Of a DNA stretch of 64,000 nt, positions 1 through 64,000 are shown in pieces; position 1 is the first letter of the stretch, and every line of letters begins with the position of its first letter. Both the position numbers and the translations under genes were made by a program. Origin of the DNA: Polystyrenella longa (GTDB lineage: Bacteria > Planctomycetota > Planctomycetia > Planctomycetales > Planctomycetaceae); assembly GCF_007750395.1 (NCBI RefSeq), contig NZ_CP036281.1, forward strand, positions 2,255,001-2,319,000. Direction: 5' to 3'. Below the pieces are notes generated by a model that searched no databases, was not told the origin of the DNA, and was given only the letters and a program-made list of their open reading frames with translations.

Positions 1-3000
1 GCAACCTAAATTCCCAGCCATCTGGAGATCGATCGTTTTGGGCTGCTGATAGCCGTTTAGAGCGCATTGCTGATTCGGCTATGGATGCAGTTCTAACGGT
101 GACATTACAGGGCGAGATTATTGATTGGAATCGACAGGCTCAAATCATTTTCGGATGGAGTCGAGAAGAGGCCGTAGGCAGAAATATTGCCGACTTGATC
201 ATCCCCTCTCATTATCGCGAACACCATGAAGAACGCCTGGCTCGTTTTACGGCTGAACGCCCTGAGAGGGACTGTTCCAAAAGTTATCGCATGCTGGCTG
301 TTCGGAGGAACGGTCAGGAATTCCCAATTGAATTCACCTTCACGGACTTGGAGTGGTCTGGCCAAACGATTCTCAATATCTTCATCTATGATGTGACAAC
401 CCATCGCGAGGTAGAACGCCAGGGTGTTCGTGAAAAGCTGGAGACCGCTTTATTACATCATTTGAATCAGACTTCACTTACAAGCGACACTCTCGAAGAG
501 TCGTTATTGATTGCGATTCCAAATTTGACTGAGAACCTGTCATGGTCGATTGGGCATGCCTGGATTTTCAATGCGGATCGTTCCCGCCTGGTCTCGTCAG
601 GAATTTGGCATTTTGAAAACTCGACGCAGCATGAAGAATTTAAAGTTTGCACATTAGAAAATACGTTCGAAAAAGGGGAAGGTCTTCCAGGACTTGTTTG
701 GGAAAAAGAGAAGCCAGTCTGGATTCAGCATTTCGACAAAAACGAACATGTACTCAGAAAATTGCCGCCCGAAGAATCAGATATTAAGACCGCTATTGCC
801 TTTCCTGTTGTACGTGGGAAAGAAATCGTGGCGGTCGTAGAACTGTTTCGCTCTGGTGAGTTGGCTCCCGATTTAAGTCTCTTGCGGCTTCTCCGTAATA
901 TCGGAGATCTGATTGGTCACTCAATTGAGCGTATGGACTTACTTGCCGAGAGGATGAGGTTTGCCGCGATCGTCGAATCCTCTGGTGATGCGATCATTGG
1001 CAAAGCTCTGGACGGTACGATTAATTCCTGGAACCAGGGAGCGCAGAAGACTTACGGATGGGAATCAGAAGAAGTCATCGGAAGAACGGTCTCAGTCTTA
1101 TTGCTTCCCGGAATGGCCCATGAAGAATCGGAAATTCTGGAGGCAATGAAAACGGGGCGATTACTCGACCAGTTTCAGACGCGAAGAATGAGAAAGGATG
1201 GCACGATGATTGATGTTTCGATCACTGTGTCTCCAATTAGGGGTGTCGATGGTACCATTTTTGGTACTTCAACAATTGAACGTGACATAACTGCACAGAG
1301 AAACCGTGAGCTGGAACTATTAAAAGCGCGCGACGCGGCAGAACAGGCGAATCGTGTTCGAGGCGAATTTCTTGCGAGCGTAAGTCATGAACTCCGTACT
1401 CCTATGAATGCTATTCTAGGGATGTTGGAACTCTCGCTTCAGGAAGATCTGCCTGAATTCATTCAGGACTATCTGGCAACAGCGAAGGATTCAGCCGACT
1501 CTTTGTTGCTGCTCGTAAATGACATTCTGGATCTTTCTCGTCTGGAGTCTGGTCGGTTTGAATTGGAATCATTGGTTTTTAACGTGCGTGGGTGCCTGGA
1601 CGATGCGATGAAAACATTGTCCCTCAGAGCTCATGAAAAAGGCGTTGAGCTGGTTTGTCACATTCATTCAAACGTTCCGGAATATATGATCGGAGACCCG
1701 ATTCGAATTCGACAGATTATGTTGAACCTGGTTGGGAATGCACTCAAATTTACTCAACAAGGTGAAGTGATGGTTGAGCTCCAATTTGCGGGCGAAGTGA
1801 AAGACGCCGAGTTGGAAAAAATTCGACAGCGGATGGATGAATCAGCTGAAGATGAGTTTGCTAACCCCCCTGCTTCGTTGGTCGATTCCCGATATTATCA
1901 ACTGGAGATGTCCGTAAGTGATACGGGAATCGGAATTGCAGACGAGGACCAGAAACGCATTTTTCAGCCATTCACGCAGGTGGATTCTTCGACGACAAGA
2001 AAGTATTCCGGAACTGGTCTTGGGTTGACCATATGTCAGGAACTAATTGGATTGATGCATGGAGAATTGTCGCTCGAGAGCGAGGTCGATAAAGGGAGTC
2101 GATTTACGTTCAAGATCTTACAGGCGATTCCAGATGAAACTGATCCCATACTGCAGAGACCGCGTGTAACGGTGGAGGAGCTTCGAGACCTTCCGGTTTT
2201 AGTTATTGATGACAATAAGTCGAATCAGAGAATCTTGAAGGAGATGTTAACGCACTGGTCGATGAAACCTGTCATGGCAAGTTCGGCTGAAGAAGCGTTG
2301 ATTTACCTGAGGGAATCGAAGCAGCATAAAGAAATGTACCCACTGCTCCTGGTGGATGCCATGATGCCGGAAATGGACGGTTTTATGTTTCTACAGCAGG
2401 CACGATCAGAGCGATTACTGCACTCGGCCACGATATTGATGCTTTCGTCAGCAGATCAAAGAGTTTTTGGTGAGCGGGCTGAGGGTGTCGATATTGCCGC
2501 TTTCCTGGAAAAGCCAGTCTCACAGTCCGATCTGCTAAATGCGATTATGACAGTGCTGAAAGGGCCAGCTTTACGATCCAATACTGTTCACAAATATCAG
2601 AAGGCTCCGCAGTCCCTGAAAATACTTGTCGCGGAAGATACGCCAGCGAATCAGAAAGTCATCACCGCTATTCTGAAAAAACGAGGTCATCATGCCACGA
2701 TTGCGAATAATGGTCGTGAGGCAGTTGAGTATGTTCTCAACAAAGAAGAGAATTTTGATATCGTTTTAATGGATGTCCAAATGCCAACTATGGATGGACT
2801 TCAGGCGACGCGTGTCATCCGGGAAAACGAACGAAATCGGGAAAGTGCAATTCCAATCGTGGCGATGACAGCCTATGCCATGAAAGGGGACAGAGAGAAA
2901 TGTTTGAAATCCGGAATGGACGATTACATCTCGAAACCGATCGACGCGGTTAAGTTAATTCGGTTAATCGAAAAACATACTAGTCCTCTGAGGAAGGTTC

Positions 3001-3428
3001 GACGTAGGACAGAGCCTGAAACAGAGACGTCAGAAAATATGAAGAAAAGTTCTAACCCTTCTGATAAGCAGAAAACGAAGAAGATGATTGATATGGAAAA
3101 AGCCCAGCTTCGTTTGGGCGGAGATGTGCATTTGCTGAATAGTATGGTCAGCTTTTTTCTGGAGGATAGCCCTGCGCTGATTGCGAAGATGAAGGAGTCG
3201 CTCGCTAATGGTGATGACGACGAATTGGCGCGAGCGGTTCACAGCATCAAAGGGCTAACTTCGAATTTCGATGCTCTGGAGATAACAGCATATACGCAGA
3301 TCTTGGAGGACCGGGCGAAAAAAGGGGACACCGCTGGTTTCAGTGGCGAGATCAAGAAATTGGAATCGCAAGTGGGGGAATTGATTGAAGAACTGAAAAC
3401 CTGGAGAGAAAATCAGGCAGAGTTGTGA
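1..3428 (+). CDS. Hybrid sensor histidine kinase (PAS-GAF-PAS-HisKA-HATPase-REC-REC-Hpt), 5' end cut by window
   Basis: Multistep phosphorelay kinase. The first Met in the window is at 81, but the same frame is open back to base 3 with no stop and reads into a PAS-like helix (RLERIADSAMDAVLTV). The true start therefore lies upstream and this is a 5'-partial gene. Counted from Met81, the order is PAS (about 1-110), GAF (about 125-285), a second PAS (about 290-405), HisKA with [12 protein letters not shown] (phospho-His about 436), HATPase_c with the DTGIGI and GTGLGL boxes, REC1 (VIDDN, VDAMMPEMDG, EKP), REC2 (VAEDT, MDVQMPTMDG, SKP) and a C-terminal Hpt with AVHSIKG. No transmembrane segment is visible, so it is probably cytoplasmic. 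Two receivers followed by Hpt suggest that phosphate leaves to a separate regulator, perhaps one encoded nearby (inference). A weak hairpin plus T-run follows the stop. Confidence 0.93.
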   Translation, partial: NLNSQPSGDRSFWAADSRLERIADSAMDAVLTVTLQGEIIDWNRQAQIIFGWSREEAVGRNIADLIIPSHYREHHEERLARFTAERPERDCSKSYRMLAVRRNGQEFPIEFTFTDLEWSGQTILNIFIYDVTTHREVERQGVREKLETALLHHLNQTSLTSDTLEESLLIAIPNLTENLSWSIGHAWIFNADRSRLVSSGIWHFENSTQHEEFKVCTLENTFEKGEGLPGLVWEKEKPVWIQHFDKNEHVLRKLPPEESDIKTAIAFPVVRGKEIVAVVELFRSGELAPDLSLLRLLRNIGDLIGHSIERMDLLAERMRFAAIVESSGDAIIGKALDGTINSWNQGAQKTYGWESEEVIGRTVSVLLLPGMAHEESEILEAMKTGRLLDQFQTRRMRKDGTMIDVSITVSPIRGVDGTIFGTSTIERDITAQRNRELELLKARDAAEQANRVRGEFLASVSHELRTPMNAILGMLELSLQEDLPEFIQDYLATAKDSADSLLLLVNDILDLSRLESGRFELESLVFNVRGCLDDAMKTLSLRAHEKGVELVCHIHSNVPEYMIGDPIRIRQIMLNLVGNALKFTQQGEVMVELQFAGEVKDAELEKIRQRMDESAEDEFANPPASLVDSRYYQLEMSVSDTGIGIADEDQKRIFQPFTQVDSSTTRKYSGTGLGLTICQELIGLMHGELSLESEVDKGSRFTFKILQAIPDETDPILQRPRVTVEELRDLPVLVIDDNKSNQRILKEMLTHWSMKPVMASSAEEALIYLRESKQHKEMYPLLLVDAMMPEMDGFMFLQQARSERLLHSATILMLSSADQRVFGERAEGVDIAAFLEKPVSQSDLLNAIMTVLKGPALRSNTVHKYQKAPQSLKILVAEDTPANQKVITAILKKRGHHATIANNGREAVEYVLNKEENFDIVLMDVQMPTMDGLQATRVIRENERNRESAIPIVAMTAYAMKGDREKCLKSGMDDYISKPIDAVKLIRLIEKHTSPLRKVRRRTEPETETSENMKKSSNPSDKQKTKKMIDMEKAQLRLGGDVHLLNSMVSFFLEDSPALIAKMKESLANGDDDELARAVHSIKGLTSNFDALEITAYTQILEDRAKKGDTAGFSGEIKKLESQVGELIEELKTWRENQAEL

Positions 3429-3447
3429 GGTTTGAAAATCATGTATG

Positions 3448-3474
3448 TTAGGATTTAACCTAAGCTCTTTTTTT
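3448..3474 (+). terminator. Weak rho-independent terminator after hybrid kinase
   Basis: A 5-bp stem TTAGG/CCTAA with a 6-nt loop is followed within 3 nt by CTC and seven T residues, 20 nt after the kinase stop. The stem is short, but the T-run is good. Confidence 0.45.
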
Positions 3475-3553
3475 ACTTAGTTAATTCGTTAACTCATTAT
3501 GAAAACCTTTTCAATTCGCAAACTAATCACCCATTTCGAGAGAGGATTCGACC

Positions 3554-3715
3554 ATGTCTGATGTAATCAAAATTGTGGCAGCCTTAATTCTTCCACCAGT
3601 CGCCGTGCTGATGCACGTCGGCTTTGGAAAGCAATTCTGGATTAATCTCCTGCTGACGTTGTGTGTCTGGTTTCCGGGCGTTGTTCACGCCTTGTGGGTC
3701 ATTTCTCGCAAATAA
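3554..3715 (+). CDS. PMP3/YqaE-family (UPF0057) small membrane protein, 53 aa
   Basis: A 53-residue, strongly hydrophobic protein with the PMP3 family pattern: an N-terminal membrane helix containing ILPPVAVLMHVG, the signature GFGKQFWINLLLT, and a second helix ending in FPGVVHALWVI. Family members are two-helix inner-membrane proteolipids. In yeast and plants they affect membrane potential under salt or cold stress; the bacterial role is poorly defined. The start ATG has a good Shine-Dalgarno (GAGAGGA, 7 nt upstream). The gene stands alone and is closed by a long perfect hairpin 1 nt before its stop ends. Length is normal for the family (about 50-60 aa). Confidence 0.9.
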   Translation: MSDVIKIVAALILPPVAVLMHVGFGKQFWINLLLTLCVWFPGVVHALWVISRK

Positions 3716-3755
3716 TTGAAGACCGCACTCAATGCTGAGAGAGCGGTCTTCAATT
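3714..3755. terminator. Long inverted repeat, probable bidirectional terminator
   Basis: A 13-bp perfect inverted repeat (AATTGAAGACCGC / GCGGTCTTCAATT) has arms at 3714-3726 and 3743-3755 and a 16-nt loop that can extend the stem (CTCA/TGAG). It sits between the convergent PMP3 gene and response-regulator gene, so it could serve both. There is no long T-run. Confidence 0.7.
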
Positions 3756-3826
3756 GAATCTACGGACTTGATCTTAGCTTCAGGTGATAGATTCTTTTGA
3801 GGGCGATATTTGGGGCGTGTCTCGTA

Positions 3827-4249
3827 TTACAGCGGTTCTGGAGGCAAGTGTGAAGAACGTTTCGGCTGGGCCAGTAGTTCTTTGGCTTCTTGTAAAAGCG
3901 TATCGCGAGTGACTGGTTTAGCGATGAATCGATCCGCCTCTAATAACTCAACGTGACGATTGAGTGCGATAGAGGGTTTGGCGCCAGTCAGGATCATGCT
4001 TTTCGGCTTTGGATCGCTATGAAGCATAATGTGGCTCAGAAGCGAAAGGCCCCCCTGCTTCGAAAAACCGGTTTCATGACTGCCGATGAAAATATCGGAG
4101 ATCACCAGATCGACTTCTATCGAGTCGACAATCGCCACGGCACCGGCCGCATCTGATTCGTGGAGCACTCGATAGCCTGCTTCTTCCAGCCACGTCTGCC
4201 AGTGATTGGCGAGATCAATATCGTCTTCAAGTATTAATATCGTTTTCAT
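3827..4249 (-). CDS. Single-domain response regulator (CheY-like), last gene of phytochrome operon
   Basis: A stand-alone receiver of 140 aa. The acidic pocket is E8/D9/D10 (LILEDD), the phosphoacceptor is D52 (VISDIF), the switch Thr is in MILTGAK, and the conserved Lys is in IAKPV. There is no output domain, so it acts through protein-protein contact. Its ATG overlaps the phytochrome stop (ATGA, 4246-4249), which implies translational coupling and makes it the likely phosphate acceptor of that kinase. Paired BphP/response-regulator genes are well known in other bacteria. The C-terminus carries a short Pro/Ser tail after the domain. Confidence 0.9.
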   Translation of the reverse strand: MKTILILEDDIDLANHWQTWLEEAGYRVLHESDAAGAVAIVDSIEVDLVISDIFIGSHETGFSKQGGLSLLSHIMLHSDPKPKSMILTGAKPSIALNRHVELLEADRFIAKPVTRDTLLQEAKELLAQPKRSSHLPPEPL

Positions 4250-6789
4250 GATTGAGAATTCATTAGTTCATTGATGGTGTGGTGCAACAGGGGGACATTG
4301 ACCGGCTTCAATAGGCGGGGGACCGAATTTAAGTTCTCTGGCAATGGGAAACGATTTCCATATCCAGTCATAAACACAAATGGTATTTGCAACTCGATTA
4401 AACGGTCTGCCAGTGAAAAACTTGGAGTGCCGTTCATGTTAACGTCGATAATCGCGAGGTTGATCTCCCCCATTTCAGCGATATTGATTGCCTCTTCGAT
4501 GCTCGCAGCCGAGCGTACCGTTTTACAGTTCATATCTGTGAAGATGCGCTCCATCTCGAGTGAGATAATTAAATTATCTTCAACTACCAGGACAGTATCG
4601 ATATTAAGATCGGTGAAGTGGGCTTTGTCCACATGAAGTTGTGCTGGTTCGGGGATGTCGGCGATAGTCCTTAGCTCATAACTTTCCCGCGGCACCCAGA
4701 AATTGACCTCCAGTCCTCGTTCGTGAAATTGGACCGAAGTCTCTCCGTTGTCTTCATGTGAAAGGACTCGGTTGATCAACGTGAGACCGAACCCGTGTCG
4801 TTTCAGCGGAGGGATCGGGTTGGGGATCGTTTCTTTCCAATGGACTTTCAATCTCCCCTTCTCTGTTCTCCAGCTAATTTCCAGCACTCCGTCGGAAGCC
4901 GCAAGTGCACCATGCTTGACTGCGTTGGAAGTAAGCTCATGGATGGCTAAGGCCATGATGGGAGCGACGTCGCTACGTAGGGCTGCCTCTGGACCCTCCA
5001 ATATGACGGATCGCTCGACATTGAGATAGGCAGATAGTTCAATCTCGAAGAGTTGTTTCACGCTGATCCATTGGGCGCTACTCCCACCAACGAGATCATG
5101 AGCGGTCAACAAGGCGGTGATGCGTTCTTCGAGTGAAGCGACATACTCTTCCAGGCTTTCACATTGATCCCGAGTTTGTCGGACAATCGATAGAACCAAT
5201 GCCAGAATGTTCTTTACCCGATGGTTTAATTCGGCGATGAGTACATCCTGATGTTGCTTCTGTCTGTTCCATTCTCGACTTGAATGTCGGATATTGCGAT
5301 AGAGGAGTTCCAGCATCGCAGCACGCAGTTCAGTGATGGTCGAAAAGTCTTCCTGTGTCCATGGCTCGCAGTGGCCCGCGATTTTTTCGATGTATTCGTC
5401 AAACGAGGAGCGAGGATGCAGGCGAGGTCCGTTGGGGCCATACTCAATATTCTTCTCTGGCATTCCTCCCCAACGTATCTCGTGATTGATTTCATTTCGG
5501 AAAAATATCAGCTGTGAAAAATTCTGATCCAGCAGAATTGAGAGAAACCCACCACAGGCGTTCAAGTCGCGCGAATCAATAGTAGAGTATTCGGTGACCG
5601 ATTGTATTGATTCGATTGCCAGCAGTTCTTCGGAGACGCTCTGACTAATCGCGTCGATCGCATTTCTTTCCGGGCAATTTCCAGACGTATATATCTCATT
5701 CTGATGTTTGAACGCTATTCCCTGCGCCTTCACGACGTCCATCAGATCACAGGACAGTAAATCCAGAGTGAGCTTGACGGATTGCACTACGGGAACATGT
5801 CGCAGTTGGGTCGTTACCGCATCAGCGGCACGACGACGACTCAATGCCTGAGTATCAAGCTCTTGTTGCAATTGCATTGAGAAGAGTTGGCTGAATAGTT
5901 CTGCAATTGCCCGATAATCGGGAGATAATAGACGTGGGAAATGATGGTGAAAGGCGAATAACCCCCAGAGTTCTCCGTGAACGATGATCGAAAAGTTCAT
6001 CGTCGACCGAATACCCATATTCCGAAGGTATTCCACATGAATTGGAGAGACGGCGCGGTTATGGCAAAGCGTCAAATCTAAGGGCGTTTCAGAATTGCTG
6101 ATGAGTTCCAGTGGCGCCTGTTCGGTATCGTGAATAACACGAACGGGAGAACTGAGAGCAATACGGCGGACCTGCGGAGGAATGTCGTGTGCTGGATAAC
6201 GGAGTCCGAGAAAGGGCTTAAGACCGGGAGCGACTTCCTCGGCGGACACTTCCCCGCTTCCATCGTTGAGAAAGCGGTAACCCATGACGCGATCGAATCC
6301 GGTCAGGTGACGCAATACTTTAACGGCTGTTTCCAGAAGTGGTTCATAGCCCTGGTCCCTGGTTAAGGCCCCCAGCATTGTCCGGACTCGAGAAATTGAA
6401 GTTCCTGATCGCTCTATCGAACCAGGGGCATCTTCCAGTTCGAGGACGATCTGAGATCCGGAAATATGGACTGCGGCATCGACGGGTCGGTCGTTCAGTT
6501 GAAAGATACCGAGCCGCTCACGATGGCTCTGAATCGTTGGTAAACCAAGAGCTCCGCGAACGGCATGAATGAGCTCTCGATTGGAGAACAGATCCGAAAT
6601 CTCCCTATTGAGAATGGATTGCTCCGGCGCAATCACATTGGTGAATGTGATTGCATTTGGCGTGAAGTGGAAAACAAGGAAGTTTTCGGTGTCGAACGCG
6701 ATCAAAGCGGCGAAAGGCTGGATCGATCCGGGAATGTGGACTGGTTCCCGCTCGCAATTATCCAAAGCAGCTTTGAAATCAGATTTCAT
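4246..6789 (-). CDS. bphP: Bacteriophytochrome histidine kinase (PAS-GAF-PHY-HWE/HisKA_2-REC)
   Basis: Red/far-red light sensor kinase of 847 aa. The biliverdin-binding Cys12 lies in NCEREPVHIPGSIQP, the canonical bacteriophytochrome N-terminus. The GAF domain has PAHDIP (199-204, with D202 in the conserved Asp position), H251, and HHHFP (281-285). The PHY tongue motif PRSSF is at 459-463. The kinase is of the HWE/HisKA_2 type: ELNHRVKN with phospho-His 523, then HELTSNAVKHGAL and GFGLTLI. A C-terminal receiver (VVEDN, IIDVNMNG, KPV) completes it, so the protein can phosphorylate itself as well as the separate regulator encoded next. It lies 35 nt downstream of the heme oxygenase gene that would supply its chromophore. 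Cytoplasmic; no membrane segment. Confidence 0.96.
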   Translation of the reverse strand: MKSDFKAALDNCEREPVHIPGSIQPFAALIAFDTENFLVFHFTPNAITFTNVIAPEQSILNREISDLFSNRELIHAVRGALGLPTIQSHRERLGIFQLNDRPVDAAVHISGSQIVLELEDAPGSIERSGTSISRVRTMLGALTRDQGYEPLLETAVKVLRHLTGFDRVMGYRFLNDGSGEVSAEEVAPGLKPFLGLRYPAHDIPPQVRRIALSSPVRVIHDTEQAPLELISNSETPLDLTLCHNRAVSPIHVEYLRNMGIRSTMNFSIIVHGELWGLFAFHHHFPRLLSPDYRAIAELFSQLFSMQLQQELDTQALSRRRAADAVTTQLRHVPVVQSVKLTLDLLSCDLMDVVKAQGIAFKHQNEIYTSGNCPERNAIDAISQSVSEELLAIESIQSVTEYSTIDSRDLNACGGFLSILLDQNFSQLIFFRNEINHEIRWGGMPEKNIEYGPNGPRLHPRSSFDEYIEKIAGHCEPWTQEDFSTITELRAAMLELLYRNIRHSSREWNRQKQHQDVLIAELNHRVKNILALVLSIVRQTRDQCESLEEYVASLEERITALLTAHDLVGGSSAQWISVKQLFEIELSAYLNVERSVILEGPEAALRSDVAPIMALAIHELTSNAVKHGALAASDGVLEISWRTEKGRLKVHWKETIPNPIPPLKRHGFGLTLINRVLSHEDNGETSVQFHERGLEVNFWVPRESYELRTIADIPEPAQLHVDKAHFTDLNIDTVLVVEDNLIISLEMERIFTDMNCKTVRSAASIEEAINIAEMGEINLAIIDVNMNGTPSFSLADRLIELQIPFVFMTGYGNRFPLPENLNSVPRLLKPVNVPLLHHTINELMNSQS

Positions 6790-6824
6790 TATCGTGTGGC
6801 CCAGTAGATCAATGAGATCGGTTG

Positions 6825-7415
6825 TTAAGGAGTAGGTGGCGCCGAACCGGCGAGGTCAATGGCTAACTGAAATAGTAGTTCTGCACCTTCTACGGTTTCC
6901 GTAGAATTGACATCAGCGTTGGCCAGTGATTCTAAAAACAGAGGCCATCGCGTTTGCGAATCCTGTGTAAGTGTGTTGAGAAAGTGGTGGGGTACGTCTT
7001 CCGGAAAGTGGTCACGAACTGCCTTGAGAAGAAAGCGCGCACCCATACTGGACCCTTCGAGAACGTAAACTGTTCCCCAGTGGGCCCCTGCTGTTTGAGG
7101 AGACGGATATTGCGTGATTATGTCGATGGGAATCAGTGGGCCGTCGGGGATATCCAGTTGATTTCGGTCTTGTGCGATGAACTGAGCGAGAGGGGGATTA
7201 AATGCGAGTTCCGGAACAGAGGAAGTGACATGTTGTATACATGGCTCCGCCCATTCGAATAATGTCTGCATCAGTTCGAGATAACGGGCATACCCTGCAG
7301 CAGACTTGGTAATACCGAATTGTCCGATCTGCTGATCAAGTTGTTGATGCAGGTCTCGCGTAGCCTGTCTTAATTCAGTATGAAGTTGACTCGGTTTCGA
7401 TTTTGGTTCTGGCAT
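6825..7415 (-). CDS. bphO: Biliverdin-producing heme oxygenase
   Basis: Cleaves heme to biliverdin, Fe2+ and CO. The proximal His is in LRQATRDLHQQLD (residue 23 from this start), and the distal-helix glycine motif reads GSSMGARFLLKAV. The domain of about 190 aa is the usual bacterial size. I place the start at the ATG at 7415. An in-frame TTG at 7427 would add four residues and overlap the upstream stop (TTGA); neither has a strong Shine-Dalgarno, and the gene is probably translationally coupled to the CheB/CheR kinase in either case. Its place directly before bphP is the classic bphO-bphP arrangement, so its job is probably to provide phytochrome chromophore rather than iron. Confidence 0.92.
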   Translation of the reverse strand: MPEPKSKPSQLHTELRQATRDLHQQLDQQIGQFGITKSAAGYARYLELMQTLFEWAEPCIQHVTSSVPELAFNPPLAQFIAQDRNQLDIPDGPLIPIDIITQYPSPQTAGAHWGTVYVLEGSSMGARFLLKAVRDHFPEDVPHHFLNTLTQDSQTRWPLFLESLANADVNSTETVEGAELLFQLAIDLAGSAPPTP

Positions 7416-7423
7416 CTGGAGGT

Positions 7424-10400
7424 TCAAACTTTCTGGCGATGTTCCCGTACCATACGATCAACCATTCTTATTAATTCGGGACCATTGATTGGTTTAGGGC
7501 AGTAACCGTCACATCCGATTTCGAGACAAGCTTCTCGGTGGCCTTCCATCGCATCCGCGGTCAAGGCGATGATTGGAATCTTGAATTCAGCATCTCGCAA
7601 GTTTCGTACGGCGTCACGCCCATCCATGACTGGCATTTGCATGTCCATCAGAATGAGTTCAAAATCCTTTTTACTGCTCCGGGCGGATAAAGCTGCGTCC
7701 ACGGCCTGTTGGCCATTCTCGGCTACGGTCACATTGGCTCCTGCTGTTTCCAGAAAATACTTTGCGACAAACCAGACATCTCGACGGTCGTCCGCCAACA
7801 GAACTTTACAGTTAAGTTGGGGCAGCGCCTCATGCTCGTTGGATTCTTTGAGTTCTTCCAGTTCGTCGAGAGAACGGACATGGACGAGCTTCGATAGCAT
7901 GACATCATCAAGAGGGAAGGAAAGACGAAAGCGGCTTCCTTCTCCAGGTTTGCTCTTAACGGTAATGCTGGCCTGCATTTTTTCCGCAAGTCGCTTACTG
8001 ATGCTTAATCCGAGACCAGTGCCGGAGTAATTCCGCGTCATGTCTCGTGCAACTTGGGAGAAGGGTTTGAATAATCGCTTTTGCTCTGACAGTGGGATGC
8101 CAATACCCGTGTCAATGACATCGATGTTCAGTTTAGGCTCGGCTCTGTCGGTGTCGTCTATAGCGACAACGACTTTGACTTCACCTTCGTCTGTAAATTT
8201 GAGCGCATTACTGATCAGGTTGACGAGAATCTGCCGTACGCGAATGCGATCGCCCATGATGTTGTGTGGGACATCGGTTTTGAATTCGAAGAGGAGCGGG
8301 ATACCCACCTCTGCGGAGCGAACGGACATGAGCGAACGGACATCTTCGATGACTTCTAACACGCCGACCTGTTCATCATCGACTTCCATCTTTCCCGCCT
8401 CGATTTTGGAGAGATCGAGAATGTCATTCAGTAGGGCCAGAAGGTACTGGCCGTTGCGTTTGATCGTATCGATCTTGTCCTGGAATGCGGGGTCCTGAGA
8501 TTCTATACGTAAAATATCGGCAAAACCAAGCATCGCTGTCATGGGGGTGCGGAGTTCGTGACTCATGTTGGTCAGGAATTCGCTTTTGGCCTTACTTGCC
8601 TGCTTGGCAATCCGGTTAGCCCGTTCAAGCTTTTCGCGATATTCCTGTTCCTGAGTAATGTCTCGATTGATTTCCAGAATCTGTTTGGTATTGCGATGAT
8701 TGATTAATAATTGATGCCGACTCGAAACAGTGATCATCACACCATCTCTACGCGTATGTTTTATCGGCCCGTACCATTCTCCTTTTTCGAGTAACTGGTC
8801 TTCGATCGATTGCCAGCTTTGTGAGTGCTCTGATTGGAACAGTTCGTGCGTTATTCGACCAATCGCTTCTTCAGGTGTGTACCCATAAAGTTGAGTGGCG
8901 CCTTTATTCCAGCTTTGGATGGTGCCATTAAAATTCCAGAGAATGATCGCATCGTTGGAGGCTTCAATCATCTGCCCCATTTGTTCGAGTCGATTGAACA
9001 GGGATTTTCGCTCGCTGATGTCGCGGACGATTTTACAGATATACTGAACGCCCCCAAGTTCAATGTACTTCGCCGAAATCTCTACCGGAATGCGATTCTC
9101 TGCGGCGTCGGTCCATTCAGATTCGAAGACAGTTCCCTCTGCGAGACGGGATTCGAACTGCTGTTGAAATTCTTCCAGATTTCGATCTCGATCAATGTCG
9201 ATGTTCCGCTTGCTGAGTAATTCCTCTCGCGAATACCCCAATAATTCGCACATTGAGGGGTTTACGTAATGGAAAGTGCCATTCCTTCGTACCAGCGCAA
9301 TCGACTCTACCGCCGACTCTGTCATAAATTTGAATTGTTCGACTTCAGCCTGGGCCTGTTTGTGGGCTGTGATGTCGATCAGCGTCAGCACAACGCCTTC
9401 TATCTGGTTGTCACTACGATAGGGTAAAGCTCGGAGAAGTAGGTCTATGTTATTCTGAGTTTTGAGTTCGAGTTCTTTTTCCGTATGTTCTTCAATCACG
9501 CTCTGCAGAAACTCAATCATATTGGGATAATTGAGATGATGGACAAATCCCTCGAAGGACCGCCCGATATCCTGCCGGATTAGGTGTAACTGGCGGGCAA
9601 TATCAGGAGTGAATCGACGGATACATAGTTCATTATCCAGATAGATTACGCCAACTCGTGTGGTGGCGAGCAGATTGTCCATGTCGTTATTGGCCTGGGC
9701 CAACTGCTCGACTCGACGCTGATGCTCCGAATTGATCGTATATAATTCTTCATTGACACTGTGAAGCTCTTCGTTGGTGCTTTGCAGTTCTTCATTTGAT
9801 GCGACCAGTTCTTCGTTGGATGCCTGCATTTCCTCATTTGCAGATTGGAGTTCTTCTATGTTGGCTTGTAACTTTTCTTCGGAAAAAGTCAGTTCTGATT
9901 CGAGTTGATGAATTCGATCATTTGCAACGTCGGAATTCGTCGTATTCACTTCTATAACATCATCGTGATCGACTTTATCTCGATGATGAAACTCGATCAG
10001 GAATGCAGGTTCCAGCGGAGGCGTAGGTGTTACAGGTTCGATCGTTAAATCAAGAACTCGTTCTTCACCTTCCATCTCTATCCTAAGCCCAGAAAAACGA
10101 ACCGTGTGTTTTTTGTGCTCGGCCTGCTGAATCGCTCTGCGAATACCGCTCTGGATGTTCTCGTTGAGGAGATCGAAAATCAAGCTCGATTGCCGTCCAC
10201 TCGCAACTCGCAGAAACTTTTCGGCTCCGTTGAAAATATGCAGAGTTTCGTAAGTTTTCGAGATCAGAATGCTGGGAGGCATTTTACTGTTCAGGAGACT
10301 TTCGTAGACACTCATTCGCGACCGATCCGAGAGGGACGTCTGTGTCTGGAGGGGCTCTGCTCGATTGAGCGAAAGTCTGTTCGCAGGAATCCCGAACGAA

Positions 10401-11881
10401 ATTCGTGAGCTTAATGGGAGTTTGTTCTCGCGGCGCTTGCTGAAGATTCGCCAACGTTTAGACAAATTTTCGAATTCATCGGACAGATCTGCGGGAGATT
10501 CACTAGGACCAAGAAACAGGATTCCGTTGAGTTTCAATGAAAAATGGAGCAGCGACAGAACTTTTTTCTGCGCGGCCGGCGTCAGGTAGATCAGGAGGTT
10601 ACGGCAGGTAACCAGATCCATTTGAGTGAAGGGAGGATCTGTTAAAAGATTGTGGGGGGCAAATACGACCTGGTGCCGGAGTTCTTTGGAGATCTGGTAG
10701 CCATTTCCCTGAGAAGTGAAATAACGATTGATCAAGTCTTCAGGCAAATGGGCGACCGATTCAGGTGGATAAAGTCCATTAGCCGCGAACTGGATAGAAC
10801 CATTATAGACATCGGTAGCGAAGACCTGAAATTCGATATTAATTTCGGATTTGCGAATGATCTCACTAATCATTATCGCAATAGAAAAAGCCTCTTCGCC
10901 CGTAGAACATCCTGCGACCCAAACACGAAAAGAATGTTTTTCCGAGGCTTTTTGCTCTAGCAGTGTGGTTAATTCGGGTCTCAGACATTCAAAGGCGTCC
11001 GGATCTCGGAAAAACTGGGTGACACCAATCAGCAGATCCTTCAGCAGATGATGGAGCTGGCCCGGATCGGTTTTGAGAAGCTCTAGATAGTCTTCCAGTG
11101 ATTTTGAATTAATGAGGTCGGCTCGACGGTTGATTCTGCGTTCGACCGTGCTGAGTTTGTAGTGAGTGAAGTCGACATTGAACTGCTCCCTAATGACTTC
11201 GAGGACCTGTTTCAGTTCTGAGGATGCACGTACCGGTATGTCATCGTTCTCGTCGGATGAAATCTCCTTGCTGACATAATTCGTTAAGGCACGTGCAATG
11301 CGATCGGGAGGTAGAATTTTATCTACGATACCAGTAGCGATTGCATTTAAGGGCATTCCATCAAAACGTGCTGACTCTTCGTCCTGGCAGAGAACCAGTC
11401 CCCCGCTTTCATGAATATCTTTGATGCCGCGCGAGCCATCGCTGCCCGTTCCGGAGAGAACAACCCCGATCGAGTAAGGGCCAACGTCGCTGGCGAGCGA
11501 GCGAAAGAACTGGTCAATGGGATGAGAGAGCCCGCGGTTAGAATTACGGTCCGTCAAAAGCAATTTCCGTCCCGAGATGACCATCTCTTTATCGGGAGGG
11601 ATGAGATAGACGTGATCGGGTTCGGCGAGGACGCCATCCTCTACGATTTGGATCCGCATCTTTGTCCGACGTGCCAGGAGTTCATCCATGTGGCTTTTGA
11701 AGTCGGGGGAGAGATGCTGAATGACGATAAATGCCATTCCCGTATCGGCATCAAGGTTCTCGAATAGCTCTTCGAGTGCTTCCAGACCGCCAGCGGAGGC
11801 ACCAATGCCCACTACGTGGCAGGGCACATGTTCAGCATTACCCTTTTCGACGGTATCAGCACTGGGAACGTTTTCCGACAC
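7424..11881 (-). CDS. CheB-CheR-PAS hybrid histidine kinase fusion
   Basis: A 1485-aa fusion. The CheB methylesterase domain (about 20-205) has the intact triad S29 (GIGASAGG), H56 (VIQHLSP) and D148 (GTGSDGS). CheR methyltransferase (about 220-490) has an SAM loop [14 protein letters not shown] Glu/Asn-rich coiled coil (about 665-735; repeated NEE-L/M units) follows, then a PAS-like linker, two further PAS domains, HisKA ([13 protein letters not shown]), HATPase (DTGIGI, GTGLGL) and a C-terminal receiver ([16 protein letters not shown]). CheB/CheR/PAS fusions are a known family, and their methylation targets are usually unknown. The start is GTG (an in-frame stop lies 7 codons upstream) with AAGG 9 nt before it. 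First gene of the phytochrome operon; the downstream gene overlaps or abuts its stop. Confidence 0.94.
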
Positions 11882-12344
11882 GTTTATAAACCTTGGGAAT
11901 CATATGACTGTAAGCGTCGTTGCCTAGGGAGGCCGGCACTCGACGGAAAGACGGTCTGCTTCAGGGAAGAATAATCTACTTACTGAGGCATCATAATCTT
12001 TAGTACTCAAGTAAAGATCTACTGAATATAAGTTACTGCCTGCAGTTAATCAGCCACCCTGGGTGATTCCATTCTGTGCGATACGCATCGTCTGAATGTC
12101 AAAGTAAACAGTATCGCGACAAGCCCTAAATGTCAATGAATTTAGGACTTACGTAGTTACTTTTGAATTAACCCTGATCAAATAACTTGACGTTTGAGTC
12201 CAGTTTCTGGACAATCCGGGTTATGAATTCCGTTGACCTATAGACCCAAGATGGCTCGTAATAAACGGCATCTGGAAATTCTCTTTATCCTCCTCCTGCA
12301 ATAAGAATGAACCAGTTCCGGCTGTTAAGAGTAAGGGTCTATTA
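11882..12344. promoter_or_regulatory. Divergent intergenic region between phytochrome operon and ANTAR gene
   Basis: 463 bp with no recognised gene. It must hold the promoters of the leftward signalling operon and of the rightward ANTAR gene. Small palindromes are visible: ACTGC/GCAGT around 12044-12055 and CACCC-T-GGGTG at 12055-12065. Neither matches an operator I can name. Confidence 0.45.
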
Positions 12345-12932
12345 ATGAACGAAAATGCCACCATTTATCTAGCCATTGGTTGCGAAGAATCCCGTCCTGT
12401 CATTGAACAGATGTTAAAGTCCCTGAATCATAAGGTGCCCGTAGTTACGGATTCTGGGATGAGGTTGATCCACGCCAGTGCGGAGAAAAAGCCCGATCTC
12501 CTGATCTCTGGAATTCACCTATCCGACATGGCGGGGATTGACGCGTTGATCGAGTGTGGAAAGGTTGACCCTGTGCCTTCGATCATTATCTCCAATACGG
12601 CAGAATACGACAAAGTTCGTAAAGCCATGGAAGATCATGTGATGGCGTTTTTAACCGAGCCTGTGGCGATGGCGGATTTGAAGCCTGCGATTTTCCTGGT
12701 GCAGAAGCGTTTCGAGCAGTTTGAAGAATTGCGTAAGGAAAACGCCGAGTTGAAGATGGCCTTAGAGACTCGCAAATGGGTCGAGCGCGCGAAAGGAATC
12801 ATTATGAAGAGTAAGGATGTCGACGAGGAGACGGCATTCCGCGAACTGCGACGCATGGCTAATGACCGTCGCGCTAAAATGCTCGATGTCGCGAAGGTTA
12901 TCGTCGAGGGAGCAGAGCTACTGGAAAGCTAG
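12345..12932 (+). CDS. ANTAR-domain regulator with degenerate receiver (NasT-like architecture)
   Basis: A 195-aa protein with an N-terminal CheY-like fold (1-115), a coiled coil (about 120-145) and a C-terminal ANTAR domain (about 145-190: WVERAKGIIMKSKDVDEETAFRELR split around the usual AKGIIM core). ANTAR domains bind paired hexaloop hairpins in nascent RNA and cause antitermination. The receiver lacks the phosphorylation residues: the acidic pair aligns with Gly-Cys (AIGCEES), the phospho-Asp position reads LLISGIHL (Gly), and the conserved Lys reads FLTEPV (Glu). It is therefore a pseudo-receiver, which by family knowledge would be controlled by a partner protein or ligand rather than by phosphate (inference). 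No NasS-like partner is in the window. The ATG follows a purine-rich stretch (AAGAGTAAGGG). Confidence 0.88.
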   Translation: MNENATIYLAIGCEESRPVIEQMLKSLNHKVPVVTDSGMRLIHASAEKKPDLLISGIHLSDMAGIDALIECGKVDPVPSIIISNTAEYDKVRKAMEDHVMAFLTEPVAMADLKPAIFLVQKRFEQFEELRKENAELKMALETRKWVERAKGIIMKSKDVDEETAFRELRRMANDRRAKMLDVAKVIVEGAELLES

Positions 12933-12978
12933 GCTCGATATAAAGTCCTCCAGCCAAGTTGTGCCCGAGCGGAAAAAG

Positions 12979-13959
12979 TCATGAGGAAGGAGTCTCCGAG
13001 GACGATTCTGCGGATTGTTCTTTCTCCTTGTTCTCATTCTCACTGTAGGAACGGTCTACAATGATCTTCTTTTCGAAGACCTGGACTGCACCTTCAGACG
13101 CTTCGATCCCAGCACCCTTCTGTCGTGCCCAAGTCTGAGTGAATTCTGCGCCTAGCAGGAAGATCATGCCTGAGTAATATACCCAGAGCAGGAGCAGAAC
13201 AAAAGAGGCGGCCTCTCCATAGCGACTGTTGTCCGTTGAAGACAAGTACATTCCCAGCGCAAACTTACCAAACATAAACAGCAAGGCCGTGGTGCCCGCC
13301 CCGAGCCAGGTGTCTTTCCAATGCATTTCTGCGTCGGGAAGCCATTTGAACATGGCGGCGAATAACATCATGAAGACGGTGAAGCTCACTACGAAATTGA
13401 TCATGAGTGGGATCCACGACGATATCTGTTCGCCAAACCATTCAGAAATGTACCCACCCACAGCGTTTAATACGGCCGTCAGAACGAGCGAAACCAATAG
13501 CAGAAAGGCGATTGCGATAATCATTCCCAAAGAGAGAACACGCTTGGTAATGAAACTTCGTACGCCTCCCTGTTCTGGGTCGGGCTCTACACCCCAAATG
13601 CTGTTTAGTGAAGATTGCAATTGAACCATCACCCCTGTTGCACCGAACAGGAGAATGCAACCTCCCATAATCGCGGCGAGTCCACCAGTGCTATGTTCCT
13701 GCGATGCTTTCATCATTGTCTCAATTTGCATCCAACCTCCTTCACCGACCACATTGGTAATGTGATGTTCAAGTTGGCCGCTTACATCATCCGGGGTCCA
13801 GAAGAAGCCGGCGACGGTGACCACAAGCACCAGTAGAGGTGGAAGTGAAAAGGCAGTGTAGTACGACAGAGCCGCTGCCATGGTGGAACAGTCATTATCG
13901 ATAAAGCTGTTTACACTTGATTTGAGAACGCCGATCGTTTTTCCGGTTGGAGCTCGCAT
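12979..13959 (-). CDS. YihY/UPF0761 (BrkB-type) inner-membrane protein
   Basis: A 326-aa multispanning membrane protein. It has the family start region DNDCSTMAAALSYYTAFSLPPLLVL, about six hydrophobic segments, the conserved FGATGVMVQLQSSLNSIWGV loop, and WLPDAEMHWKDTWLGAGTTALLF followed by SSFVLLLLWVYYSGMIFLLGAEFTQ. Some family members were once annotated as RNase BN in error; the real function is unknown. The C-terminal 50 residues are charged and Glu/Ser-rich, so probably cytoplasmic. The start at 13959 has GGGTGAAG upstream. It is convergent with the ANTAR gene, with 46 nt between them. Confidence 0.9.
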   Translation of the reverse strand: MRAPTGKTIGVLKSSVNSFIDNDCSTMAAALSYYTAFSLPPLLVLVVTVAGFFWTPDDVSGQLEHHITNVVGEGGWMQIETMMKASQEHSTGGLAAIMGGCILLFGATGVMVQLQSSLNSIWGVEPDPEQGGVRSFITKRVLSLGMIIAIAFLLLVSLVLTAVLNAVGGYISEWFGEQISSWIPLMINFVVSFTVFMMLFAAMFKWLPDAEMHWKDTWLGAGTTALLFMFGKFALGMYLSSTDNSRYGEAASFVLLLLWVYYSGMIFLLGAEFTQTWARQKGAGIEASEGAVQVFEKKIIVDRSYSENENKEKEQSAESSSETPSS

Positions 13960-14564
13960 TTTTCTTCACCCAATATTTCGCGTAAGAACTCAACGGGATA
14001 TGTGTCAGGTCGGTGAGTCTTCCAGTTTATGCTTGACTAGGGAGAGTTCTGGTTCCTCTGAGGAAAAAGCGAAACTGGATTACTGAGTTTGTGATGTTCA
14101 CATCAGCAACTCACTGCAGCTTTAGATGAGTAATGCAAATAGAATGCGAATGCGTGGGTAATACGGTGAATTAAAGATGTTATGTCATATTTTCTCCTAA
14201 ATAGTCCCGTTTGAGCCTCGGCCTTTATCAATGTAGATCTAACCAATGAACGTTGGAGGATGGATTGGGCGCTGATCAACCAGTCTTGGTTGAGAAACAA
14301 CCAGAGATGGCGAAGGTATTTAAATCCTGCGAGAATGCCGGTGAAAGAAAATAGATTTGACGAAACCCCTTTAAAATAAGTGCGTATTGATCATTCAGGC
14401 GGAAGTGATCGTTTTAGAGAACCAATTGGCACGGCGGTTGCGAATACCGTATTCAGCAATCACACAAATGTGTGTTTCAAATAGGTATTTCGAAGTTGGG
14501 CTGTGTGGTTCAACTCATCGCTTTTCGCGATTTAAATTTCCGATACAAATGAAAAGGTGTCGCT
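13960..14564. promoter_or_regulatory. Intergenic stretch with two palindromes before the DUF1328 gene
   Basis: 605 bp without a convincing gene; the small frames here lack ribosome sites and family resemblance. Two clear palindromes lie 6 bp apart: GAATAC-C-GTATTC (14442-14454) and CACACA-AA-TGTGTG (14461-14474). They are 90-125 bp before the DUF1328 start and are plausible regulator sites. Confidence 0.45.
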
Positions 14565-14732
14565 ATGTTAAATCTTGCAATCTTGTTTGTGGTCATCGCA
14601 CTGATCGCTGGTCTGTTAGGTTTTGGTCTTGTTGGTGGTATGGCTTTCACAGCTGCCAAAATCTGTTTCTTCATCTTCCTGGTTCTGGCTATCTTGGCAT
14701 TCGTTGGCGGACGCCGGACGCTACCGTAGTTT
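14565..14732 (+). CDS. DUF1328/UPF0391 small membrane protein, 55 aa
   Basis: A two-helix membrane micro-protein with the family signature: MLNLAILFVVIALIAGLLGF, then GGMAFTAAKICFFIFLVLAILAF and a short basic end. Family members (YtjA-type) are of unknown function and are often found with stress or envelope genes. The start ATG is preceded by AAAAGG 8 nt upstream. It is probably monocistronic, as long non-coding DNA lies on both sides. It is one of two such micro-proteins in the first 15 kb (the other is the PMP3-type gene at 3554). Confidence 0.88.
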
Positions 14733-15027
14733 AGAAGGAACGTGAGCTGATCGAACCCACGGTCGTCGTTCAGTTCAAAAAAGACAGAGGCCTTTGAGCG
14801 TTGCTTCCGTAACGGGTTGAACTGGCTGGTGTGATGATATCAGTACCACGTCACTCAGTAAGTGATCGCGACATTAATTCAACGGAGTGTCGAGTTGATG
14901 AGGTCTCTGGGTCGGGCAGGGAAACCTGTCATAGGTCAATGTGATACGGAGTCGTCCTTAACAAAGACGTCATTAGTGGAATCGCTATCACAGCAAAGAA
15001 GCGAAGGATCGAACAAAATGTTTTACT

Positions 15028-15101
15028 GAATCAGCGTTAAGCTTTGATCTGACATGTGGCCACTAGGCCACCAAGGGCCGTTTATTGCGTAACGCTGATT
15101 C
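15028..15101. repeat. Nested inverted repeat, possible structured RNA or regulatory element
   Basis: Perfect 12-bp arms GAATCAGCGTTA (15028-15039) and TAACGCTGATTC (15090-15101) enclose 50 nt that contain a second hairpin TGGCC-ACTA-GGCCA (15057-15070). A transcript would fold into a long stem with an internal hairpin. No T-run follows at once. Confidence 0.5.
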
Positions 15102-15118
15102 GCTATATGAAAAGATAA

Positions 15119-15136
15119 GTGTCTATCAATAGACAC
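15119..15136. repeat. 18-bp palindrome GTGTCTAT-CA-ATAGACAC
   Basis: Perfect 8-bp arms around a 2-nt centre, followed by CTTTTC. It could be an operator or, with the preceding nested repeat, the end of a small transcript. It lies 157 bp before the MscS start. Confidence 0.45.
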
Positions 15137-15292
15137 CTTTTCGAAGATCGATCTGAGAAAATAGAGAATACCAACCTCGTCAGGAGGGTAGGTTGAATCG
15201 ATTTTTCTTGGGTCGATTCTTTCGTAGGTACTCGGTGCTGGTAAGTTGGCATTGGCCCTGCTCTATCTCTCCAATATGAAAAAACGATCATT

Positions 15293-16657
15293 ATGATCTT
15301 CTTTAACAGCGAGCCAATATCTACCCATTCTCGTGCCACCTCGACTGCGATTCACATCCGGTCTATTTTTTCAGTGGCACTATTCTCTTTAGTGATGTTG
15401 TCGCTATTTGCGAAAGCGCTGCATGCGCAAGAGGGGGGCGGAGCTGACGGGGCTAGCAATTCTGCAACAGAATCCTCTCCAGTAGAGCCAAGCCCTTCAG
15501 ATACAGATCCGCCCGAAGAGCAGATCGAGGTTAATGACGTCCTGCCAGATAATAGGATCCAACAACGAATTCAAAAGATCTTGACCAGTTCCCAATGGAT
15601 TGAAGAAATCAAAGTGGAGGTCAGTGATGGCGTTGTCGTGCTAAAGGGCTTAGCCAGCGATGATGAAAAGAAAGATTGGGCGTCGCGGATGAGTTCCAGC
15701 GTGGAAGGTGTCGTCGCGGTTCAGAACGATTTAGAGATTAAAGCGTCTATGGGATTTAATTTGGACGAATCTCTGGAGCATGTCACGGAAAGTCTTCTAA
15801 GTCTCTGGAGAGATTTCTTGTCGCGACTTCCACTGATTCTGGTTGGGTTCTTGGTCTTGGTTGCGACCTGGGGGATCAGTAAAGGGGCTATTGCTCTCGT
15901 ACGACGTTCTTCCGGGAAAGCTCGCGTCAGGGAGAATCTGAGCGATCTCTTTGTGCAGTTGACGACTTTCTCCATTTGGACCTTTGGAATCATGGTGGCG
16001 GCGATAGTCGTCTTTCCGGGAATGACCCCCGCCAAACTACTTACGGTGTTAGGGTTAGGATCCGTGGCACTCGGATTTGCTTTTAAAGACATCTTCGAGA
16101 ATTTCTTCGCTGGAATTTTAATACTGTGGCGGTTTCCTCTCGACCGGGGCGATTTTATTGAATGTGAAGATATCGAAGGGAAAGTCGAAGACATAACCAT
16201 TCGTATGACGACGATTCGTCAAGTGGATGGGCAATTGGTGGTGGTTCCTAATGCCGTGTTGTTTAAGAATGCAGTGAATATCTTGACGAACAAGAAGATT
16301 CGCAGAACCACTGTTATTTGCGGCGTTGCCTATGATGAAGATGTGGATGCTTCTCGCGAGGTGATTAAGTCTGCTGTCCAGGACTGTTCGACCGTCTCCG
16401 ATGAAAAGCCGGTCGAAATCTTCGCACAGGAATTTGCTGCCTCTAGTATTAACTTTGAAGTCACCTGGTGGACTGGCTCGACACCGTTGGATATTCGTCG
16501 CTCTCGAGACGAAGTTGTTGCCTCGGTGAAGCAAAGCTTGGACGAAGCCGGAATCGAAATCCCGTTCCCTTATCGCACGCTTACATTTAAAGAGCCTCTC
16601 TCTGTCGCTAATTCTGCTGCCGATAAGAATAGTGGCGATCAGACTGGGCAGGAATAG
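15293..16657 (+). CDS. Mechanosensitive channel of the MscS family with periplasmic BON domain
   Basis: A 454-aa protein. A signal-like hydrophobic segment (about 28-46, ending ALHAQ) is followed by an acidic/Pro linker, then a BON domain (about 78-145: NRIQQRIQKILTSSQWIEEI, VVVLKGLASDDEKK, VVAVQNDLEI). Three transmembrane segments come next, including the pore-lining helix VLGLGSVALGFAFKDIFENFFAGILIL, then the MscS beta domain (RGDFIECEDIEGKVEDI, VPNAVLFKN) and the C-terminal alpha/beta domain. It should release osmolytes on membrane tension; BON domains bind membranes or phospholipid. The ATG has no clear Shine-Dalgarno, so the first residues are uncertain. The last 20 residues are polar and not conserved. 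Confidence 0.92.
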   Translation: MIFFNSEPISTHSRATSTAIHIRSIFSVALFSLVMLSLFAKALHAQEGGGADGASNSATESSPVEPSPSDTDPPEEQIEVNDVLPDNRIQQRIQKILTSSQWIEEIKVEVSDGVVVLKGLASDDEKKDWASRMSSSVEGVVAVQNDLEIKASMGFNLDESLEHVTESLLSLWRDFLSRLPLILVGFLVLVATWGISKGAIALVRRSSGKARVRENLSDLFVQLTTFSIWTFGIMVAAIVVFPGMTPAKLLTVLGLGSVALGFAFKDIFENFFAGILILWRFPLDRGDFIECEDIEGKVEDITIRMTTIRQVDGQLVVVPNAVLFKNAVNILTNKKIRRTTVICGVAYDEDVDASREVIKSAVQDCSTVSDEKPVEIFAQEFAASSINFEVTWWTGSTPLDIRRSRDEVVASVKQSLDEAGIEIPFPYRTLTFKEPLSVANSAADKNSGDQTGQE

Positions 16658-16761
16658 TAAACAGGTTGCTCGCGATGAATCGCCCCTGATAGTAGCTGTT
16701 CTGTAGTTGAACTGCTGATACTTATCTTCTTCAGTGCCTCCGGCTCCGCATTGGAAGCCGT

Positions 16762-18006
16762 TTACGCAGTGGAAGTGGAAGATTGTTTCTCCTCTCCCAG
16801 TACGTCTTCGAGGTAGAGCGTGCGAATCATTACCAGAATTACGGCGAGAAGAGGTGTCGCGATGGCGACTCCCAGGAAGCCGGCGATCATTCCTAGTAGG
16901 ACCTGCCAGGTAATGAGTAATGCGGGAGGAATAGCAACTGCCTGTTGCTGGATTAAGGGGGTGAAGACATAACTTTCCAGAATCTGAAACGCAACGAAAG
17001 TGACAATCACCAAACCTGCTATGGTGAGTCCTTCTGGTATTGAAATAAGTACCGCTACCGTAAGTGCGATGGCGGCTCCAATATTGGGAACGAAGGTTAA
17101 TATGCCAGTGATCAATCCCAGCATCAACGGAATTGGAGCTCCGATGAGGTACAAAGAAAATCCTGTACCGAATCCAGTGATCAGCATGGTCAACAGACGG
17201 CCCATTAACCAGGCCCAAAGCTGGCTGCCCGACTGGTTCAGAATGTCGCGAGCTCGCTCACGCAAGTCCGGTTTGATTAGTTTGACGATCCCATCTCGGT
17301 AGAGTTCCGGATCGACTGCCAGAAACAGTCCGACAACAATTACGATGGCGAAATTCAGGATTGCAGCCAGTGCTGCCTGGAATATATTGACCAGAAATCC
17401 GAGTGCTGACCCTATATTCGATTTTTGCAGAAGTTCCAATGTGTCTGTAGCATTTTCTTGATCACTTTTATGCTCGTTAGAGTTTTCGCTACCGTTGGTA
17501 TTTGTTTCCTGTTTTTCCGATGGTGATCCCGTTTCAGAAGAAGATAAGGAGTCTGACAGCGAACCCTCCATAAAGGGTTTTATGGCTGAGGCTCGATTCA
17601 GTATTTCAGAGGCGAAGGGAATTTGTTCGATGGTCGACTGTACTGAAGGATGTGAGTCAATCCATTTGGAAATCTGGATAGTGGACTGGTCCAATTTCTC
17701 TGTCGCTTTCTCGATTCGTTCTTCAATTGTCCGCCCCGCAAAAGTCACCAGTAGCACGGCTATCGAGATGCAGGCCACCACAACGAGAAGTAGGCACACC
17801 TTGTAGCTGGCGTGGGTGTATCGTCCTACCAGCACGCTGCTCTTTGTGAGGAAGACGCCTAGCAGAATTCCCAGGAATCCCAGCATGAAAAAGTGACTGA
17901 TCGTCACTAGTGCCGCGGAAAAGATCGTAAAAAGCCAAGCCATCAGCAGAATAAAAAAGGCGGGAACGAGGATGTTCGTTCGGATCGGCTTTGTGGGAGC
18001 GTTCAT
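16762..18006 (-). CDS. AI-2E transporter (PerM/YdiK) family membrane protein
   Basis: A 414-aa permease-like protein with about eight membrane helices. The N-terminal helical pair (residues about 10-100) contains FMLGFLGILLGVFLT. A soluble helical loop follows, then the conserved C-terminal block GFGTGFSLYLIGAPIPLMLGLITGILTFVPNIGAAIALT and VTFVAFQILESYVFTPLIQQQAVAIPPALLI. The family includes putative AI-2 exporters and Na+/H+ antiporters; the substrate cannot be told from sequence. Unusual: a Ser/Glu/Asn-rich low-complexity insert of about 50 residues (roughly 155-200) lies in the extracytoplasmic loop. Convergent with the MscS gene. A weak ribosome site precedes the ATG. Confidence 0.88.
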   Translation of the reverse strand: MNAPTKPIRTNILVPAFFILLMAWLFTIFSAALVTISHFFMLGFLGILLGVFLTKSSVLVGRYTHASYKVCLLLVVVACISIAVLLVTFAGRTIEERIEKATEKLDQSTIQISKWIDSHPSVQSTIEQIPFASEILNRASAIKPFMEGSLSDSLSSSETGSPSEKQETNTNGSENSNEHKSDQENATDTLELLQKSNIGSALGFLVNIFQAALAAILNFAIVIVVGLFLAVDPELYRDGIVKLIKPDLRERARDILNQSGSQLWAWLMGRLLTMLITGFGTGFSLYLIGAPIPLMLGLITGILTFVPNIGAAIALTVAVLISIPEGLTIAGLVIVTFVAFQILESYVFTPLIQQQAVAIPPALLITWQVLLGMIAGFLGVAIATPLLAVILVMIRTLYLEDVLGEEKQSSTSTA

Positions 18007-18475
18007 TTTTAAAATCCATTCGGGATTATTGTATTCGGGTCGTTTTGGCAGTGATCAGGTGCGACTCAATAATGTAAGCCGCTTCAATCTGGCAAATGCT
18101 ATACCGTGCCACGACTTACGCGCAGTATCGCTCGATATTCAATTGGGTAAGCCTGTTCGTGAAAAGACTGAGCGACACTTTGAGTAGTCATCGTATGCTC
18201 GGCAATCGATCTGTTTGTCGGGCGGTCAATCTTTACGTCACCTTAATTGCGTCTCCAAGTGGAATGAGACAAAAAAATCAGGAATCTCGGAGAGAAACAA
18301 TGTCGAACATTCGCCTGCCAAACCCGTACTCTTTCTTTGTTTGTTGAAATCTCAGTCGAGAGCATTGCAGGATTGTATGCAGTGTGCCTCTTCTGTAAAT
18401 GGCTGTTTGGCATGTCATTTGCAAATCTAGATAACCAGCAAATCAGCAACAACTTCAATCAGAGGAGATAATATC
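18007..18475. other. Intergenic region before DUF2383 gene
   Basis: 469 bp. Short reading frames overlap on both strands, but none has a ribosome site with family resemblance. It must contain the promoters of the divergent AI-2E-type gene and the DUF2383 gene. I see no strong repeat. Confidence 0.4.
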
Positions 18476-18949
18476 ATGGGTCTCGAAACAAAACTCGATC
18501 TCAATGAAGAAACTATTGATCATTTGCAGGACTTAATCTGCGCAAATATTGATGCTCACGAGGGACTGAAAGAGTCCGCTGAGAAAATCAGTGACAGCTC
18601 AGTCGCCAGCACCTTCCGGGAAATCGCTCAGGAGCGTACTCAGTTGGCTAAAGAACTGCAGATCTACTGCGAATGGAATGGTGAGCAAGCTCGCAAAGGG
18701 GGCTCTGCTTCCGCCGCTGTTCACCGAGCTTGGATCGACATTCGCAGCATGTTAAGCAATGGTGATCCCTACTCCATCCTGGCCGAAGCAGAACGGGGCG
18801 AGGACCATATTAAGCATGCTTATGAAGACGCATTAAAAGCATCGGCGGGGAGTGCAATGACAGACGTACTTCAAGCTCAATACAGAATTGTGAAGGCGGG
18901 ACATGACCGCATCCGTAATTTACGTGATCAATTCAAAGCTCAGGAATAA
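18476..18949 (+). CDS. DUF2383 / PA2169-family four-helix-bundle protein
   Basis: A 157-aa all-helical soluble protein. It matches the family in having an N-terminal helix with IDHLQDLICANIDAHEGLKESAEKI, the central TFREIAQERTQLAKELQ helix, the Gly-Ser turn (RKGGSASAAVHRAWIDIRSML) and the DHIKHAYEDALKA helix. The fold resembles ferritin-like bundles, and some members have carboxylates that could bind metal; the function is unknown, though it often appears in stress contexts. The start is well set by AGAGGAGA about 6 nt upstream. It is followed by a hairpin terminator at 19118-19152. Confidence 0.88.
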   Translation: MGLETKLDLNEETIDHLQDLICANIDAHEGLKESAEKISDSSVASTFREIAQERTQLAKELQIYCEWNGEQARKGGSASAAVHRAWIDIRSMLSNGDPYSILAEAERGEDHIKHAYEDALKASAGSAMTDVLQAQYRIVKAGHDRIRNLRDQFKAQE

Positions 18950-19312
18950 TCATGTAATTATCATGCCGAGGCGGGTCTGCTCAAACGTCCCGCTGATTCA
19001 ATTCTCGAAGAAATATTCGTGAATGAATCGAACGCGGTAATGGACTGATCACCTTTGCCGTGCGATTAAAGTGTTAAGTGAATTGGAAGATGAAAACTAT
19101 TAAGTCAGTATAGTCAGACCGCTCCAGTTTTTCAGGACTCAACTGGGGCGGTTTGGCAATACTACTCAGGCTGTTCAGTCATCCGAGAATTCTCGATGCA
19201 TGTCACTCTGCTTCTGACTTCCATTTACAAGCTGGAACTCATTTGTCGAAATACAATGAACTCTGCTTCGCTCTCATTCCCCCAGGCGTCTTAATAACGG
19301 ATTTCTCCTACG
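18950..19312. promoter_or_regulatory. Intergenic region: terminator plus leader of the SbnA-like cluster
   Basis: 363 bp. It holds a terminator hairpin (19118-19152) and, 118 bp before the cluster start, the perfect 12-bp palindrome CGAGAATTCTCG (19184-19195), which could be an operator. I found no Fur-box-like sequence by eye. Confidence 0.4.
19118..19152 (+). terminator. Hairpin terminator after DUF2383 gene
   Basis: 12-bp arms ACCGCTCCAGTT / AACTGGGGCGGT (one G-T wobble) with an 11-nt loop; followed by TTGG rather than a long T-run. Confidence 0.6.
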
Positions 19313-20518
19313 ATGATACAGCAGTCTATAGTGGTTCCCGGTAGCTATAATCACGGATACATCCATCAGTTACCACTCACGAAGCATGCGTTCCCTGCTT
19401 ACCCGGAGACGCCACCCCGTCGTACTATCGACTCGGGAGTTCTTTCTGCGATTGGCTATACGCCTCTTATTTGTTTAAACCAGTACATCGATGACCGAGT
19501 TCAATTGCACGTCAAACTCGAAGCGTTGAATCCGGGTGGAAGTGCCAAGGATCGTCCCGCAGCATTGATGATTACGGAAGCACTCAATGCAGGCCAGATA
19601 TCTCAGAATACGACTATCATCGAATCCTCCTCTGGCAACATGGGTGTAGGGTTGGCGCAGGTATGCGGGTACTACGGACTGTCATTAATTTGTGTTGTCG
19701 ATTCCAAGGCTCAGCCCCAGAATGTGCAGATCATGGAGGCCTTGGGAGCACACATTGTTCGAGTCGACGATCCTGAAGATGGTGACTTCCTCGGTAAACG
19801 GCTTGAACGAGTACAATCTCTTGTCCGCGCGATACCAGATTCCTACTGGCCTAATCAATACGCAAACGAACTCAATCCCAAGTCACATCAGACAGGAACG
19901 ATCAAGGAAATAATTCAGGAGATGAGCGTTGTTCCCGACTACCTATTCGTCGCGACAAGTAGTACAGGGACGGCACAAGGATGCCAGAATTATCTTAAGC
20001 AACATAAACTGCCCACTCAGGTCGTAGCCGTAGATGCTGTGGGAAGCGTGTTGTTTGGCGGTTCGCATGGCCCTCGACGAATTCCCGGTTTGGGAACGGG
20101 CTGCATTCCTCCCTTGGCAGACGGTCAGAGTTTCTCACATGTGAAGCGAGTCAACGATCTCGACTGCGTCGTCGGATGCCGTCGTATGGCATCGAGAGAA
20201 GCGATGCTGGTGGGTGGCTCGGCGGGTGGCGTAATGGAAGCAATCTATTCCATGCGATCAGAATTAAGAGGGAAATCATGTGTTGCCATACTGCATGACT
20301 CGGGGACTCGTTATCTCGACACGGTGTATTCCGATGATTGGGTTGAGTCGACATTAGGTTGTAACTTGGAAGACCTGAAACAACGAGTTGGCAGACGGAA
20401 GCAACGAAAGCGGAACCGATACTTTGTAACGGGGGTTCCCAGATTGAAATCGAAATCAAAATTCTTAGAACATAATCACAGCCTTACTGTGGAGGAATCA
20501 AAACAGATACTGTCATGA
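19313..20518 (+). CDS. SbnA-like PLP-dependent synthase (cysteine synthase superfamily)
   Basis: A fold-II PLP enzyme of 401 aa. The Schiff-base Lys79 lies in NPGGSAKDRPA, which is the SbnA-type form (cysteine synthases usually read SxKDR). The phosphate/substrate loop is SSSGNMGVGLAQ, the glycine loop is TSSTGTAQG, and GGSAGG is near the end of the core. In staphyloferrin B synthesis SbnA joins O-phosphoserine and glutamate to make the precursor of L-2,3-diaminopropionate. A similar reaction here is an inference from the motif and from the neighbours; an O-acetylserine- or O-phosphoserine-dependent cysteine synthase is the alternative. The N-terminus has a 40-residue extension and the C-terminus a basic tail of about 50 residues. 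No strong Shine-Dalgarno. Its stop overlaps the next gene (ATGA). Confidence 0.85.
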   Translation: MIQQSIVVPGSYNHGYIHQLPLTKHAFPAYPETPPRRTIDSGVLSAIGYTPLICLNQYIDDRVQLHVKLEALNPGGSAKDRPAALMITEALNAGQISQNTTIIESSSGNMGVGLAQVCGYYGLSLICVVDSKAQPQNVQIMEALGAHIVRVDDPEDGDFLGKRLERVQSLVRAIPDSYWPNQYANELNPKSHQTGTIKEIIQEMSVVPDYLFVATSSTGTAQGCQNYLKQHKLPTQVVAVDAVGSVLFGGSHGPRRIPGLGTGCIPPLADGQSFSHVKRVNDLDCVVGCRRMASREAMLVGGSAGGVMEAIYSMRSELRGKSCVAILHDSGTRYLDTVYSDDWVESTLGCNLEDLKQRVGRRKQRKRNRYFVTGVPRLKSKSKFLEHNHSLTVEESKQILS

Positions 20519-22452
20519 ACGATCAGGAAAATACCAGTATGGAAACTAATCCCACTCAAAAACATAAAGATACCCCGGTGGGTAAAGAGTCAGCGTTGAA
20601 GATTGCCATTGTAGGAGGCGGTCCGCGTGGCCTTTACTCTTTGGAAAGGCTATTGCATTACGCCCGCCAGATCGCACCGCAACGCATTCGCGTTTGTCTC
20701 TACGATACCAGTGGTCAACCAGGAGCAGGAACAGTCTATTCACCCAAGCAGCCTGCATGGTTGCTGATGAATTACAGTTCCAAAAATATCGATGCCTGGG
20801 TACGTGACGATATGGGATCAGAAGACCCGATGTCACCTGAGTCAATCAGACACGATTTGGAGAATTATCCTTCGCTCGTTCAATGGTTGGACAAGCATCA
20901 TCCAGAAATGGCCGACCCCGACCAGGCTATTCCCCGAGCCATCGCGGGAGAATACTTTCGGGATTGCTATGCACAGGTACTGCGTGAGAAACCAGAAAAT
21001 GTGAGCTTCGTTCTCAAGTCAGCGACCGTCAAAGACGTTGTTCGTCAAAAAGATCGTTGGGCGGTAATGACAGTGGAGGAATCCCAGGAGTACGACGAAG
21101 TGTTGCTTAGTCTAGGGCATGGTGCCAATGTCGGAAGTGCGAATCCTGAAGAATGGTTTCATCCTCATTCCTATGAGAGTCGAGTCGGGATGTCGCAAAA
21201 CCGGACTAAACATCTCGTCAACTCCACGTACCCGGTCGCGGCGCAACTTTCGGAAGAGAAAGTTCAACCGGGTAGTAAAGTCGCCATCAGAGGTTTTGGA
21301 CTTACTTTCATTGATGCCTGTCTCAGTCTCACCGAGGGGCGTGGCGGTAAATTCAAACAACTAAAAACTGGTGAATGGGAATACGAAATGTCCGGGCATG
21401 AACCGGAGATAATCTATCCCTATTCTCGTACCGGACGGCCGATGTTAGCTAAACCGGACGCTCGGAAAGTGACGAGAAGCCCCGGGTTATCCACAATTTG
21501 GAAGCGAGGCAAGGAGCAGTTAAGAAAGTTAGAGTCTTCCGAGTATGGGTTGGATTTTAATTCCCAGATGAAACCGATTCTCGTGGAGACTGCGGCAGAA
21601 GCTTTGAGAGTTCAGCAGGGAGAAAAGACGAAAGAAGGAATAACATCCACATTCAGATATGATGAACCGTCTTCTGATTCGATGTTGAGCTGGTTGGCAG
21701 GATGGAGCGGTGGGACAGTGTTTCCGGTTGATATTTGGAACCGTCTGACCGATTCTTATCGGACGGCGACCGGTCTTCGACCTGCCGATGAAGCCTGGGC
21801 GATAGCAGAAACGTGGAGAGAACTATACCCTGCCCTGGTGGAGAGAATCAGTTATGGAGGTTTGTCCGAAGCGAGTTGGGAATTGTTCCAGCTTTATGCT
21901 GCGGAAATGGAACGAATCGCTTTTGGCCCTCCCGCCGAATCCGTTGGCAAGTTGCTTGCCCTTATAAAATCCGGGCTGGTAGAATTAAGATTCCTTACAG
22001 GTTCGCCCGTTGCTTTTGTGAAGCAGCATCCTCTGGAATCGCAATCGGAACTTATTCTGCGTAATGATCAATCGCAGATCATTGTCGATAGCATCGTCAA
22101 TGCGGTACTTCCCGCTTCTCAACATGCGACGGAAGGTTCGTTGCTGTATAATCTCTTGCAGCGGAAAACTCTGAGCCGGTTTCGAAATACGGGTGGTATC
22201 GCCGTTGATCATGAGACGAATGCACTTAATGAGATGGAACATGCCGTGTCTGGTCTTTCCGTAGTGGGACGGCCAACGGAAGGATGTGTGCTTGGGAATG
22301 ATACATTGAGCCGAACATTGCATCCCGAATCGGATCGATGGGCAAAACGCCTCATAAAATCATTCACTCAAACGAATTCAAATATGCAAATGAAGCTGAA
22401 GAACGAAGAACTTCTTAAAGAACATTCAGATACGCTGATTAATCAAGCCTGA
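20515..22452 (+). CDS. FAD/NAD(P)-binding protein (NAD_binding_9-type), middle gene of the SbnA-like cluster
   Basis: A 645-aa flavoprotein-like enzyme. After about 22 polar residues it has a Rossmann motif (IAIVGGGPRGLYSLERLL), then DTSGQPGAGTVYSP and WLLMNYSSKNIDAWVRDD, typical of pfam13454-type FAD-NAD(P)-binding proteins distantly related to N-hydroxylating monooxygenases. A second nucleotide-binding-like segment reads GSKVAIRGFGLTFIDACLSLTEG. The C-terminal part ends with GLSVVGRPTEGCVLGNDTLSRT, resembling the closing FAD-contact region. The substrate is unknown; oxidation of an amino-acid-derived intermediate is the simplest guess. It overlaps the upstream gene by 4 nt and precedes the decarboxylase by 86 nt, so it is almost certainly one operon. 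Confidence 0.8.
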   Translation: MNDQENTSMETNPTQKHKDTPVGKESALKIAIVGGGPRGLYSLERLLHYARQIAPQRIRVCLYDTSGQPGAGTVYSPKQPAWLLMNYSSKNIDAWVRDDMGSEDPMSPESIRHDLENYPSLVQWLDKHHPEMADPDQAIPRAIAGEYFRDCYAQVLREKPENVSFVLKSATVKDVVRQKDRWAVMTVEESQEYDEVLLSLGHGANVGSANPEEWFHPHSYESRVGMSQNRTKHLVNSTYPVAAQLSEEKVQPGSKVAIRGFGLTFIDACLSLTEGRGGKFKQLKTGEWEYEMSGHEPEIIYPYSRTGRPMLAKPDARKVTRSPGLSTIWKRGKEQLRKLESSEYGLDFNSQMKPILVETAAEALRVQQGEKTKEGITSTFRYDEPSSDSMLSWLAGWSGGTVFPVDIWNRLTDSYRTATGLRPADEAWAIAETWRELYPALVERISYGGLSEASWELFQLYAAEMERIAFGPPAESVGKLLALIKSGLVELRFLTGSPVAFVKQHPLESQSELILRNDQSQIIVDSIVNAVLPASQHATEGSLLYNLLQRKTLSRFRNTGGIAVDHETNALNEMEHAVSGLSVVGRPTEGCVLGNDTLSRTLHPESDRWAKRLIKSFTQTNSNMQMKLKNEELLKEHSDTLINQA

Positions 22453-22538
22453 ATGATCGTACTGGTGACTGGCGATTCATTTGACGAATTCTGCCTGATC
22501 CGGTTGAAAAATCGAATGGTCCAGGAAGGACTCCTGTT

Positions 22539-24071
22539 ATGTCTGACAACCCTGTTCAAGGCGGCCAGTTTGAGGAGACCACTGCGGGCTCCTCGGACGA
22601 GGCAAAAGACCAGCAACGCGACGTTCTTACGAATTGTCAGGGAGTGCTTCCTCTAGCAGCTCGCCTGGAACCGTGGATGTTGCGGCTGTGCAATAATCAA
22701 AAGCTGGCCCCACTCGTAAACGAGTATGGTTCGCCATTGAATGTCCTGAATGACCGATCTTTTCGACGAAACATCGCTCGTCTCTATCAGGTTGCCGAGT
22801 CTCAACAATTGCCATTCGATCTCTATTTCGCCCGTAAAGCAAATAAGTGTCTGGGATTTCTGGACGTCGTTCAGGAATTAGGCTGTGGTGTAGACACTGC
22901 CAGTGAACCCGAGTTGGAGCAGACGCTTAAAAAAGGTGTTCCGGGAGATAAAATTGTCTGTACTGCAGCGGTGAAGTCAGCTCACTTGCTGGATTTGTGT
23001 ATTGAAAATGGCGTGACGATTGTCATTGATAATGCAGATGAACTTCGCATTGCCGCTTACATCGCCTGTCAAAAAAATAAAGAGGCTTTAATCGCGGTAC
23101 GCGTTAGTGAATTTGAGCATCAGGGTACGACCCTCGAATCCCGTTTTGGATTTGCGATTTCAGTGCTGCGAAACCATTTCCACCAATTAATGAATCAGGA
23201 ACATGTGTCGGAATGTGTTCGGCTGACGGGAGTTCAGTTTCATCTGAACGGTTATTGCGTGGAAGAACGAGTTTCTGCATTACGGGAACTTTTACCACTG
23301 ATTGATCATTGGCGAACTGAAGGGCATGACATTCAGTTTCTCGATATTGGTGGCGGGTTTCCGATGTCCTATCTCAAATCGAGGCAGGAGTGGTCAATTT
23401 TCTGGTTGGAGCATTCTCGGGCTCTGATGGGACGACGGTCGGTGATTACCTATCGGAATCATGGATTAGGTCTGATGGCCGTGAATGATCAGATTTATGG
23501 AGAACGGAACAGTTATCCCTACTGGCAATCTCCTGTTCAGGGTGAATGGTTTGAACAACTGCTCGACTCCAGCTGTGGTTTAACGACCGTTGCAGGTGCG
23601 ATTAAAAAACGAGAACTGGAATTACGTTGTGAACCAGGACGGAGTTTGCTGGATGGGTGCGGAATGACGATTGCTCGCGTCGAGTATCGCAAACAACGAT
23701 CCAATGGAGACTGGATGATCGGATTAGCGATGAACCATACGCAGTGCCGCACCAGCAACGATGACTTTCTGGTAGACCCCCTGCTCGTCCCTTCTCATCC
23801 TGTTCAGACAGGGCGAGGTTCGTTTTCCAATAATCCTCCTATGGAAGGTTACCTGGTGGGAGCCTACTGCACAGAGAGCGAACTATTGGCGTTAAGGAAG
23901 TTAAAATTCTCGAATGGGATCTCAGTGGGAGATAATATCGTGTTTCCCAATACGGCTGGTTACCTCATGCATTTTCGGGAGAGTCGCTCGCATCAGTTTC
24001 CTTTAGCAAAGAACGTGTTTCTCAATGAGACACAAGATACGATTCAACTGGATGAAATAGAACAAATTTAG
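22539..24071 (+). CDS. Fold-III PLP-dependent decarboxylase (DAP/ornithine decarboxylase-like, Y4yA-type)
   Basis: A 510-aa alanine-racemase-fold enzyme. The PLP Lys100 is in DLYFARKANKC, followed by CGVDTASEPELEQ, the phosphate loop LDIGGGFPMSY, and the C-terminal CEPGRSLLDGCG. Such enzymes decarboxylate D- or L-amino acids at an alpha carbon. In siderophore pathways a relative (SbnH) decarboxylates a citryl-diaminopropionate intermediate, and the rhizobial protein Y4yA, which I recall lying near a cysteine-synthase-like Y4xP, is a closer-looking type. The usual DAPDC/ODC barrel is preceded by about 55 extra residues. The start ATG has AGGAAGGA about 8 nt upstream. An 11-bp inverted repeat follows the gene. 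Confidence 0.83.
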   Translation: MSDNPVQGGQFEETTAGSSDEAKDQQRDVLTNCQGVLPLAARLEPWMLRLCNNQKLAPLVNEYGSPLNVLNDRSFRRNIARLYQVAESQQLPFDLYFARKANKCLGFLDVVQELGCGVDTASEPELEQTLKKGVPGDKIVCTAAVKSAHLLDLCIENGVTIVIDNADELRIAAYIACQKNKEALIAVRVSEFEHQGTTLESRFGFAISVLRNHFHQLMNQEHVSECVRLTGVQFHLNGYCVEERVSALRELLPLIDHWRTEGHDIQFLDIGGGFPMSYLKSRQEWSIFWLEHSRALMGRRSVITYRNHGLGLMAVNDQIYGERNSYPYWQSPVQGEWFEQLLDSSCGLTTVAGAIKKRELELRCEPGRSLLDGCGMTIARVEYRKQRSNGDWMIGLAMNHTQCRTSNDDFLVDPLLVPSHPVQTGRGSFSNNPPMEGYLVGAYCTESELLALRKLKFSNGISVGDNIVFPNTAGYLMHFRESRSHQFPLAKNVFLNETQDTIQLDEIEQI

Positions 24072-24431
24072 ATGACGTTCAGCGACGGAATTATTTCTAG
24101 TAGTAGTTTCAAAACCCTCTGATGGGTCACGTTCACCCTGTCCATGTAGAGTATAAGACAGCCACAACCGGGTTTTGAAATGGCCCCTAGATATCAGATG
24201 CCTCATTCCATCAAATCACGTTACTTAGCTATGATGAAAATCGTTAATAAAAACTGTAAAGATCGAAGGAATACCTGCGGTATCGATCCAAAAACTGTAA
24301 TCAAAATTATTGTATAACGAGAGTGTATTGTAACTCTTCAATAAACAGTCTTTCCAGGAACCCCTCCTCAACTGACAGTATAACTGAATGTTAAACTCCA
24401 TCGTTAACTCGAGAGAAGAGAGGGTCATCTT
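24072..24431. other. Intergenic region with long inverted repeat between decarboxylase and catalase
   Basis: 360 bp without a supported gene. Perfect 11-bp arms TTTCAAAACCC (24107-24117) and GGGTTTTGAAA (24170-24180) enclose 52 nt with a competing ACCC/GGGT hairpin (24114-24127). This could close the upstream operon or be a leader of the catalase gene. The rest is AT-rich and probably the catalase promoter. Confidence 0.5.
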
Positions 24432-26510
24432 ATGTCGAAGGGCAAAGATAAACAGGCGAAACCATCCGTTCGAAAAGGTAACGGAGGCGAATGGCACCAA
24501 GAGGCGAAATCAACCAAAGAGCGAATGACGACTAATCAGGGGGTGGTCGTTTCGGATGATCAAAACTCGCTCAAGGTGGGAGGGCGCGGCTCGACTTTGC
24601 TGGAAGATTTTCATCTACGAGAAAAGATTACTCACTTTGACCATGAACGCATTCCCGAGCGCGTGGTCCATGCTCGCGGCTATGGTGCTCATGGCTACTT
24701 TCAAGCTTATGAATCTCATGCTAGCTTGACCAAGGCTGCTTTCCTACAGAACCCCTCTGAGAAAACTCCTGTCTTTGTGCGGTTTTCGACGGTCGCAGGA
24801 AGCAAAGGCTCGCCAGATACGGCTCGGGACGTACGTGGGTTTGCTGTTAAGTTCTACACGCAGGAGGGGAACTATGACTTGGTGGGCAACAATATGCCCG
24901 TCTTCTTTATCCAAGATGCGATCAAGTTCCCAGATCTAATTCATGCAGTGAAGCCGGCTCCCGATCGTGACTTTCCACAGGCACAGTCTGCTCACGATTC
25001 TTTCTGGGACTTTGTTTCCCTGATGCCGGAAAGCATGCATATGCTGGTGTGGGTGATGTCGGACCGTGCGATTCCCCGGTCGCTAAGAATGATGGAGGGG
25101 TTTGGAATTCATACCTTCCGGATGATCAATGCCGACGGTGAAAGTACGTTGGTGAAGTTTCACTGGCGACCCAAACAGGGGATTTTCTCCCTGATATGGG
25201 ACGAAGCCGTTGTGATTTCAGGGGCCGATCCCGATTTTCATCGTCGCGACATGTGGAACTCTATTGAGGCAGGAGATTACCCGGAGTGGGAACTCTCCGT
25301 GCAGGTCTTTACGGAAGAGGAAGCCAACAAGTTCGACTACGATGTGCTCGATCCTACGAAGCTGATTCCAGAAGAAGATGTTCCTTTAACGCCGTTAGGA
25401 AAAATGGTGCTTGATCGCAATGTTGACAACTTCTTTGCGGAAACGGAACAGGTCGCCTTCTGTCCTGCGAACATTGTTCCCGGAATCGATTTCTCTAACG
25501 ACCCGCTGTTACAGGGAAGGTTGTTCTCTTATCTGGATACTCAATTGACACGGTTGGGCGGACCGAATTTCCAACAGATCCCTGTGAACCAACCAAAGTG
25601 TCCCATGCAAAACCTGCAACGGGATGGTCATATGCAGATGGACATTCCCAAGGGACGAGTTTCCAATGAGCCCAGCTCACTCGATGATGGCTTACCCCGT
25701 GAATGTGATAAAACAGGATTTAAATCTTATCCTGAGAAAGTGTCCGGAGAAAAATTACGAATTCGACCGGAGAGTTTTGCAGATCATTACACACAGGCGC
25801 GATTGTTTTATAAGTCCATGACGGGTTATGAACAGGATCACATCGCGGGTGGATTTGCTTTTGAACTTGGCAAATGTCAGAAGATCGAAGTTCGCGAGCG
25901 AATGATTGCACATTTGCTTAATATTGATAAGGAGTTGGCAGGAAAAGTTGCTGATAACCTGGGGATGAATACAAATGTTGAGCCGATCAAACCTGCCGTC
26001 CCTGTAAAAGATATGCCGCTTTCGGACGCACTGTCGCAGTATAAGAAGACTCCAGATACCTTAGCCGGTAAAAAAGTCGGACTACTCACGACTGATGGCA
26101 TTGATGCGGCGTTCTTCATGAATCTGGAAGAAGCCGTGATGGATGCCGGGGCTAATATTGAAGTCGTCGCTTTGAAAGCGGGACCGATGATGGATAGCGA
26201 AGGGAATGAAATCATACCGGATCATTTTCTTTCAGGAGCCCCCTCAGCTCTGTTCGACTCCGTGGTAGTGGCACCAACGGAAGACATGGCCAAGAAGTTG
26301 GCGGATAATCCGAATGCAGTAGATTGGATTCGGATGGCAAATGCCCATCTAAAAGTGATTGGATATACCGACCAGGCCATGAACCTTCTGAAAAAATCAC
26401 ATATCAAACCGGGGCAGGACGAAGGGATTGTTCTGCTTGATATGTCTAAGAATAACTTCGATGATTACCTTAATGCGGCGAAGAAGCACCGCATCTGGGA
26501 TCGAAGCTAA
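24432..26510 (+). CDS. katE: Large-subunit catalase (HPII/KatE type) with C-terminal GATase-like domain
   Basis: Disproportionates hydrogen peroxide. At 692 aa it matches the large clade-2 heme catalases. The essential His80 lies in [12 protein letters not shown], the distal Asn in [12 protein letters not shown] (about 153), and the proximal heme-ligand Tyr367 in [14 protein letters not shown]. From about residue 550 a flavodoxin-like domain ([27 protein letters not shown]) completes the large-subunit type. Lys/Gly-rich N-terminal residues 1-30 have no signal peptide, so it is cytoplasmic. Start ATG after GAGAAGAGAGGG. Followed by a strong hairpin. No regulator gene is adjacent. Confidence 0.96.
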
Positions 26511-26891
26511 CTCCACAAGAGCATGAATGAAGCGAAAAGAACGCCTCGAAGGGAATAAGGTCTACTGCCTTGTTTCGATCGAGGCGTTCCTTCGTTGTTC
26601 ATCATCCCGTTCATGTGCGAAGAGTCACATTGTCTCAACTCTCAGTCCATGGAAAACAACAATGTGGTAACCTGTTTCCTGATAATGAAAGTTGTGGATG
26701 ATCGAAGCATCTCTTCAAAACGTTTATGAATGACTGTTCTGTTGAATTCGAGGGGCTAAAATATCAATTGGTTCACGAATTCGGGTATACTCAAGCAATG
26801 CCGGGTATAAAACAAAAACATCTTGGGTGTCGGCATTGAAAGCAAAGTCGTTGTCCATTCGCTTACCCTCGGGCCGTTAAGGATTGAAATC
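26511..26891. promoter_or_regulatory. Intergenic region: katE terminator and promoter of NmrA-type gene
   Basis: 381 bp. After the terminator at 26539-26589 the sequence is AT-rich. Two copies of CGGGTATA lie 20 bp apart (26782-26789 and 26802-26809), two helical turns, 83-110 bp before the chosen start, and could be a paired binding site. Confidence 0.4.
26539..26589 (+). terminator. Terminator after katE
   Basis: Perfect 11-bp arms GAACGCCTCGA and TCGAGGCGTTC, with an inner AAGG/CCTT pair in the loop; only a short T-rich tail. Confidence 0.75.
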
Positions 26892-27851
26892 ATGACTTCC
26901 AATACACAGACAGAGCATTGGAGCACAGATGAGAACGACCGTGCGACTCAAACGGTGATGGTAACGGGAGCCACCGGCTACGTCGGCAATCGATTAATGC
27001 CCCTACTTCGACGGTCTGGATATACGGTGAAAGGGCTTGCTCGCAGCCCTGAAAAACTGAATCAAACAGAGTTACACGAGATTGAGATTCGACAGGGAGA
27101 CGTGCTGGATCTGGCATCACTAAAACAAGCGTTGAAAGGGATTGATACTGCTTTTTACTTAGTTCATCTCATGGGCGGAGATGGTGATTTCATGGAACGC
27201 GATCGTCAGGCGGCGCGAAACTTCATTGTAGCCGCTGAGCACTGTGGAGTGAAACGGATTATCTACCTTGGTGGATTGGGTGATGTGAACGATCCCGATT
27301 TATCTCCCCATTTGCGAAGTCGACATGAAGTGGGAGAGATACTCCGGCAGGGTTCTGTGGAAGTCATTGAATTCCGGGCGGCGGTGCTGGTGGGAGCGGG
27401 GAGTCTTTCGTTTGAAATGATTCGCAACTTAACAGATCGATTACCGGTAATGATCTGTCCGCGGTGGTTGTCGACTGCGACACAACCCATTTCGATTGAC
27501 GATACACTAAGTTATCTGGTAGCAGCTTTATCGTTGCCTACGGAAGGAAATCGAATCATTGGAATCGGAGGAGCCGATGTGGTGACTTATGGTGATATGA
27601 TTCGTGAGTACGCTCGGCAGCGGGGCTTGAAGCGAACCTTGATTCCAGTCCCCCTGTTATCCCCTTGGCTATCGAGCCTCTGGTTGAGCTTGGTAACACC
27701 AGCGACGGCAGGAGTGGGACGCCACCTCATTGAAGGTCTGCAGAATGAGACGACGGTACGTGATCCTGAGCCGGCATCGCGATTGCCGGTAAAACCAATA
27801 GGAATGCAAGAAGCGATTCGTATAGCAATCGAAGAAGAATCAGGGCTGTAA
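26892..27851 (+). CDS. NAD(P)-binding atypical SDR (NmrA / NDUFA9-like) protein
   Basis: A 319-aa Rossmann-fold protein. TVMVTGATGYVGNRLMPLLRRSGYTVKGLARS gives the TGATGYVG dinucleotide loop; IRQGDVLDLASL and AFYLVHLMGG follow, typical of atypical SDRs that bind NAD(P) without the classical YxxxK pair. The C-terminal region (ADVVTYGDMIREYARQRGLKRTLIPVP) is as in NDUFA9-like members. The substrate is unknown. The frame opens at a TTG at 26823, but I choose the ATG at 26892 because it has AAGGA 9 nt upstream and gives a family-like short N-terminus. Probably a single-gene unit. Confidence 0.85.
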   Translation: MTSNTQTEHWSTDENDRATQTVMVTGATGYVGNRLMPLLRRSGYTVKGLARSPEKLNQTELHEIEIRQGDVLDLASLKQALKGIDTAFYLVHLMGGDGDFMERDRQAARNFIVAAEHCGVKRIIYLGGLGDVNDPDLSPHLRSRHEVGEILRQGSVEVIEFRAAVLVGAGSLSFEMIRNLTDRLPVMICPRWLSTATQPISIDDTLSYLVAALSLPTEGNRIIGIGGADVVTYGDMIREYARQRGLKRTLIPVPLLSPWLSSLWLSLVTPATAGVGRHLIEGLQNETTVRDPEPASRLPVKPIGMQEAIRIAIEEESGL

Positions 27852-28279
27852 TGTCTTGAAGAAAGCGGATTTGTTTTCTACTGCATTGAGACGTCTTCCA
27901 GGTTTCTTGCAAGCTCTTTATTTCTGAGAAATGTTTACGACTGAAACACCGAATCGGCTTCTCACTTAATATGTTTATGGCAGCATAGAGACAATTCTTG
28001 AACAAATTTAAATTTAGATCGGTGTTCCAAAAACAAGTTGTGAAATTTGTGTAAATCCGTGCATGGAATGGGTCGCAATTCTGTTTGGTTATGAATAGTC
28101 TGGATGTACGATAGATCAATCACGTCTGTGACTCTTTCACATCTAATTCACATCTAAATTAAACTATCGAACGCTAAATACGTCTAACTTTTGGGCCGAT
28201 GCACGAACAGAGAAGACTCTGTCCGCGTGTATGCTGTTTGTAGAATTGCTATTCAAGACCCCGAAGAGGAGCTGCTTCC
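27852..28279. promoter_or_regulatory. AT-rich intergenic region upstream of sulfatase
   Basis: 428 bp, AT-rich, no supported gene. A perfect tandem 11-bp repeat TTCACATCTAA lies at 28136-28157, about 125-145 bp before the sulfatase start, and might be a regulator-binding site. Confidence 0.4.
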
Positions 28280-29842
28280 ATGAAGAGATTTCTTGTATCC
28301 CTGTGCGCGACGCTGTTGATATTAACAGCAGCGGCGGCACCCGTGTCGGCTCAGAAAAATACCGACACAAAACCACCGAACATCCTCGTGATTTTCGGGG
28401 ATGATATCGGACAGACGAATGTTTCTGCCTATACGATGGGACTCGTTGGTTACCGGACTCCCAACATCGATCGTATTGCGCGCGAAGGAATGATCTTTAC
28501 CGATTACTACGCCGAGCAAAGCTGTACTGCTGGTCGGTCGACCTTTCTTACAGGACAATGTACTTATCGTACTGGTCTTTCAAAAGTCGGCCTGCCTGGT
28601 GCAGACCTAGGTCTACAAGCAGAAGATGCCACCATTGCCGAACTGCTTAAACAGCATGGATACTCTACCGGTCAGTTCGGAAAAAACCATTTGGGTGACA
28701 AGGATGAATTCCTTCCCACTAACCATGGTTTTGACGAATTCCTGGGTAACCTGTATCACCTGAACGCAGAAGAAGAACCTGAGAACCGTAATTATCCAAC
28801 GAACCCTGAGTTCAAGAAAAAGTATGGTCCTCGCGGTGTTATCAAGTCGAGTGCTGATGGCAAAATTGAAGACACAGGCCCACTGACTAAAAAACGGATG
28901 GAGACGATTGACGAAGAAACTTCTGCTGCGGCAATCGATTTCATCGAACGTCAAACGAAAGCCAATAAGCCTTTCTTCTGCTGGTGGAACGCAACCCGGA
29001 TGCACTTTCGCACGCATGTGAAAGAAGAGCATCGTGATAAACCTGGTTTGACTGCCCGCACCGAGTATGCGGATGGAATGATTGAGCACGATGCCCAGGT
29101 TGGTACGTTGCTCGACAAACTGGATGAGCTCAAGCTTACCGAAAACACGATCGTAATCTATACGACCGACAACGGTCCTCACAAAAATACTTGGCCTGAC
29201 GCCGGTCTGAGTCCATTCCGAAATGAGAAAAACTCCAACTGGGAAGGTGCCTTCCGCGTTCCTTGTGCAATCCGCTGGCCTGGAAAAATTAAAGCGGCGA
29301 CTGTCTCCAACGATATCGTCAGCGGTTTGGACTGGATGCCGACACTACTCGCTGCTGCAGGTGAACCCGATGTGAAGGATAAACTTCTTAAAGGGCACAA
29401 AGCAGGATCGAAAACATTCAAGGTTCATTTGGATGGATACAACCTGCTTCCTTACCTGACTGGTAAAGAAGAAAACTCACCACGAAAATCCTTCTTCTAC
29501 TTCAACGATGATGGCCAGTTAGTGGGAATGCGGTTTGAGAACTGGAAACTTGTTTTCCTGGAGCAGCGTGCGGTGGGGACTTTGCGAGTCTGGGCGGAAC
29601 CTTTCACGACCCTGCGACTTCCCAAGATGTATGATCTCCGTTCAGACCCATACGAACAAGCGGACATCACATCTAATACTTATTACGACTGGGTGCTGGA
29701 CCATGCCTTCCTCTTGGTTCCAGCTCAGCAGTATGCGGGTGCTTTCCTGGAAACGTTTAAGGAATATCCACCTCGACAGAAACCTTCTAGCTTCAACCTT
29801 GATGATGTCATGAGAAAACTGTCTGAAGGTGCAACGCACTAA
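28280..29842 (+). CDS. Secreted sulfatase (arylsulfatase family)
   Basis: A type I sulfatase of 520 aa. Signal peptide about 1-24 (hydrophobic core, cut after VSAQ). Metal ligands D41-D42 are in VIFGDDIGQ. The formylglycine motif C82-TAGR follows the CxAxR form, so an FGE is needed for maturation. Further family motifs are FGKNHLGD and YTTDNGPHKN (Asp-Asn metal ligands), with a C-terminal RSDPYEQADI-type segment. It hydrolyses a sulfate ester on a carbohydrate or arene; the substrate cannot be read. Planctomycetes typically carry many such genes for sulfated marine polysaccharides. No matching sulfatase-maturation gene is in the window. A clear terminator follows. Confidence 0.95.
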   Translation: MKRFLVSLCATLLILTAAAAPVSAQKNTDTKPPNILVIFGDDIGQTNVSAYTMGLVGYRTPNIDRIAREGMIFTDYYAEQSCTAGRSTFLTGQCTYRTGLSKVGLPGADLGLQAEDATIAELLKQHGYSTGQFGKNHLGDKDEFLPTNHGFDEFLGNLYHLNAEEEPENRNYPTNPEFKKKYGPRGVIKSSADGKIEDTGPLTKKRMETIDEETSAAAIDFIERQTKANKPFFCWWNATRMHFRTHVKEEHRDKPGLTARTEYADGMIEHDAQVGTLLDKLDELKLTENTIVIYTTDNGPHKNTWPDAGLSPFRNEKNSNWEGAFRVPCAIRWPGKIKAATVSNDIVSGLDWMPTLLAAAGEPDVKDKLLKGHKAGSKTFKVHLDGYNLLPYLTGKEENSPRKSFFYFNDDGQLVGMRFENWKLVFLEQRAVGTLRVWAEPFTTLRLPKMYDLRSDPYEQADITSNTYYDWVLDHAFLLVPAQQYAGAFLETFKEYPPRQKPSSFNLDDVMRKLSEGATH

Positions 29843-29861
29843 TAAATTGGCAACAACTGTG

Positions 29862-29902
29862 AACGAGGCGTCCATGAGGGCGCCTCGTTTATTGTTTTTC
29901 TG
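29862..29902 (+). terminator. Rho-independent terminator after sulfatase
   Basis: 9-bp perfect stem AACGAGGCG / CGCCTCGTT (29862-29870, 29881-29889) with a 10-nt loop, then TTATTGTTTTTC. Confidence 0.88.
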
Positions 29903-29966
29903 AGGACGGATTTCTGATTGATTTTATTCGTATTTGCTGTGTTTCCCCAATTACAAGGATTGAAAC

Positions 29967-30851
29967 ATGCATGTTTCCATCGATACCAGTGATTTCAAAG
30001 TAACGGGGAAGTCGAAATTAAAGCTGGAGGAACAAAAAACGAAAGTCAAAGACTTCTATAGATCGAAGTCAGAATACAAAGAGCTCCTGAGCGAGTTTCA
30101 AGATGAAATCAATGAGCTGCAGCGGATGATGTATGCTCATGATCGCTACAGCATGCTGCTTGTTTTTCAAGCGATGGATGCTGCCGGTAAAGATGGGACG
30201 ATCCGGGCAATTATGTCGGGTGTGAATGCACATGGGATAGACGTTCATGCATTCAAACAGCCCAGTTCAACGGAGTTGGATCACGACTTTCTCTGGCGCA
30301 CGACCATTCGCCTGCCCCAACGGGGACGCATCGGGATATTCAACCGGTCGTATTATGAAGAAGTGCTGGTTGTTCGCGTTCATCCCGAGATAATCATGCA
30401 GTCTCAAAAGCTGCCTGAACAGCTGACACAGGATATGAGCCAACTGTGGAAAAACCGTTACGAATCGATTCGTGATTACGAAAAACATCTCGGACACAGT
30501 GGAACGAAAGTCGTTAAATTCTTTCTTAACTTGGGTCGAGATGAACAGCGTGATCGCTTTCTTGATCGAATCGATGAGCCGGAGAAGAACTGGAAGTTTT
30601 CGGAAGGCGATGTAAAAGAACGTAAATTCTGGGACGATTACCAGAAGGCGTACGAAGATGCGATCAATGCGACTGCGACCAAAGCAGCACCATGGTATGT
30701 CGTGCCTGCCGATGATAAAAAGAACATGCGGTTAATTGTGTCTCAGATTGTGCTGGAACAACTTCAAGATCTGGATATGAAATATCCAGAGGTCTCCGAC
30801 GAACGTCGCGAGGAGTTGCAAGGGTATCGGCAGCGTTTGTTGGACGACTGA
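29967..30851 (+). CDS. ppk2: Polyphosphate kinase 2 (PPK2) family protein
   Basis: Transfers phosphate between polyphosphate and nucleotides. At 294 aa it is a single-domain PPK2. The Walker A loop is AMDAAGKDG (69-77), the lid/arginine region is SGVNAHGIDVHAFKQP, and the Walker B-side motif is RIGIFNRSYYEEV. Later family blocks are KFFLNLGRDEQRDRFLDRID and WKFSEGDVKER, then APWYVVPADDKKNMRLIVSQ. Whether it makes NDP, NTP or polyphosphate (class I, II or III) is not decided by these motifs. AAGGA sits 8 nt before the ATG. 70 nt separate it from the MoxR operon, to which it may or may not belong. Confidence 0.94.
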   Translation: MHVSIDTSDFKVTGKSKLKLEEQKTKVKDFYRSKSEYKELLSEFQDEINELQRMMYAHDRYSMLLVFQAMDAAGKDGTIRAIMSGVNAHGIDVHAFKQPSSTELDHDFLWRTTIRLPQRGRIGIFNRSYYEEVLVVRVHPEIIMQSQKLPEQLTQDMSQLWKNRYESIRDYEKHLGHSGTKVVKFFLNLGRDEQRDRFLDRIDEPEKNWKFSEGDVKERKFWDDYQKAYEDAINATATKAAPWYVVPADDKKNMRLIVSQIVLEQLQDLDMKYPEVSDERREELQGYRQRLLDD

Positions 30852-30921
30852 ATGGAAATACCGGATTCATTTCAATTGAAGATTCTTATAATGAGAATGA
30901 AGTAGAGGCGAGAGATTATTT

Positions 30922-31881
30922 ATGGATTTACGTGAATCAGTTAAGCAGATTTCCGTTGCGATGAATGCGGCTGTTGTCGGACAGGAAAAAGTAGTCGAAC
31001 GGCTTATTGTTGCTTTGTTAGCCGATGGTCATGTTTTAATGGAAGGGCTTCCCGGGACTGCCAAAACTCGTTCCATCAAGACGTTATCCAGTTTGATTGA
31101 AAGTCAGTTCAGCCGCGTACAATTTACCCCTGACCTGCTCCCTTCCGACGTGACCGGTTCCGATATTTACCGTGAGCAAACGGGTACCTTTGAATTTCAG
31201 CAAGGGCCGATCTTCGGAAACCTCGTGCTTGCCGACGAAATTAACCGGGCGCCTGCTAAGGTTCAGTCTGCATTGCTGGAGGCCATGGAAGAGCGGCAAG
31301 TCACCGTAGCAGGGCAAACGCATAAGCTGCCCGACCTGTTTCTTGTTATGGCGACACAAAACCCGATTGAACAGGAAGGAACCTACCCCCTTCCCGAAGC
31401 ACAGATGGACCGGTTTCTGCTATATGTGAATGTTGATTACTCCGATAGTCAGACCGAGATGGCCATTCTGAAGCTGGTCCGGAAAGAAAAAGCTTCACAG
31501 GCACCTTCACCCCCTACTCCAGTTGCTCAGGACGTCATTTTCGAGGCACGGAAACAGGTACTGGATACACATGTCGCAGAGGCGGCGGAGCGTTATATCG
31601 TCGACTTGGTGATGGCGACACGAGAACCGGATAAGTTCGGTGGAAATCTGGCGAAGTGGATTCGTCTCGGGGCAAGTCCACGCGGTACGCTCGCGCTGGA
31701 TGCCGCTGCCCGGGCACATGCCTGGCTCAACAGTCAGGACTTCGTATCGCCGGAAAACATTCGGGCCGTTACCCCTGCTTGTCTCGCCCATCGTCTGCAT
31801 TTGACCTACGAGGCAGAAGCGGCTGGCGTATCACGGACAGACGTGATTGATGAGTTGTTGAAGAGTGTCGTCCCGGTTTAA
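30922..31881 (+). CDS. moxR: MoxR-family AAA+ ATPase
   Basis: A 319-aa chaperone-like ATPase. Walker A GLPGTAKT (42-49), Walker B LVLADE (101-106), sensor 1 MATQNPIEQEG, and the lid domain containing GASPRGTLALDAAARAHAW. MoxR ATPases work with VWA-domain partners in metal insertion or protein maturation. This one heads the classical order MoxR-DUF58-DUF4381-VWA-VWA-TPR-BatD found in many bacteria as the Bat (aerotolerance) operon. The next gene starts 10 nt after its stop. Cytoplasmic. Confidence 0.95.
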   Translation: MDLRESVKQISVAMNAAVVGQEKVVERLIVALLADGHVLMEGLPGTAKTRSIKTLSSLIESQFSRVQFTPDLLPSDVTGSDIYREQTGTFEFQQGPIFGNLVLADEINRAPAKVQSALLEAMEERQVTVAGQTHKLPDLFLVMATQNPIEQEGTYPLPEAQMDRFLLYVNVDYSDSQTEMAILKLVRKEKASQAPSPPTPVAQDVIFEARKQVLDTHVAEAAERYIVDLVMATREPDKFGGNLAKWIRLGASPRGTLALDAAARAHAWLNSQDFVSPENIRAVTPACLAHRLHLTYEAEAAGVSRTDVIDELLKSVVPV

Positions 31882-31891
31882 GGTTCTGTTA

Positions 31892-32812
31892 ATGAGTGCG
31901 CGTATTTCAATTAGCCTGGATGAGATGGTCCTGCTGAAAGCGGACGCGCGCGGTTTTTCATTCTTGCCTCGACAGCCCGTATCTTCATTACTTTCTGGCC
32001 GACATGCGTCCCGACTGCGGGGACGCGGATTGGCGTTCGAAGAACTGCGGCACTATCACCCGGGTGATGATATACGACTGATTGACTGGAAAGCGACAGC
32101 ACGCCTGCGGTCGACTCATGTAAGGGTCTTTAATGAGGAGCGGGAACGTCCTGTTCTTTTCGTTGTCGATCAGCGTGGGCCGATGTTCTTTGGAAGTCAA
32201 CGGGCGATGAAGTCGGTCGTGGCTGCTGAGTTAACCGCGTTGGGAGCGTGGCGTACGCTTGAGGCAGGAGATCGAGTGGGAGGAATCGTTTTCAACGATA
32301 ACGAGATCGCGGAAGTTCGTCCGCATCGTAGCCAATCGCGGCTGCTGCAACTCTTTCATCAGATCGTACAACAGAACCAGGCGTTAGCGGGTATAGATTC
32401 TCCCACCGACTCAGGTGCAACTGCAACTAACAGATTAAATGAAGCCCTTCAGAATGTGTTACACATCGCTAAACACGATCACCTGGTCGTTCTGATTAGC
32501 GATCTGGATGGAGCTGATTCAGATACCCATCGTCTATCGACATTGATCGCTGCACGTAATGACATGCTGGTTGCGGGGATATACGATCCTCTTGGTGCAT
32601 CGCTAAGGGGAGGCTCCGGAATGGTAGCGACGGATCGAGAAGAATCGTGGGAGATTCCGGTGGAAGCTTCTTTCACAGAGAAGTTCCAACAGAGTTTTCA
32701 GAATCGACTGGATGAATGGCGACAGGTGTTTCGGAACTTGAAAATCCCGGTCATTCCTGTGTCGACGTCCACATCTCCGGCGGAACAGATACGCTCACTC
32801 TTAGGTCATTAA
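31892..32812 (+). CDS. DUF58 domain protein of the MoxR/Bat operon
   Basis: A 306-aa soluble protein with the DUF58 signature RGRGLAFEELRHYHPGDDIRLIDWKATARL near residues 50-80 and HVRVFNEERERPVLFVVDQRG following; the rest is a VWA-like fold. An in-frame GTG at 31865 would overlap moxR, but the ATG at 31892 has AAGG 8 nt upstream and gives the usual N-terminus. DUF58 proteins are the regular partner of MoxR ATPases; their molecular role is not settled. The DXSXS motif of true metal-binding VWA domains is not obvious here (FVVDQRG). Confidence 0.9.
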   Translation: MSARISISLDEMVLLKADARGFSFLPRQPVSSLLSGRHASRLRGRGLAFEELRHYHPGDDIRLIDWKATARLRSTHVRVFNEERERPVLFVVDQRGPMFFGSQRAMKSVVAAELTALGAWRTLEAGDRVGGIVFNDNEIAEVRPHRSQSRLLQLFHQIVQQNQALAGIDSPTDSGATATNRLNEALQNVLHIAKHDHLVVLISDLDGADSDTHRLSTLIAARNDMLVAGIYDPLGASLRGGSGMVATDREESWEIPVEASFTEKFQQSFQNRLDEWRQVFRNLKIPVIPVSTSTSPAEQIRSLLGH

Positions 32813-32835
32813 ACTGGAACAATAAAGAAAGCGAA

Positions 32836-33318
32836 ATGAAAGAAGCCCCGACCAGTCTCGACGCGATGCATGACATCGTCGTTCCCGCTCCCGTATCCTG
32901 GTGGCCCCTTGCTCCCGGATGGTACGTCGTACTGGCGTTGGTGGTGTGTTTTGTATTTTATCTTACCTGTCGCTCAGTGAGTCGGTGGCAGTCAAATGCC
33001 TACCGCCGAGCGGCACTGAAAGAGCTGGAAATGGCCAACGATCCGTCGACTATTTGCGAGCTACTTCGCCGGACCGCACTAGCGGTGGTTCCCAGGTCCA
33101 TCGTTGCATCGCAGAAGGAGACCGCCTGGCCACAATGGTTGGAGAGTACCTGTCCCGTGGCGATGTCCGAGCGGGTGGAGACTCAATTGAATTATGGGCC
33201 TTATGCGTCCAATTCATCAGCTGAGGATATTATTGAACTGAAGGAATACGCCAGTGCGTGGATAAAACAACATCGGTATCCCTTATCCGAGAAGCTCGTT
33301 AACGCGGACCATTCCTGA
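32836..33318 (+). CDS. DUF4381 membrane protein of the MoxR/Bat operon
   Basis: 160 aa with the DUF4381 pattern: an N-terminal PAPVSWWPLAPGWYVVLALVV stretch leading into one transmembrane helix, a basic stop-transfer (CRSVSRWQSNAYRRAALKEL) and a cytoplasmic helical domain with the conserved AWPQWLE-like block. The frame runs back to 32716 inside the DUF58 gene, but the ATG at 32836, 23 nt after that gene's stop, fits the family N-terminus. Function unknown; it is a fixed member of this operon type. Confidence 0.85.
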   Translation: MKEAPTSLDAMHDIVVPAPVSWWPLAPGWYVVLALVVCFVFYLTCRSVSRWQSNAYRRAALKELEMANDPSTICELLRRTALAVVPRSIVASQKETAWPQWLESTCPVAMSERVETQLNYGPYASNSSAEDIIELKEYASAWIKQHRYPLSEKLVNADHS

Positions 33319-33330
33319 AGGGGCACCACT

Positions 33331-34368
33331 TTGTTTGCATTTACTTATCCCTGGATTTTCTTCCTGCTACCACTTCCCTGGTTGGCATACAAATTGTTGC
33401 CGGCACATGAGAAACGGCCCATCTCTGTCCGCGTTCCCTTCGGAGCCAGATTGAAGGAAGTTCTTGCTTCAGGTGGTTACACTCATGAGTTGGCTCGACA
33501 TTCTACACGGTGGCTCGTGCCTGTCCTTTTATGGTTGCTGGTTCTGACGGCTCTGGCGAAACCACAATGGATCGAGCCACCCATTGTCAAAGAACTTCCG
33601 ACGCGTGACCTGTTACTGTTAGTCGATTTGTCAGCGTCAATGCAGCAAAAAGACTTCGTGAACGATGCGGGTAAGTCCGTTTCGCGATTGGGTGCGGTAA
33701 AGGAGGTCTTGGGTAGTTTCCTGGAACGCCGAAAGGGAGATCGTGTCGGACTGGTGGTGTTTGGAGATGCACCCTATCTACAAGCTCCATTTTCAACAGA
33801 CCTGACGCTTTCTCGGGAATTGCTGGATGAATGTGGCGTCGGTATGGCCGGTCCCAAAACGGCATTTGGTGATGCCATCGGACTGGGGGTTAACCTGTTT
33901 GATAACAGCGATGTTCCCGCAAAAACGATTATCGCCCTGACAGATGGGAACGACACCAAAAGTCAGGTGCGACCTGTTGAAGCGGCCCGCGTTGCGTCGC
34001 AGCGAAATATCCGCATTCATACGGTCGCGATTGGTGATCCCACCACCGTGGGTGAAGATAAGCTAGATACGCAGGAACTCAAAGATGTGGCGAGCACGGC
34101 GGATGGTTCCTTCTTTTTTGCCTCAGATCGTAAACAGCTGGAAGGCATTTACGGGGAACTCGATAAAATCGAAACACGAAAAGTGAATTCAGTCAGCCAC
34201 CGTCCGCGTAGAGATCTGTATTACTTCTTCGTGGCCGCAGCCCTGCTTATTTCGCTGCTGAAGAAGTGCTTTGTTATGCTACGTAGGAAACGGGGTGAGG
34301 TTCGTAATACGAAGAAACCGGAAGTCAGAGTGAACCCGGTCAACGGACAGTTGGAGGTTGTTTCCTGA
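33331..34368 (+). CDS. batA: BatA-like VWA-domain membrane protein
   Basis: 345 aa. The TTG start is supported by GAAGGGG 7 nt upstream and by the family N-terminus (FAFTYPWIFFLLPLPWLAY). Two N-terminal membrane helices (about 5-22 and 60-75) precede a VWA domain with an intact MIDAS motif DLSAS (LLVDLSASMQ), and Thr/Asp positions in ALTDGND. A third helix near 285-305 anchors the end, followed by a basic tail. In Bacteroides fragilis the Bat proteins support growth under oxygen exposure; the mechanism is unknown. It overlaps the next gene by one base (TGATG). Confidence 0.92.
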   Translation: MFAFTYPWIFFLLPLPWLAYKLLPAHEKRPISVRVPFGARLKEVLASGGYTHELARHSTRWLVPVLLWLLVLTALAKPQWIEPPIVKELPTRDLLLLVDLSASMQQKDFVNDAGKSVSRLGAVKEVLGSFLERRKGDRVGLVVFGDAPYLQAPFSTDLTLSRELLDECGVGMAGPKTAFGDAIGLGVNLFDNSDVPAKTIIALTDGNDTKSQVRPVEAARVASQRNIRIHTVAIGDPTTVGEDKLDTQELKDVASTADGSFFFASDRKQLEGIYGELDKIETRKVNSVSHRPRRDLYYFFVAAALLISLLKKCFVMLRRKRGEVRNTKKPEVRVNPVNGQLEVVS

Positions 34369-35276
34369 TGTCATTATTGGAGAACTTTCATTTCATACGC
34401 CCCCTGTGGCTTTTGCTGATTCCAATGGCGATGGGAGTCTGGTGGCTCTGGCAATACCGAATCGACCCTCTGCGAGGATGGCGAGAACAGGTTGATCCTG
34501 TTCTTCTGAAAGCAATGATAGTAAGCGGTTCTGAGCGGAGAGACCTTTCCTCGCATTACCTGCTGGCGGGATGGATTGTGGCTACGGTTGCCGTCGCGGG
34601 GCCAACCTGGAGGCAGGACCCGAGCCCCTTCGCAGCCGATGCGGCCCCTTTGATCATTCTGCTAAAAGCTGACAAGAGCATGGATCAGGATGGGCAATCA
34701 CCGACTCCGCTTGAACGGGGCCAATTGAAAATTGCCGATCTGGCGAACATCAGGAAAGGCCAACCCCTTGGTTTAATCGCCTACGCAGGTTCGTCACATC
34801 TGGTGCTCCCTCCGACAAAGGATACGTCTGTTGTGTCGGAGATGGCCTCAGAGATCAGTAGTGACATCATGCCTGAACCCGGAGACCGTCTTGATCTGGC
34901 GATTGCGAAAGCGGAAGAAGTGCTCAAAGGTGTCGAGGCGGGAGGAACATTGCTGGTTATCGCGAATTCAGTTGAGGGCGATCTCAAACAGATAAAATCT
35001 GCTCAAGAAAAACATGGGTCTTTTCCTATCCAGTTTCTGGCTTTGGATGAGAACGAGTCTATAGAGAGGGCGGCAGACGCTCTACGAGCGACTGTCGTCA
35101 CTCTGACGCCCGATGACGATGATATAATGGCTATCTCCAGAGCGGCAGAACGGAAGTCGATCGTCGGGATCGGGGGCAAAGAACAACGGTGGCAAGAAGC
35201 GGGATATTGGTTAGTTCCCATTCTGGCAATGGCTCTGTTGTTGTCCTTTCGACGCGAAAAACGAAATAGCGACTAG
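34368..35276 (+). CDS. batB: BatB-like VWA protein with altered MIDAS
   Basis: 302 aa, with the same layout as BatA: N-terminal helix (RPLWLLLIPMAMGVWWLW), a second helix near residue 65 (LLAGWIVATVAVAG) and a C-terminal helix (WLVPILAMALLLSF). The VWA domain starts PLIILLKADKSMDQDG where metal-binding members read D-x-S-x-S; here the first Asp is Lys and the first Ser is Asp, so metal-dependent adhesion through this site is unlikely. The rest of the fold is kept (GLIAYAGSSHLVLPPTKD). Start and stop are coupled to batA and batC. Confidence 0.88.
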   Translation: MSLLENFHFIRPLWLLLIPMAMGVWWLWQYRIDPLRGWREQVDPVLLKAMIVSGSERRDLSSHYLLAGWIVATVAVAGPTWRQDPSPFAADAAPLIILLKADKSMDQDGQSPTPLERGQLKIADLANIRKGQPLGLIAYAGSSHLVLPPTKDTSVVSEMASEISSDIMPEPGDRLDLAIAKAEEVLKGVEAGGTLLVIANSVEGDLKQIKSAQEKHGSFPIQFLALDENESIERAADALRATVVTLTPDDDDIMAISRAAERKSIVGIGGKEQRWQEAGYWLVPILAMALLLSFRREKRNSD

Positions 35277-35287
35277 GAGAAAAAAGG

Positions 35288-35872
35288 ATGAAATTGATTT
35301 CACTCTTTCTCGCGATCACCTGGATAGGGTTATGGTTTACTCCTGATCAGCAGGGACAACGTGATTTCGACAATCAAAAATATGCGAAAGCGGCTGTCGA
35401 GTTCACAGACGTGGAACGTCAAGGTGTCGCTTGGTTCCGTGCAGGAGAGTTCGAGAAAGCCGCGCAGGCTTTTGCAAAAAGCCAGAGCCCAACAGCAAAA
35501 TTTAACGAGGGAAACTCGTGGATGTTGTTGGGTAAATATGAAAATGCGATCGAACGTTATGAAAAAGCGTTGAAGCTGCGTCCGGAGTGGAAAGAGGCGG
35601 AAGAAAACTTAAGGCTGGCAAAGGCTCGATCCAAGCTGATGAAGAATGAAGGGGGTGACCTTGGTGATCAAAAGCTTGGGGCAGATAAGATTGTCTTTGA
35701 TAAAAAGAAAAATAAGGGGGGGCAGGACACCCAGATTACAGGAGAGAAGGCAACTACGGATACGACGATTCAGTCGATGTGGTTGCGGCGGGTACAGACT
35801 AAGCCTTCTGAATTTCTACGCTCGAAATTCGCCTATCAGCTCTCAATGGAATCGGAAGGAGGAGATGAATGA
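35288..35872 (+). CDS. batC: BatC-like TPR protein
   Basis: 194 aa. Short N-terminal hydrophobic segment (MKLISLFLAITWIGLWF), then TPR-like repeats: FDNQKYAKAAVEF, GEFEKAAQAFAKS, LGKYENAIERYEKALKLRPEWKEAEENL. The C-terminal third is Lys/Gly-rich and disordered-looking, ending with the WLRRVQTKPSEFLRSKFAYQ block seen in BatB/C proteins. A ribosome site AGGAG/AAAAGG precedes the ATG. It overlaps batD by 4 nt (ATGA). Likely an adaptor on the periplasmic face. Confidence 0.88.
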   Translation: MKLISLFLAITWIGLWFTPDQQGQRDFDNQKYAKAAVEFTDVERQGVAWFRAGEFEKAAQAFAKSQSPTAKFNEGNSWMLLGKYENAIERYEKALKLRPEWKEAEENLRLAKARSKLMKNEGGDLGDQKLGADKIVFDKKKNKGGQDTQITGEKATTDTTIQSMWLRRVQTKPSEFLRSKFAYQLSMESEGGDE

Positions 35873-37125
35873 GATTCCGAATCCAAGTGATACTAGTTCT
35901 GCTTCCCCTGCTCTGCTTGATTCAGAACGGTGCATTTGCCGAGTTTAAACCCGCCACGATTCGTCTTGAGGATAAAATATATTGGGTAGGCCAACGTATT
36001 CCGTTCTCGGTCGAACTCCGCGCGGCAGGTTCTTTCTCTGGTGCTGCCAGTTTTTCTCTTCCAGAGATTCCTCAGGTCGTCATTCTTAAAGTGGGTAATG
36101 CGGTTGTTTCTTCGGAAGAGATGGATGGCGAATCGGTGTTTGTGCAGACACACGACTTCGCACTTTTCTCACAACAGAGTGGTTCCGTCGATATTCCGGC
36201 TTTTGAAGTTCGATTCAGCCATAGGGATGGATTCACAGGGCCCGTGAAAGATGAGAAAGCGAATGTTCCGGCAGCGAGGGTGAATGTGAAACGCCCCGAG
36301 GGGAGTGATCCCAATGATTTTCTGGTGACGACGAATTCATTGGAAATTTCGGAAACGTGGGACCAGAAATCGAACAAATTAAAACAGGGAGATGTAGTTC
36401 ACCGTGTTATCACCCAGTCGGCGGAACAGGTCACGGGGATGGCACTGGCTCCTTCACCGGAGACACAATTGACAGGCATCCGGATTTATGCTGATCGGCC
36501 CGAAGTGAATGATAAGACAGAGCGAGGGGACTTCAGCGGGCACCGCGTGGATAAAATTACTTATGTGATGCAGCAACCAGGTACCTTTACCGTTCCCGCA
36601 ATCGATTATGTGTGGTGGGATCCTGATCAAAAGAAGTTCGGCTCGAAAAGTCTTCCGGCAGTGACATTCACGATCGCTGCTCTTCCTGTTGCCGCTGCTG
36701 AGGACCTCGTATCGGACTCAGCGATTGTATGTTACGTATTAGTTTTTGTTTCGTTCCTGGTGGTTGGGATCCTGGTCTGGAAACGCTCCAGAGTTGTCCG
36801 ATTCATAAAATCATTGTGGTCTTATTGCCATCCCCCTGATCACATGGCTGCTAAGCGACTCCTCAAAGCTTGCCAACGAAACGATGCCACCGCGGCAGAA
36901 TTGGCGTGGAATTCCTGGCGGAAGGAACAATCGGTCAACTTGAAAATGGATGAATCGTTGAGGAAGGCCGTTACTGAAATGGAATCCGTGAGGTACGGCC
37001 AGAGCCCGACTAAGTCATGGAAGGGTCGCGTATTGGAAAGTACTTTTCGAATACATTTGAATGAGTCGAAAAAGCATGTGAAACGGGAACGAAGTGATCT
37101 TCCGGCCCTAAATCCGGTTCGTTGA
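35869..37125 (+). CDS. batD: BatD-like oxygen-tolerance protein
   Basis: 418 aa, last gene of the operon. Signal peptide 1-24 (cut after AFA), then beta-rich domains typical of BatD: YWVGQRIPFSVELRAAGSFSGAASFSLP and the IYADRPEVNDKTERGDFSGHRVDKITYVMQQPGTFTVPAIDYVWWDP region. One transmembrane helix follows near 285-310 (VCYVLVFVSFLVVGILVW), then a cytoplasmic helical tail of about 100 residues. It is exported and anchored, with the large domain in the periplasm. The 265 bp after it hold no gene. Confidence 0.9.
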   Translation: MRFRIQVILVLLPLLCLIQNGAFAEFKPATIRLEDKIYWVGQRIPFSVELRAAGSFSGAASFSLPEIPQVVILKVGNAVVSSEEMDGESVFVQTHDFALFSQQSGSVDIPAFEVRFSHRDGFTGPVKDEKANVPAARVNVKRPEGSDPNDFLVTTNSLEISETWDQKSNKLKQGDVVHRVITQSAEQVTGMALAPSPETQLTGIRIYADRPEVNDKTERGDFSGHRVDKITYVMQQPGTFTVPAIDYVWWDPDQKKFGSKSLPAVTFTIAALPVAAAEDLVSDSAIVCYVLVFVSFLVVGILVWKRSRVVRFIKSLWSYCHPPDHMAAKRLLKACQRNDATAAELAWNSWRKEQSVNLKMDESLRKAVTEMESVRYGQSPTKSWKGRVLESTFRIHLNESKKHVKRERSDLPALNPVR

Positions 37126-37390
37126 AAACGAGAATGCATTCCCAAAATGGATGGCCGGCATACAATTTACTGCCTACGTACCGACTGCATTCACCAAACG
37201 AGTTGGAACTGATTTCACTTTCGGAAAAAGTTGGGCAACTTAATGTTTTGCAGGGCGAAGTGCTACCCTCCTTCGTGTAGACTGAATGAGCCAAAAAACC
37301 ACGATCTTTGAACGTCTTTGAAACACAGAGGACTGTCAGCGTTACCTCTATTTGAAGTGATCTACCAATCTGCCCTACTGGACCAACCCC

Positions 37391-38260
37391 ATGATTAAAA
37401 AAGATCCATCCTCTGAATCAGAAGAGGTGTCATGGCAAGGTTTTGTACAAGCCCCGCTTCCCGAAATGCCACACTGGGTTAAACTGGTTGGCCGGGCAGG
37501 ACACATTGCAAAAGGACTCGTGTATTTCATCGTTGGTTTACTCGCGTTCAAACTGGCAATTGGTGCTGGGGGTGAACTGTCGGGGGCGAAAGGCGCCATT
37601 CGTGAAATTGGTCAACAACGTTTCGGGCAAGTTTTGCTTATGCTGACTGCGGTGGGTTTGTTCAACTACACACTATGGAGGTGGGTTCAGGCCTGGAAAG
37701 ACACGGAAGGAGCGGGAAGCAATGCCAGAGGCTTCGCGACGCGCCTTGGCTTCGCCCTCAACGGATTAGTCTATGCTTTTCTAGGAGTGTTCGCAGCGAC
37801 GTTAGCTCTGGGATTCGCCTTTCCTACGGGCCTCTCCAGCGATCAAACCAAATCGATTCTGGAATCGATACCAGGACGTGTTTCACTTGGGGCCGCAGGT
37901 GTAATCGTGATCGGAGTGGCGATCTATTTGATCTACCTCGCCTGCAGAGCAAAATTTATGGGTCTGTACGACTTTGCCACGATGAGTGTCAAGATAAGAA
38001 CGACAGCCTTGTGCGTTGGGCGAATCGGTCTTGTCACGAGAGGTTGCGCTTTCGCGATTATCGGCTACTTCCTGATTGACTCCGCCATTTTAGGAACCAA
38101 TGACGGACACATCTCCGGGATGAGTGATGCCTTGGCTGCGATTGCGATGCAGTCCTATGGCAAGGTACTGCTTGCAATCACAGGGATTGGGCTCATGTGC
38201 TACGCGGTCCACGTGGGATTTCTGGGATGGTTTCGTCGCTTCAATGTCAGCGACTTATAA
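37391..38260 (+). CDS. DUF1206 membrane protein
   Basis: 289 aa made of three repeats of a two-helix unit, each starting with a similar Arg/Gly turn (LVGRAGHIAKGLVYFIVGLLA; FATRLGFALNGLVYAFLGVFA; CVGRIGLVTRGCAFAIIGYFL) and ending with a Gly-rich second helix (GQVLLMLTAVGLFNYTLWR, GAAGVIVIGVAIYLIY, GKVLLAITGIGLMCYAV). This three-fold repeat defines DUF1206; the function is unknown. No clear Shine-Dalgarno precedes the ATG. It ends 41 nt from the convergent antiporter gene. Confidence 0.88.
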   Translation: MIKKDPSSESEEVSWQGFVQAPLPEMPHWVKLVGRAGHIAKGLVYFIVGLLAFKLAIGAGGELSGAKGAIREIGQQRFGQVLLMLTAVGLFNYTLWRWVQAWKDTEGAGSNARGFATRLGFALNGLVYAFLGVFAATLALGFAFPTGLSSDQTKSILESIPGRVSLGAAGVIVIGVAIYLIYLACRAKFMGLYDFATMSVKIRTTALCVGRIGLVTRGCAFAIIGYFLIDSAILGTNDGHISGMSDALAAIAMQSYGKVLLAITGIGLMCYAVHVGFLGWFRRFNVSDL

Positions 38261-38301
38261 CACAGGAAATCAGATTGTTATTTAGTCGATCTCTTTCAAA
38301 A

Positions 38302-40191
38302 TCACTTCACTTGCGCATCTGGTCCCGCTGCATCCAAATCATTACCCTGCTCTTCATCAACTGGGGTGTTATCTGAATCGCGAGTTACTGATTCTCCGGT
38401 CTCTCCGGTCAGGGTCTCGCTATTCGCATCTTCCTCAAGTTGAAGATGTTCTTGAGATGAATCTGCCTCATCAGTGGGCAGGATCACCATCCCGACGTAT
38501 TCGATTAGTCCCTCGGCACTGAGTTTGCGAACGTGTAGGACAATTTCATCAAGTGGAACCGCTGCGCCGAGAGTCAGATTCTGACTTCCCAACCGAGATC
38601 GCATCATTTCATTGAGGGTTAAGTCACATTGGTCATCAATGTTGAGGCCGTAAAATTCCTCGAGCGCGCTCACTTTGATGGACCCTCTCAAGGGAAACTC
38701 TAATGCGGGAGTAATTAAGTTTTGCTCTCTGAGATCGCGATGGGCAAATAGACGATCAACAAGACTTCGTACGGCGGGCCTCATTACCACAATGACATGG
38801 TCTCCCACTTCAATTCTGGAAAGCCCTTGAGGAGGAATGATTTCTTCTTCCCGAACGATTAATGCAACCACAACTCCATCGGGCAATGCCAGCTCTTTCA
38901 CCATTCGACCAGCCGCGAGACATTGTGGGTCAACATAATAGTCAACGATATCACCATCCACATTTCGCAGAGAACTAATCTCCAACGACACTGGTGGTAA
39001 CTGCTTGGCAGGTTCTTCCAGATCCAGATAGCGGGCAACGGCCGGAAGTGTCCATCCCTGGATAAGGGCCGAGACAAGTACAACGAAGAATACCGTGTCG
39101 AAAATCAGCGAAGCTTCCGGGAGTTCGGCCAGCATCGGGAATGTCGCCAGCGTGATTGGAACAGCTCCTTTCAATCCGACCCAGGAAAGGAAGAGTAATT
39201 CTCGTTTTGAAAAGTTGAAAAAAGAAACAGAGACGAATACTGCGATTGGCCGGGCGACGAGAATCAGCACCGCTGCGATCAGGAGTGCCATTCCCGAGGC
39301 TTCTAGCAGACGGCTGGGGAAACTCAGTAAACCTAACGTCATAAACATCAGGATTTGACAGATCCAGGCAACAGCATCATGAAACAACAGAATCCCACGG
39401 TGAAAGATGGGACGTTGATTCCCAATTACTAAGCCGGTGAGAAACACAGCGAGGAATCCACTTCCTTCAAAAACCGCCGCCAGTCCGAAAGAGAACAGCC
39501 CTAGAGCAGTCGCCATCACTGGAAATAACCCTGCCGCTCCGATTTGAATATTCTTCAATACCCACACGCCGCAGAATCCCACTGTCGTTCCGACGACGAC
39601 TCCGACGATGAGCTGTGTTAAAAATAAAATCAGCAGGCCAGGTCCAAGTGGAAGAGTGTTCGTCAGTACTTGAATCAGTCCGACCGTCAAAAAAATCGCC
39701 ATAGGGTCGTTTGAGCCGCTTTCGACCTCCAGCGTATCGGCCAGTCGTCGCCGAATATTGACTCCCCCGGATCGGAGCACAGAGAAGACCGCGGAAGCAT
39801 CAGTAGATCCGACAATACTCCCCAGGAGTAGTCCTTCCAGTATCGGAATTTGAAAAAGCCAAGCTGCGGCGAGTCCCGTAATTAAGGCAGTGATCATCAC
39901 GCCAAAGGTGGCCAGTGCCATTGCCGGTTTCCAGGCCGATCGGATTGAAGCAAAAGGGGTGCGTAGTCCCCCGTCGAACAGAATCAGACAGAGGGCGATG
40001 GTGCCGATACCATTGGCGAGCGAGTAGTTCTCGAACTCGATTCCTCCAATTCCTTCGGAGCCGGCCAACATTCCGACGACCAGAAAAAGGAATAGGACGG
40101 GGACACCCATGCGCGCTGAGAATTTGTTCGAAGCGATACCCAGTAACAGGAGAATGCCTGTGATGAGAATTAACGATTCAATACTGAACAT
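38302..40191 (-). CDS. CPA1-type K+(Na+)/H+ antiporter with TrkA-C domain (NhaP2/CvrA-like)
   Basis: A 629-aa cation/proton antiporter. Twelve or so membrane helices span residues 1-395, with the conserved transport core GSIVGSTDASAVFSVLRSGG and VESGSNDPMAIFLT (ND pair of CPA1 exchangers). A cytoplasmic RCK/TrkA_C domain (about 405-490: VVALIVREEEIIPPQGLSRIEVGDHVIVVM) and a CorC/HlyC-like C-terminal part (to about 580) follow, then a 50-residue acidic disordered tail (Glu/Asp/Thr). The length exceeds the usual 560-580 aa because of that tail. It would move K+ or Na+ out against protons for volume and pH control; ion choice is not readable. Confidence 0.92.
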   Translation of the reverse strand: MFSIESLILITGILLLLGIASNKFSARMGVPVLFLFLVVGMLAGSEGIGGIEFENYSLANGIGTIALCLILFDGGLRTPFASIRSAWKPAMALATFGVMITALITGLAAAWLFQIPILEGLLLGSIVGSTDASAVFSVLRSGGVNIRRRLADTLEVESGSNDPMAIFLTVGLIQVLTNTLPLGPGLLILFLTQLIVGVVVGTTVGFCGVWVLKNIQIGAAGLFPVMATALGLFSFGLAAVFEGSGFLAVFLTGLVIGNQRPIFHRGILLFHDAVAWICQILMFMTLGLLSFPSRLLEASGMALLIAAVLILVARPIAVFVSVSFFNFSKRELLFLSWVGLKGAVPITLATFPMLAELPEASLIFDTVFFVVLVSALIQGWTLPAVARYLDLEEPAKQLPPVSLEISSLRNVDGDIVDYYVDPQCLAAGRMVKELALPDGVVVALIVREEEIIPPQGLSRIEVGDHVIVVMRPAVRSLVDRLFAHRDLREQNLITPALEFPLRGSIKVSALEEFYGLNIDDQCDLTLNEMMRSRLGSQNLTLGAAVPLDEIVLHVRKLSAEGLIEYVGMVILPTDEADSSQEHLQLEEDANSETLTGETGESVTRDSDNTPVDEEQGNDLDAAGPDAQVK

Positions 40192-40392
40192 GACGTCGAT
40201 GGGGGAGCCTCAATTGCTTGCAATAGCCGAAAAGGAATGCCGTTACGATTATAAAAACCGAGCGTTTTATACCACAGTCGAATGAGGGAAGCGATCCACA
40301 TGAAGTTCACTAAAGCATTGCAAACGGCATTGGTTAGTTTGCAAGGAATCTTTACCGTGATGGATGTGATGCGAATTCCGTGAGAAAGATCA

Positions 40393-42126
40393 TTACTCCG
40401 AAATTGGAAATCGGTTAAAAAGCACGCACCAGTTCCACAAAGGATACGGTTGACCGGCTCGAGTTCCGTATTCAGGGTCGGCAAATTGATAGATCGATTT
40501 CTCTGGATCCGAATCTCGCAGGTTACCATAAGTGAAAGGACGTTGAGTAGTGATTGTTTGGCCTACAGCAAAATCCAGGTTGTTTCGACGTTCACGATCT
40601 ACATATCGTAGCACCGTCGTCCCCTCCTCTTCATTGACATGGCGAACAGGTACCCGGGCAAAGCTGTCGGGACCCAGCATATTCGTAATGATGAACGCAC
40701 CTTCATCGAGTAAAGGTTTCATATGTTCGTCGAGTTTTCCTTCGACAAGCAGTTCCGTGGTGGGTTGATCGGCAATGATGGGTCCCTTTCGGATGCTCGT
40801 TATATTTCCAATCTGACCAGCATAAGGCAATCCGTAACTGAGTGTGAATGAAGCTTCTTTTTCCAAGGCCGCTATCAGTTCAATCCGAAGCACAGTAGAG
40901 GATTCAACGGTAATACTCGAAATCGGGATGACTGCTTTATCGGCATCTCGAATCTGAAATCCGTAAAGCGAGTGGAATCCATCGCCCAGCGGATATTGTT
41001 CACGGGGAAGAAAAAGCTCGTCCAGCACGAGTGGTGGACGCGGTACCGAAAAATCAACAAGCACACTTTTTCGATCGGGTGCGATTGAGGCCTTACGGGG
41101 GCGGAGGGGTTGCCATTTCTCCCCTTCTTGAATAACCCGGTGGACGACTTTAGCGACTTGTTCTCCGTACCAGCGCTCGCCATCGGCAGACATGTGGATT
41201 GGATCTCCATATCTTCCTGCATATCGGCTATTGACGCCACTGGGGATGCTGTAATGGGGACCCACCATCGTGATGTTGGGATCGGTATCCGCAGCCATTA
41301 GTTGAGCATCTCCCGCAGGACCCAATGTCTGGTAAGTGAACATTGGAATGTCACCAGTCTGCCCCGTTATCGCCTGCAGGTCTTGGGACCATTCTTTCCG
41401 GAAATGGATTAGTCGGTCGCGGTACCATTCCTGTCCCAAAGGGCGTTTGAGTTCCTGACCCCATCGACTAGGGTTAATACCGCCTGTGGGGCCACCGTTG
41501 GCTTCTCCTTGCATCCAGACGAGTGCCGCGATGGAGAAACTCTTTCCCATCGAATCGGCTTGAGCACGAGCACGCCGTGCGTCGTCGAGACTGGTCTGAT
41601 AATAGTGACCTCCGTGCTGCCTGTTGGCAGGAGTTCGCGAGTCGTTGGATTGATCAACAGAAGATAACTCATCAATCAATCGCCCTCCCTGCCCCGCATA
41701 AGTGGTCAGGAAATGGGGGGCTCCGTTTTCCGCATTTTCCTTACTTTGATCAGTGCCGTTTAATCTCGCTTTTAAATGATCGGCCAGACCGTTCGCAATA
41801 GTTTCCCCGAGACCACCATAAGTCGCAGCGGTCAGAGGAACGAAAGTGAATTGCTCCTCGGGGCGATCTTCAGGTTGATTGGCATGATTTCCGTGCAGCC
41901 AGGTTCTGACTCCTCTTTTGAACTGGTAATTTCCCCACCCCGAGTCGCTCGATGTGACGATGGGAAGTGACTCCGCGCCTTCACACAATGATTGCCCCAT
42001 TAACCATAAACCCACGATGTCCTGTTTGAAGGCAGACTGGTCCTCGGACCGTTTTTCCTTTTCCTCCGTGAAACCAAACGTGGGAAGCAATACGAGGATG
42101 ACAATGAATATTACGATGCGGTGCAT
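40393..42126 (-). CDS. Secreted SASA-family carbohydrate acetylesterase-like protein
   Basis: 577 aa. Signal peptide about 1-20. SGNH-like hydrolase of the sialate O-acetylesterase (SASA) family: the nucleophile block is WLMGQSLCEG (Ser46), the oxyanion block is WMQGEANGG, and the catalytic Asp/His pair lies in GDPIHMSADGERWYG. After about residue 345 a beta-sandwich region of about 230 aa (Ig-like, substrate or wall binding) follows, with no recognised module name. It probably removes acetyl groups from polysaccharides. The ATG at 42126 has only a weak ribosome site. 201 bp without a gene separate it from the antiporter. Confidence 0.83.
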   Translation of the reverse strand: MHRIVIFIVILVLLPTFGFTEEKEKRSEDQSAFKQDIVGLWLMGQSLCEGAESLPIVTSSDSGWGNYQFKRGVRTWLHGNHANQPEDRPEEQFTFVPLTAATYGGLGETIANGLADHLKARLNGTDQSKENAENGAPHFLTTYAGQGGRLIDELSSVDQSNDSRTPANRQHGGHYYQTSLDDARRARAQADSMGKSFSIAALVWMQGEANGGPTGGINPSRWGQELKRPLGQEWYRDRLIHFRKEWSQDLQAITGQTGDIPMFTYQTLGPAGDAQLMAADTDPNITMVGPHYSIPSGVNSRYAGRYGDPIHMSADGERWYGEQVAKVVHRVIQEGEKWQPLRPRKASIAPDRKSVLVDFSVPRPPLVLDELFLPREQYPLGDGFHSLYGFQIRDADKAVIPISSITVESSTVLRIELIAALEKEASFTLSYGLPYAGQIGNITSIRKGPIIADQPTTELLVEGKLDEHMKPLLDEGAFIITNMLGPDSFARVPVRHVNEEEGTTVLRYVDRERRNNLDFAVGQTITTQRPFTYGNLRDSDPEKSIYQFADPEYGTRAGQPYPLWNWCVLFNRFPISE

Positions 42127-42466
42127 GATGAGCCTGTTACTTTGAGAAAATGATTTCGAGAGTTCCTAAATGACTTGTAATGTCGTCTATGGAACTGTGC
42201 CGAATATACTCGATTGTGAGCAATAATATGTCAGCGAGGGGAACTCAGATTTGGATTAATTCTAGTGTGCCATCGCTAACAGATGGGAACTTATTCAGAG
42301 GGCCGTAGCCGGCAGAATAAGCGGGTTCTGCTTCATTTCTGCCGGAATGATAAGGTCCTGTATTTGCGAGACAGTACACTACGCGAGTGAGATTAACTCG
42401 AACACACATAAGACCTTAATAGTTATTGTGAATGAAACCAGAGTCCCGTATCGTAAAACAATCAGC
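42127..42466. other. Intergenic region between esterase and IS element
   Basis: 340 bp with no recognised gene or remnant. It ends at the left inverted repeat of the IS, so the former neighbour of the esterase gene continues beyond 43529. Confidence 0.4.
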
Positions 42467-43434
42467 TAACAGCCCGTTGAAAACCCCAGCTTCGGCTTCG
42501 TTGGCAGTCGATCGTGCCAGTGACTCTGATGGGTGCTGGAAAGAGTTGGTATTCGGTGGGTGAACGTTGTGAACTGGCAACGACTCCGTATGGCTCCGTT
42601 AAACCTCGCAACGAGGGCTATACAAAGCCCCAACAACCCCGCCATCGCCCTCTGCAGACCCCGCGGGCTGCCTGTTCCGAACAGTGACCGCATCAAGGTC
42701 CCCAGGTTTCGGCTCGCTCCCTGCAGTAGATAGCGTTTATTGATCTTCTCCATGCCGCGTAACCAGATTCGCCTGGCTCCGCCCGTCTCGCAGGTGTGGG
42801 CGAAACTCCGTTCCACCTTTTCGCTGCGTTGCTGGTCGAACTTACGGCGTTCGTCGTCCGAGGGTTCTTCGTCTTCTTCGATCACGCCTGCCTCCCGCAT
42901 CAATCCGGTGGCGTAGGCGTTCCAGTCTTCGCCCGAGTCCTTGCGGACGATCGACTTCATCGCGGCGTTCGCTTCGAGCGTGGTTGAATCAACACCGACC
43001 GCCTGGCCGGAGAGCAGGTCGTGCTGACCCATGATCTCGAGGATGAACTGGAACACCTGCTCGTACACTCGTCGCGGAAACCGGTCGCGAATACGGGTGA
43101 GTCTGCTGTGATCGGGCGTCTGTTGCTCGAGCGGAAGGCCCAGAAACTGCCGCAAAGAAAGCGAATCGGCACACCGCCAGGCGATGCCGCGTTGGGAGTC
43201 GATCCCTTCGAAGTACCCCACCATCAGCATGCGAAAGTAGACGCCGGGAGGAATCGACTTGCGTCCCCGTTCGTGATAGCAGGGAGCGCATAACTCTTCG
43301 AGAAAAGCATCAAACCCGGCTTCCCGCAGCAACTTGTTGAGCCGGATATAGAAATGATGTCCGGGCGCCGTCAGCTTGCGTGTCTCGACACAGAGTGATT
43401 CCTGCCGTTCGTGCTCGCGTTTGCCGAGTGACAT
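42466..43434 (-). pseudogene. IS1182-family transposase with in-frame internal deletion
   Basis: 322 aa; relatives are usually about 450 or more. The N-terminal part (CHERGRKSIPPGVYFRMLMVGYFEGIDSQRG split across the conserved block, and LGLPLEQQTPDHSRLTRIR) and the first DDE Asp (VGVDSTTLEANAAM) are intact. The sequence then passes directly from RKFDQQRSEKV to the C-terminal VERSFAHTCETGGARR block, which holds the final Glu. The central strand with the second catalytic Asp (usually in an ADKGY-like motif) is missing. The frame is preserved, so a shortened protein may be made but should be inactive. The ATG has GGAGGA upstream. The stop codon TAG is completed by a base of flanking DNA (42466). 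Confidence 0.85.
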
Positions 43435-43529
43435 GTCGTTCCTCCGTTAACCATTGCGATTGAATCCGATGGGAGAGAAGATATCAATTGAAGATTCCGG
43501 CGCGTAGGGAGAAATTCAACGGGCTGTTA
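42467..43529 (-). mobile_element. IS1182-type insertion sequence, internally deleted, about 1.06 kb
   Basis: The element is bounded by 15-bp perfect terminal inverted repeats: TAACAGCCCGTTGAA (42467-42481) and its complement TTCAACGGGCTGTTA (43515-43529). It carries one transposase frame, itself deleted. No convincing target-site duplication is visible next to the repeats (left CAGC, right AGAG; CTAA/TTAA differ by one base if the repeat starts at CAGCCC). It looks richer in G+C than its flanks, which supports recent acquisition. Intact ends mean it could still be moved by a transposase made elsewhere (inference). Confidence 0.85.
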
Positions 43530-43864
43530 AGAGAACACACACGAATTGCAGTTGCAGACCTTAAATCTGGAAGTGCAACAGAAAAAATAAACTCGAAATT
43601 TCGTTGCCAGATCTCTACATAATTTACGTTCCCAAAGTGTGCTCTATCCAATCCATATCCCTTGGAACTGACGTCGTAATATTCATCGGAATACTTTGTC
43701 TATGATATAATGAATTCTTAAAAGAGAATGAGTAACGATTATGCACATGTATTTCACTACAATCCTTTTTGTGGTTGTTCCATGTTTTATTTCTAAAGAT
43801 AGAATTGACTCATTCAATTGTTCGGGAAATCGCGACTAAAATTTAATGACAAAGGGTTGTTTAG
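43530..43864. other. AT-rich intergenic region after IS element
   Basis: 335 bp. A possible 32-codon frame at 43741-43839 starts with a hydrophobic stretch (MHMYFTTILFVVVPCFIS) but has no relatives I know. Otherwise nothing is recognised. Base use is more AT-rich than the flanks. Confidence 0.35.
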
Positions 43865-44215
43865 ATGATGCCACTTGAAGAATTCGGGAAATCATTGATT
43901 GACGAAGTGAGGAATGCAAGCCTGAGTGAATTCTTTCAAACATTGAATGGCGAAATGCTCAGCCAGAGAGCTTTGGCAATTCATACCAAATCTGAGAGAT
44001 TTACTCCAGAAGATTTGTCTATGATGAAAGACTTACTACGTGATTATTGTGATCTCATGTTACACAATACTTGTATGTTTCTTGAAGGAAATCCAAATGT
44101 TCGATTATCAATTATAGATGAGAATCGGGAATGGATAGATATTGAAGACGTTAGCGACGGACTTGCCGGTGAGCTGTATTCTGATGAGGGGTGGCTCCAT
44201 AAATATGGTGTCTGA
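43865..44215 (+). CDS. Uncharacterised small acidic protein, 116 aa
   Basis: I do not recognise this gene. It is a soluble, acidic protein of mixed helix and strand: helical N-terminus (EEFGKSLIDEVRNASLSEFFQTL), a central helix (EDLSMMKDLLRDYCDLML), then a strand-turn-strand region (VRLSIIDENREWIDIEDV) and a C-terminal DGLAGELYSDEGWLHKYG motif. The size, acidity and position in a patch of mobile debris recall immunity proteins of polymorphic toxins, but no toxin gene is next to it and this is a weak inference. AAAGGG is 10 nt before the ATG pair (43865/43868). AT-rich codon use differs from the neighbouring metabolic genes. Confidence 0.55.
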   Translation: MMPLEEFGKSLIDEVRNASLSEFFQTLNGEMLSQRALAIHTKSERFTPEDLSMMKDLLRDYCDLMLHNTCMFLEGNPNVRLSIIDENREWIDIEDVSDGLAGELYSDEGWLHKYGV

Positions 44216-44309
44216 TTCGTGATTCTGTCAATTGAACAGCGTTGGCAACCTGAGTTCCGAACAGTAGCTATCAACCGGAGTCGGATCCGACTTCCAAACC
44301 CATCACTTG

Positions 44310-44600
44310 TCAGCAACCCAACCGCTAGGAATCACTCCCTTTCGATGTCAGTTGAATATTCTTACGATACGGCTTTGTCAAACGTTGGTTTTCACATCAC
44401 CGACACGACTGTCAGGAATGTGCTGAAGGCCAATGGTATCGAGCCTGCCCCTGACCGTCCTGCCTCGATGTCCTAGCAGACTTTCCTGGAAGACCATTGG
44501 GAAGCGATCTTCGCAGTTGATTTCTCAACGATAGCATCCTGAACAAAGACTGGTCTGACGACGTTCTACGTTATGATGGTGAGGGACTCGAACAATCCCC
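44310..44600 (+). pseudogene. Decayed 5' fragment of an integrase-core (rve-type) transposase
   Basis: One frame reads YDTALSNVGFHITDTTVRNVLKANGIEPAPDRP, stop, QTFLEDHWEAIFAVDFSTIAS, stop, TKTGLTTFYVMMV. This matches the usual integrase sequence of a helix-turn-helix ending in LKxxGIEPAPxR, then xFLxxHWxxIxAxDFxTxxVWTxxGLxTxYV, which leads into the catalytic core with its first Asp (VDF). Two nonsense codons (TAG near 44476, TGA near 44541), both at likely former TGG/CAG codons, and the loss of all sequence after the first strand show decay. The N-terminal part before 44310 is scrambled. The matching 3' fragment lies at 46110-46295 in the same orientation. Confidence 0.7.
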
Positions 44601-44650
44601 TTGCAACAGCCGAACACTAGGGCGAAAGACTGGCGCATTCCCGGGGCAGG

Positions 44651-45796
44651 TCAGTCCAACGGAGTAGCCACGGCGGTACCGATACCCGTGTTGCCATATC
44701 CGTTTCCGCAATAGAAGAGTCTCAGCTTTGAGCCTTCTCGGATAACGAATGGGTATTCGACCATTTTGTTTTCCCAGGCTGCTTTTCCCGGTGGCATCGA
44801 CAGATTTTCTCCTGGCTTACCGCGATGCCAGTTCACACCGTCGGTACTGGTGGCTTCGCAAATGGAATAGGCTCCAAATTCCGTTCCAATGCCGGCGTAA
44901 ATCGCTCTCCAGCCTGTCGGAGTTTTCCAGACATTGAGCGCGATAGTTGCAGCGTTTTCATAAAGAGCTTCCTCGCGTGGGCGTAGGACGACGCGTTTGT
45001 CTGACCAGGTAATTCCATCTTTGGAATGAGCGATTACCGATTGTTTGGCCTGATCGATTCGTAAATCAGAATCGGTACTTCCCGTTGCGAGTGTGTAATG
45101 CAGTCGGTACAAAATTGACCCATCCGCTTGTTCAATTTCGGTGATGGGGCCTCCTCCTGCTATACCTTGGTTGTCGGGCCAATCAGTGAATCCATCGCCT
45201 TGAAGAACGGGTTCGTTGGATATTTTCTTCCAATTGATTAAATCGTCACTCACAGCCAACCCAATGCCAGTGAAAGACTGCAATCCGCCTCCTCCTTTTT
45301 TACGCCCGGTATAGTAGAGGTGCCAGCGGTCGCCGATACGATGAACACATGGCAGCACACACCAGAGTTCATCAAATGAGCCAGCGGGACCATTATTTAA
45401 AACTGGGCCGAGTCGTTTCCAGGCGGTGATGTCATCTTTGGGGCACGTCGCCAGACAAATTCTATGGTTCCCCTTCTTGTCTGAACCGGCATAGAACATC
45501 CAATATTCATCATTGTGAATTATGACGAAGGGGTTCATGCATCGTCTCACGTCAAAATCGCCACCACCCGGAGCTAAAATCGGATTACGGGGGTCGCGTT
45601 GCCAGTCATGGACCAGAAAAGAATCCTCCTTTGGAATATGCGTCGCAGGATCTTGGGCATGAAGTAAGAGCCCATCAGTCATCCCAAAAAAGATTAAGGT
45701 CAAACCGCAAAGGTTCCGACGGTAATGAGTTTGTGTATGCCGTGTCGAACTAAAAGCGACACGAAATAAAGGCCGTAATCTGAGCACAACTTTCAT
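44651..45796 (-). CDS. Secreted five-bladed beta-propeller glycosidase-like protein (GH43/GH32-type)
   Basis: 381 aa. The N-terminus has a long basic n-region and then a hydrophobic segment CGLTLIFFGMTDGLLLHA, so it is a likely exported protein. The propeller begins HDWQRDPRNPILAPGGGDFDVRRCMNP, with a possible catalytic Asp in FDVR, and repeats strands of the type YWMFYAGSDKKGNHRICLATCPKD, WHLYYTGRKKGG, GLAVSDDLINWKK, IAHSKDGITWSDKR, WRAIYAGIGTEFG, and KLRLFYCGNGYGNTGIG. This repeat is that of GH43/GH32/GH130-like glycosidases; the substrate is unknown. The frame extends to 46147, but that extension is antisense to the integrase fragment; I take ATG 45796. It lies between the two halves of that broken integrase. 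Confidence 0.8.
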   Translation of the reverse strand: MKVVLRLRPLFRVAFSSTRHTQTHYRRNLCGLTLIFFGMTDGLLLHAQDPATHIPKEDSFLVHDWQRDPRNPILAPGGGDFDVRRCMNPFVIIHNDEYWMFYAGSDKKGNHRICLATCPKDDITAWKRLGPVLNNGPAGSFDELWCVLPCVHRIGDRWHLYYTGRKKGGGGLQSFTGIGLAVSDDLINWKKISNEPVLQGDGFTDWPDNQGIAGGGPITEIEQADGSILYRLHYTLATGSTDSDLRIDQAKQSVIAHSKDGITWSDKRVVLRPREEALYENAATIALNVWKTPTGWRAIYAGIGTEFGAYSICEATSTDGVNWHRGKPGENLSMPPGKAAWENKMVEYPFVIREGSKLRLFYCGNGYGNTGIGTAVATPLD

Positions 45797-46109
45797 AGGA
45801 ATTATCTTCTGTAGAAAACAACTGAATTGATGGAATTCATCAAATATGGCTGGGAATTCAGAGAACATGTGAATGTCGTTTAATTGACGAATACAATTAT
45901 GATCTTCCCTTCCCCAACATGCCACCAGTCTTTTGACTTGGTGTCCGGTTTCAGGTCTGATCATAGTTGCAGCCAGAATATAACTCAAACTAAGTTTCGA
46001 CTCACTTTGGAGATCGTTCGAGTATTTTGACCTTAAGCCTCCATGAATGCCTAGCTTAAACGTTAGATGAGAAGTGCGAAGTCTGAAGTGCTGCGGCAGA
46101 TGATCTACT

Positions 46110-46295
46110 TTGGACAACAATCTCGAACGAGCCTTGAAGGAATACATCGCTCTTTACCACTCAGAACGGAACCATCAGATTCTCGTCAATCCGTTGATTA
46201 GCCCTAAGGAAAACGTCGAACGCGTCGCGGGTAAGATCGAATGTTACGAACGTCTCGGTGGTCTGATTCAGCTTTACTATCGCGACATTGTATAA
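46110..46295 (+). pseudogene. 3' fragment of the same integrase-type transposase
   Basis: Reads LERALKEYIALYHSERNHQ, then LVNPLISPKENVERVAGKIECYERLGGLIQLYYRDIV and stop. This is the characteristic end of planctomycete integrase-core transposases (YHxERNHQGL... then RLGGLLxYYxR). There is no start codon of its own with a ribosome site. Together with 44310-44600 it brackets the glycosidase gene; about 100 codons of the catalytic core between them are gone. Confidence 0.7.
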
Positions 46296-46626
46296 ATCAA
46301 CGACAACCAGACGTTGATCTTCCTGCGGCACTACACGCTACCTCTGCGTAGGGAAACCCATATTCGCTTCGAAATGAGAGGCCATCGCTGCTTTTCCTTG
46401 GTTAAGTTCGATTGAAAATAAATGTTCTTCAGTAATATAAGCGCCTGATAACATTAGTTTTCAACATAGGATGTATACATTTATGATACGCGGGAAATCC
46501 GGGACGGTGCCTGCATTTGAATACTTAGCTGAAAAGCATGGCGAGCAATGCTTGGCCCACTTAGATTCTAAACTGATGATCTCGTCAAGACTTCTCAAGG
46601 GTGCGCGTTGTGTGGAGATCAAATAT
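46296..46626. other. Intergenic region with AT-rich junction
   Basis: 331 bp between the integrase fragment and the reductase gene. It contains the palindrome ATGTATACAT (46471-46480) and the first half of a possible toxin-like frame described separately; nothing else is recognised. Confidence 0.35.
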
Positions 46627-46779
46627 CTATACCATTTTGCGAATGTCGGCTGCGTGCGTGGGAAAGGCAAAAAGAGTTGCCTTCAGGTTGGTGGCTGTCA
46701 GATTGTATCGCATGGCGAGAGCAAAAATGTTGATCGTTTCTTCGGCTTGGGGGCCGAGAAGGTGTGCTCCCAATATTAA
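46471..46779 (+). other. Possible truncated RelE/Gp49-like toxin remnant
   Basis: A frame of 102 codons starts MYTFMIRGKSGTVPAFEYLAEKHGEQ and continues with a helix and LLKGARCVEIKYLYHFANVG. The GKSGxVPAxEYL start and the IKYLYHF strand recall phage-Gp49/RelE-type toxins. From 46627 on the frame is antisense to the 3' end of the reductase gene, so only the first 50 or so codons could be original. There is no good ribosome site and no antitoxin gene next to it. Likely a remnant, or chance. Confidence 0.2.
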
Positions 46780-47979
46780 GTCAGTCTGCTTGTCGATAAT
46801 TAGTTTATATCCCGCGACCGTTTCTCCGGTTTTACGATTGCTGTTCCAGGACGAAGTCTCTTCAAAACGAACATCGACTTCTGAGTGAGATTCTTTCGCC
46901 TCCTCCTGAGACATGCCCACTGCTGCAATCGCGGGAATCGTGAACGCCACCCGTGGAATATGACCGTAGGAGGGAAGAGTTTCCGGCTCATTGTTGAACA
47001 AGTTATCTGCGATGATGCGTGCTTCCTCATTCGCGGTAGGAGTCAGTTTCGGTTTGCCGCTCGCGGCGCAATCGCCTGCTGCATAAACGATGGGATTGGA
47101 AGTACTTCTCATGTATTGATCAACAATAATACCCTGGTCTTCAAAGTCGACATGGCCTACATCAAGTTGCAAGGTGGAGATGCTAGGGTCACGCCCCGCT
47201 CCGTGGATAATCATATCACACTCAATGAGGCCGCCATCCTCCAAGATCACCTTTTTTGATTTGTTCCCTGCCCCGTCGATACCAACGACTCGGTGACCCA
47301 GTCGAAAATCAATACCTCTCTGTTGAGAATAGTTCTGCAGTAATTTAACTAAGTCGGTATCGAATCCGGTAAGCACATGGTCTTGATGGTCTATTACAGT
47401 GACCTTTTTACCGCAGCGTGCAACGACATGGGCGAATTCCATCGAGATATATCCGCCACCCACGAAAACGATACGGTCGCCAAGATGATCGAGTTCCATA
47501 AACTCATCACTATGTATCAGATATTCTTCTCCCGGGATCGTCAACGGTGTCGGTTTCGCACCTGTGGCGATGACGATCCGGTTTGCATCGAGAGCAAGAT
47601 CATCGACGCAAATTCTCGTTTCATCGCTAAATTTAGCAGTTCCGTGAAAAGTCTCAATTCCATCGTCCTGAAAGGATCGTTCACTCTTAGCGGCGACTGG
47701 CTCAGTAAACTTGTTCTTGAATGCGCATAGTTGTTGCCAGTCGATGTTCACACCATGATCAGTAATCAGTTTACCGTCAGCTCGATGAATCTGGTCGATT
47801 AGCGATGCTGCATGAACGAAGACCTTTTTGGGATTGCATCCACGCAACGCACAGGTTCCTCCGAACTCACGGGATTCTATAAGGGCGACCCGTGAACCGG
47901 ATTTAGCAGTACTGCGTGCGATCTTCGATCCCGCTGGACCGGTGCCGACGACAATAACGTCGAATTGGTTCTTATTCAT
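46627..47979 (-). CDS. Class I pyridine nucleotide-disulfide oxidoreductase (glutathione/mercuric reductase-like)
   Basis: A 450-aa flavoprotein. FAD loop VGTGPAGSKIA (11-21), redox-active disulfide C43-ALRG-C48, NAD(P) loop VFVGGGYISMEFAHV, FAD-end motif VYAAGDCAASGKP, and the C-terminal dimer domain with active-site His (FAFPTHAADI; the usual partner Glu is Asp). It passes electrons from NAD(P)H to a disulfide substrate. There is no heavy-metal domain, so it is not a true MerA. Its ATG overlaps the stop of the AhpD-like gene (ATGA), so the pair is co-translated and the AhpD-like dithiol is a plausible substrate (inference). Confidence 0.92.
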   Translation of the reverse strand: MNKNQFDVIVVGTGPAGSKIARSTAKSGSRVALIESREFGGTCALRGCNPKKVFVHAASLIDQIHRADGKLITDHGVNIDWQQLCAFKNKFTEPVAAKSERSFQDDGIETFHGTAKFSDETRICVDDLALDANRIVIATGAKPTPLTIPGEEYLIHSDEFMELDHLGDRIVFVGGGYISMEFAHVVARCGKKVTVIDHQDHVLTGFDTDLVKLLQNYSQQRGIDFRLGHRVVGIDGAGNKSKKVILEDGGLIECDMIIHGAGRDPSISTLQLDVGHVDFEDQGIIVDQYMRSTSNPIVYAAGDCAASGKPKLTPTANEEARIIADNLFNNEPETLPSYGHIPRVAFTIPAIAAVGMSQEEAKESHSEVDVRFEETSSWNSNRKTGETVAGYKLIIDKQTDLILGAHLLGPQAEETINIFALAMRYNLTATNLKATLFAFPTHAADIRKMV

Positions 47980-48485
47980 GGCAATTCAATATCAAGTCCA
48001 TGGTTCACGCGGTTGGTGAAGTTCGCCAAGCTTACTGTCGCCGCTAATGTGACGAGCTGTCGGTCATCCAGGAATTGTTTCAATCTGTCGACAAGTTCCG
48101 CATCGACTTTGGCAGTGCGGGTTAGTTGATCTGCATATTCCAAAATAGCCTGTTCCTCTTCATCAAATAAATCGGAACCTGCATCCATCGAATTCAGTTG
48201 GTCTTCACTCAAGCCCGCTTTGAGTGCGGCTTGACGATGATAGTGAGAGCAGTAATCGCACTTGTTGATGTGAGACGCTTTGTAATAGGCCAACTCTCGA
48301 TAGCTGTCTTTCAAATCCTGATGGATGCCATCATTGATTTGAGTGACACCACCCAGAACGTCAGGTTGATGAGCTAATGTGCTGAAGAGATTTAGTGATT
48401 GACCGAACTTCTTCTCAATCGCCTTAAGAAGCGGTTGAGAGTCCTGAGGGGCTTCGTCAATCGTTAAGGGGGCTACATAGCTCAT
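47976..48485 (-). CDS. AhpD-like / carboxymuconolactone decarboxylase family protein
   Basis: 169 aa, all helical. The peroxidase active site is C76-DY-C79 in SHINKCDYCSHYHRQA, with E64 and H83 in the AhpD proton-relay positions. AhpD-type proteins act as thiol peroxidases or as electron carriers for peroxiredoxins. I start at ATG 48485 because GGAAAG lies 7 nt before it; an in-frame TTG at 48500 is the alternative. First gene of a two-gene unit with the disulfide reductase. Confidence 0.9.
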   Translation of the reverse strand: MSYVAPLTIDEAPQDSQPLLKAIEKKFGQSLNLFSTLAHQPDVLGGVTQINDGIHQDLKDSYRELAYYKASHINKCDYCSHYHRQAALKAGLSEDQLNSMDAGSDLFDEEEQAILEYADQLTRTAKVDAELVDRLKQFLDDRQLVTLAATVSLANFTNRVNHGLDIELP

Positions 48486-49005
48486 AAGTATTCTTTCCAA
48501 AGTCTAATAGAACTTAAACTAGATTGATTGGTTGCGATGACATCCTGAAAGTGATGACGTCGTCTTTAATTCTGTAGGCAGTGATTACGCCAGGGTGAAC
48601 TGATTGTGGATACGACCGCCCTGCGGTCTATCGGATCGATGGGCGACCACTTGACTATTAGCTGTTTCACTGACAACGGTCTGATAGACTGACCGTCCGG
48701 GTGACTGTTTCCCTATCGAGTATCTTACGCTTTAGCCTTGTAGCACTCACTCAAGGAGCTTATGGAATCGATAATAATTCAATTCCAACAACACAATGTG
48801 GCAAGTTTGTTTATGAATGAGATTACACGGAAGTTTAAAGCACATGTCGTACCATTCGACATGTCTCAATTGCATTGCTTGATGTGGGCGGACACTTCTT
48901 CAATAAAGTCTTCAGGTCAATGACGAGTTCAAACAAATTGGAAATACTCATCCAGGAATATGATTGGTGAAGAGTGTACCTAGTGAAAACTGGGGGCTTG
49001 CAGTT
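48486..49005. other. Intergenic region, contains one weak small frame
   Basis: 520 bp. Apart from the small frame at 48762-48923 (see entry) I see no gene. It must contain the promoter of the AhpD-reductase pair. Confidence 0.4.
48762..48923 (+). CDS. Possible small hypothetical protein, 53 aa
   Basis: Preceded by AAGGAG, but the spacing to the ATG is only 3 nt. The product (MESIIIQFQQHNVASLFMNE, then a basic helix ITRKFKAHVV and an end with HCLMWAD) is soluble and has no relatives I know. It may be a real micro-gene or chance. Confidence 0.3.
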   Translation: MESIIIQFQQHNVASLFMNEITRKFKAHVVPFDMSQLHCLMWADTSSIKSSGQ

Positions 49006-50301
49006 TTACTCTTGGCTACCGGCGGAATCGATCCAGGAGGAGAGTCCTGTTGATTCGATACCGGGCCAGAAGAGCAAGAGCAAGACTCCTCCCGCAATGG
49101 CGATGCCGAATGAGATCGCCACATAGAAAAGCAGTCTGCGGCTCCCGAGCATGGCAACTGCCCCCGCTTTGAACACCAGGTTCGACATCGTAGCGATAAG
49201 AATCACGCGCCAGGCGGTGGTACCGTCAATCCGTTCTTCGTTGAACATCTTGGCGGTCGAGAGTGTAATTGCGTCTACATCGGTCAAACCAGAGATACCT
49301 GCGATCCAGTACAATGCCTGTTCACCGAATATGTCTCGGGCGGCGGCGACAATGAACAGAACAGCGGCGTAGAGTACGCCAAAAATAATCGCTGGTTTTA
49401 GTTGTGCCGGATTGTCGTGATTTGGCGGTTCGGTTTTCTGATTTCGAAGTGGAAAATACATTGCGAAACATTCGGCAATCATTAACAGGAGCATCAGTAC
49501 CATTGGGATTAAAGCATCCCTCAGCAGATTTGGGGCTACGATTCCAATTTCAATCAGGACACGAATATTGACAATAGTCGAGGCGATGAGGACAACCAGA
49601 GCGGCCAGGCCGCTCAGTTCGGGAGATTCTTTCGTTTGTCTGGCGTAGCTGACGGTTGTCGCAGTGCTGGATATCAACCCGCCAAAGATTCCGCCAAGGA
49701 TCGAACCGACTCTTGCTCCCAGTAATTTGTAGGCGACGTATGCAACCATACTGATGCCGACAATCAAAACCACCATTCGCCAGATGTCATAAGGATTCAA
49801 GACCTCGTAGGGGCCATAGGTTTCGTCTGGGAGCAGTGGCAGAATGATCAACCCAATCAATGCCAGATTCATGACCGCTTTGAGATCTTTACCCGTGAGC
49901 GAATTGACGATTCCGTGCAGTCGGTCTTTCCAGTGCAATAGCACCGCTGTAATGCCCGCAGTAACAACTGCAGGACCGGTCAGTCCCACTCCCAGTGCAC
50001 ATCCTACGACGAACATCAACAATGCAGCGACCTCGGTCGTCATGCCAAAATCGAACGTTTTGGCGCGTATCTTAGCGAGGTTTGCAACAGTCAAGAGAAA
50101 GGCGACCGCGACTAGACCTGCAGCTGTCAACCAGCTAGCTTGATCTGCACCAAGTGTGACCGTCAGCGTTCCCAATAAAGTAATGAGAGGGAAAGTGCGA
50201 ATCCCTGCGATCTCGGATTCTTTCCACTCACGCTGCAATCCAACGAGTAGTCCGAGTCCAAATGAAATAGCCAGTGCCAGATGCGTTTCTGAAAGTTCCA
50301 T
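49006..50301 (-). CDS. MgtC/DUF4010 membrane protein
   Basis: 431 aa from the chosen ATG. The N-terminal MgtC domain (about 5-140) begins ALAISFGLGLLVGLQREWKESEIAGIRTFPLITLLGT, with the conserved Glu/Arg positions; the second half is DUF4010 (GARVGSILGGIFGGLISSTATTVSYARQTKE, GISGLTDVDAITLSTAKM). About 12 membrane helices. MgtC proteins support survival at low Mg2+ or in hosts, and the DUF4010 fusions are uncharacterised. An upstream TTG at 50373 would add 24 polar residues; ATG 50301 fits the family better, though neither has a strong ribosome site. Confidence 0.88.
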   Translation of the reverse strand: MELSETHLALAISFGLGLLVGLQREWKESEIAGIRTFPLITLLGTLTVTLGADQASWLTAAGLVAVAFLLTVANLAKIRAKTFDFGMTTEVAALLMFVVGCALGVGLTGPAVVTAGITAVLLHWKDRLHGIVNSLTGKDLKAVMNLALIGLIILPLLPDETYGPYEVLNPYDIWRMVVLIVGISMVAYVAYKLLGARVGSILGGIFGGLISSTATTVSYARQTKESPELSGLAALVVLIASTIVNIRVLIEIGIVAPNLLRDALIPMVLMLLLMIAECFAMYFPLRNQKTEPPNHDNPAQLKPAIIFGVLYAAVLFIVAAARDIFGEQALYWIAGISGLTDVDAITLSTAKMFNEERIDGTTAWRVILIATMSNLVFKAGAVAMLGSRRLLFYVAISFGIAIAGGVLLLLFWPGIESTGLSSWIDSAGSQE

Positions 50302-50598
50302 ACCACTTAGATAGCCTTCGTCTTGTACTGCAATCTGATAATCTGCGGGAGGAACTAGCGGACAACATTTCAATGAACCAGTTTTCCCTCCTCTGGCGGT
50401 CCTGTAGACGTTCCTTGATTACCTCTGTTTCAAGAATGGTTCAGATCGATTTAAAATGGAAATCGGGATGAACAATTGCCTGCAGCTCAGTGAAAAAATA
50501 TAGAATTTAATGGGTTAGTCGACTAAGTTGAAATATCGCGGGTTGGATGAAGCAAAATAAATGTTCGCTCGGCTAATTAACAGTCGAAACTGGAAGGA

Positions 50599-51540
50599 TC
50601 ATTCTTGATGAGAGACGATCACTTTACCACGTTCAACACCTTGTTCTACATATCGATGTGCGTCCGCCGCCTTGCTCAGCGGGAATGTACTGTCAATCGT
50701 AATCTTAAGTTTCCCCTGCTCATACAGATCTATCAGCGTTCGTAAATCATCGGCGTTCGGCTTGGCCAGCATCACCGTACCAGACTTGGAAAGCGGCCAG
50801 GTGACCACTGTCATGATCATTCCTTTCACATCTGGTTCGGTGGAAACATAACGTCCTCCCTTATTGAGGACGGTCCGCGAGTTCCAGTAACCCGACTTTC
50901 CAGCAGCATCAAATACGACATCCCATCGTTCTGCTGAATCTTCGAAGTTGACATCTTCGTAATTGTAAAAGTGGTCGGCACCTAACGACTTGCAGAATTC
51001 CTCATTGTCGCCGCTGGCCACCGCATCCACATGGCAATCATAAGCCTTGGCGATCTGTACGGCGAAAGCTCCTACGCCCCCGCTGGCTCCATTGATCAAG
51101 ACATGGTCTCCTGTTTGCATATTTCCATGGTTCCGGAGTGACTGAAGTGCGGTTGTACCCGCAAGAGGAATGGCGGCAGCTTGTTCAAACGGAAGGCCCG
51201 CTGGAATCCTGGCGACGACTTCAGGCTCGCACACAGCATATTCGGCCAAGGCACCTCCATACTTATTGTCCAAGAAAGCAATGACTCGATCACCTGGATC
51301 AAACGTCGATTTCGTAGGAGATTCGATAATCTCGCCGGCAACGTCATATCCAGGTATTCTAGGAAATCCACCCGGAAGAATTCCCTTCATTTCTCCGCTT
51401 CGCAATCGATAATCGATTGGATTTACGCTGGATGCATGCACTTTAATCAAAATCTCATTAGCTGACCGCTGCGGGATTGGGCGGTCTGTCAACCGCAACA
51501 CGTCTGGAGTTCCATAGTCATCAAAAACGACTGCGCGCAT
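50599..51540 (-). CDS. Zinc-independent NADP-dependent oxidoreductase (quinone oxidoreductase-like MDR)
   Basis: A 313-aa medium-chain reductase. The N-terminal GroES-like domain is MRAVVFDDYGTPDVLRL, HASSVNPIDYRLRSG, GYDVAGEI; the NADPH loop INGASGGVGAFAVQIAKA and the C-terminal GKLKITIDSTFPLSKAADAHRYVEQGVERGKVIV follow. The zinc-ligand Cys cluster of alcohol dehydrogenases is absent, as in quinone oxidoreductases. The frame runs on to 51798, adding 86 low-complexity residues; I take the ATG at 51540, where the family N-terminus begins, although AAAGGA is only 3 nt before it. It is separated from the sulfur operon by 200 bp on the same strand. Confidence 0.88.
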   Translation of the reverse strand: MRAVVFDDYGTPDVLRLTDRPIPQRSANEILIKVHASSVNPIDYRLRSGEMKGILPGGFPRIPGYDVAGEIIESPTKSTFDPGDRVIAFLDNKYGGALAEYAVCEPEVVARIPAGLPFEQAAAIPLAGTTALQSLRNHGNMQTGDHVLINGASGGVGAFAVQIAKAYDCHVDAVASGDNEEFCKSLGADHFYNYEDVNFEDSAERWDVVFDAAGKSGYWNSRTVLNKGGRYVSTEPDVKGMIMTVVTWPLSKSGTVMLAKPNADDLRTLIDLYEQGKLKITIDSTFPLSKAADAHRYVEQGVERGKVIVSHQE

Positions 51541-51740
51541 AGATCCTTTGTTTAAGTTCTTTTTATCTGTGGCCGCATTGTCAGTAATCTCGTTGCTGGA
51601 GTTTGTATCTGTCGATAGGGGTGAACTTCTCATCGTCGCTCCAATCATGTCGAATAATTCTGTATTCGTCGGACTCATGCAATTCGGTGAACGCATTTCG
51701 ATGAACGTTGTATCTTGTAATACTCTCAATGTGGTGTGTG

Positions 51741-52349
51741 TTATCGGCTTGTAAACGTTTCCAGAGCGACTAAAACGCCCGAGAGGAGAATGGCACAACC
51801 GATAGTTACCATTGTATTATTTATTGGTAGAACCTCATGGAGAGTCAGCTTTCCTTTGTCTCCTACTGGATTGATCTTACGCGCGATCCATCCTGAAGCC
51901 ATTGCAAACAGATACGAACCGGCGATCATTCCGACGATCATGGCTATGGCATCAAAGTTTCCCTGCCCGAGTGCCGCAGCGCCGGTACCAGGACAATAAG
52001 CTGATAAGGCGAAACCACAACCAAATATCAGACCTCCGATGGTATTGGATGCCAGTCGAGTGGGTTTAATATGCAGTTCAACCATACCGAGTCGGTGCAT
52101 TAAATGAATACCTAACATACCGACGACGACGGCACTTAACATGACTTTAACAACAGTGAAATCGACCAGTAAAAGTTGACCGATCAAGACGTGAAATTTA
52201 GCGACGCCCCCCTTCTGTAGCAAGAACCCAAAGAGTATTCCGAAGAAGAGGCCCAAGACCAATGTCTTGTTCGATTCGACGGGGACCTTGGCTGCAGATT
52301 GCTTATTGTCAGCGTCTGCATGAATCGGTTTGTCAATATGAATTGCCAT
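51741..52349 (-). CDS. YeeE/YedE-type sulfur transporter subunit (second)
   Basis: 202 aa with four or five membrane helices. Characteristic Sulf_transp pattern: GGLIFGCGFALSAYCPGTGAAALGQG, with the conserved Cys in YCPGTG and in FGCGF. The N-terminal 30 residues are polar and cytoplasmic. Such half-length proteins pair with another YeeE/YedE half (the gene at 52428) to form a thiosulfate- or sulfur-compound channel. The start has GGAG 8 nt upstream. It lies 78 nt downstream of its partner and is probably in the same transcript. Confidence 0.9.
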   Translation of the reverse strand: MAIHIDKPIHADADNKQSAAKVPVESNKTLVLGLFFGILFGFLLQKGGVAKFHVLIGQLLLVDFTVVKVMLSAVVVGMLGIHLMHRLGMVELHIKPTRLASNTIGGLIFGCGFALSAYCPGTGAAALGQGNFDAIAMIVGMIAGSYLFAMASGWIARKINPVGDKGKLTLHEVLPINNTMVTIGCAILLSGVLVALETFTSR

Positions 52350-52427
52350 TATTGTTCTCCGTGAATCACCCTATAGGGGCTATACAGTTAAATCGACCCA
52401 ATCAGGCCGACTCTATGGAGTGCTTGT

Positions 52428-52988
52428 CTAGCTCCAGTACATCAGCATCGCTGTCACTATCCCACCGATGAAAAAGCAAATTGCCGAAATCCATGATCCG
52501 ACTGCGAGTTGTAACGTGCCGCTAATTCCATGTCCGCTGGTGCAACCTCCAGCCATGCGGGCACCGAAGGCCATTAAGATGCCGCCGGCGCAGGTAACCA
52601 CAATTCTTAACAATCCGCTGTCATTGCCGAAGCGTTCCTGCCACATAGCGGGTAATAGCTGTCCTGTTAGCTCATTCCCCGTCAGGGCAGCGACGAATGC
52701 ACCTATTATTACTCCTCCGACAAGCATCAGTTCCCAACCGACTTTAGGAGGGTTATCCTGGAAATATTTGAGCGAATTTGTAAAAGTCGGGGCAATCCAC
52801 CTTCCCAGCATTCCCGCGATACGGGCATATGCCGTCGATGCTCCGAGTGGTTTATTCGAAAAATAAAACGTTAACATCGATAGCCCCCCAATTAATGCAC
52901 CTACTAGATAAGGAGACCAAGCGGGGCCGGGGTAATCCAGTGGGTTGATCTTGGCCAATAAAGTGGCTGTCATCGTTTCTGCACTCAT
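52428..52988 (-). CDS. YeeE/YedE-type sulfur transporter subunit (first)
   Basis: 186 aa, about five membrane helices. It has the diagnostic FGARMAGGCTSGHGISG motif whose Cys is needed for thiosulfate uptake in characterised relatives, plus PAWSPYLVGALIGGLSMLTFYF near the start and LMLVGGVIIGAFVAAL in the middle. Its ATG overlaps the stop of the persulfide dioxygenase gene by 4 nt, so expression is coupled. Together with 51741-52349 it forms the two-part transporter common beside this dioxygenase. Confidence 0.92.
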   Translation of the reverse strand: MSAETMTATLLAKINPLDYPGPAWSPYLVGALIGGLSMLTFYFSNKPLGASTAYARIAGMLGRWIAPTFTNSLKYFQDNPPKVGWELMLVGGVIIGAFVAALTGNELTGQLLPAMWQERFGNDSGLLRIVVTCAGGILMAFGARMAGGCTSGHGISGTLQLAVGSWISAICFFIGGIVTAMLMYWS

Positions 52989-54394
52989 GCTTCTACCCCT
53001 TCCGATTGTTCAACGGCATACCCGGCAGCAGTCCACGCACTCCAGCTCCCTGGTACATTGCGGACGTCGCTAAAGCCGCGGGCCTTCATTAAACTTGAGG
53101 CGATACTCGCCCGATATCCGCTTGCGCAGTAGGTGACATACGAGGCATCTTTATCTAATCCGTTTATTCTTTCTCTCATATCCGCAACGAAGTAGTGCTG
53201 GGCTCCCGGAATGTGGCCGGATTCCCATTCACTGGGAGAACGGACATCCAGAATTATCAGTTCATTGTTTGCCGAATGTTGTTCGTGTAAATCATGTACG
53301 GAAACTTGCGGTAATGTCTCGAATGGCAGTCCTGAAATCTCCCAAGCTTTCATTCCACCACTTAAGAAGCCGGCAAATGAGAAGTGTCCCGTGCGAACAA
53401 TTAGACGCTGTATGCGATCAACGTCAGCTTCATCCTCAACGATTAATAGCAAACGTTGATCAAGAGAAAACATCTGACCAATCCACGCCGAAAGTTCAGG
53501 TCGATCTCCTATATTGATTGCCCCTGCCACGTGTCCCCCACCAAATGCCAGCATTGAACGAGTATCCACAATTGTAATGCCGGGTTCTCGCGACACTTGG
53601 CGAAACTCTTTCGGAGGTAGAGCTGGAATTGTTGGAAGACGGTCCATAATATCGGGACCATCCGCGTTAACTATTTTCAGCTCTGGATAGTGGGCGGGGA
53701 CTGGTGGTGCATCATCGATAACGAACTGACGGAAGCTTTTCAAATCAGGGAATTTGAGAAAGTGATTCGTGCGTCGTTCGTATCCAATAGTGCTCTGTAG
53801 CCGATCACCAATATCGGCTCCGCAAGCAGAGCCCGCTCCGTGGCCTGGGTAGATCGTAATGAAGTCGTCAAGACCCAGATAATACTCATAGAGTGTGTTA
53901 TAAAGCTCGTCTGCAAGCAATTCCGTTTCTTTATCGCCCAGCAAATCTGGTCGCCCCGCCGAGCCTACGAACAGTGAATCTCCGGTAAATACCGCCCATG
54001 GATTCTCAGCGTCACGCTCATACAACTCGTAAGACAGGTGTTCGGGAGTGTGACCGGGTGTGTGCTTAGCTATCAGACGGAAAGCTCCGAAGTCGAAGCT
54101 TTGTCCATCCTTTACCGATTCTCCGCTGAAGTGATAGTCGGCGTGCTCACTACTCAAATAAATATTTGCAGTCCCAATCCGGCTTTCCAGCGATCGACTT
54201 CCTGAAACAAAATCCGCGTGGATATGTGTCTCAAAAATATGAGTGATTGACAGGCCGTGCTTCCGGGATAATTGCTCGTAGACCTCGACATCAGTTCTGG
54301 GATCAATGACCGCGGCAACCCCTGTGTCCGTGTCTCCCACTAAATAGGATAACTGTGCAATACCGTGAGTGAAAATGCTTTCCATCACAAACAT
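52985..54394 (-). CDS. Metallo-beta-lactamase-fold persulfide dioxygenase with two rhodanese domains
   Basis: 469 aa. The MBL domain (1-245) has metal ligands H57 and H59 with D61 (THIHADFVSG; Phe replaces the last His of HxHxDH, as is usual in this subfamily), H115 (TPGHTPEH) and D139 (FTGDSLF), plus YPGHGAG. Two rhodanese domains follow: the first (about 265-355) lacks a catalytic Cys, while the second ends with YCASGYRAS, whose Cys carries persulfide. Such enzymes oxidise glutathione- or other persulfides to sulfite and transfer sulfane sulfur to thiosulfate. Start ATG 54394 follows AAGGAG at 8 nt. First gene of the sulfur operon. Confidence 0.93.
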   Translation of the reverse strand: MFVMESIFTHGIAQLSYLVGDTDTGVAAVIDPRTDVEVYEQLSRKHGLSITHIFETHIHADFVSGSRSLESRIGTANIYLSSEHADYHFSGESVKDGQSFDFGAFRLIAKHTPGHTPEHLSYELYERDAENPWAVFTGDSLFVGSAGRPDLLGDKETELLADELYNTLYEYYLGLDDFITIYPGHGAGSACGADIGDRLQSTIGYERRTNHFLKFPDLKSFRQFVIDDAPPVPAHYPELKIVNADGPDIMDRLPTIPALPPKEFRQVSREPGITIVDTRSMLAFGGGHVAGAINIGDRPELSAWIGQMFSLDQRLLLIVEDEADVDRIQRLIVRTGHFSFAGFLSGGMKAWEISGLPFETLPQVSVHDLHEQHSANNELIILDVRSPSEWESGHIPGAQHYFVADMRERINGLDKDASYVTYCASGYRASIASSLMKARGFSDVRNVPGSWSAWTAAGYAVEQSEGVEA

Positions 54395-54553
54395 GGTCGA
54401 GCTCCTTGATGGCTAATTATTTTTGACGACACATTTATCTGTGCCACGAATGTTTCAGTGTCCCCCCAACCCAGTCGGGAAATGTGTCGCCCCCTACCCA
54501 GTCGAGAAATACAGAGAAACCGATCTATGCTATTCGCTCGCCTGAGGAGGACA

Positions 54554-55750
54554 TCAAGAGGCGGCATAACGGCAAATCGCCGCCGCTGGTAATTCCTTAG
54601 GAAGCGATTCTTCTTCCAGTAATTCAACACGACCATCGGCTTGTAATGTCTTGATGGCCGCCAAATCGAATAAGTCGTAATTGTTGGCAGAAGATTGTTC
54701 TTCGATAGTCGTCTCACGAATGGAGGCATCGTATTTCCCCCAACAGTGACTTCCTGCTTTCAATAAGAGTGTATCAATACGACCATCATGGGCTGCGTTT
54801 AGAATTGCTTCAACGGAATCTTCAGCCGTATCGGTATGTGCAACAGAGTTCCAGCGTTCCAAAGCTTGGTGTTCCCGCTTGTGGAACTGTTTTGCTACTA
54901 GCGGCCAAGCCTTTTGGTGCAATTCTTCAGCGGAAAGCTCATCAGGATTTCCACCGATGGGTTCCTCTATTAGGTGACTGTATTCGGAAGCGTCGCGGAA
55001 ATACGGGAATAATTCATCAACTCCCGCAAAGACTAAAGGCCGGCTGTCCGCGTGTAATGCTTCTCCGATCGCTTCGTCGATGATGCGAAAATAACGGCGA
55101 AGCTCATGTTCCTGATCAGTTTCGACATGCCCGTGGGGGACGGCATTCTCGCCACCACCCGAAGCTACCTTAAACGAATGCATGTTAAATCCCTTCTGAT
55201 GATCGCCGCTAACGATGGACTGGAGTCCAGCCGGCAAATCTTCAATGGGTCGCTCAGACAATCCGCTCCGCGATCCCTCAAGGAACCTCACTTTCCCTTG
55301 GCTGACGGCAAGTACGCAGTATTCAAGATCACTCTGGGCAGCTCTCAGTAGCGGTTTCAAATGGAATCTATGAGAAACCAATGTCAGCTCGTCGACGGGC
55401 ATTTGGAGTTGATAAACCTGTTCCTCTCCGTCGTTTAACAATATCGCCAAACCATCAGCCTGATGACGCCAGAATTCACGATTGGCATCTGTGTCCAAGT
55501 TACAACGAGCTTGGGCCAATTTGCAGAGTCGATCGATTTCTCCGGATTCGACTCCCGCCTTTTTAAGTTGTTCCTCCGCTTCCGCCAAACGATTCTTTAA
55601 TCGAATCGGATCCTCTCTTATTTCTTTACCGGAACGGTGGGTGGGCATGTAGATTGAAACACACCAGTTGTCTTCACTTTCAAAGAGTTTTTCAATGTCT
55701 GCCAGTGTCGGGGAGTCAAATGTCGTGGGTGATGGCGTCGTCGGGTTCAT
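54554..55750 (-). CDS. baeRF3-type release-factor-like protein
   Basis: 398 aa. Matches the bacterial archaeo-eukaryotic release factor families (baeRF3): N-terminal LFESEDNWCVSIYMPTHRSGKE, the central switch HRFHLKPLLRAAQSDLEYCVLAVSQGKVRFLEGSR, RYFRIIDEAIGEALHADSRPLVFAGVDELFPYFRDAS, and the C-terminal DAAHDGRIDTLLLKAGSHCWG-like region (here NAAHDGRID). Proteins of this kind are predicted to act on ribosomes or in stress, without a proven function. ATG 55750 is chosen because GGAG lies 9 nt upstream; the frame begins at 55831. Single gene. Confidence 0.88.
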   Translation of the reverse strand: MNPTTPSPTTFDSPTLADIEKLFESEDNWCVSIYMPTHRSGKEIREDPIRLKNRLAEAEEQLKKAGVESGEIDRLCKLAQARCNLDTDANREFWRHQADGLAILLNDGEEQVYQLQMPVDELTLVSHRFHLKPLLRAAQSDLEYCVLAVSQGKVRFLEGSRSGLSERPIEDLPAGLQSIVSGDHQKGFNMHSFKVASGGGENAVPHGHVETDQEHELRRYFRIIDEAIGEALHADSRPLVFAGVDELFPYFRDASEYSHLIEEPIGGNPDELSAEELHQKAWPLVAKQFHKREHQALERWNSVAHTDTAEDSVEAILNAAHDGRIDTLLLKAGSHCWGKYDASIRETTIEEQSSANNYDLFDLAAIKTLQADGRVELLEEESLPKELPAAAICRYAAS

Positions 55751-56482
55751 CGTGAAAAGCTCCTTTAAATACATGCCGCTTGGTAGTGTACTTTTGCAGT
55801 AGATTTCAGCAATCGAAAGAGATTGCGTCATGGGATGTGAAGGCTGTCTTCAGACTGGTCCTCTGTGTTCCCACTCAATTGTCTAATTTGCAAACGGTAT
55901 GCCGGAACGGGCTATTCCGAAGACGTGGTCGTTCGGAGGGCTTTGTTTTCTCGAAGAGTACGTAAATTCCGGGGCAGTTGAAAATGCGTATAGCGTGTTC
56001 CGCTGTGTCTCCTTCCGATACCCAGAAACCAAAATAATTGAATTTGCGACAGTTTCTGAGAAGAAATGATTGTTGGTCGCAGATCGACCATTTCGCATGC
56101 AGAGCGAACAGCGAAAGTCGAATAATAATCACTGTTTCAGATACTAATAGTAGTACCAACTGGTTATTCAAACTGTTTGGCAAAGGAAAGGATGCCCCGA
56201 AATTTCCTGAATTTCTCAACTATCATTGATCAAGGTCACAGCTAGGTACTCAGCTTAAGGGTGTCAGGGAAACAGATAAGAAAAAGGCAATCTCCACTTG
56301 GTCCTAATTATTGTTTATCGAATAGCCTAGCCTCTTCCGCATGTCCGCGCACCCTAATAGGATAAACGTGTCCTCCTCAGACGATTCAGACAACTACGTG
56401 GAATCAGAGGGCCGCTTGCAACATCACCTTCTGATCATATTCCTGGTTGGTATCAAGATTAATCCACCTGAAGAGGAGAATC
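55751..56482. other. Long intergenic stretch, nothing recognised
   Basis: 732 bp between divergent genes. A 114-codon minus-strand frame (55875-56219) and a shorter plus-strand frame overlap here; neither has a ribosome site or a family pattern. It contains the promoters for both flanking units. Confidence 0.4.
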
Positions 56483-59023
56483 ATGAATTTTATCCGTCAC
56501 ACACTCTTGTATGTGTCTTGCCTGTTGTTGATCACTTCGTCATCCAGAGGAGAGGTTGTTCACTTATCTAATGAAGGCGTTCCCCTTCTCCCCGTGATCG
56601 TCGCAGACAAGGCGACCGACCGTGTCCAACAGGCAGCAAAAGTTCTCTCGCAGTACCTGCGGCAGATCTCTGGTGCGGATTTTAAGGTTAGTAATGGCGA
56701 CGGACAGTCAGGAATTGCCGTAGGGACAGTCACCGATTTTCCTGAGCTTCAACTGGATGCGCAATTTGAACCGGGGGAGATAACTCGGCGCGAAGAGTAC
56801 CTGCTGAAATCTCATTCGCAAGGTCTCTTATTGATTGGTGCCTCTGAACTCGCTGTTGAACATGCGGTCTGGGACTTGTTATATCGATTAGGTTATCGAC
56901 AGTATTTCCCCGGTGAAACATGGGAGATCGTCCCAGATCAACCCAGTCTCAGCATCGATGTCGAAGAGTTTGAACGGCCCGATTATCTTTCCAGACGGAT
57001 CTGGTACGGTTACGGTTTCTGGGAATACAACAACGAACCTTATCAACAATGGTGTGCACGAAACCGGTGTGTTCCGGGCATCCAGTTGAGTACTGGTCAT
57101 GCATATGATCGTGTCGTGAAAATATATCGAGATGAGTTCGAGTCACATCCAGAATACTGGCCACAGTTAGATGGAATACGCCAAGCAGTCAAGAATCCGA
57201 AACCCTGTATGGGAAATTCAGGCGTCCGCGCGCTGTTCGTCAAAAGTGCCTTGGACTACTTTGAGAAAAACCCACAGAGCGACAGTCTTTCGATGGATCC
57301 CAGCGATGGTGGAGGGTGGTGTGAATGCGAGAAGTGCGCGAGGTTGGGATCCGTCAGTGATCAGGTTGTCACCGTCGCCAATGAAGTCGCTGCGGCTATT
57401 GAGGAAAAGCATTCTGGTAAACTCGTCGGGATTTATGCTTATAACTATCATGCGTCGCCTCCGTCGATACGCGTCCATCCCAATGTCGTTGTCAGCGTGG
57501 CGACTGCATTTATCAAGGGAGACCTGTCGCTAGAACAGATTATTACTGGCTGGTCTGAACAGGGAGCGACGTTGGGAATTCGCGAATATTACAGCGTGAA
57601 CGTCTGGGATCGTGATCAACCGGCTCAAGCTCTTGGTGGCAATCTCAATTATCTTAAACGCACCATTCCGGAGTTTCACTCCCGGGGAGTTCGTTTCATG
57701 TCTGCTGAATCGAGCGACAACTGGGGGCCGAACGGACTGGGGTATTATCTGGCTGCGCACATGTTGTGGAATGTCGATGATTCCCAGCAGTTGGACGTTC
57801 TGATTGACGACTTTCTTGAGCGGGCGTTTGGCCAGGCTCAAGAGCCGATGCGCGAGTATTATCAGCAACTGGATGGTTCTAATCCGCATATGCTGGTGGA
57901 AGATCAATTCGCAAGAATGTTTCTCGCATTGGATCAGGCCCGCTTGCAGGCAGATAAACCTGAAGTGCGAAAACGGATCGATCAACTGGTGTTATATACG
58001 CACTACTGCTCACTGTTCCACCAATATTCTATCGCTAATGGAGCAGATCGGCAGTCCGCTTTTGAAGCTCTTCTGCGGCATGCTTACCAGATGCGTTCAA
58101 CAATGTTGATTCATACCAAGGCGCTTTATCGTGATTTGGCACGTCGCGATCTGACCGTAAACATTCCTGAAGGGGCTGGATGGAATATTCCTGAAGAACG
58201 TAATCCATGGAAATCAGAGGTTCCGTTTGAAGAAGAGGGTATATCATCAATGCTCAAGCAGGGGCTGGCAGACTATCAGCCAGTCGACATCCCTTTCGAA
58301 CCAGTCTCCTATAGCGACGATTTGGTTCCGGCTGCCGATTATTTACAGTTGACGACGCCTGATCCGGAGGGATCTCTGGGAGTCGCCCGAGGTCTCCAAT
58401 CCTTCTACACTTATGCCAAAAACGCATCTACAGAAATCGAATTGTTTATCACAGCAGATGCGGAAACTAAACTACTGCAACCAATGCCTGTAAAGATCAA
58501 GATATGGAAGATCGGTGGAGAGAGTGAAGCCGGAGAAAGGGAGACATTAACGGTTTCAAAGGAAACTGTTCTTCGCGATCAAACGGACGAAGCTATCAAA
58601 ATACCGATCAAGGAACAGGGACTTTATCGAGTTGATGTGGACAGCGAAAAGCTGCCGATAGTTGTCACTTTCAAAGATGGTCAGACAGCGACAATCAGGT
58701 CCACTGGTGATTCTCCCATCAGTGATTCCTATAAATTATGGCGAGGTTTCTTTTATGTTCCCCGGGGGACGAAGATCATCGGGCTGGTCGGTGGAGACAG
58801 TGGTGAGATTCGCGACAGCCAGGGGCGTCGACTGTTATGGCTGAATGCCCGTCAAAGAGACTTCTACTCGGTGCCCGTTCCCACTGGAGAAGATGGAAAA
58901 CTCTGGGAGGCGAGATATGTAAATGGGGACCTGCGTTTGCTAACCGTTCCGCCATTGTTTTCGACCACTTCCCAGGGTTTACTTTTGCCACGAGAAGTGA
59001 TTCAAAAAGAGATAAAGGAATAG
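56483..59023 (+). CDS. Secreted DUF4838 protein (glycoside-hydrolase-like)
   Basis: 846 aa. Signal peptide 1-24 (cut near SSRGEV). The N-terminal alpha-glucuronidase-like domain (VIVADKATDRVQQAAKVLSQYLRQISGADFKV, SGIAVGTVTDFPE) is followed by a barrel with FPGETWEIVP, SLSMDPSDGGGWCECEKCARLG and the VRFMSAESSDNWGPNGLGYYLAAHMLWN block, which together define DUF4838. A helical region and C-terminal beta domains (about 620-846) follow. Predicted to act on polysaccharides, but no member of this form is characterised to my knowledge. Start ATG 56483 has AGAGGAGA 4 nt upstream; the frame begins at 56447. The CxC-x2-C cluster in the barrel may bind metal or form a disulfide. Confidence 0.87.
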   Translation: MNFIRHTLLYVSCLLLITSSSRGEVVHLSNEGVPLLPVIVADKATDRVQQAAKVLSQYLRQISGADFKVSNGDGQSGIAVGTVTDFPELQLDAQFEPGEITRREEYLLKSHSQGLLLIGASELAVEHAVWDLLYRLGYRQYFPGETWEIVPDQPSLSIDVEEFERPDYLSRRIWYGYGFWEYNNEPYQQWCARNRCVPGIQLSTGHAYDRVVKIYRDEFESHPEYWPQLDGIRQAVKNPKPCMGNSGVRALFVKSALDYFEKNPQSDSLSMDPSDGGGWCECEKCARLGSVSDQVVTVANEVAAAIEEKHSGKLVGIYAYNYHASPPSIRVHPNVVVSVATAFIKGDLSLEQIITGWSEQGATLGIREYYSVNVWDRDQPAQALGGNLNYLKRTIPEFHSRGVRFMSAESSDNWGPNGLGYYLAAHMLWNVDDSQQLDVLIDDFLERAFGQAQEPMREYYQQLDGSNPHMLVEDQFARMFLALDQARLQADKPEVRKRIDQLVLYTHYCSLFHQYSIANGADRQSAFEALLRHAYQMRSTMLIHTKALYRDLARRDLTVNIPEGAGWNIPEERNPWKSEVPFEEEGISSMLKQGLADYQPVDIPFEPVSYSDDLVPAADYLQLTTPDPEGSLGVARGLQSFYTYAKNASTEIELFITADAETKLLQPMPVKIKIWKIGGESEAGERETLTVSKETVLRDQTDEAIKIPIKEQGLYRVDVDSEKLPIVVTFKDGQTATIRSTGDSPISDSYKLWRGFFYVPRGTKIIGLVGGDSGEIRDSQGRRLLWLNARQRDFYSVPVPTGEDGKLWEARYVNGDLRLLTVPPLFSTTSQGLLLPREVIQKEIKE

Positions 59024-59121
59024 GGATTCTGTTGATTCTGAAAACTCCCTGACGTAACTGATGCAGTGAAGTCTAAAGGTTCCAAGTCATTTCAACGTAC
59101 CTCAGAAGAAATTAGCTCGAC

Positions 59122-60843
59122 ATGCATTTTTCACTTTTGGGGAAGCTAATCCTGACGTTTGGTCTCTCATTCTCTTTAAACGTCTTGATGCCGAACTTTC
59201 AATCGGATCTGTTCGGTCAAGATGACGAACAAATCTTTAAGTTCCACGATGAAACTATTGAATCTGGAGTAATGCCTATCATTGAAGTGATGCAGTCGCA
59301 CGGAGCCGCCTGGGGCGATGTGAACGGTGATGGCTGGTTGGACCTGTATATTGGAACCTTCCATACGAAAGGGAAGCCGAACTTATTGCTACGGAATATC
59401 AACGGGAAGTTTCAACTCGACGAAGAAACTCCGTTGCAGTTATCGTCTCGTTCAACCGGGATCGTCTTTGCTGATCTGGATAACGATGGTGATCTCGATC
59501 TGTACGTCTCCAGTATGCCGAAACAGAAGAAGAAATCGGGTCTGAAAAAAACTACAGAGTCGCTCAGGGGTTGTACCCTGTTCCAAAATAACGGAAACGG
59601 GAGCTTCATAGATGTCTCAGACGGGAATGGTGCCTGCCCTCTAAAGTTTGGGGGACGTAGTGTCGCTGTTCTGGATTATGACGGAGACGGACTGCTTGAT
59701 CTCCTGGTTGGAGAAGACCCTCTCGCTGGTTACAACGGTTCCCCTACCAGTAGTTCCAGACTGTTTCAAAATAAAGGGGGCCTGCAATTTGAAGACACTT
59801 CGGATCAAGTCGGATTACCTGAGGGTATCCCCGGCCTGGGAGTCGCAGCTGCCGATGTCAACAATGACGGTTGGCCCGATTTCTTCGTTGCCTGTCACGG
59901 CGAGGGAAATCGGTTGTTTCTAAATACCCGAAAAGGACGCTTCCAGGAAGCACCCGGTAGCCGTGAAACGTTCGCGTGGAAATCGGCAGGAGGCGACAAC
60001 ATGATCTGTGGCGTCGCCTTTGGTGACGTCAACCGAGATGGTTTGCTGGACGTGGTGATTGGTCAGCATTACGACCATCCCTGGCGTGAACCCGTTCCAA
60101 ACCGTTTGTACTTGAACCAAGGTTCTCAGAATGGTGTTCCAGTATTTCAGGATGTCACCGAACAAGTCGGTTTAGTGCCGCTGCCCATGAAGGCACCGCA
60201 TGTCGAGATCCAGGATTTCGACAACGATGGTTGGCCCGATATTTCCACCAGTCTGGTCAAGTTTTCTGAAGGCCAGACTTATCCTGTCATCTTTCGAAAT
60301 TTCGGCATAGAGAATGGCCATCCGAAGTTTCTTACGAACACGCTTAATGTAAACGACTTTCCGACGTCCGAAGATAAAGCAGTTAAGAGAACAGGAAAGT
60401 TCTATGAGAAGATGATCAAGGATCACAAAGTCATTTACACCGCAGCGGGACCTTCCGGTGATTATGACAACGACGGTCGCCTCGATCTCTTTCTTGCCAA
60501 CTGGTGGGGTACCGCCCCTTCGATGTTATTACGCAACGCAACTCCCGGGGGGAAATGGATAGATATAATCATCGATGGAGGCGACCTAATTAACAAAATG
60601 GGTATTGGAAGTCGCATCAATATCTATCCCGCTGGCCATCTCGGACAGAAAGACAGTCTGCTCGGATCGCGCGAAATGAGTGTCGGGTTCGGCTACGCAT
60701 CTGGGCAACCGGCAATCGCTCATTTCGGACTTGGAGAATTTGATCGAATCGACATCGAGGTAATATTGCCTCACGACAAGGGAACCGTAACGAGGCGAGA
60801 CGTGGCGGTGGGGGAACGTCTCACTATCCACGTAAATGAATAG
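59122..60843 (+). CDS. Secreted CRTAC1-family protein (FG-GAP/VCBS repeats with ASPIC/UnbV domain)
   Basis: 573 aa. N-terminal hydrophobic signal (about 1-34). Seven Ca2+-type loops mark the blades of an integrin-like propeller: DVNGDGWLD, DLDNDGDLD, DYDGDGLLD, DVNNDGWPD, DVNRDGLLD, DFDNDGWPD, and DYDNDGRLD. The C-terminal ASPIC/UnbV domain reads GIGSRINIYPAGHLGQ, then REMSVGFGYASGQPAIAHFGLGEFDRIDIEVILP. Such proteins are frequent in planctomycetes; a binding or structural role outside the cell is likely, without a proven activity. It follows the DUF4838 gene by 98 nt and precedes the next secreted protein by 83 nt, so a single transcript is possible. Confidence 0.92.
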   Translation: MHFSLLGKLILTFGLSFSLNVLMPNFQSDLFGQDDEQIFKFHDETIESGVMPIIEVMQSHGAAWGDVNGDGWLDLYIGTFHTKGKPNLLLRNINGKFQLDEETPLQLSSRSTGIVFADLDNDGDLDLYVSSMPKQKKKSGLKKTTESLRGCTLFQNNGNGSFIDVSDGNGACPLKFGGRSVAVLDYDGDGLLDLLVGEDPLAGYNGSPTSSSRLFQNKGGLQFEDTSDQVGLPEGIPGLGVAAADVNNDGWPDFFVACHGEGNRLFLNTRKGRFQEAPGSRETFAWKSAGGDNMICGVAFGDVNRDGLLDVVIGQHYDHPWREPVPNRLYLNQGSQNGVPVFQDVTEQVGLVPLPMKAPHVEIQDFDNDGWPDISTSLVKFSEGQTYPVIFRNFGIENGHPKFLTNTLNVNDFPTSEDKAVKRTGKFYEKMIKDHKVIYTAAGPSGDYDNDGRLDLFLANWWGTAPSMLLRNATPGGKWIDIIIDGGDLINKMGIGSRINIYPAGHLGQKDSLLGSREMSVGFGYASGQPAIAHFGLGEFDRIDIEVILPHDKGTVTRRDVAVGERLTIHVNE

Positions 60844-60926
60844 CTGGTTATCCTGACCTTTCTGTTTTCAGTTCTTCAAGACATTCTTTGACAATTCTGG
60901 CGCTCAATCTAACAGGAAGAATATTC

Positions 60927-62369
60927 ATGTCTTTACACCTGTTTGCAAATACTACCCTGCGAATAAATCAGTTGATTTTATCGTTGACTGTCATCGTCAT
61001 TATCACAATGACCTCCAACTCCTGGTCGAAACCGAAGAAGGAATCTCTAGATAAGAATGACAAGCCAAAGGTTATTCGCGACGAGGACCTTCCCTACCCT
61101 CCTTCGCTTCCTAATGGTCAGGAAATGGTCACCGATAAGTCTCCAGAATTCTTGAAAGCACCGGAAACATTGCGAGAGGGTGTGCAGATCGCCAAAACCA
61201 TTCCTTCAGTGGATTTTGTATTTTACCCCGGTCAGAACTATCCAGGGAAACCGTGGTCGAACTGGGGTGATGGGAGTGTCTCCAAAGGAAAATACTATTC
61301 TGCGATTGGTGACCATTACGCTATCGGAAGAGGAGAATCGAAACATGGCACTGGGACAGCCCTCATTTATGAGTACGATCCAGAAACAAAAATACTTCGT
61401 TCCCTGGTCAACATCAGCGCCTTTCTCGATCTTCCTAAGGGGCATTACACGCCTGGCAAAATTCACAGTCGGGTCGACATGGGGAGCGATGGTTGGCTCT
61501 ATTACGCAACCCACCGAGGTTCTCCCAAGGCAGCAAATGATGCTAACCATTATCTCGGTGACTGGATCTTTCGAACAGATCCGGAGACAGGTCAATCAGA
61601 GATCGTGACCCATGCCCCTGTGCCTAAACACAGCATACCCAATAGCGTTCTTGATGCGGAGAGAATGATCTTTTATGGAGCAACGGCTGCTGGCCCGGAT
61701 GCACCGTTACAGGAAATTCAGTTCTTCGCGTATGACGTCGAGAACGGCAAACTTCTCTACTCCGGTCCGGACGGGCCTGCCCGATATATGGTCCTCGCCA
61801 AATCAACAGGACGCCTTTATTTTGTTCCAGGAAATACAGACGGTGAATTAATGAGGTACGACCCGACAACCGGAGGCCCGCCTACACCAACAGGCCAGAC
61901 GATCGGCGTCCGTGCTGCAACAGAGGAAACGGAAGACGGGTTCGTATATACTGTCTCCACCGGTCAACGCTCGGGCGATGCGATGATCTGGCAATTCAAT
62001 ACGACCACCGAAGAGTGTAAAGAGATCGGAACTGCAGCCGTCGGTTCCGAAGCATATGTTGCCTCGATTGATGTTGATCCTACCGGGACGTACTTGTACT
62101 ACTCTCCCGGCGCTCATGGTGGCGGATATAAAGACGGCTCTCCCTTGGTGCAGTACAACATAAAATCAGGTGTTAAGAAAGTAATTGCCTTCCTTCATCC
62201 GTTCTATCAGGATAAGTATAACTTCACGCTGAAGGGAACTTACAGTACCGCTATCTCCGCAGAAGGAGACAAAGTCTTCATCACTTGGAATGTGAGCCGC
62301 GGAACCCGCGCATGGGACTGCTGTGGCTTATCTGTCGTGCACGTTCCTGAAGCGGAACGTAGACCGTAA
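60927..62369 (+). CDS. Secreted propeller-like protein of unknown function
   Basis: 480 aa from ATG 60927, which has AGGAAGA 7 nt upstream (the frame opens at 60888). Signal peptide about 1-35 (basic start, ILSLTVIVIITMTSNSWS). The rest shows repeating beta units such as GTALIYEYDPETKILRSLVNI, GSDGWLYYATHRG, WIFRTDPETGQSEIV, FFAYDVENGKLLYSG, and GDAMIWQFNTTTEECKEI, as in seven-bladed propellers. I do not recognise a catalytic motif. The last part (ISAEGDKVFITWNVSRGTRAWDCCGL) has a CC pair. Its end carries an imperfect hairpin (62341-62360), and a stronger one follows the stop. Confidence 0.8.
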   Translation: MSLHLFANTTLRINQLILSLTVIVIITMTSNSWSKPKKESLDKNDKPKVIRDEDLPYPPSLPNGQEMVTDKSPEFLKAPETLREGVQIAKTIPSVDFVFYPGQNYPGKPWSNWGDGSVSKGKYYSAIGDHYAIGRGESKHGTGTALIYEYDPETKILRSLVNISAFLDLPKGHYTPGKIHSRVDMGSDGWLYYATHRGSPKAANDANHYLGDWIFRTDPETGQSEIVTHAPVPKHSIPNSVLDAERMIFYGATAAGPDAPLQEIQFFAYDVENGKLLYSGPDGPARYMVLAKSTGRLYFVPGNTDGELMRYDPTTGGPPTPTGQTIGVRAATEETEDGFVYTVSTGQRSGDAMIWQFNTTTEECKEIGTAAVGSEAYVASIDVDPTGTYLYYSPGAHGGGYKDGSPLVQYNIKSGVKKVIAFLHPFYQDKYNFTLKGTYSTAISAEGDKVFITWNVSRGTRAWDCCGLSVVHVPEAERRP

Positions 62370-62781
62370 GAACGGTTGAGATCATGAGGGGCTCTACCAT
62401 CTCAACCGAGATCAAGGTTACGCAGGTAACACGCAGTGTAACCCAAAGGCATGATTTCTTGGAAAAGTCAACTCATGTGACCGCCAATCCCGACCCCTGC
62501 TTTCTAAACCTGTGTTCATTCTCGAGCGATCAGGCCAACTTCCAAATTCGACTGTTTCCACCTGACATTCCAAACAAGAATATGTCCTTGGGAGAGCAAA
62601 CTGGAGAGAATCCTGATTAATGTGAGGCTGCGATAGGCAGAGAAAGCACTTCGCCCGGATTGAAGCGGGATTAACGTCAGACATTAGGGCTGACGAGTGG
62701 GTCAGAATTCAGTCTACATAAAAGCCGAGTGGAAACATATAATGCTTCAGTACATCACCCCGATAGGTTCAAAGCCACAAT
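62370..62781. other. Intergenic region with terminator and repeats
   Basis: 412 bp. After the hairpin at 62373-62408 there is a near-tandem repeat ACGCAGGTAAC / ACGCAGTGTAAC (about 62420-62442). The small plus-strand frame here has no ribosome site; otherwise nothing recognised. Confidence 0.4.
62373..62408 (+). terminator. Hairpin terminator after propeller-like gene
   Basis: Perfect 10-bp arms CGGTTGAGAT (62373-62382) and ATCTCAACCG (62399-62408), 16-nt loop, 3 nt after the stop; no T-run. Confidence 0.65.
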
Positions 62782-63372
62782 TTGAAAGGAACTGAAATCG
62801 CTGCCCCATCCGCAGACGACGAAACGATATTCATGATCCCTGGTTTTATGTCGCCGGCGTGGATGCTGTATCCGCTTGAAAGGTCTCTCAGGAAACCGGG
62901 GCGAACCCTGGTCCGCTGGGATTACCCTCATGTGTTCACAGATCCTTACCAAACGATCGACACTCTTTGTGAAGCGATGGTGAAAAGCAGCGCCCCTTCG
63001 ATTTCCCTGATAGGTCATAGCTTCGGAGACTGGATCGCTCGATCAGCGATTAATCAGAGCCAGCTGAAGTCAATCCGAAAACTGATCTCGATCTGTCCAA
63101 CTGTGGCTCCTGTGCCTTTCGCAAAAGTCTTCAAACCCATCATGGGAAAACTGGTGCCGGAACTCGTTGTGATGGCTGATAAGGAGCTGATGTCGACCCC
63201 GCTTTCGGAAAAAATGCAAATTAAGCGATCAAGCATATGGGCAAAAGTCGAGGTGATCGTGACTCGCCCCCAAGATTTCAAGGTGGACCATGAAATGTGG
63301 GCCTCGCATATTTCTTCTGTATTTCAACCCAGCGTCTGGCGAGTCATTGAAGAGGAGCTCTCATCGAACTGA
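62782..63372 (+). CDS. Small alpha/beta-hydrolase
   Basis: 196 aa. Alpha/beta-hydrolase fold: first strand TIFMIPGFMSPAWMLYPLERSL, the nucleophile elbow LIGHSFGDWIAR (Ser in GHSFG), and a likely catalytic His near the end (VDHEMWASH). Lipase- or thioesterase-like; the substrate is unknown. The only in-frame start before the first strand is a TTG at 62782 (a stop lies 6 codons upstream), with no Shine-Dalgarno before it. AAAGGA lies just inside, so the true start is uncertain, or the gene has lost its original start. Shorter than most hydrolases (about 250 aa), with a small cap region. Confidence 0.75.
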   Translation: MKGTEIAAPSADDETIFMIPGFMSPAWMLYPLERSLRKPGRTLVRWDYPHVFTDPYQTIDTLCEAMVKSSAPSISLIGHSFGDWIARSAINQSQLKSIRKLISICPTVAPVPFAKVFKPIMGKLVPELVVMADKELMSTPLSEKMQIKRSSIWAKVEVIVTRPQDFKVDHEMWASHISSVFQPSVWRVIEEELSSN

Positions 63373-63861
63373 TGCCTCTCCAACCATTGTAGATCGATCG
63401 AGGAAGTTTCTGAACCGTTCCTCAAATCCCTACGATTGATCGACACATCTACACTGACCGAGATTACAGTGACCGAGATCATTTGGACGAATCTGAAATC
63501 ACAACTTTTCAAACTCCAACAAAGACGAGCGAACGCTGGCGAGCGGCGTCGATCTCTATATTGCAAGGCATCAAGATTGTAGGATGGCTCGGGATTTGCT
63601 GCTTAAGGGCGAGGTAAAAATCGGTTCTCTCGAATATTCTTAGCCGGTGGCTGTAATGCTCGATAGCCAACTGTGAGGGACTCACTACAGAGTAAAAGCC
63701 TATCCCTTCGTAATAAGAGATCAGATCGTAATTATCAGCGATGTAACCGAAGGAAAAAAGATTACACTTGATGCGGCGATCCTACTCGAAGTGGCAGTTC
63801 TGATGACACATTCCGATTAAGAGTACCAGACAATCAGGTAAATCATCTAAGGAGTGACCCT
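63373..63861. other. Intergenic region near right edge
   Basis: 489 bp. A stop-bounded frame of about 50 codons at 63671-63823 (ending RDQIVIISDVTEGKKITLDAAILLEVAVLMTHSD) lacks a start codon and could be a gene remnant; I do not recognise it. Confidence 0.35.
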
Positions 63862-64000
63862 ATGAGTAAAGAACTTGTGTTCTGGAATTCCGATTCCGGA
63901 AAGGCTGACGGAGTAAGCCTGCTGCGAAATGCCCTGTCAACTGATTGCTCTAAGTGGGTCAAGCTCTCCAGGGATCTGGATCTGGCACAGGAAATCGAAA
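63862..64000 (+). CDS. 5' end of an unidentified gene, cut by window
   Basis: ATG with a good ribosome site (AAGGAGTG, 6 nt upstream). The visible 46 residues (MSKELVFWNSDSGKADGVSL, then LLRNALSTDCSKWVKLSRDLDLAQEIE) are soluble and mixed, and the frame is open to the last base. No family can be named from this much. Confidence 0.6.
   Translation, partial: MSKELVFWNSDSGKADGVSLLRNALSTDCSKWVKLSRDLDLAQEIE

Follow-up and report, generated by a model that had tools for sequence, protein, structure and literature searches.

The locus and its conservation

The locus lies in the window, the whole 64-kb stretch of DNA that was analysed, and comprises three genes, here A, B and C (Table 1). In agreement with the original prediction, ORF analysis showed that the genes (19313-24071) are co-directional and that the first two overlap by 4 nt, the overlap being an ATGA at 20515-20518; B and C are separated by a gap of 86 nt. 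The end of the region had been placed at 24180, about 110 nt past the last stop (24071).

Table 1. Genes of the A-B-C trio, in window coordinates
Gene	Position	Strand	Length (aa)	Product
A	19313..20518	+	401	SbnA-type fold-II PLP synthase
B	20515..22452	+	645	PF13454, FAD/NADPH enzyme of class B N-hydroxylating monooxygenase type
C	22539..24071	+	510	Y4yA-family fold-III PLP decarboxylase, PF02784

The order A-B-C was kept at every locus where a close relative of B was found, which amounts to at least 25 loci distributed among Planctomycetes, Alphaproteobacteria, Acidobacteriota and Actinobacteria. Clustering is far beyond chance, since this order was observed in the 16 genome-scan loci found via B (16/16) as well as in the five further planctomycete loci besides G057 (5/5). 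The trio is also present on Sulfitobacter and Tsukamurella plasmids, and in Corynebacterium sputi (locus L026) B and C are fused into one protein of 916 aa. Distance matrices computed for the three genes are correlated (r 0.86-0.92, compared to a permutation maximum of 0.38), showing that the three co-evolve. Conserved order and correlated matrices together rule out a chance adjacency: the trio is a genuine gene unit. A conserved three-gene pathway had been predicted, its co-occurrence elsewhere being left to a genome-neighbourhood survey, and this co-occurrence was indeed found.

In an all-against-all comparison of the flanks, no fourth gene (transporter, regulator or lyase) common to the trio loci was observed, and there is thus no conserved lyase. 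No motif common to their upstream regions was found, nor any structured RNA in the 64-kb window. A SerK/SbnI-like ParB-domain gene is located directly upstream in two trio loci, as a weak match below the cut-off. We found no open-access paper dealing with the trio or with ‘Y4yA family PLP-dependent’ enzymes.

Enzyme classes and active sites

Gene A encodes a fold-II PLP enzyme carrying the NPGGSAKDRP motif. It passes the NCBIfam SbnA model TIGR03945 (376.3 bits for a cut-off of 349.95), and its best PDB match is SbnA (5d84, E 1e-72), while cysteine-synthase models score far under their cut-offs. In SbnA, R132, Y152 and S185, with K47 and Q151, have been assigned roles in O-phosphoserine specificity (PMC12414870). 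The positions K47, R132, Q151, Y152 and S185 correspond to K79, R163, Q182, Y183 and S216 of A, identical in 25/25 loci. A plain cysteine synthase is excluded by the model cut-offs and the kept specificity residues, and the first enzyme is of SbnA type, as had been proposed.

The closest annotated relatives of C form the Y4yA family, and C matches the structures of DapDC, SbnH, FslC and BtrK. In the alignment with DapDC, positions K100, H235, GGG271-273, R368, C444 and Y475 are invariant in 25 loci, and E365 of the EPGR site is kept in all of these except one, which carries a Q. The PLP lysine, the stacking His, the GGG and EPGR phosphate/pyridine sites and the catalytic Cys and Tyr are all represented, and C retains a full decarboxylase active site. 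The fold search singled out no particular decarboxylase, SbnH (6knh) scoring Z 29.2 amid many others at Z 28-33. Structure matches and active-site residues both support the Y4yA/SbnH-like fold-III decarboxylase originally suggested.

For B, initially described as a redox enzyme, the FAD/NAD(P) type was confirmed and could be sharpened to a relative of the class B flavin N-hydroxylases. Its profile matches the aspartate N-hydroxylase 8cp2 with E 6e-48. The AlphaFold2 model of B (pLDDT 83, pTM 0.84) displays a three-domain FAD/NADPH fold and aligns with 8cp5 at a VIA-align Z of 29.5 over 526 residues (3.5 A); the next structural entry has Z 19.3, and the related folds include plain reductases. 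Position N86 of B, invariant in 25 loci, corresponds to the catalytic Asn62 of 8cp2, which is positioned over the flavin C4a (residue roles from PMC10404684). Together, sequence, catalytic Asn and predicted fold place B with the flavin N-hydroxylases, the aspartate N-hydroxylase FzmM being the closest member. Identity to 8cp2 is only ~23%, so fold likeness alone is no proof of N-oxygenation; we consider that B is probably an N-oxygenase instead of a dehydrogenase. An assignment as SbnB was rejected, B being a PF13454 protein and not an OCD.

The residues of the aspartate pocket are differently preserved. In a weak C-terminal alignment (18.7 bits), R412, N413 and R416 of 8cp2 face Y, P and V/I in B, and the position of R276 is variable and not kept. 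Conserved counterparts of R266 and R409 are present at K313 and R435. The pocket thus looks unlike that of aspartate N-hydroxylases.

A proposed pathway and its alternatives

Elsewhere, the same A and C families are accompanied by SbnB-like OCD proteins or opine dehydrogenases in the slot occupied here by B. Among 17 trio genomes, six carry no OCD-superfamily gene; the 11 others do (one only below the cut-off), and these genes might supply SbnB activity. Two OCD paralogues are present in the window genome, both of them distant and scoring far under the SbnB cut-off. Since the slot is filled by such dehydrogenases elsewhere and six trio genomes are devoid of the SbnB superfamily, B would, on balance, act on the SbnA product. 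This argument is limited, because OCD and opine dehydrogenases can run reductively too, and a common genomic slot is no proof of a common reaction. To our knowledge, no member of the family of B is established to cleave an opine-like secondary amine oxidatively by means of its flavin. With the trio, the redox step that links SbnA to the decarboxylase would have been solved in a third, unrelated way.

We tentatively propose that the trio encodes a complete and self-contained small-molecule pathway, running from A through B to C and leading to an N-oxygenated, decarboxylated diaminopropionate derivative. In the first step, A would couple the glutamate amine to an activated serine, either O-phosphoserine or perhaps O-acetylserine, to give ACEGA, a conjugate of 2,3-diaminopropionate (Dap); that it does so, as SbnA does, is very likely. 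B, structurally of the FzmM/CreE type, would then replace SbnB and, working as a single-component N-oxygenase with FAD and NADPH, add oxygen to the secondary amine of ACEGA. Oxidised once more, this nitrogen would form a nitrone, the hydrolysis of which would release 2-oxoglutarate and leave beta-N-hydroxy-Dap, so that cleavage and N-oxidation would be achieved together. Finally, C would remove the alpha-carboxylate to yield an N-oxygenated ethylenediamine-type product, for example 2-(hydroxyamino)ethylamine or a product of its further oxidation, although we think it unlikely that the exact product is the one drawn here.

In its strongest form, the proposal attributes a new reaction to B, namely flavin N-oxygenation of the ACEGA secondary amine that cleaves 2-oxoglutarate yet leaves the N-O bond. 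Starting from phosphoserine and glutamate, the three enzymes would need no partner to make a new free N-oxygenated diamine, namely a small metabolite of the hydroxylamine or nitro type, by a route spread horizontally across four phyla; taken as a whole, this version is rather doubtful. The pathway, encoded by a compact and portable trio in which a diaminopropionate synthase is combined with an N-hydroxylase-type flavoenzyme and a decarboxylase, is apparently undescribed. With only three genes and neither carrier proteins nor synthetases, the chemistry should be directly rebuildable in vitro, and a new N-O metabolite of planctomycetes and marine alphaproteobacteria might come to light.

Other schemes would use the same enzymes differently. 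B may be a flavin-dependent stand-in for SbnB, splitting ACEGA oxidatively into L-Dap and 2-oxoglutarate with no oxygen placed on the nitrogen, after which C would convert Dap to ethylenediamine, a plain diamine. The genomic slot shared with SbnB-like and opine dehydrogenases and the six trio genomes without the SbnB superfamily fit this scheme. However, B keeps oxygenase features, namely its NADPH domain and the Asn that is invariant across the loci and sits over the flavin C4a in 8cp2, and the entry nearest to it in structure, an N-hydroxylase, scores 10 Z units higher than the following one; we regard a plain diamine as unlikely, but worth keeping in mind. Alternatively, C could precede B and decarboxylate ACEGA, a beta-N-substituted Dap like the citryl-Dap of SbnH, leaving B to hydroxylate the remaining secondary amine and produce an N-hydroxy aminocarboxylate, a small chelator. 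C does share its fold with SbnH and FslC, both of which act as decarboxylases on N-substituted diamino acids, the B-C fusion is compatible with either order, and MATE exporters and iron-type ABC importers are encoded next to Y4yA clusters of the OCD type. The operon order is nevertheless A-B-C, no exporter or importer is common to the trio loci and a Fur-like site is not enriched (E. coli consensus, 20 loci), which makes the inverted order quite improbable. It is very unlikely that B is a true aspartate N-hydroxylase producing nitrosuccinate, from which nitrous acid or 3-nitropropionate would derive, and that A and C serve a partner substrate in the manner of the alanosine pathway. B has the FzmM/CreE fold and cofactor machinery, and an FzmM-type enzyme is combined with Dap in alanosine producers (PMC7347517), but three of the aspartate-pocket residues are replaced in the weak C-terminal alignment, R276 is lost and a conserved lyase is absent.

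The original prediction had also considered a metallophore, a reading weakened by the present results. NIS synthetase (PF04183) was found in none of 18 trio genomes, whereas positive controls were detected. The TonB receptor (PF00593) is absent from the window genome and from four of the 10 other trio genomes tested, and the NRPS condensation domain from the window genome and 5/11 others; several trio genomes contain no SbnB-superfamily, NIS or TonB genes. No exporter was common to the trio loci in the flank comparison, and matches to the E. coli Fur consensus were not enriched upstream of A in 20 loci. For the window organism, the missing NIS synthetase, condensation domain and TonB receptor led us to reject an NIS or NRPS siderophore, and the trio is probably not a siderophore pathway. 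It might instead supply the precursor for a classical siderophore that genes elsewhere in the genome would complete. In favour of this, staphyloferrin B synthesis uses SbnA and SbnH-like enzymes, and rhizobial Y4yA/SbnA clusters carry an IucA/IucC gene, accompanied in most of them by an MFS transporter or TonB receptor. Against this stand the same absences of synthetase, condensation domain and receptor and the lack of an enriched Fur-like site, and such a precursor role is highly improbable overall and largely refuted for the window organism.

Comparison with known systems

FzmM, CreE and the Streptomyces sp. V2 enzyme (8cp2/8cp5) are L-aspartate N-hydroxylases sharing with B the three-domain FAD/NADPH fold and the catalytic Asn. 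B differs by its low identity, by the aspartate-binding residues, which are not kept, and by being encoded with an SbnA and a decarboxylase. The alanosine pathway (aln/ala) likewise brings together Dap, an FzmM-type enzyme and N-hydroxylation (PMC7347517). In contrast to the trio, it uses Dap bound to a carrier, a different enzyme hydroxylates this Dap, and many more genes are involved. We know of no Y4yA decarboxylase in that pathway.

Staphyloferrin B synthesis in Staphylococcus aureus (SbnA, SbnB, SbnH) resembles the trio in its synthase, both the curated cut-off and the specificity residues placing A in the SbnA family, and in its decarboxylase, C having the SbnH fold. The trio differs in carrying an unrelated FAD/NADPH enzyme for SbnB, with neither NIS synthetase nor common exporter. 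In the y4yB-y4yA-y4xP-y4xO-y4xN-y4xM cluster of Sinorhizobium fredii NGR234, a Y4yA-family decarboxylase also adjoins an SbnA/cysteine-synthase-like gene, and a SerK/SbnI-like ParB gene is present as at two trio loci. There, however, the third enzyme is an octopine/nopaline dehydrogenase, IucA/IucC and MFS genes are included, and the synthase is only distantly similar to A (E 1e-41). The SbnA-OCD-Y4yA-MATE clusters of Mycobacterium, Rhizobium, Agrobacterium and Rhodococcus plasmids are likewise compact three-enzyme sets that include homologues of A and C but lack an NIS synthetase; where the trio has B, they carry an SbnB-like enzyme of the ornithine-cyclodeaminase family, and most also differ by a dedicated MATE transporter.

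Layout and distribution of the trio

The SbnA-type synthase (A), the FAD/NADPH protein (B) and the Y4yA-family decarboxylase (C) are encoded by adjacent genes; A and B share an ATGA at 20515-20518 and 86 nt separate B from C. The flanking genes are unrelated to the trio: upstream lies a gene for a DUF2383 four-helix protein, and downstream follow genes for an HPII-type catalase and for an SDR-type protein with NAD(P) binding.

Features of the trio and its surroundings
Feature	Position	Strand	Description
A	19313-20518	+	ORF, 401 aa
B	20515-22452	+	ORF, 645 aa
C	22539-24071	+	ORF, 510 aa
Inverted repeat	19119-19151		near-perfect, 11-nt loop
HPII-type catalase gene	24432-26510		directly 3' of trio
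PPK2, MoxR ATPase, DUF58 genes	29967-32812		PPK2-type polyphosphate kinase gene precedes the other two

The inverted repeat (CCGCTCCAGTT...AACTGGGGCGG, then TTT), found by eye between the DUF2383 gene and A, is likely a terminator of the former. A large catalase gene of the same type directly follows the trio in Sulfitobacter sp. F26169L (locus L025, 13021-15078); this is seen in 2/25 loci, perhaps by chance or as protection against peroxide leaked by B.

By the original prediction's own check, it would have been refuted if the three genes never occurred together elsewhere; they do recur. An alignment of B, searched against one genome per species (84,980 species), returned 16 loci, all with A-B-C in order, in Planctomycetes, Rhodobacteraceae, Rhizobiaceae, an Acidobacteriota bin and Corynebacterium. 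The trio is also present on Sulfitobacter and Tsukamurella plasmids and in planctomycete genome G057 plus five more (392 sampled); in a second member of the window's genus, a contig end cuts the locus off after A and the start of B. C. sputi encodes B and C as a single fused protein of 916 aa. Inter-locus distances of A, B and C are correlated (0.86-0.92; permutation maximum 0.38), and comparison of trio loci revealed no additional recurring gene family beyond close relatives. The patchy distribution across phyla, together with the nesting of alphaproteobacterial A sequences within planctomycete ones (midpoint-rooted tree), suggests horizontal spread.

Enzyme assignments

A is SbnA-type and not a plain cysteine synthase, as had been proposed: it scores 376.3 bits with the NCBIfam SbnA model (cut-off 349.95), cysteine synthase models stay far under their own cut-offs, and among solved structures its best match is SbnA (5d84). 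In SbnA, Lys47 is the PLP lysine, Arg132, Tyr152 and Ser185 underlie selective O-phosphoserine binding and Gln151 touches the intermediate (PMC12414870). Their aligned counterparts (K79, R163, Y183, S216 and Q182, respectively) are identical in 25/25 loci. Given the SbnA score and the retention of all five residues, A is expected from its family to convert O-phosphoserine and glutamate to ACEGA. In two trio loci, the gene immediately preceding A is a SerK/SbnI-like ParB-domain gene, which would supply phosphoserine; the encoded proteins are short and well under curated cut-offs.

The assignment of C as a fold-III PLP decarboxylase of Y4yA type also held. Near relatives are annotated as Y4yA family, and 25/25 loci retain the PLP lysine, the stacking His, GGG, EPGR and the catalytic Cys and Tyr, the sole active-site exception being Gln for Glu365 in one locus. 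Its predicted model (pLDDT 86) matches DapDC, FslC, BtrK, ODC and SbnH at Z 28-33, with no clear favourite.

B carries PF13454. Its sole solved relative by sequence is the Streptomyces sp. V2 L-aspartate N-hydroxylase, 8cp2/8cp5 (E 4.5e-17 as single sequence, 6e-48 with family profile). The AlphaFold2 model (pLDDT 83, pTM 0.84) matched 8cp5 in a fold search with Z 29.5 over 526 residues at 3.5 A, the next entry reaching Z 19.3; PvdA, SidA, KtzI and other N-hydroxylases follow, mixed with FMOs and reductases. Asn62, positioned over flavin C4a in 8cp2 (PMC10404684), corresponds to the invariant N86 of B. In the arginine cluster, R266 and R409 are kept as K313 and R435. One rival reading, that B is itself an aspartate hydroxylase, draws on the relationship to 8cp2; the aspartate contacts R412, N413 and R416 nevertheless align with Tyr, Pro and Val/Ile, in a region where the alignment is weak, and R276 is not conserved. 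B thus retains the cofactor machinery of an N-hydroxylase, and its substrate is probably not aspartate.

Proposed pathway and product

B occupies the slot taken elsewhere by an SbnB-like protein or an opine dehydrogenase. PF02423 (SbnB superfamily) has no match in 6/17 trio genomes, including the 10.8 Mb TBK1r chromosome record, and the two PF02423 genes of the window genome, far from the trio, score 98.6 and 51.3 bits (SbnB cut-off 326.9). B is therefore the best candidate for processing the SbnA product. One of these two genes (L027, 1435-3473, near 3,634,300 of the window genome) lies tail to tail with a gene that, judged by eye, looks like a serine O-acetyltransferase.

In the preferred pathway, A would form ACEGA and B would oxygenate its secondary amine; should B oxidise twice, to a nitrone, 2-oxoglutarate would be lost by hydrolysis, and the beta-N-hydroxy-Dap left behind would be decarboxylated by C. 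Double oxidation is plausible because the aspartate N-hydroxylase is documented to perform successive oxidations (PMC10404684). There are two further rivals: B could be a plain substitute for SbnB, giving ethylenediamine, or C could act ahead of B, giving an N-hydroxy aminocarboxylate chelator.

The metallophore reading of the original prediction fared poorly. No NIS synthetase was found in 18 trio genomes; NRPS condensation domains are missing from the window genome and 5/11 other trio genomes tested, TonB receptors from the window genome and 4/10 others, and the region upstream of A shows no enrichment of Fur-like sites. The product is unlikely to be a classical siderophore but could still be a small chelator with unlinked transporters.

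All three enzymes are of known classes, and no paper on the trio was found in the open-access literature. The novelty lies in their combination, in an N-hydroxylase-type enzyme taking the place of SbnB, in the fusion of B to C, and in a cassette that is autonomous.

Redox partners in Y4yA-family clusters

Three unrelated redox partners define the types of Y4yA-family clusters, since outside the trio genes of the A and C families are accompanied by a different third enzyme. Beside the trio, one type (loci L007, L009, L056, L057 and L060; Mycobacterium, Agrobacterium, Rhizobium, Rhodococcus) has an SbnB-like OCD-family protein, usually with a MATE transporter and sometimes with iron-type ABC importers. 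NIS synthetases are absent from this type, which resembles a minimal metallophore family that has not been described. On an Agrobacterium tumefaciens Ti plasmid (L009, 2245-7453), a phosphonate set (aepX PEP mutase, aminotransferase, cytidylyltransferase, CDP-alcohol phosphatidyltransferase) precedes such a cluster. The other type (L042, L058, L059, L061 and L062; Sinorhizobium NGR234, Bradyrhizobium, A. vitis, S. medicae, Serratia) has a dehydrogenase of the octopine/nopaline kind, accompanied by an IucA/IucC gene and in most cases by an MFS gene. The gene content of these clusters parallels that of the sbn operon, the opine dehydrogenase taking the position of SbnB; this would fit with ACEGA being a secondary amine of opine type.
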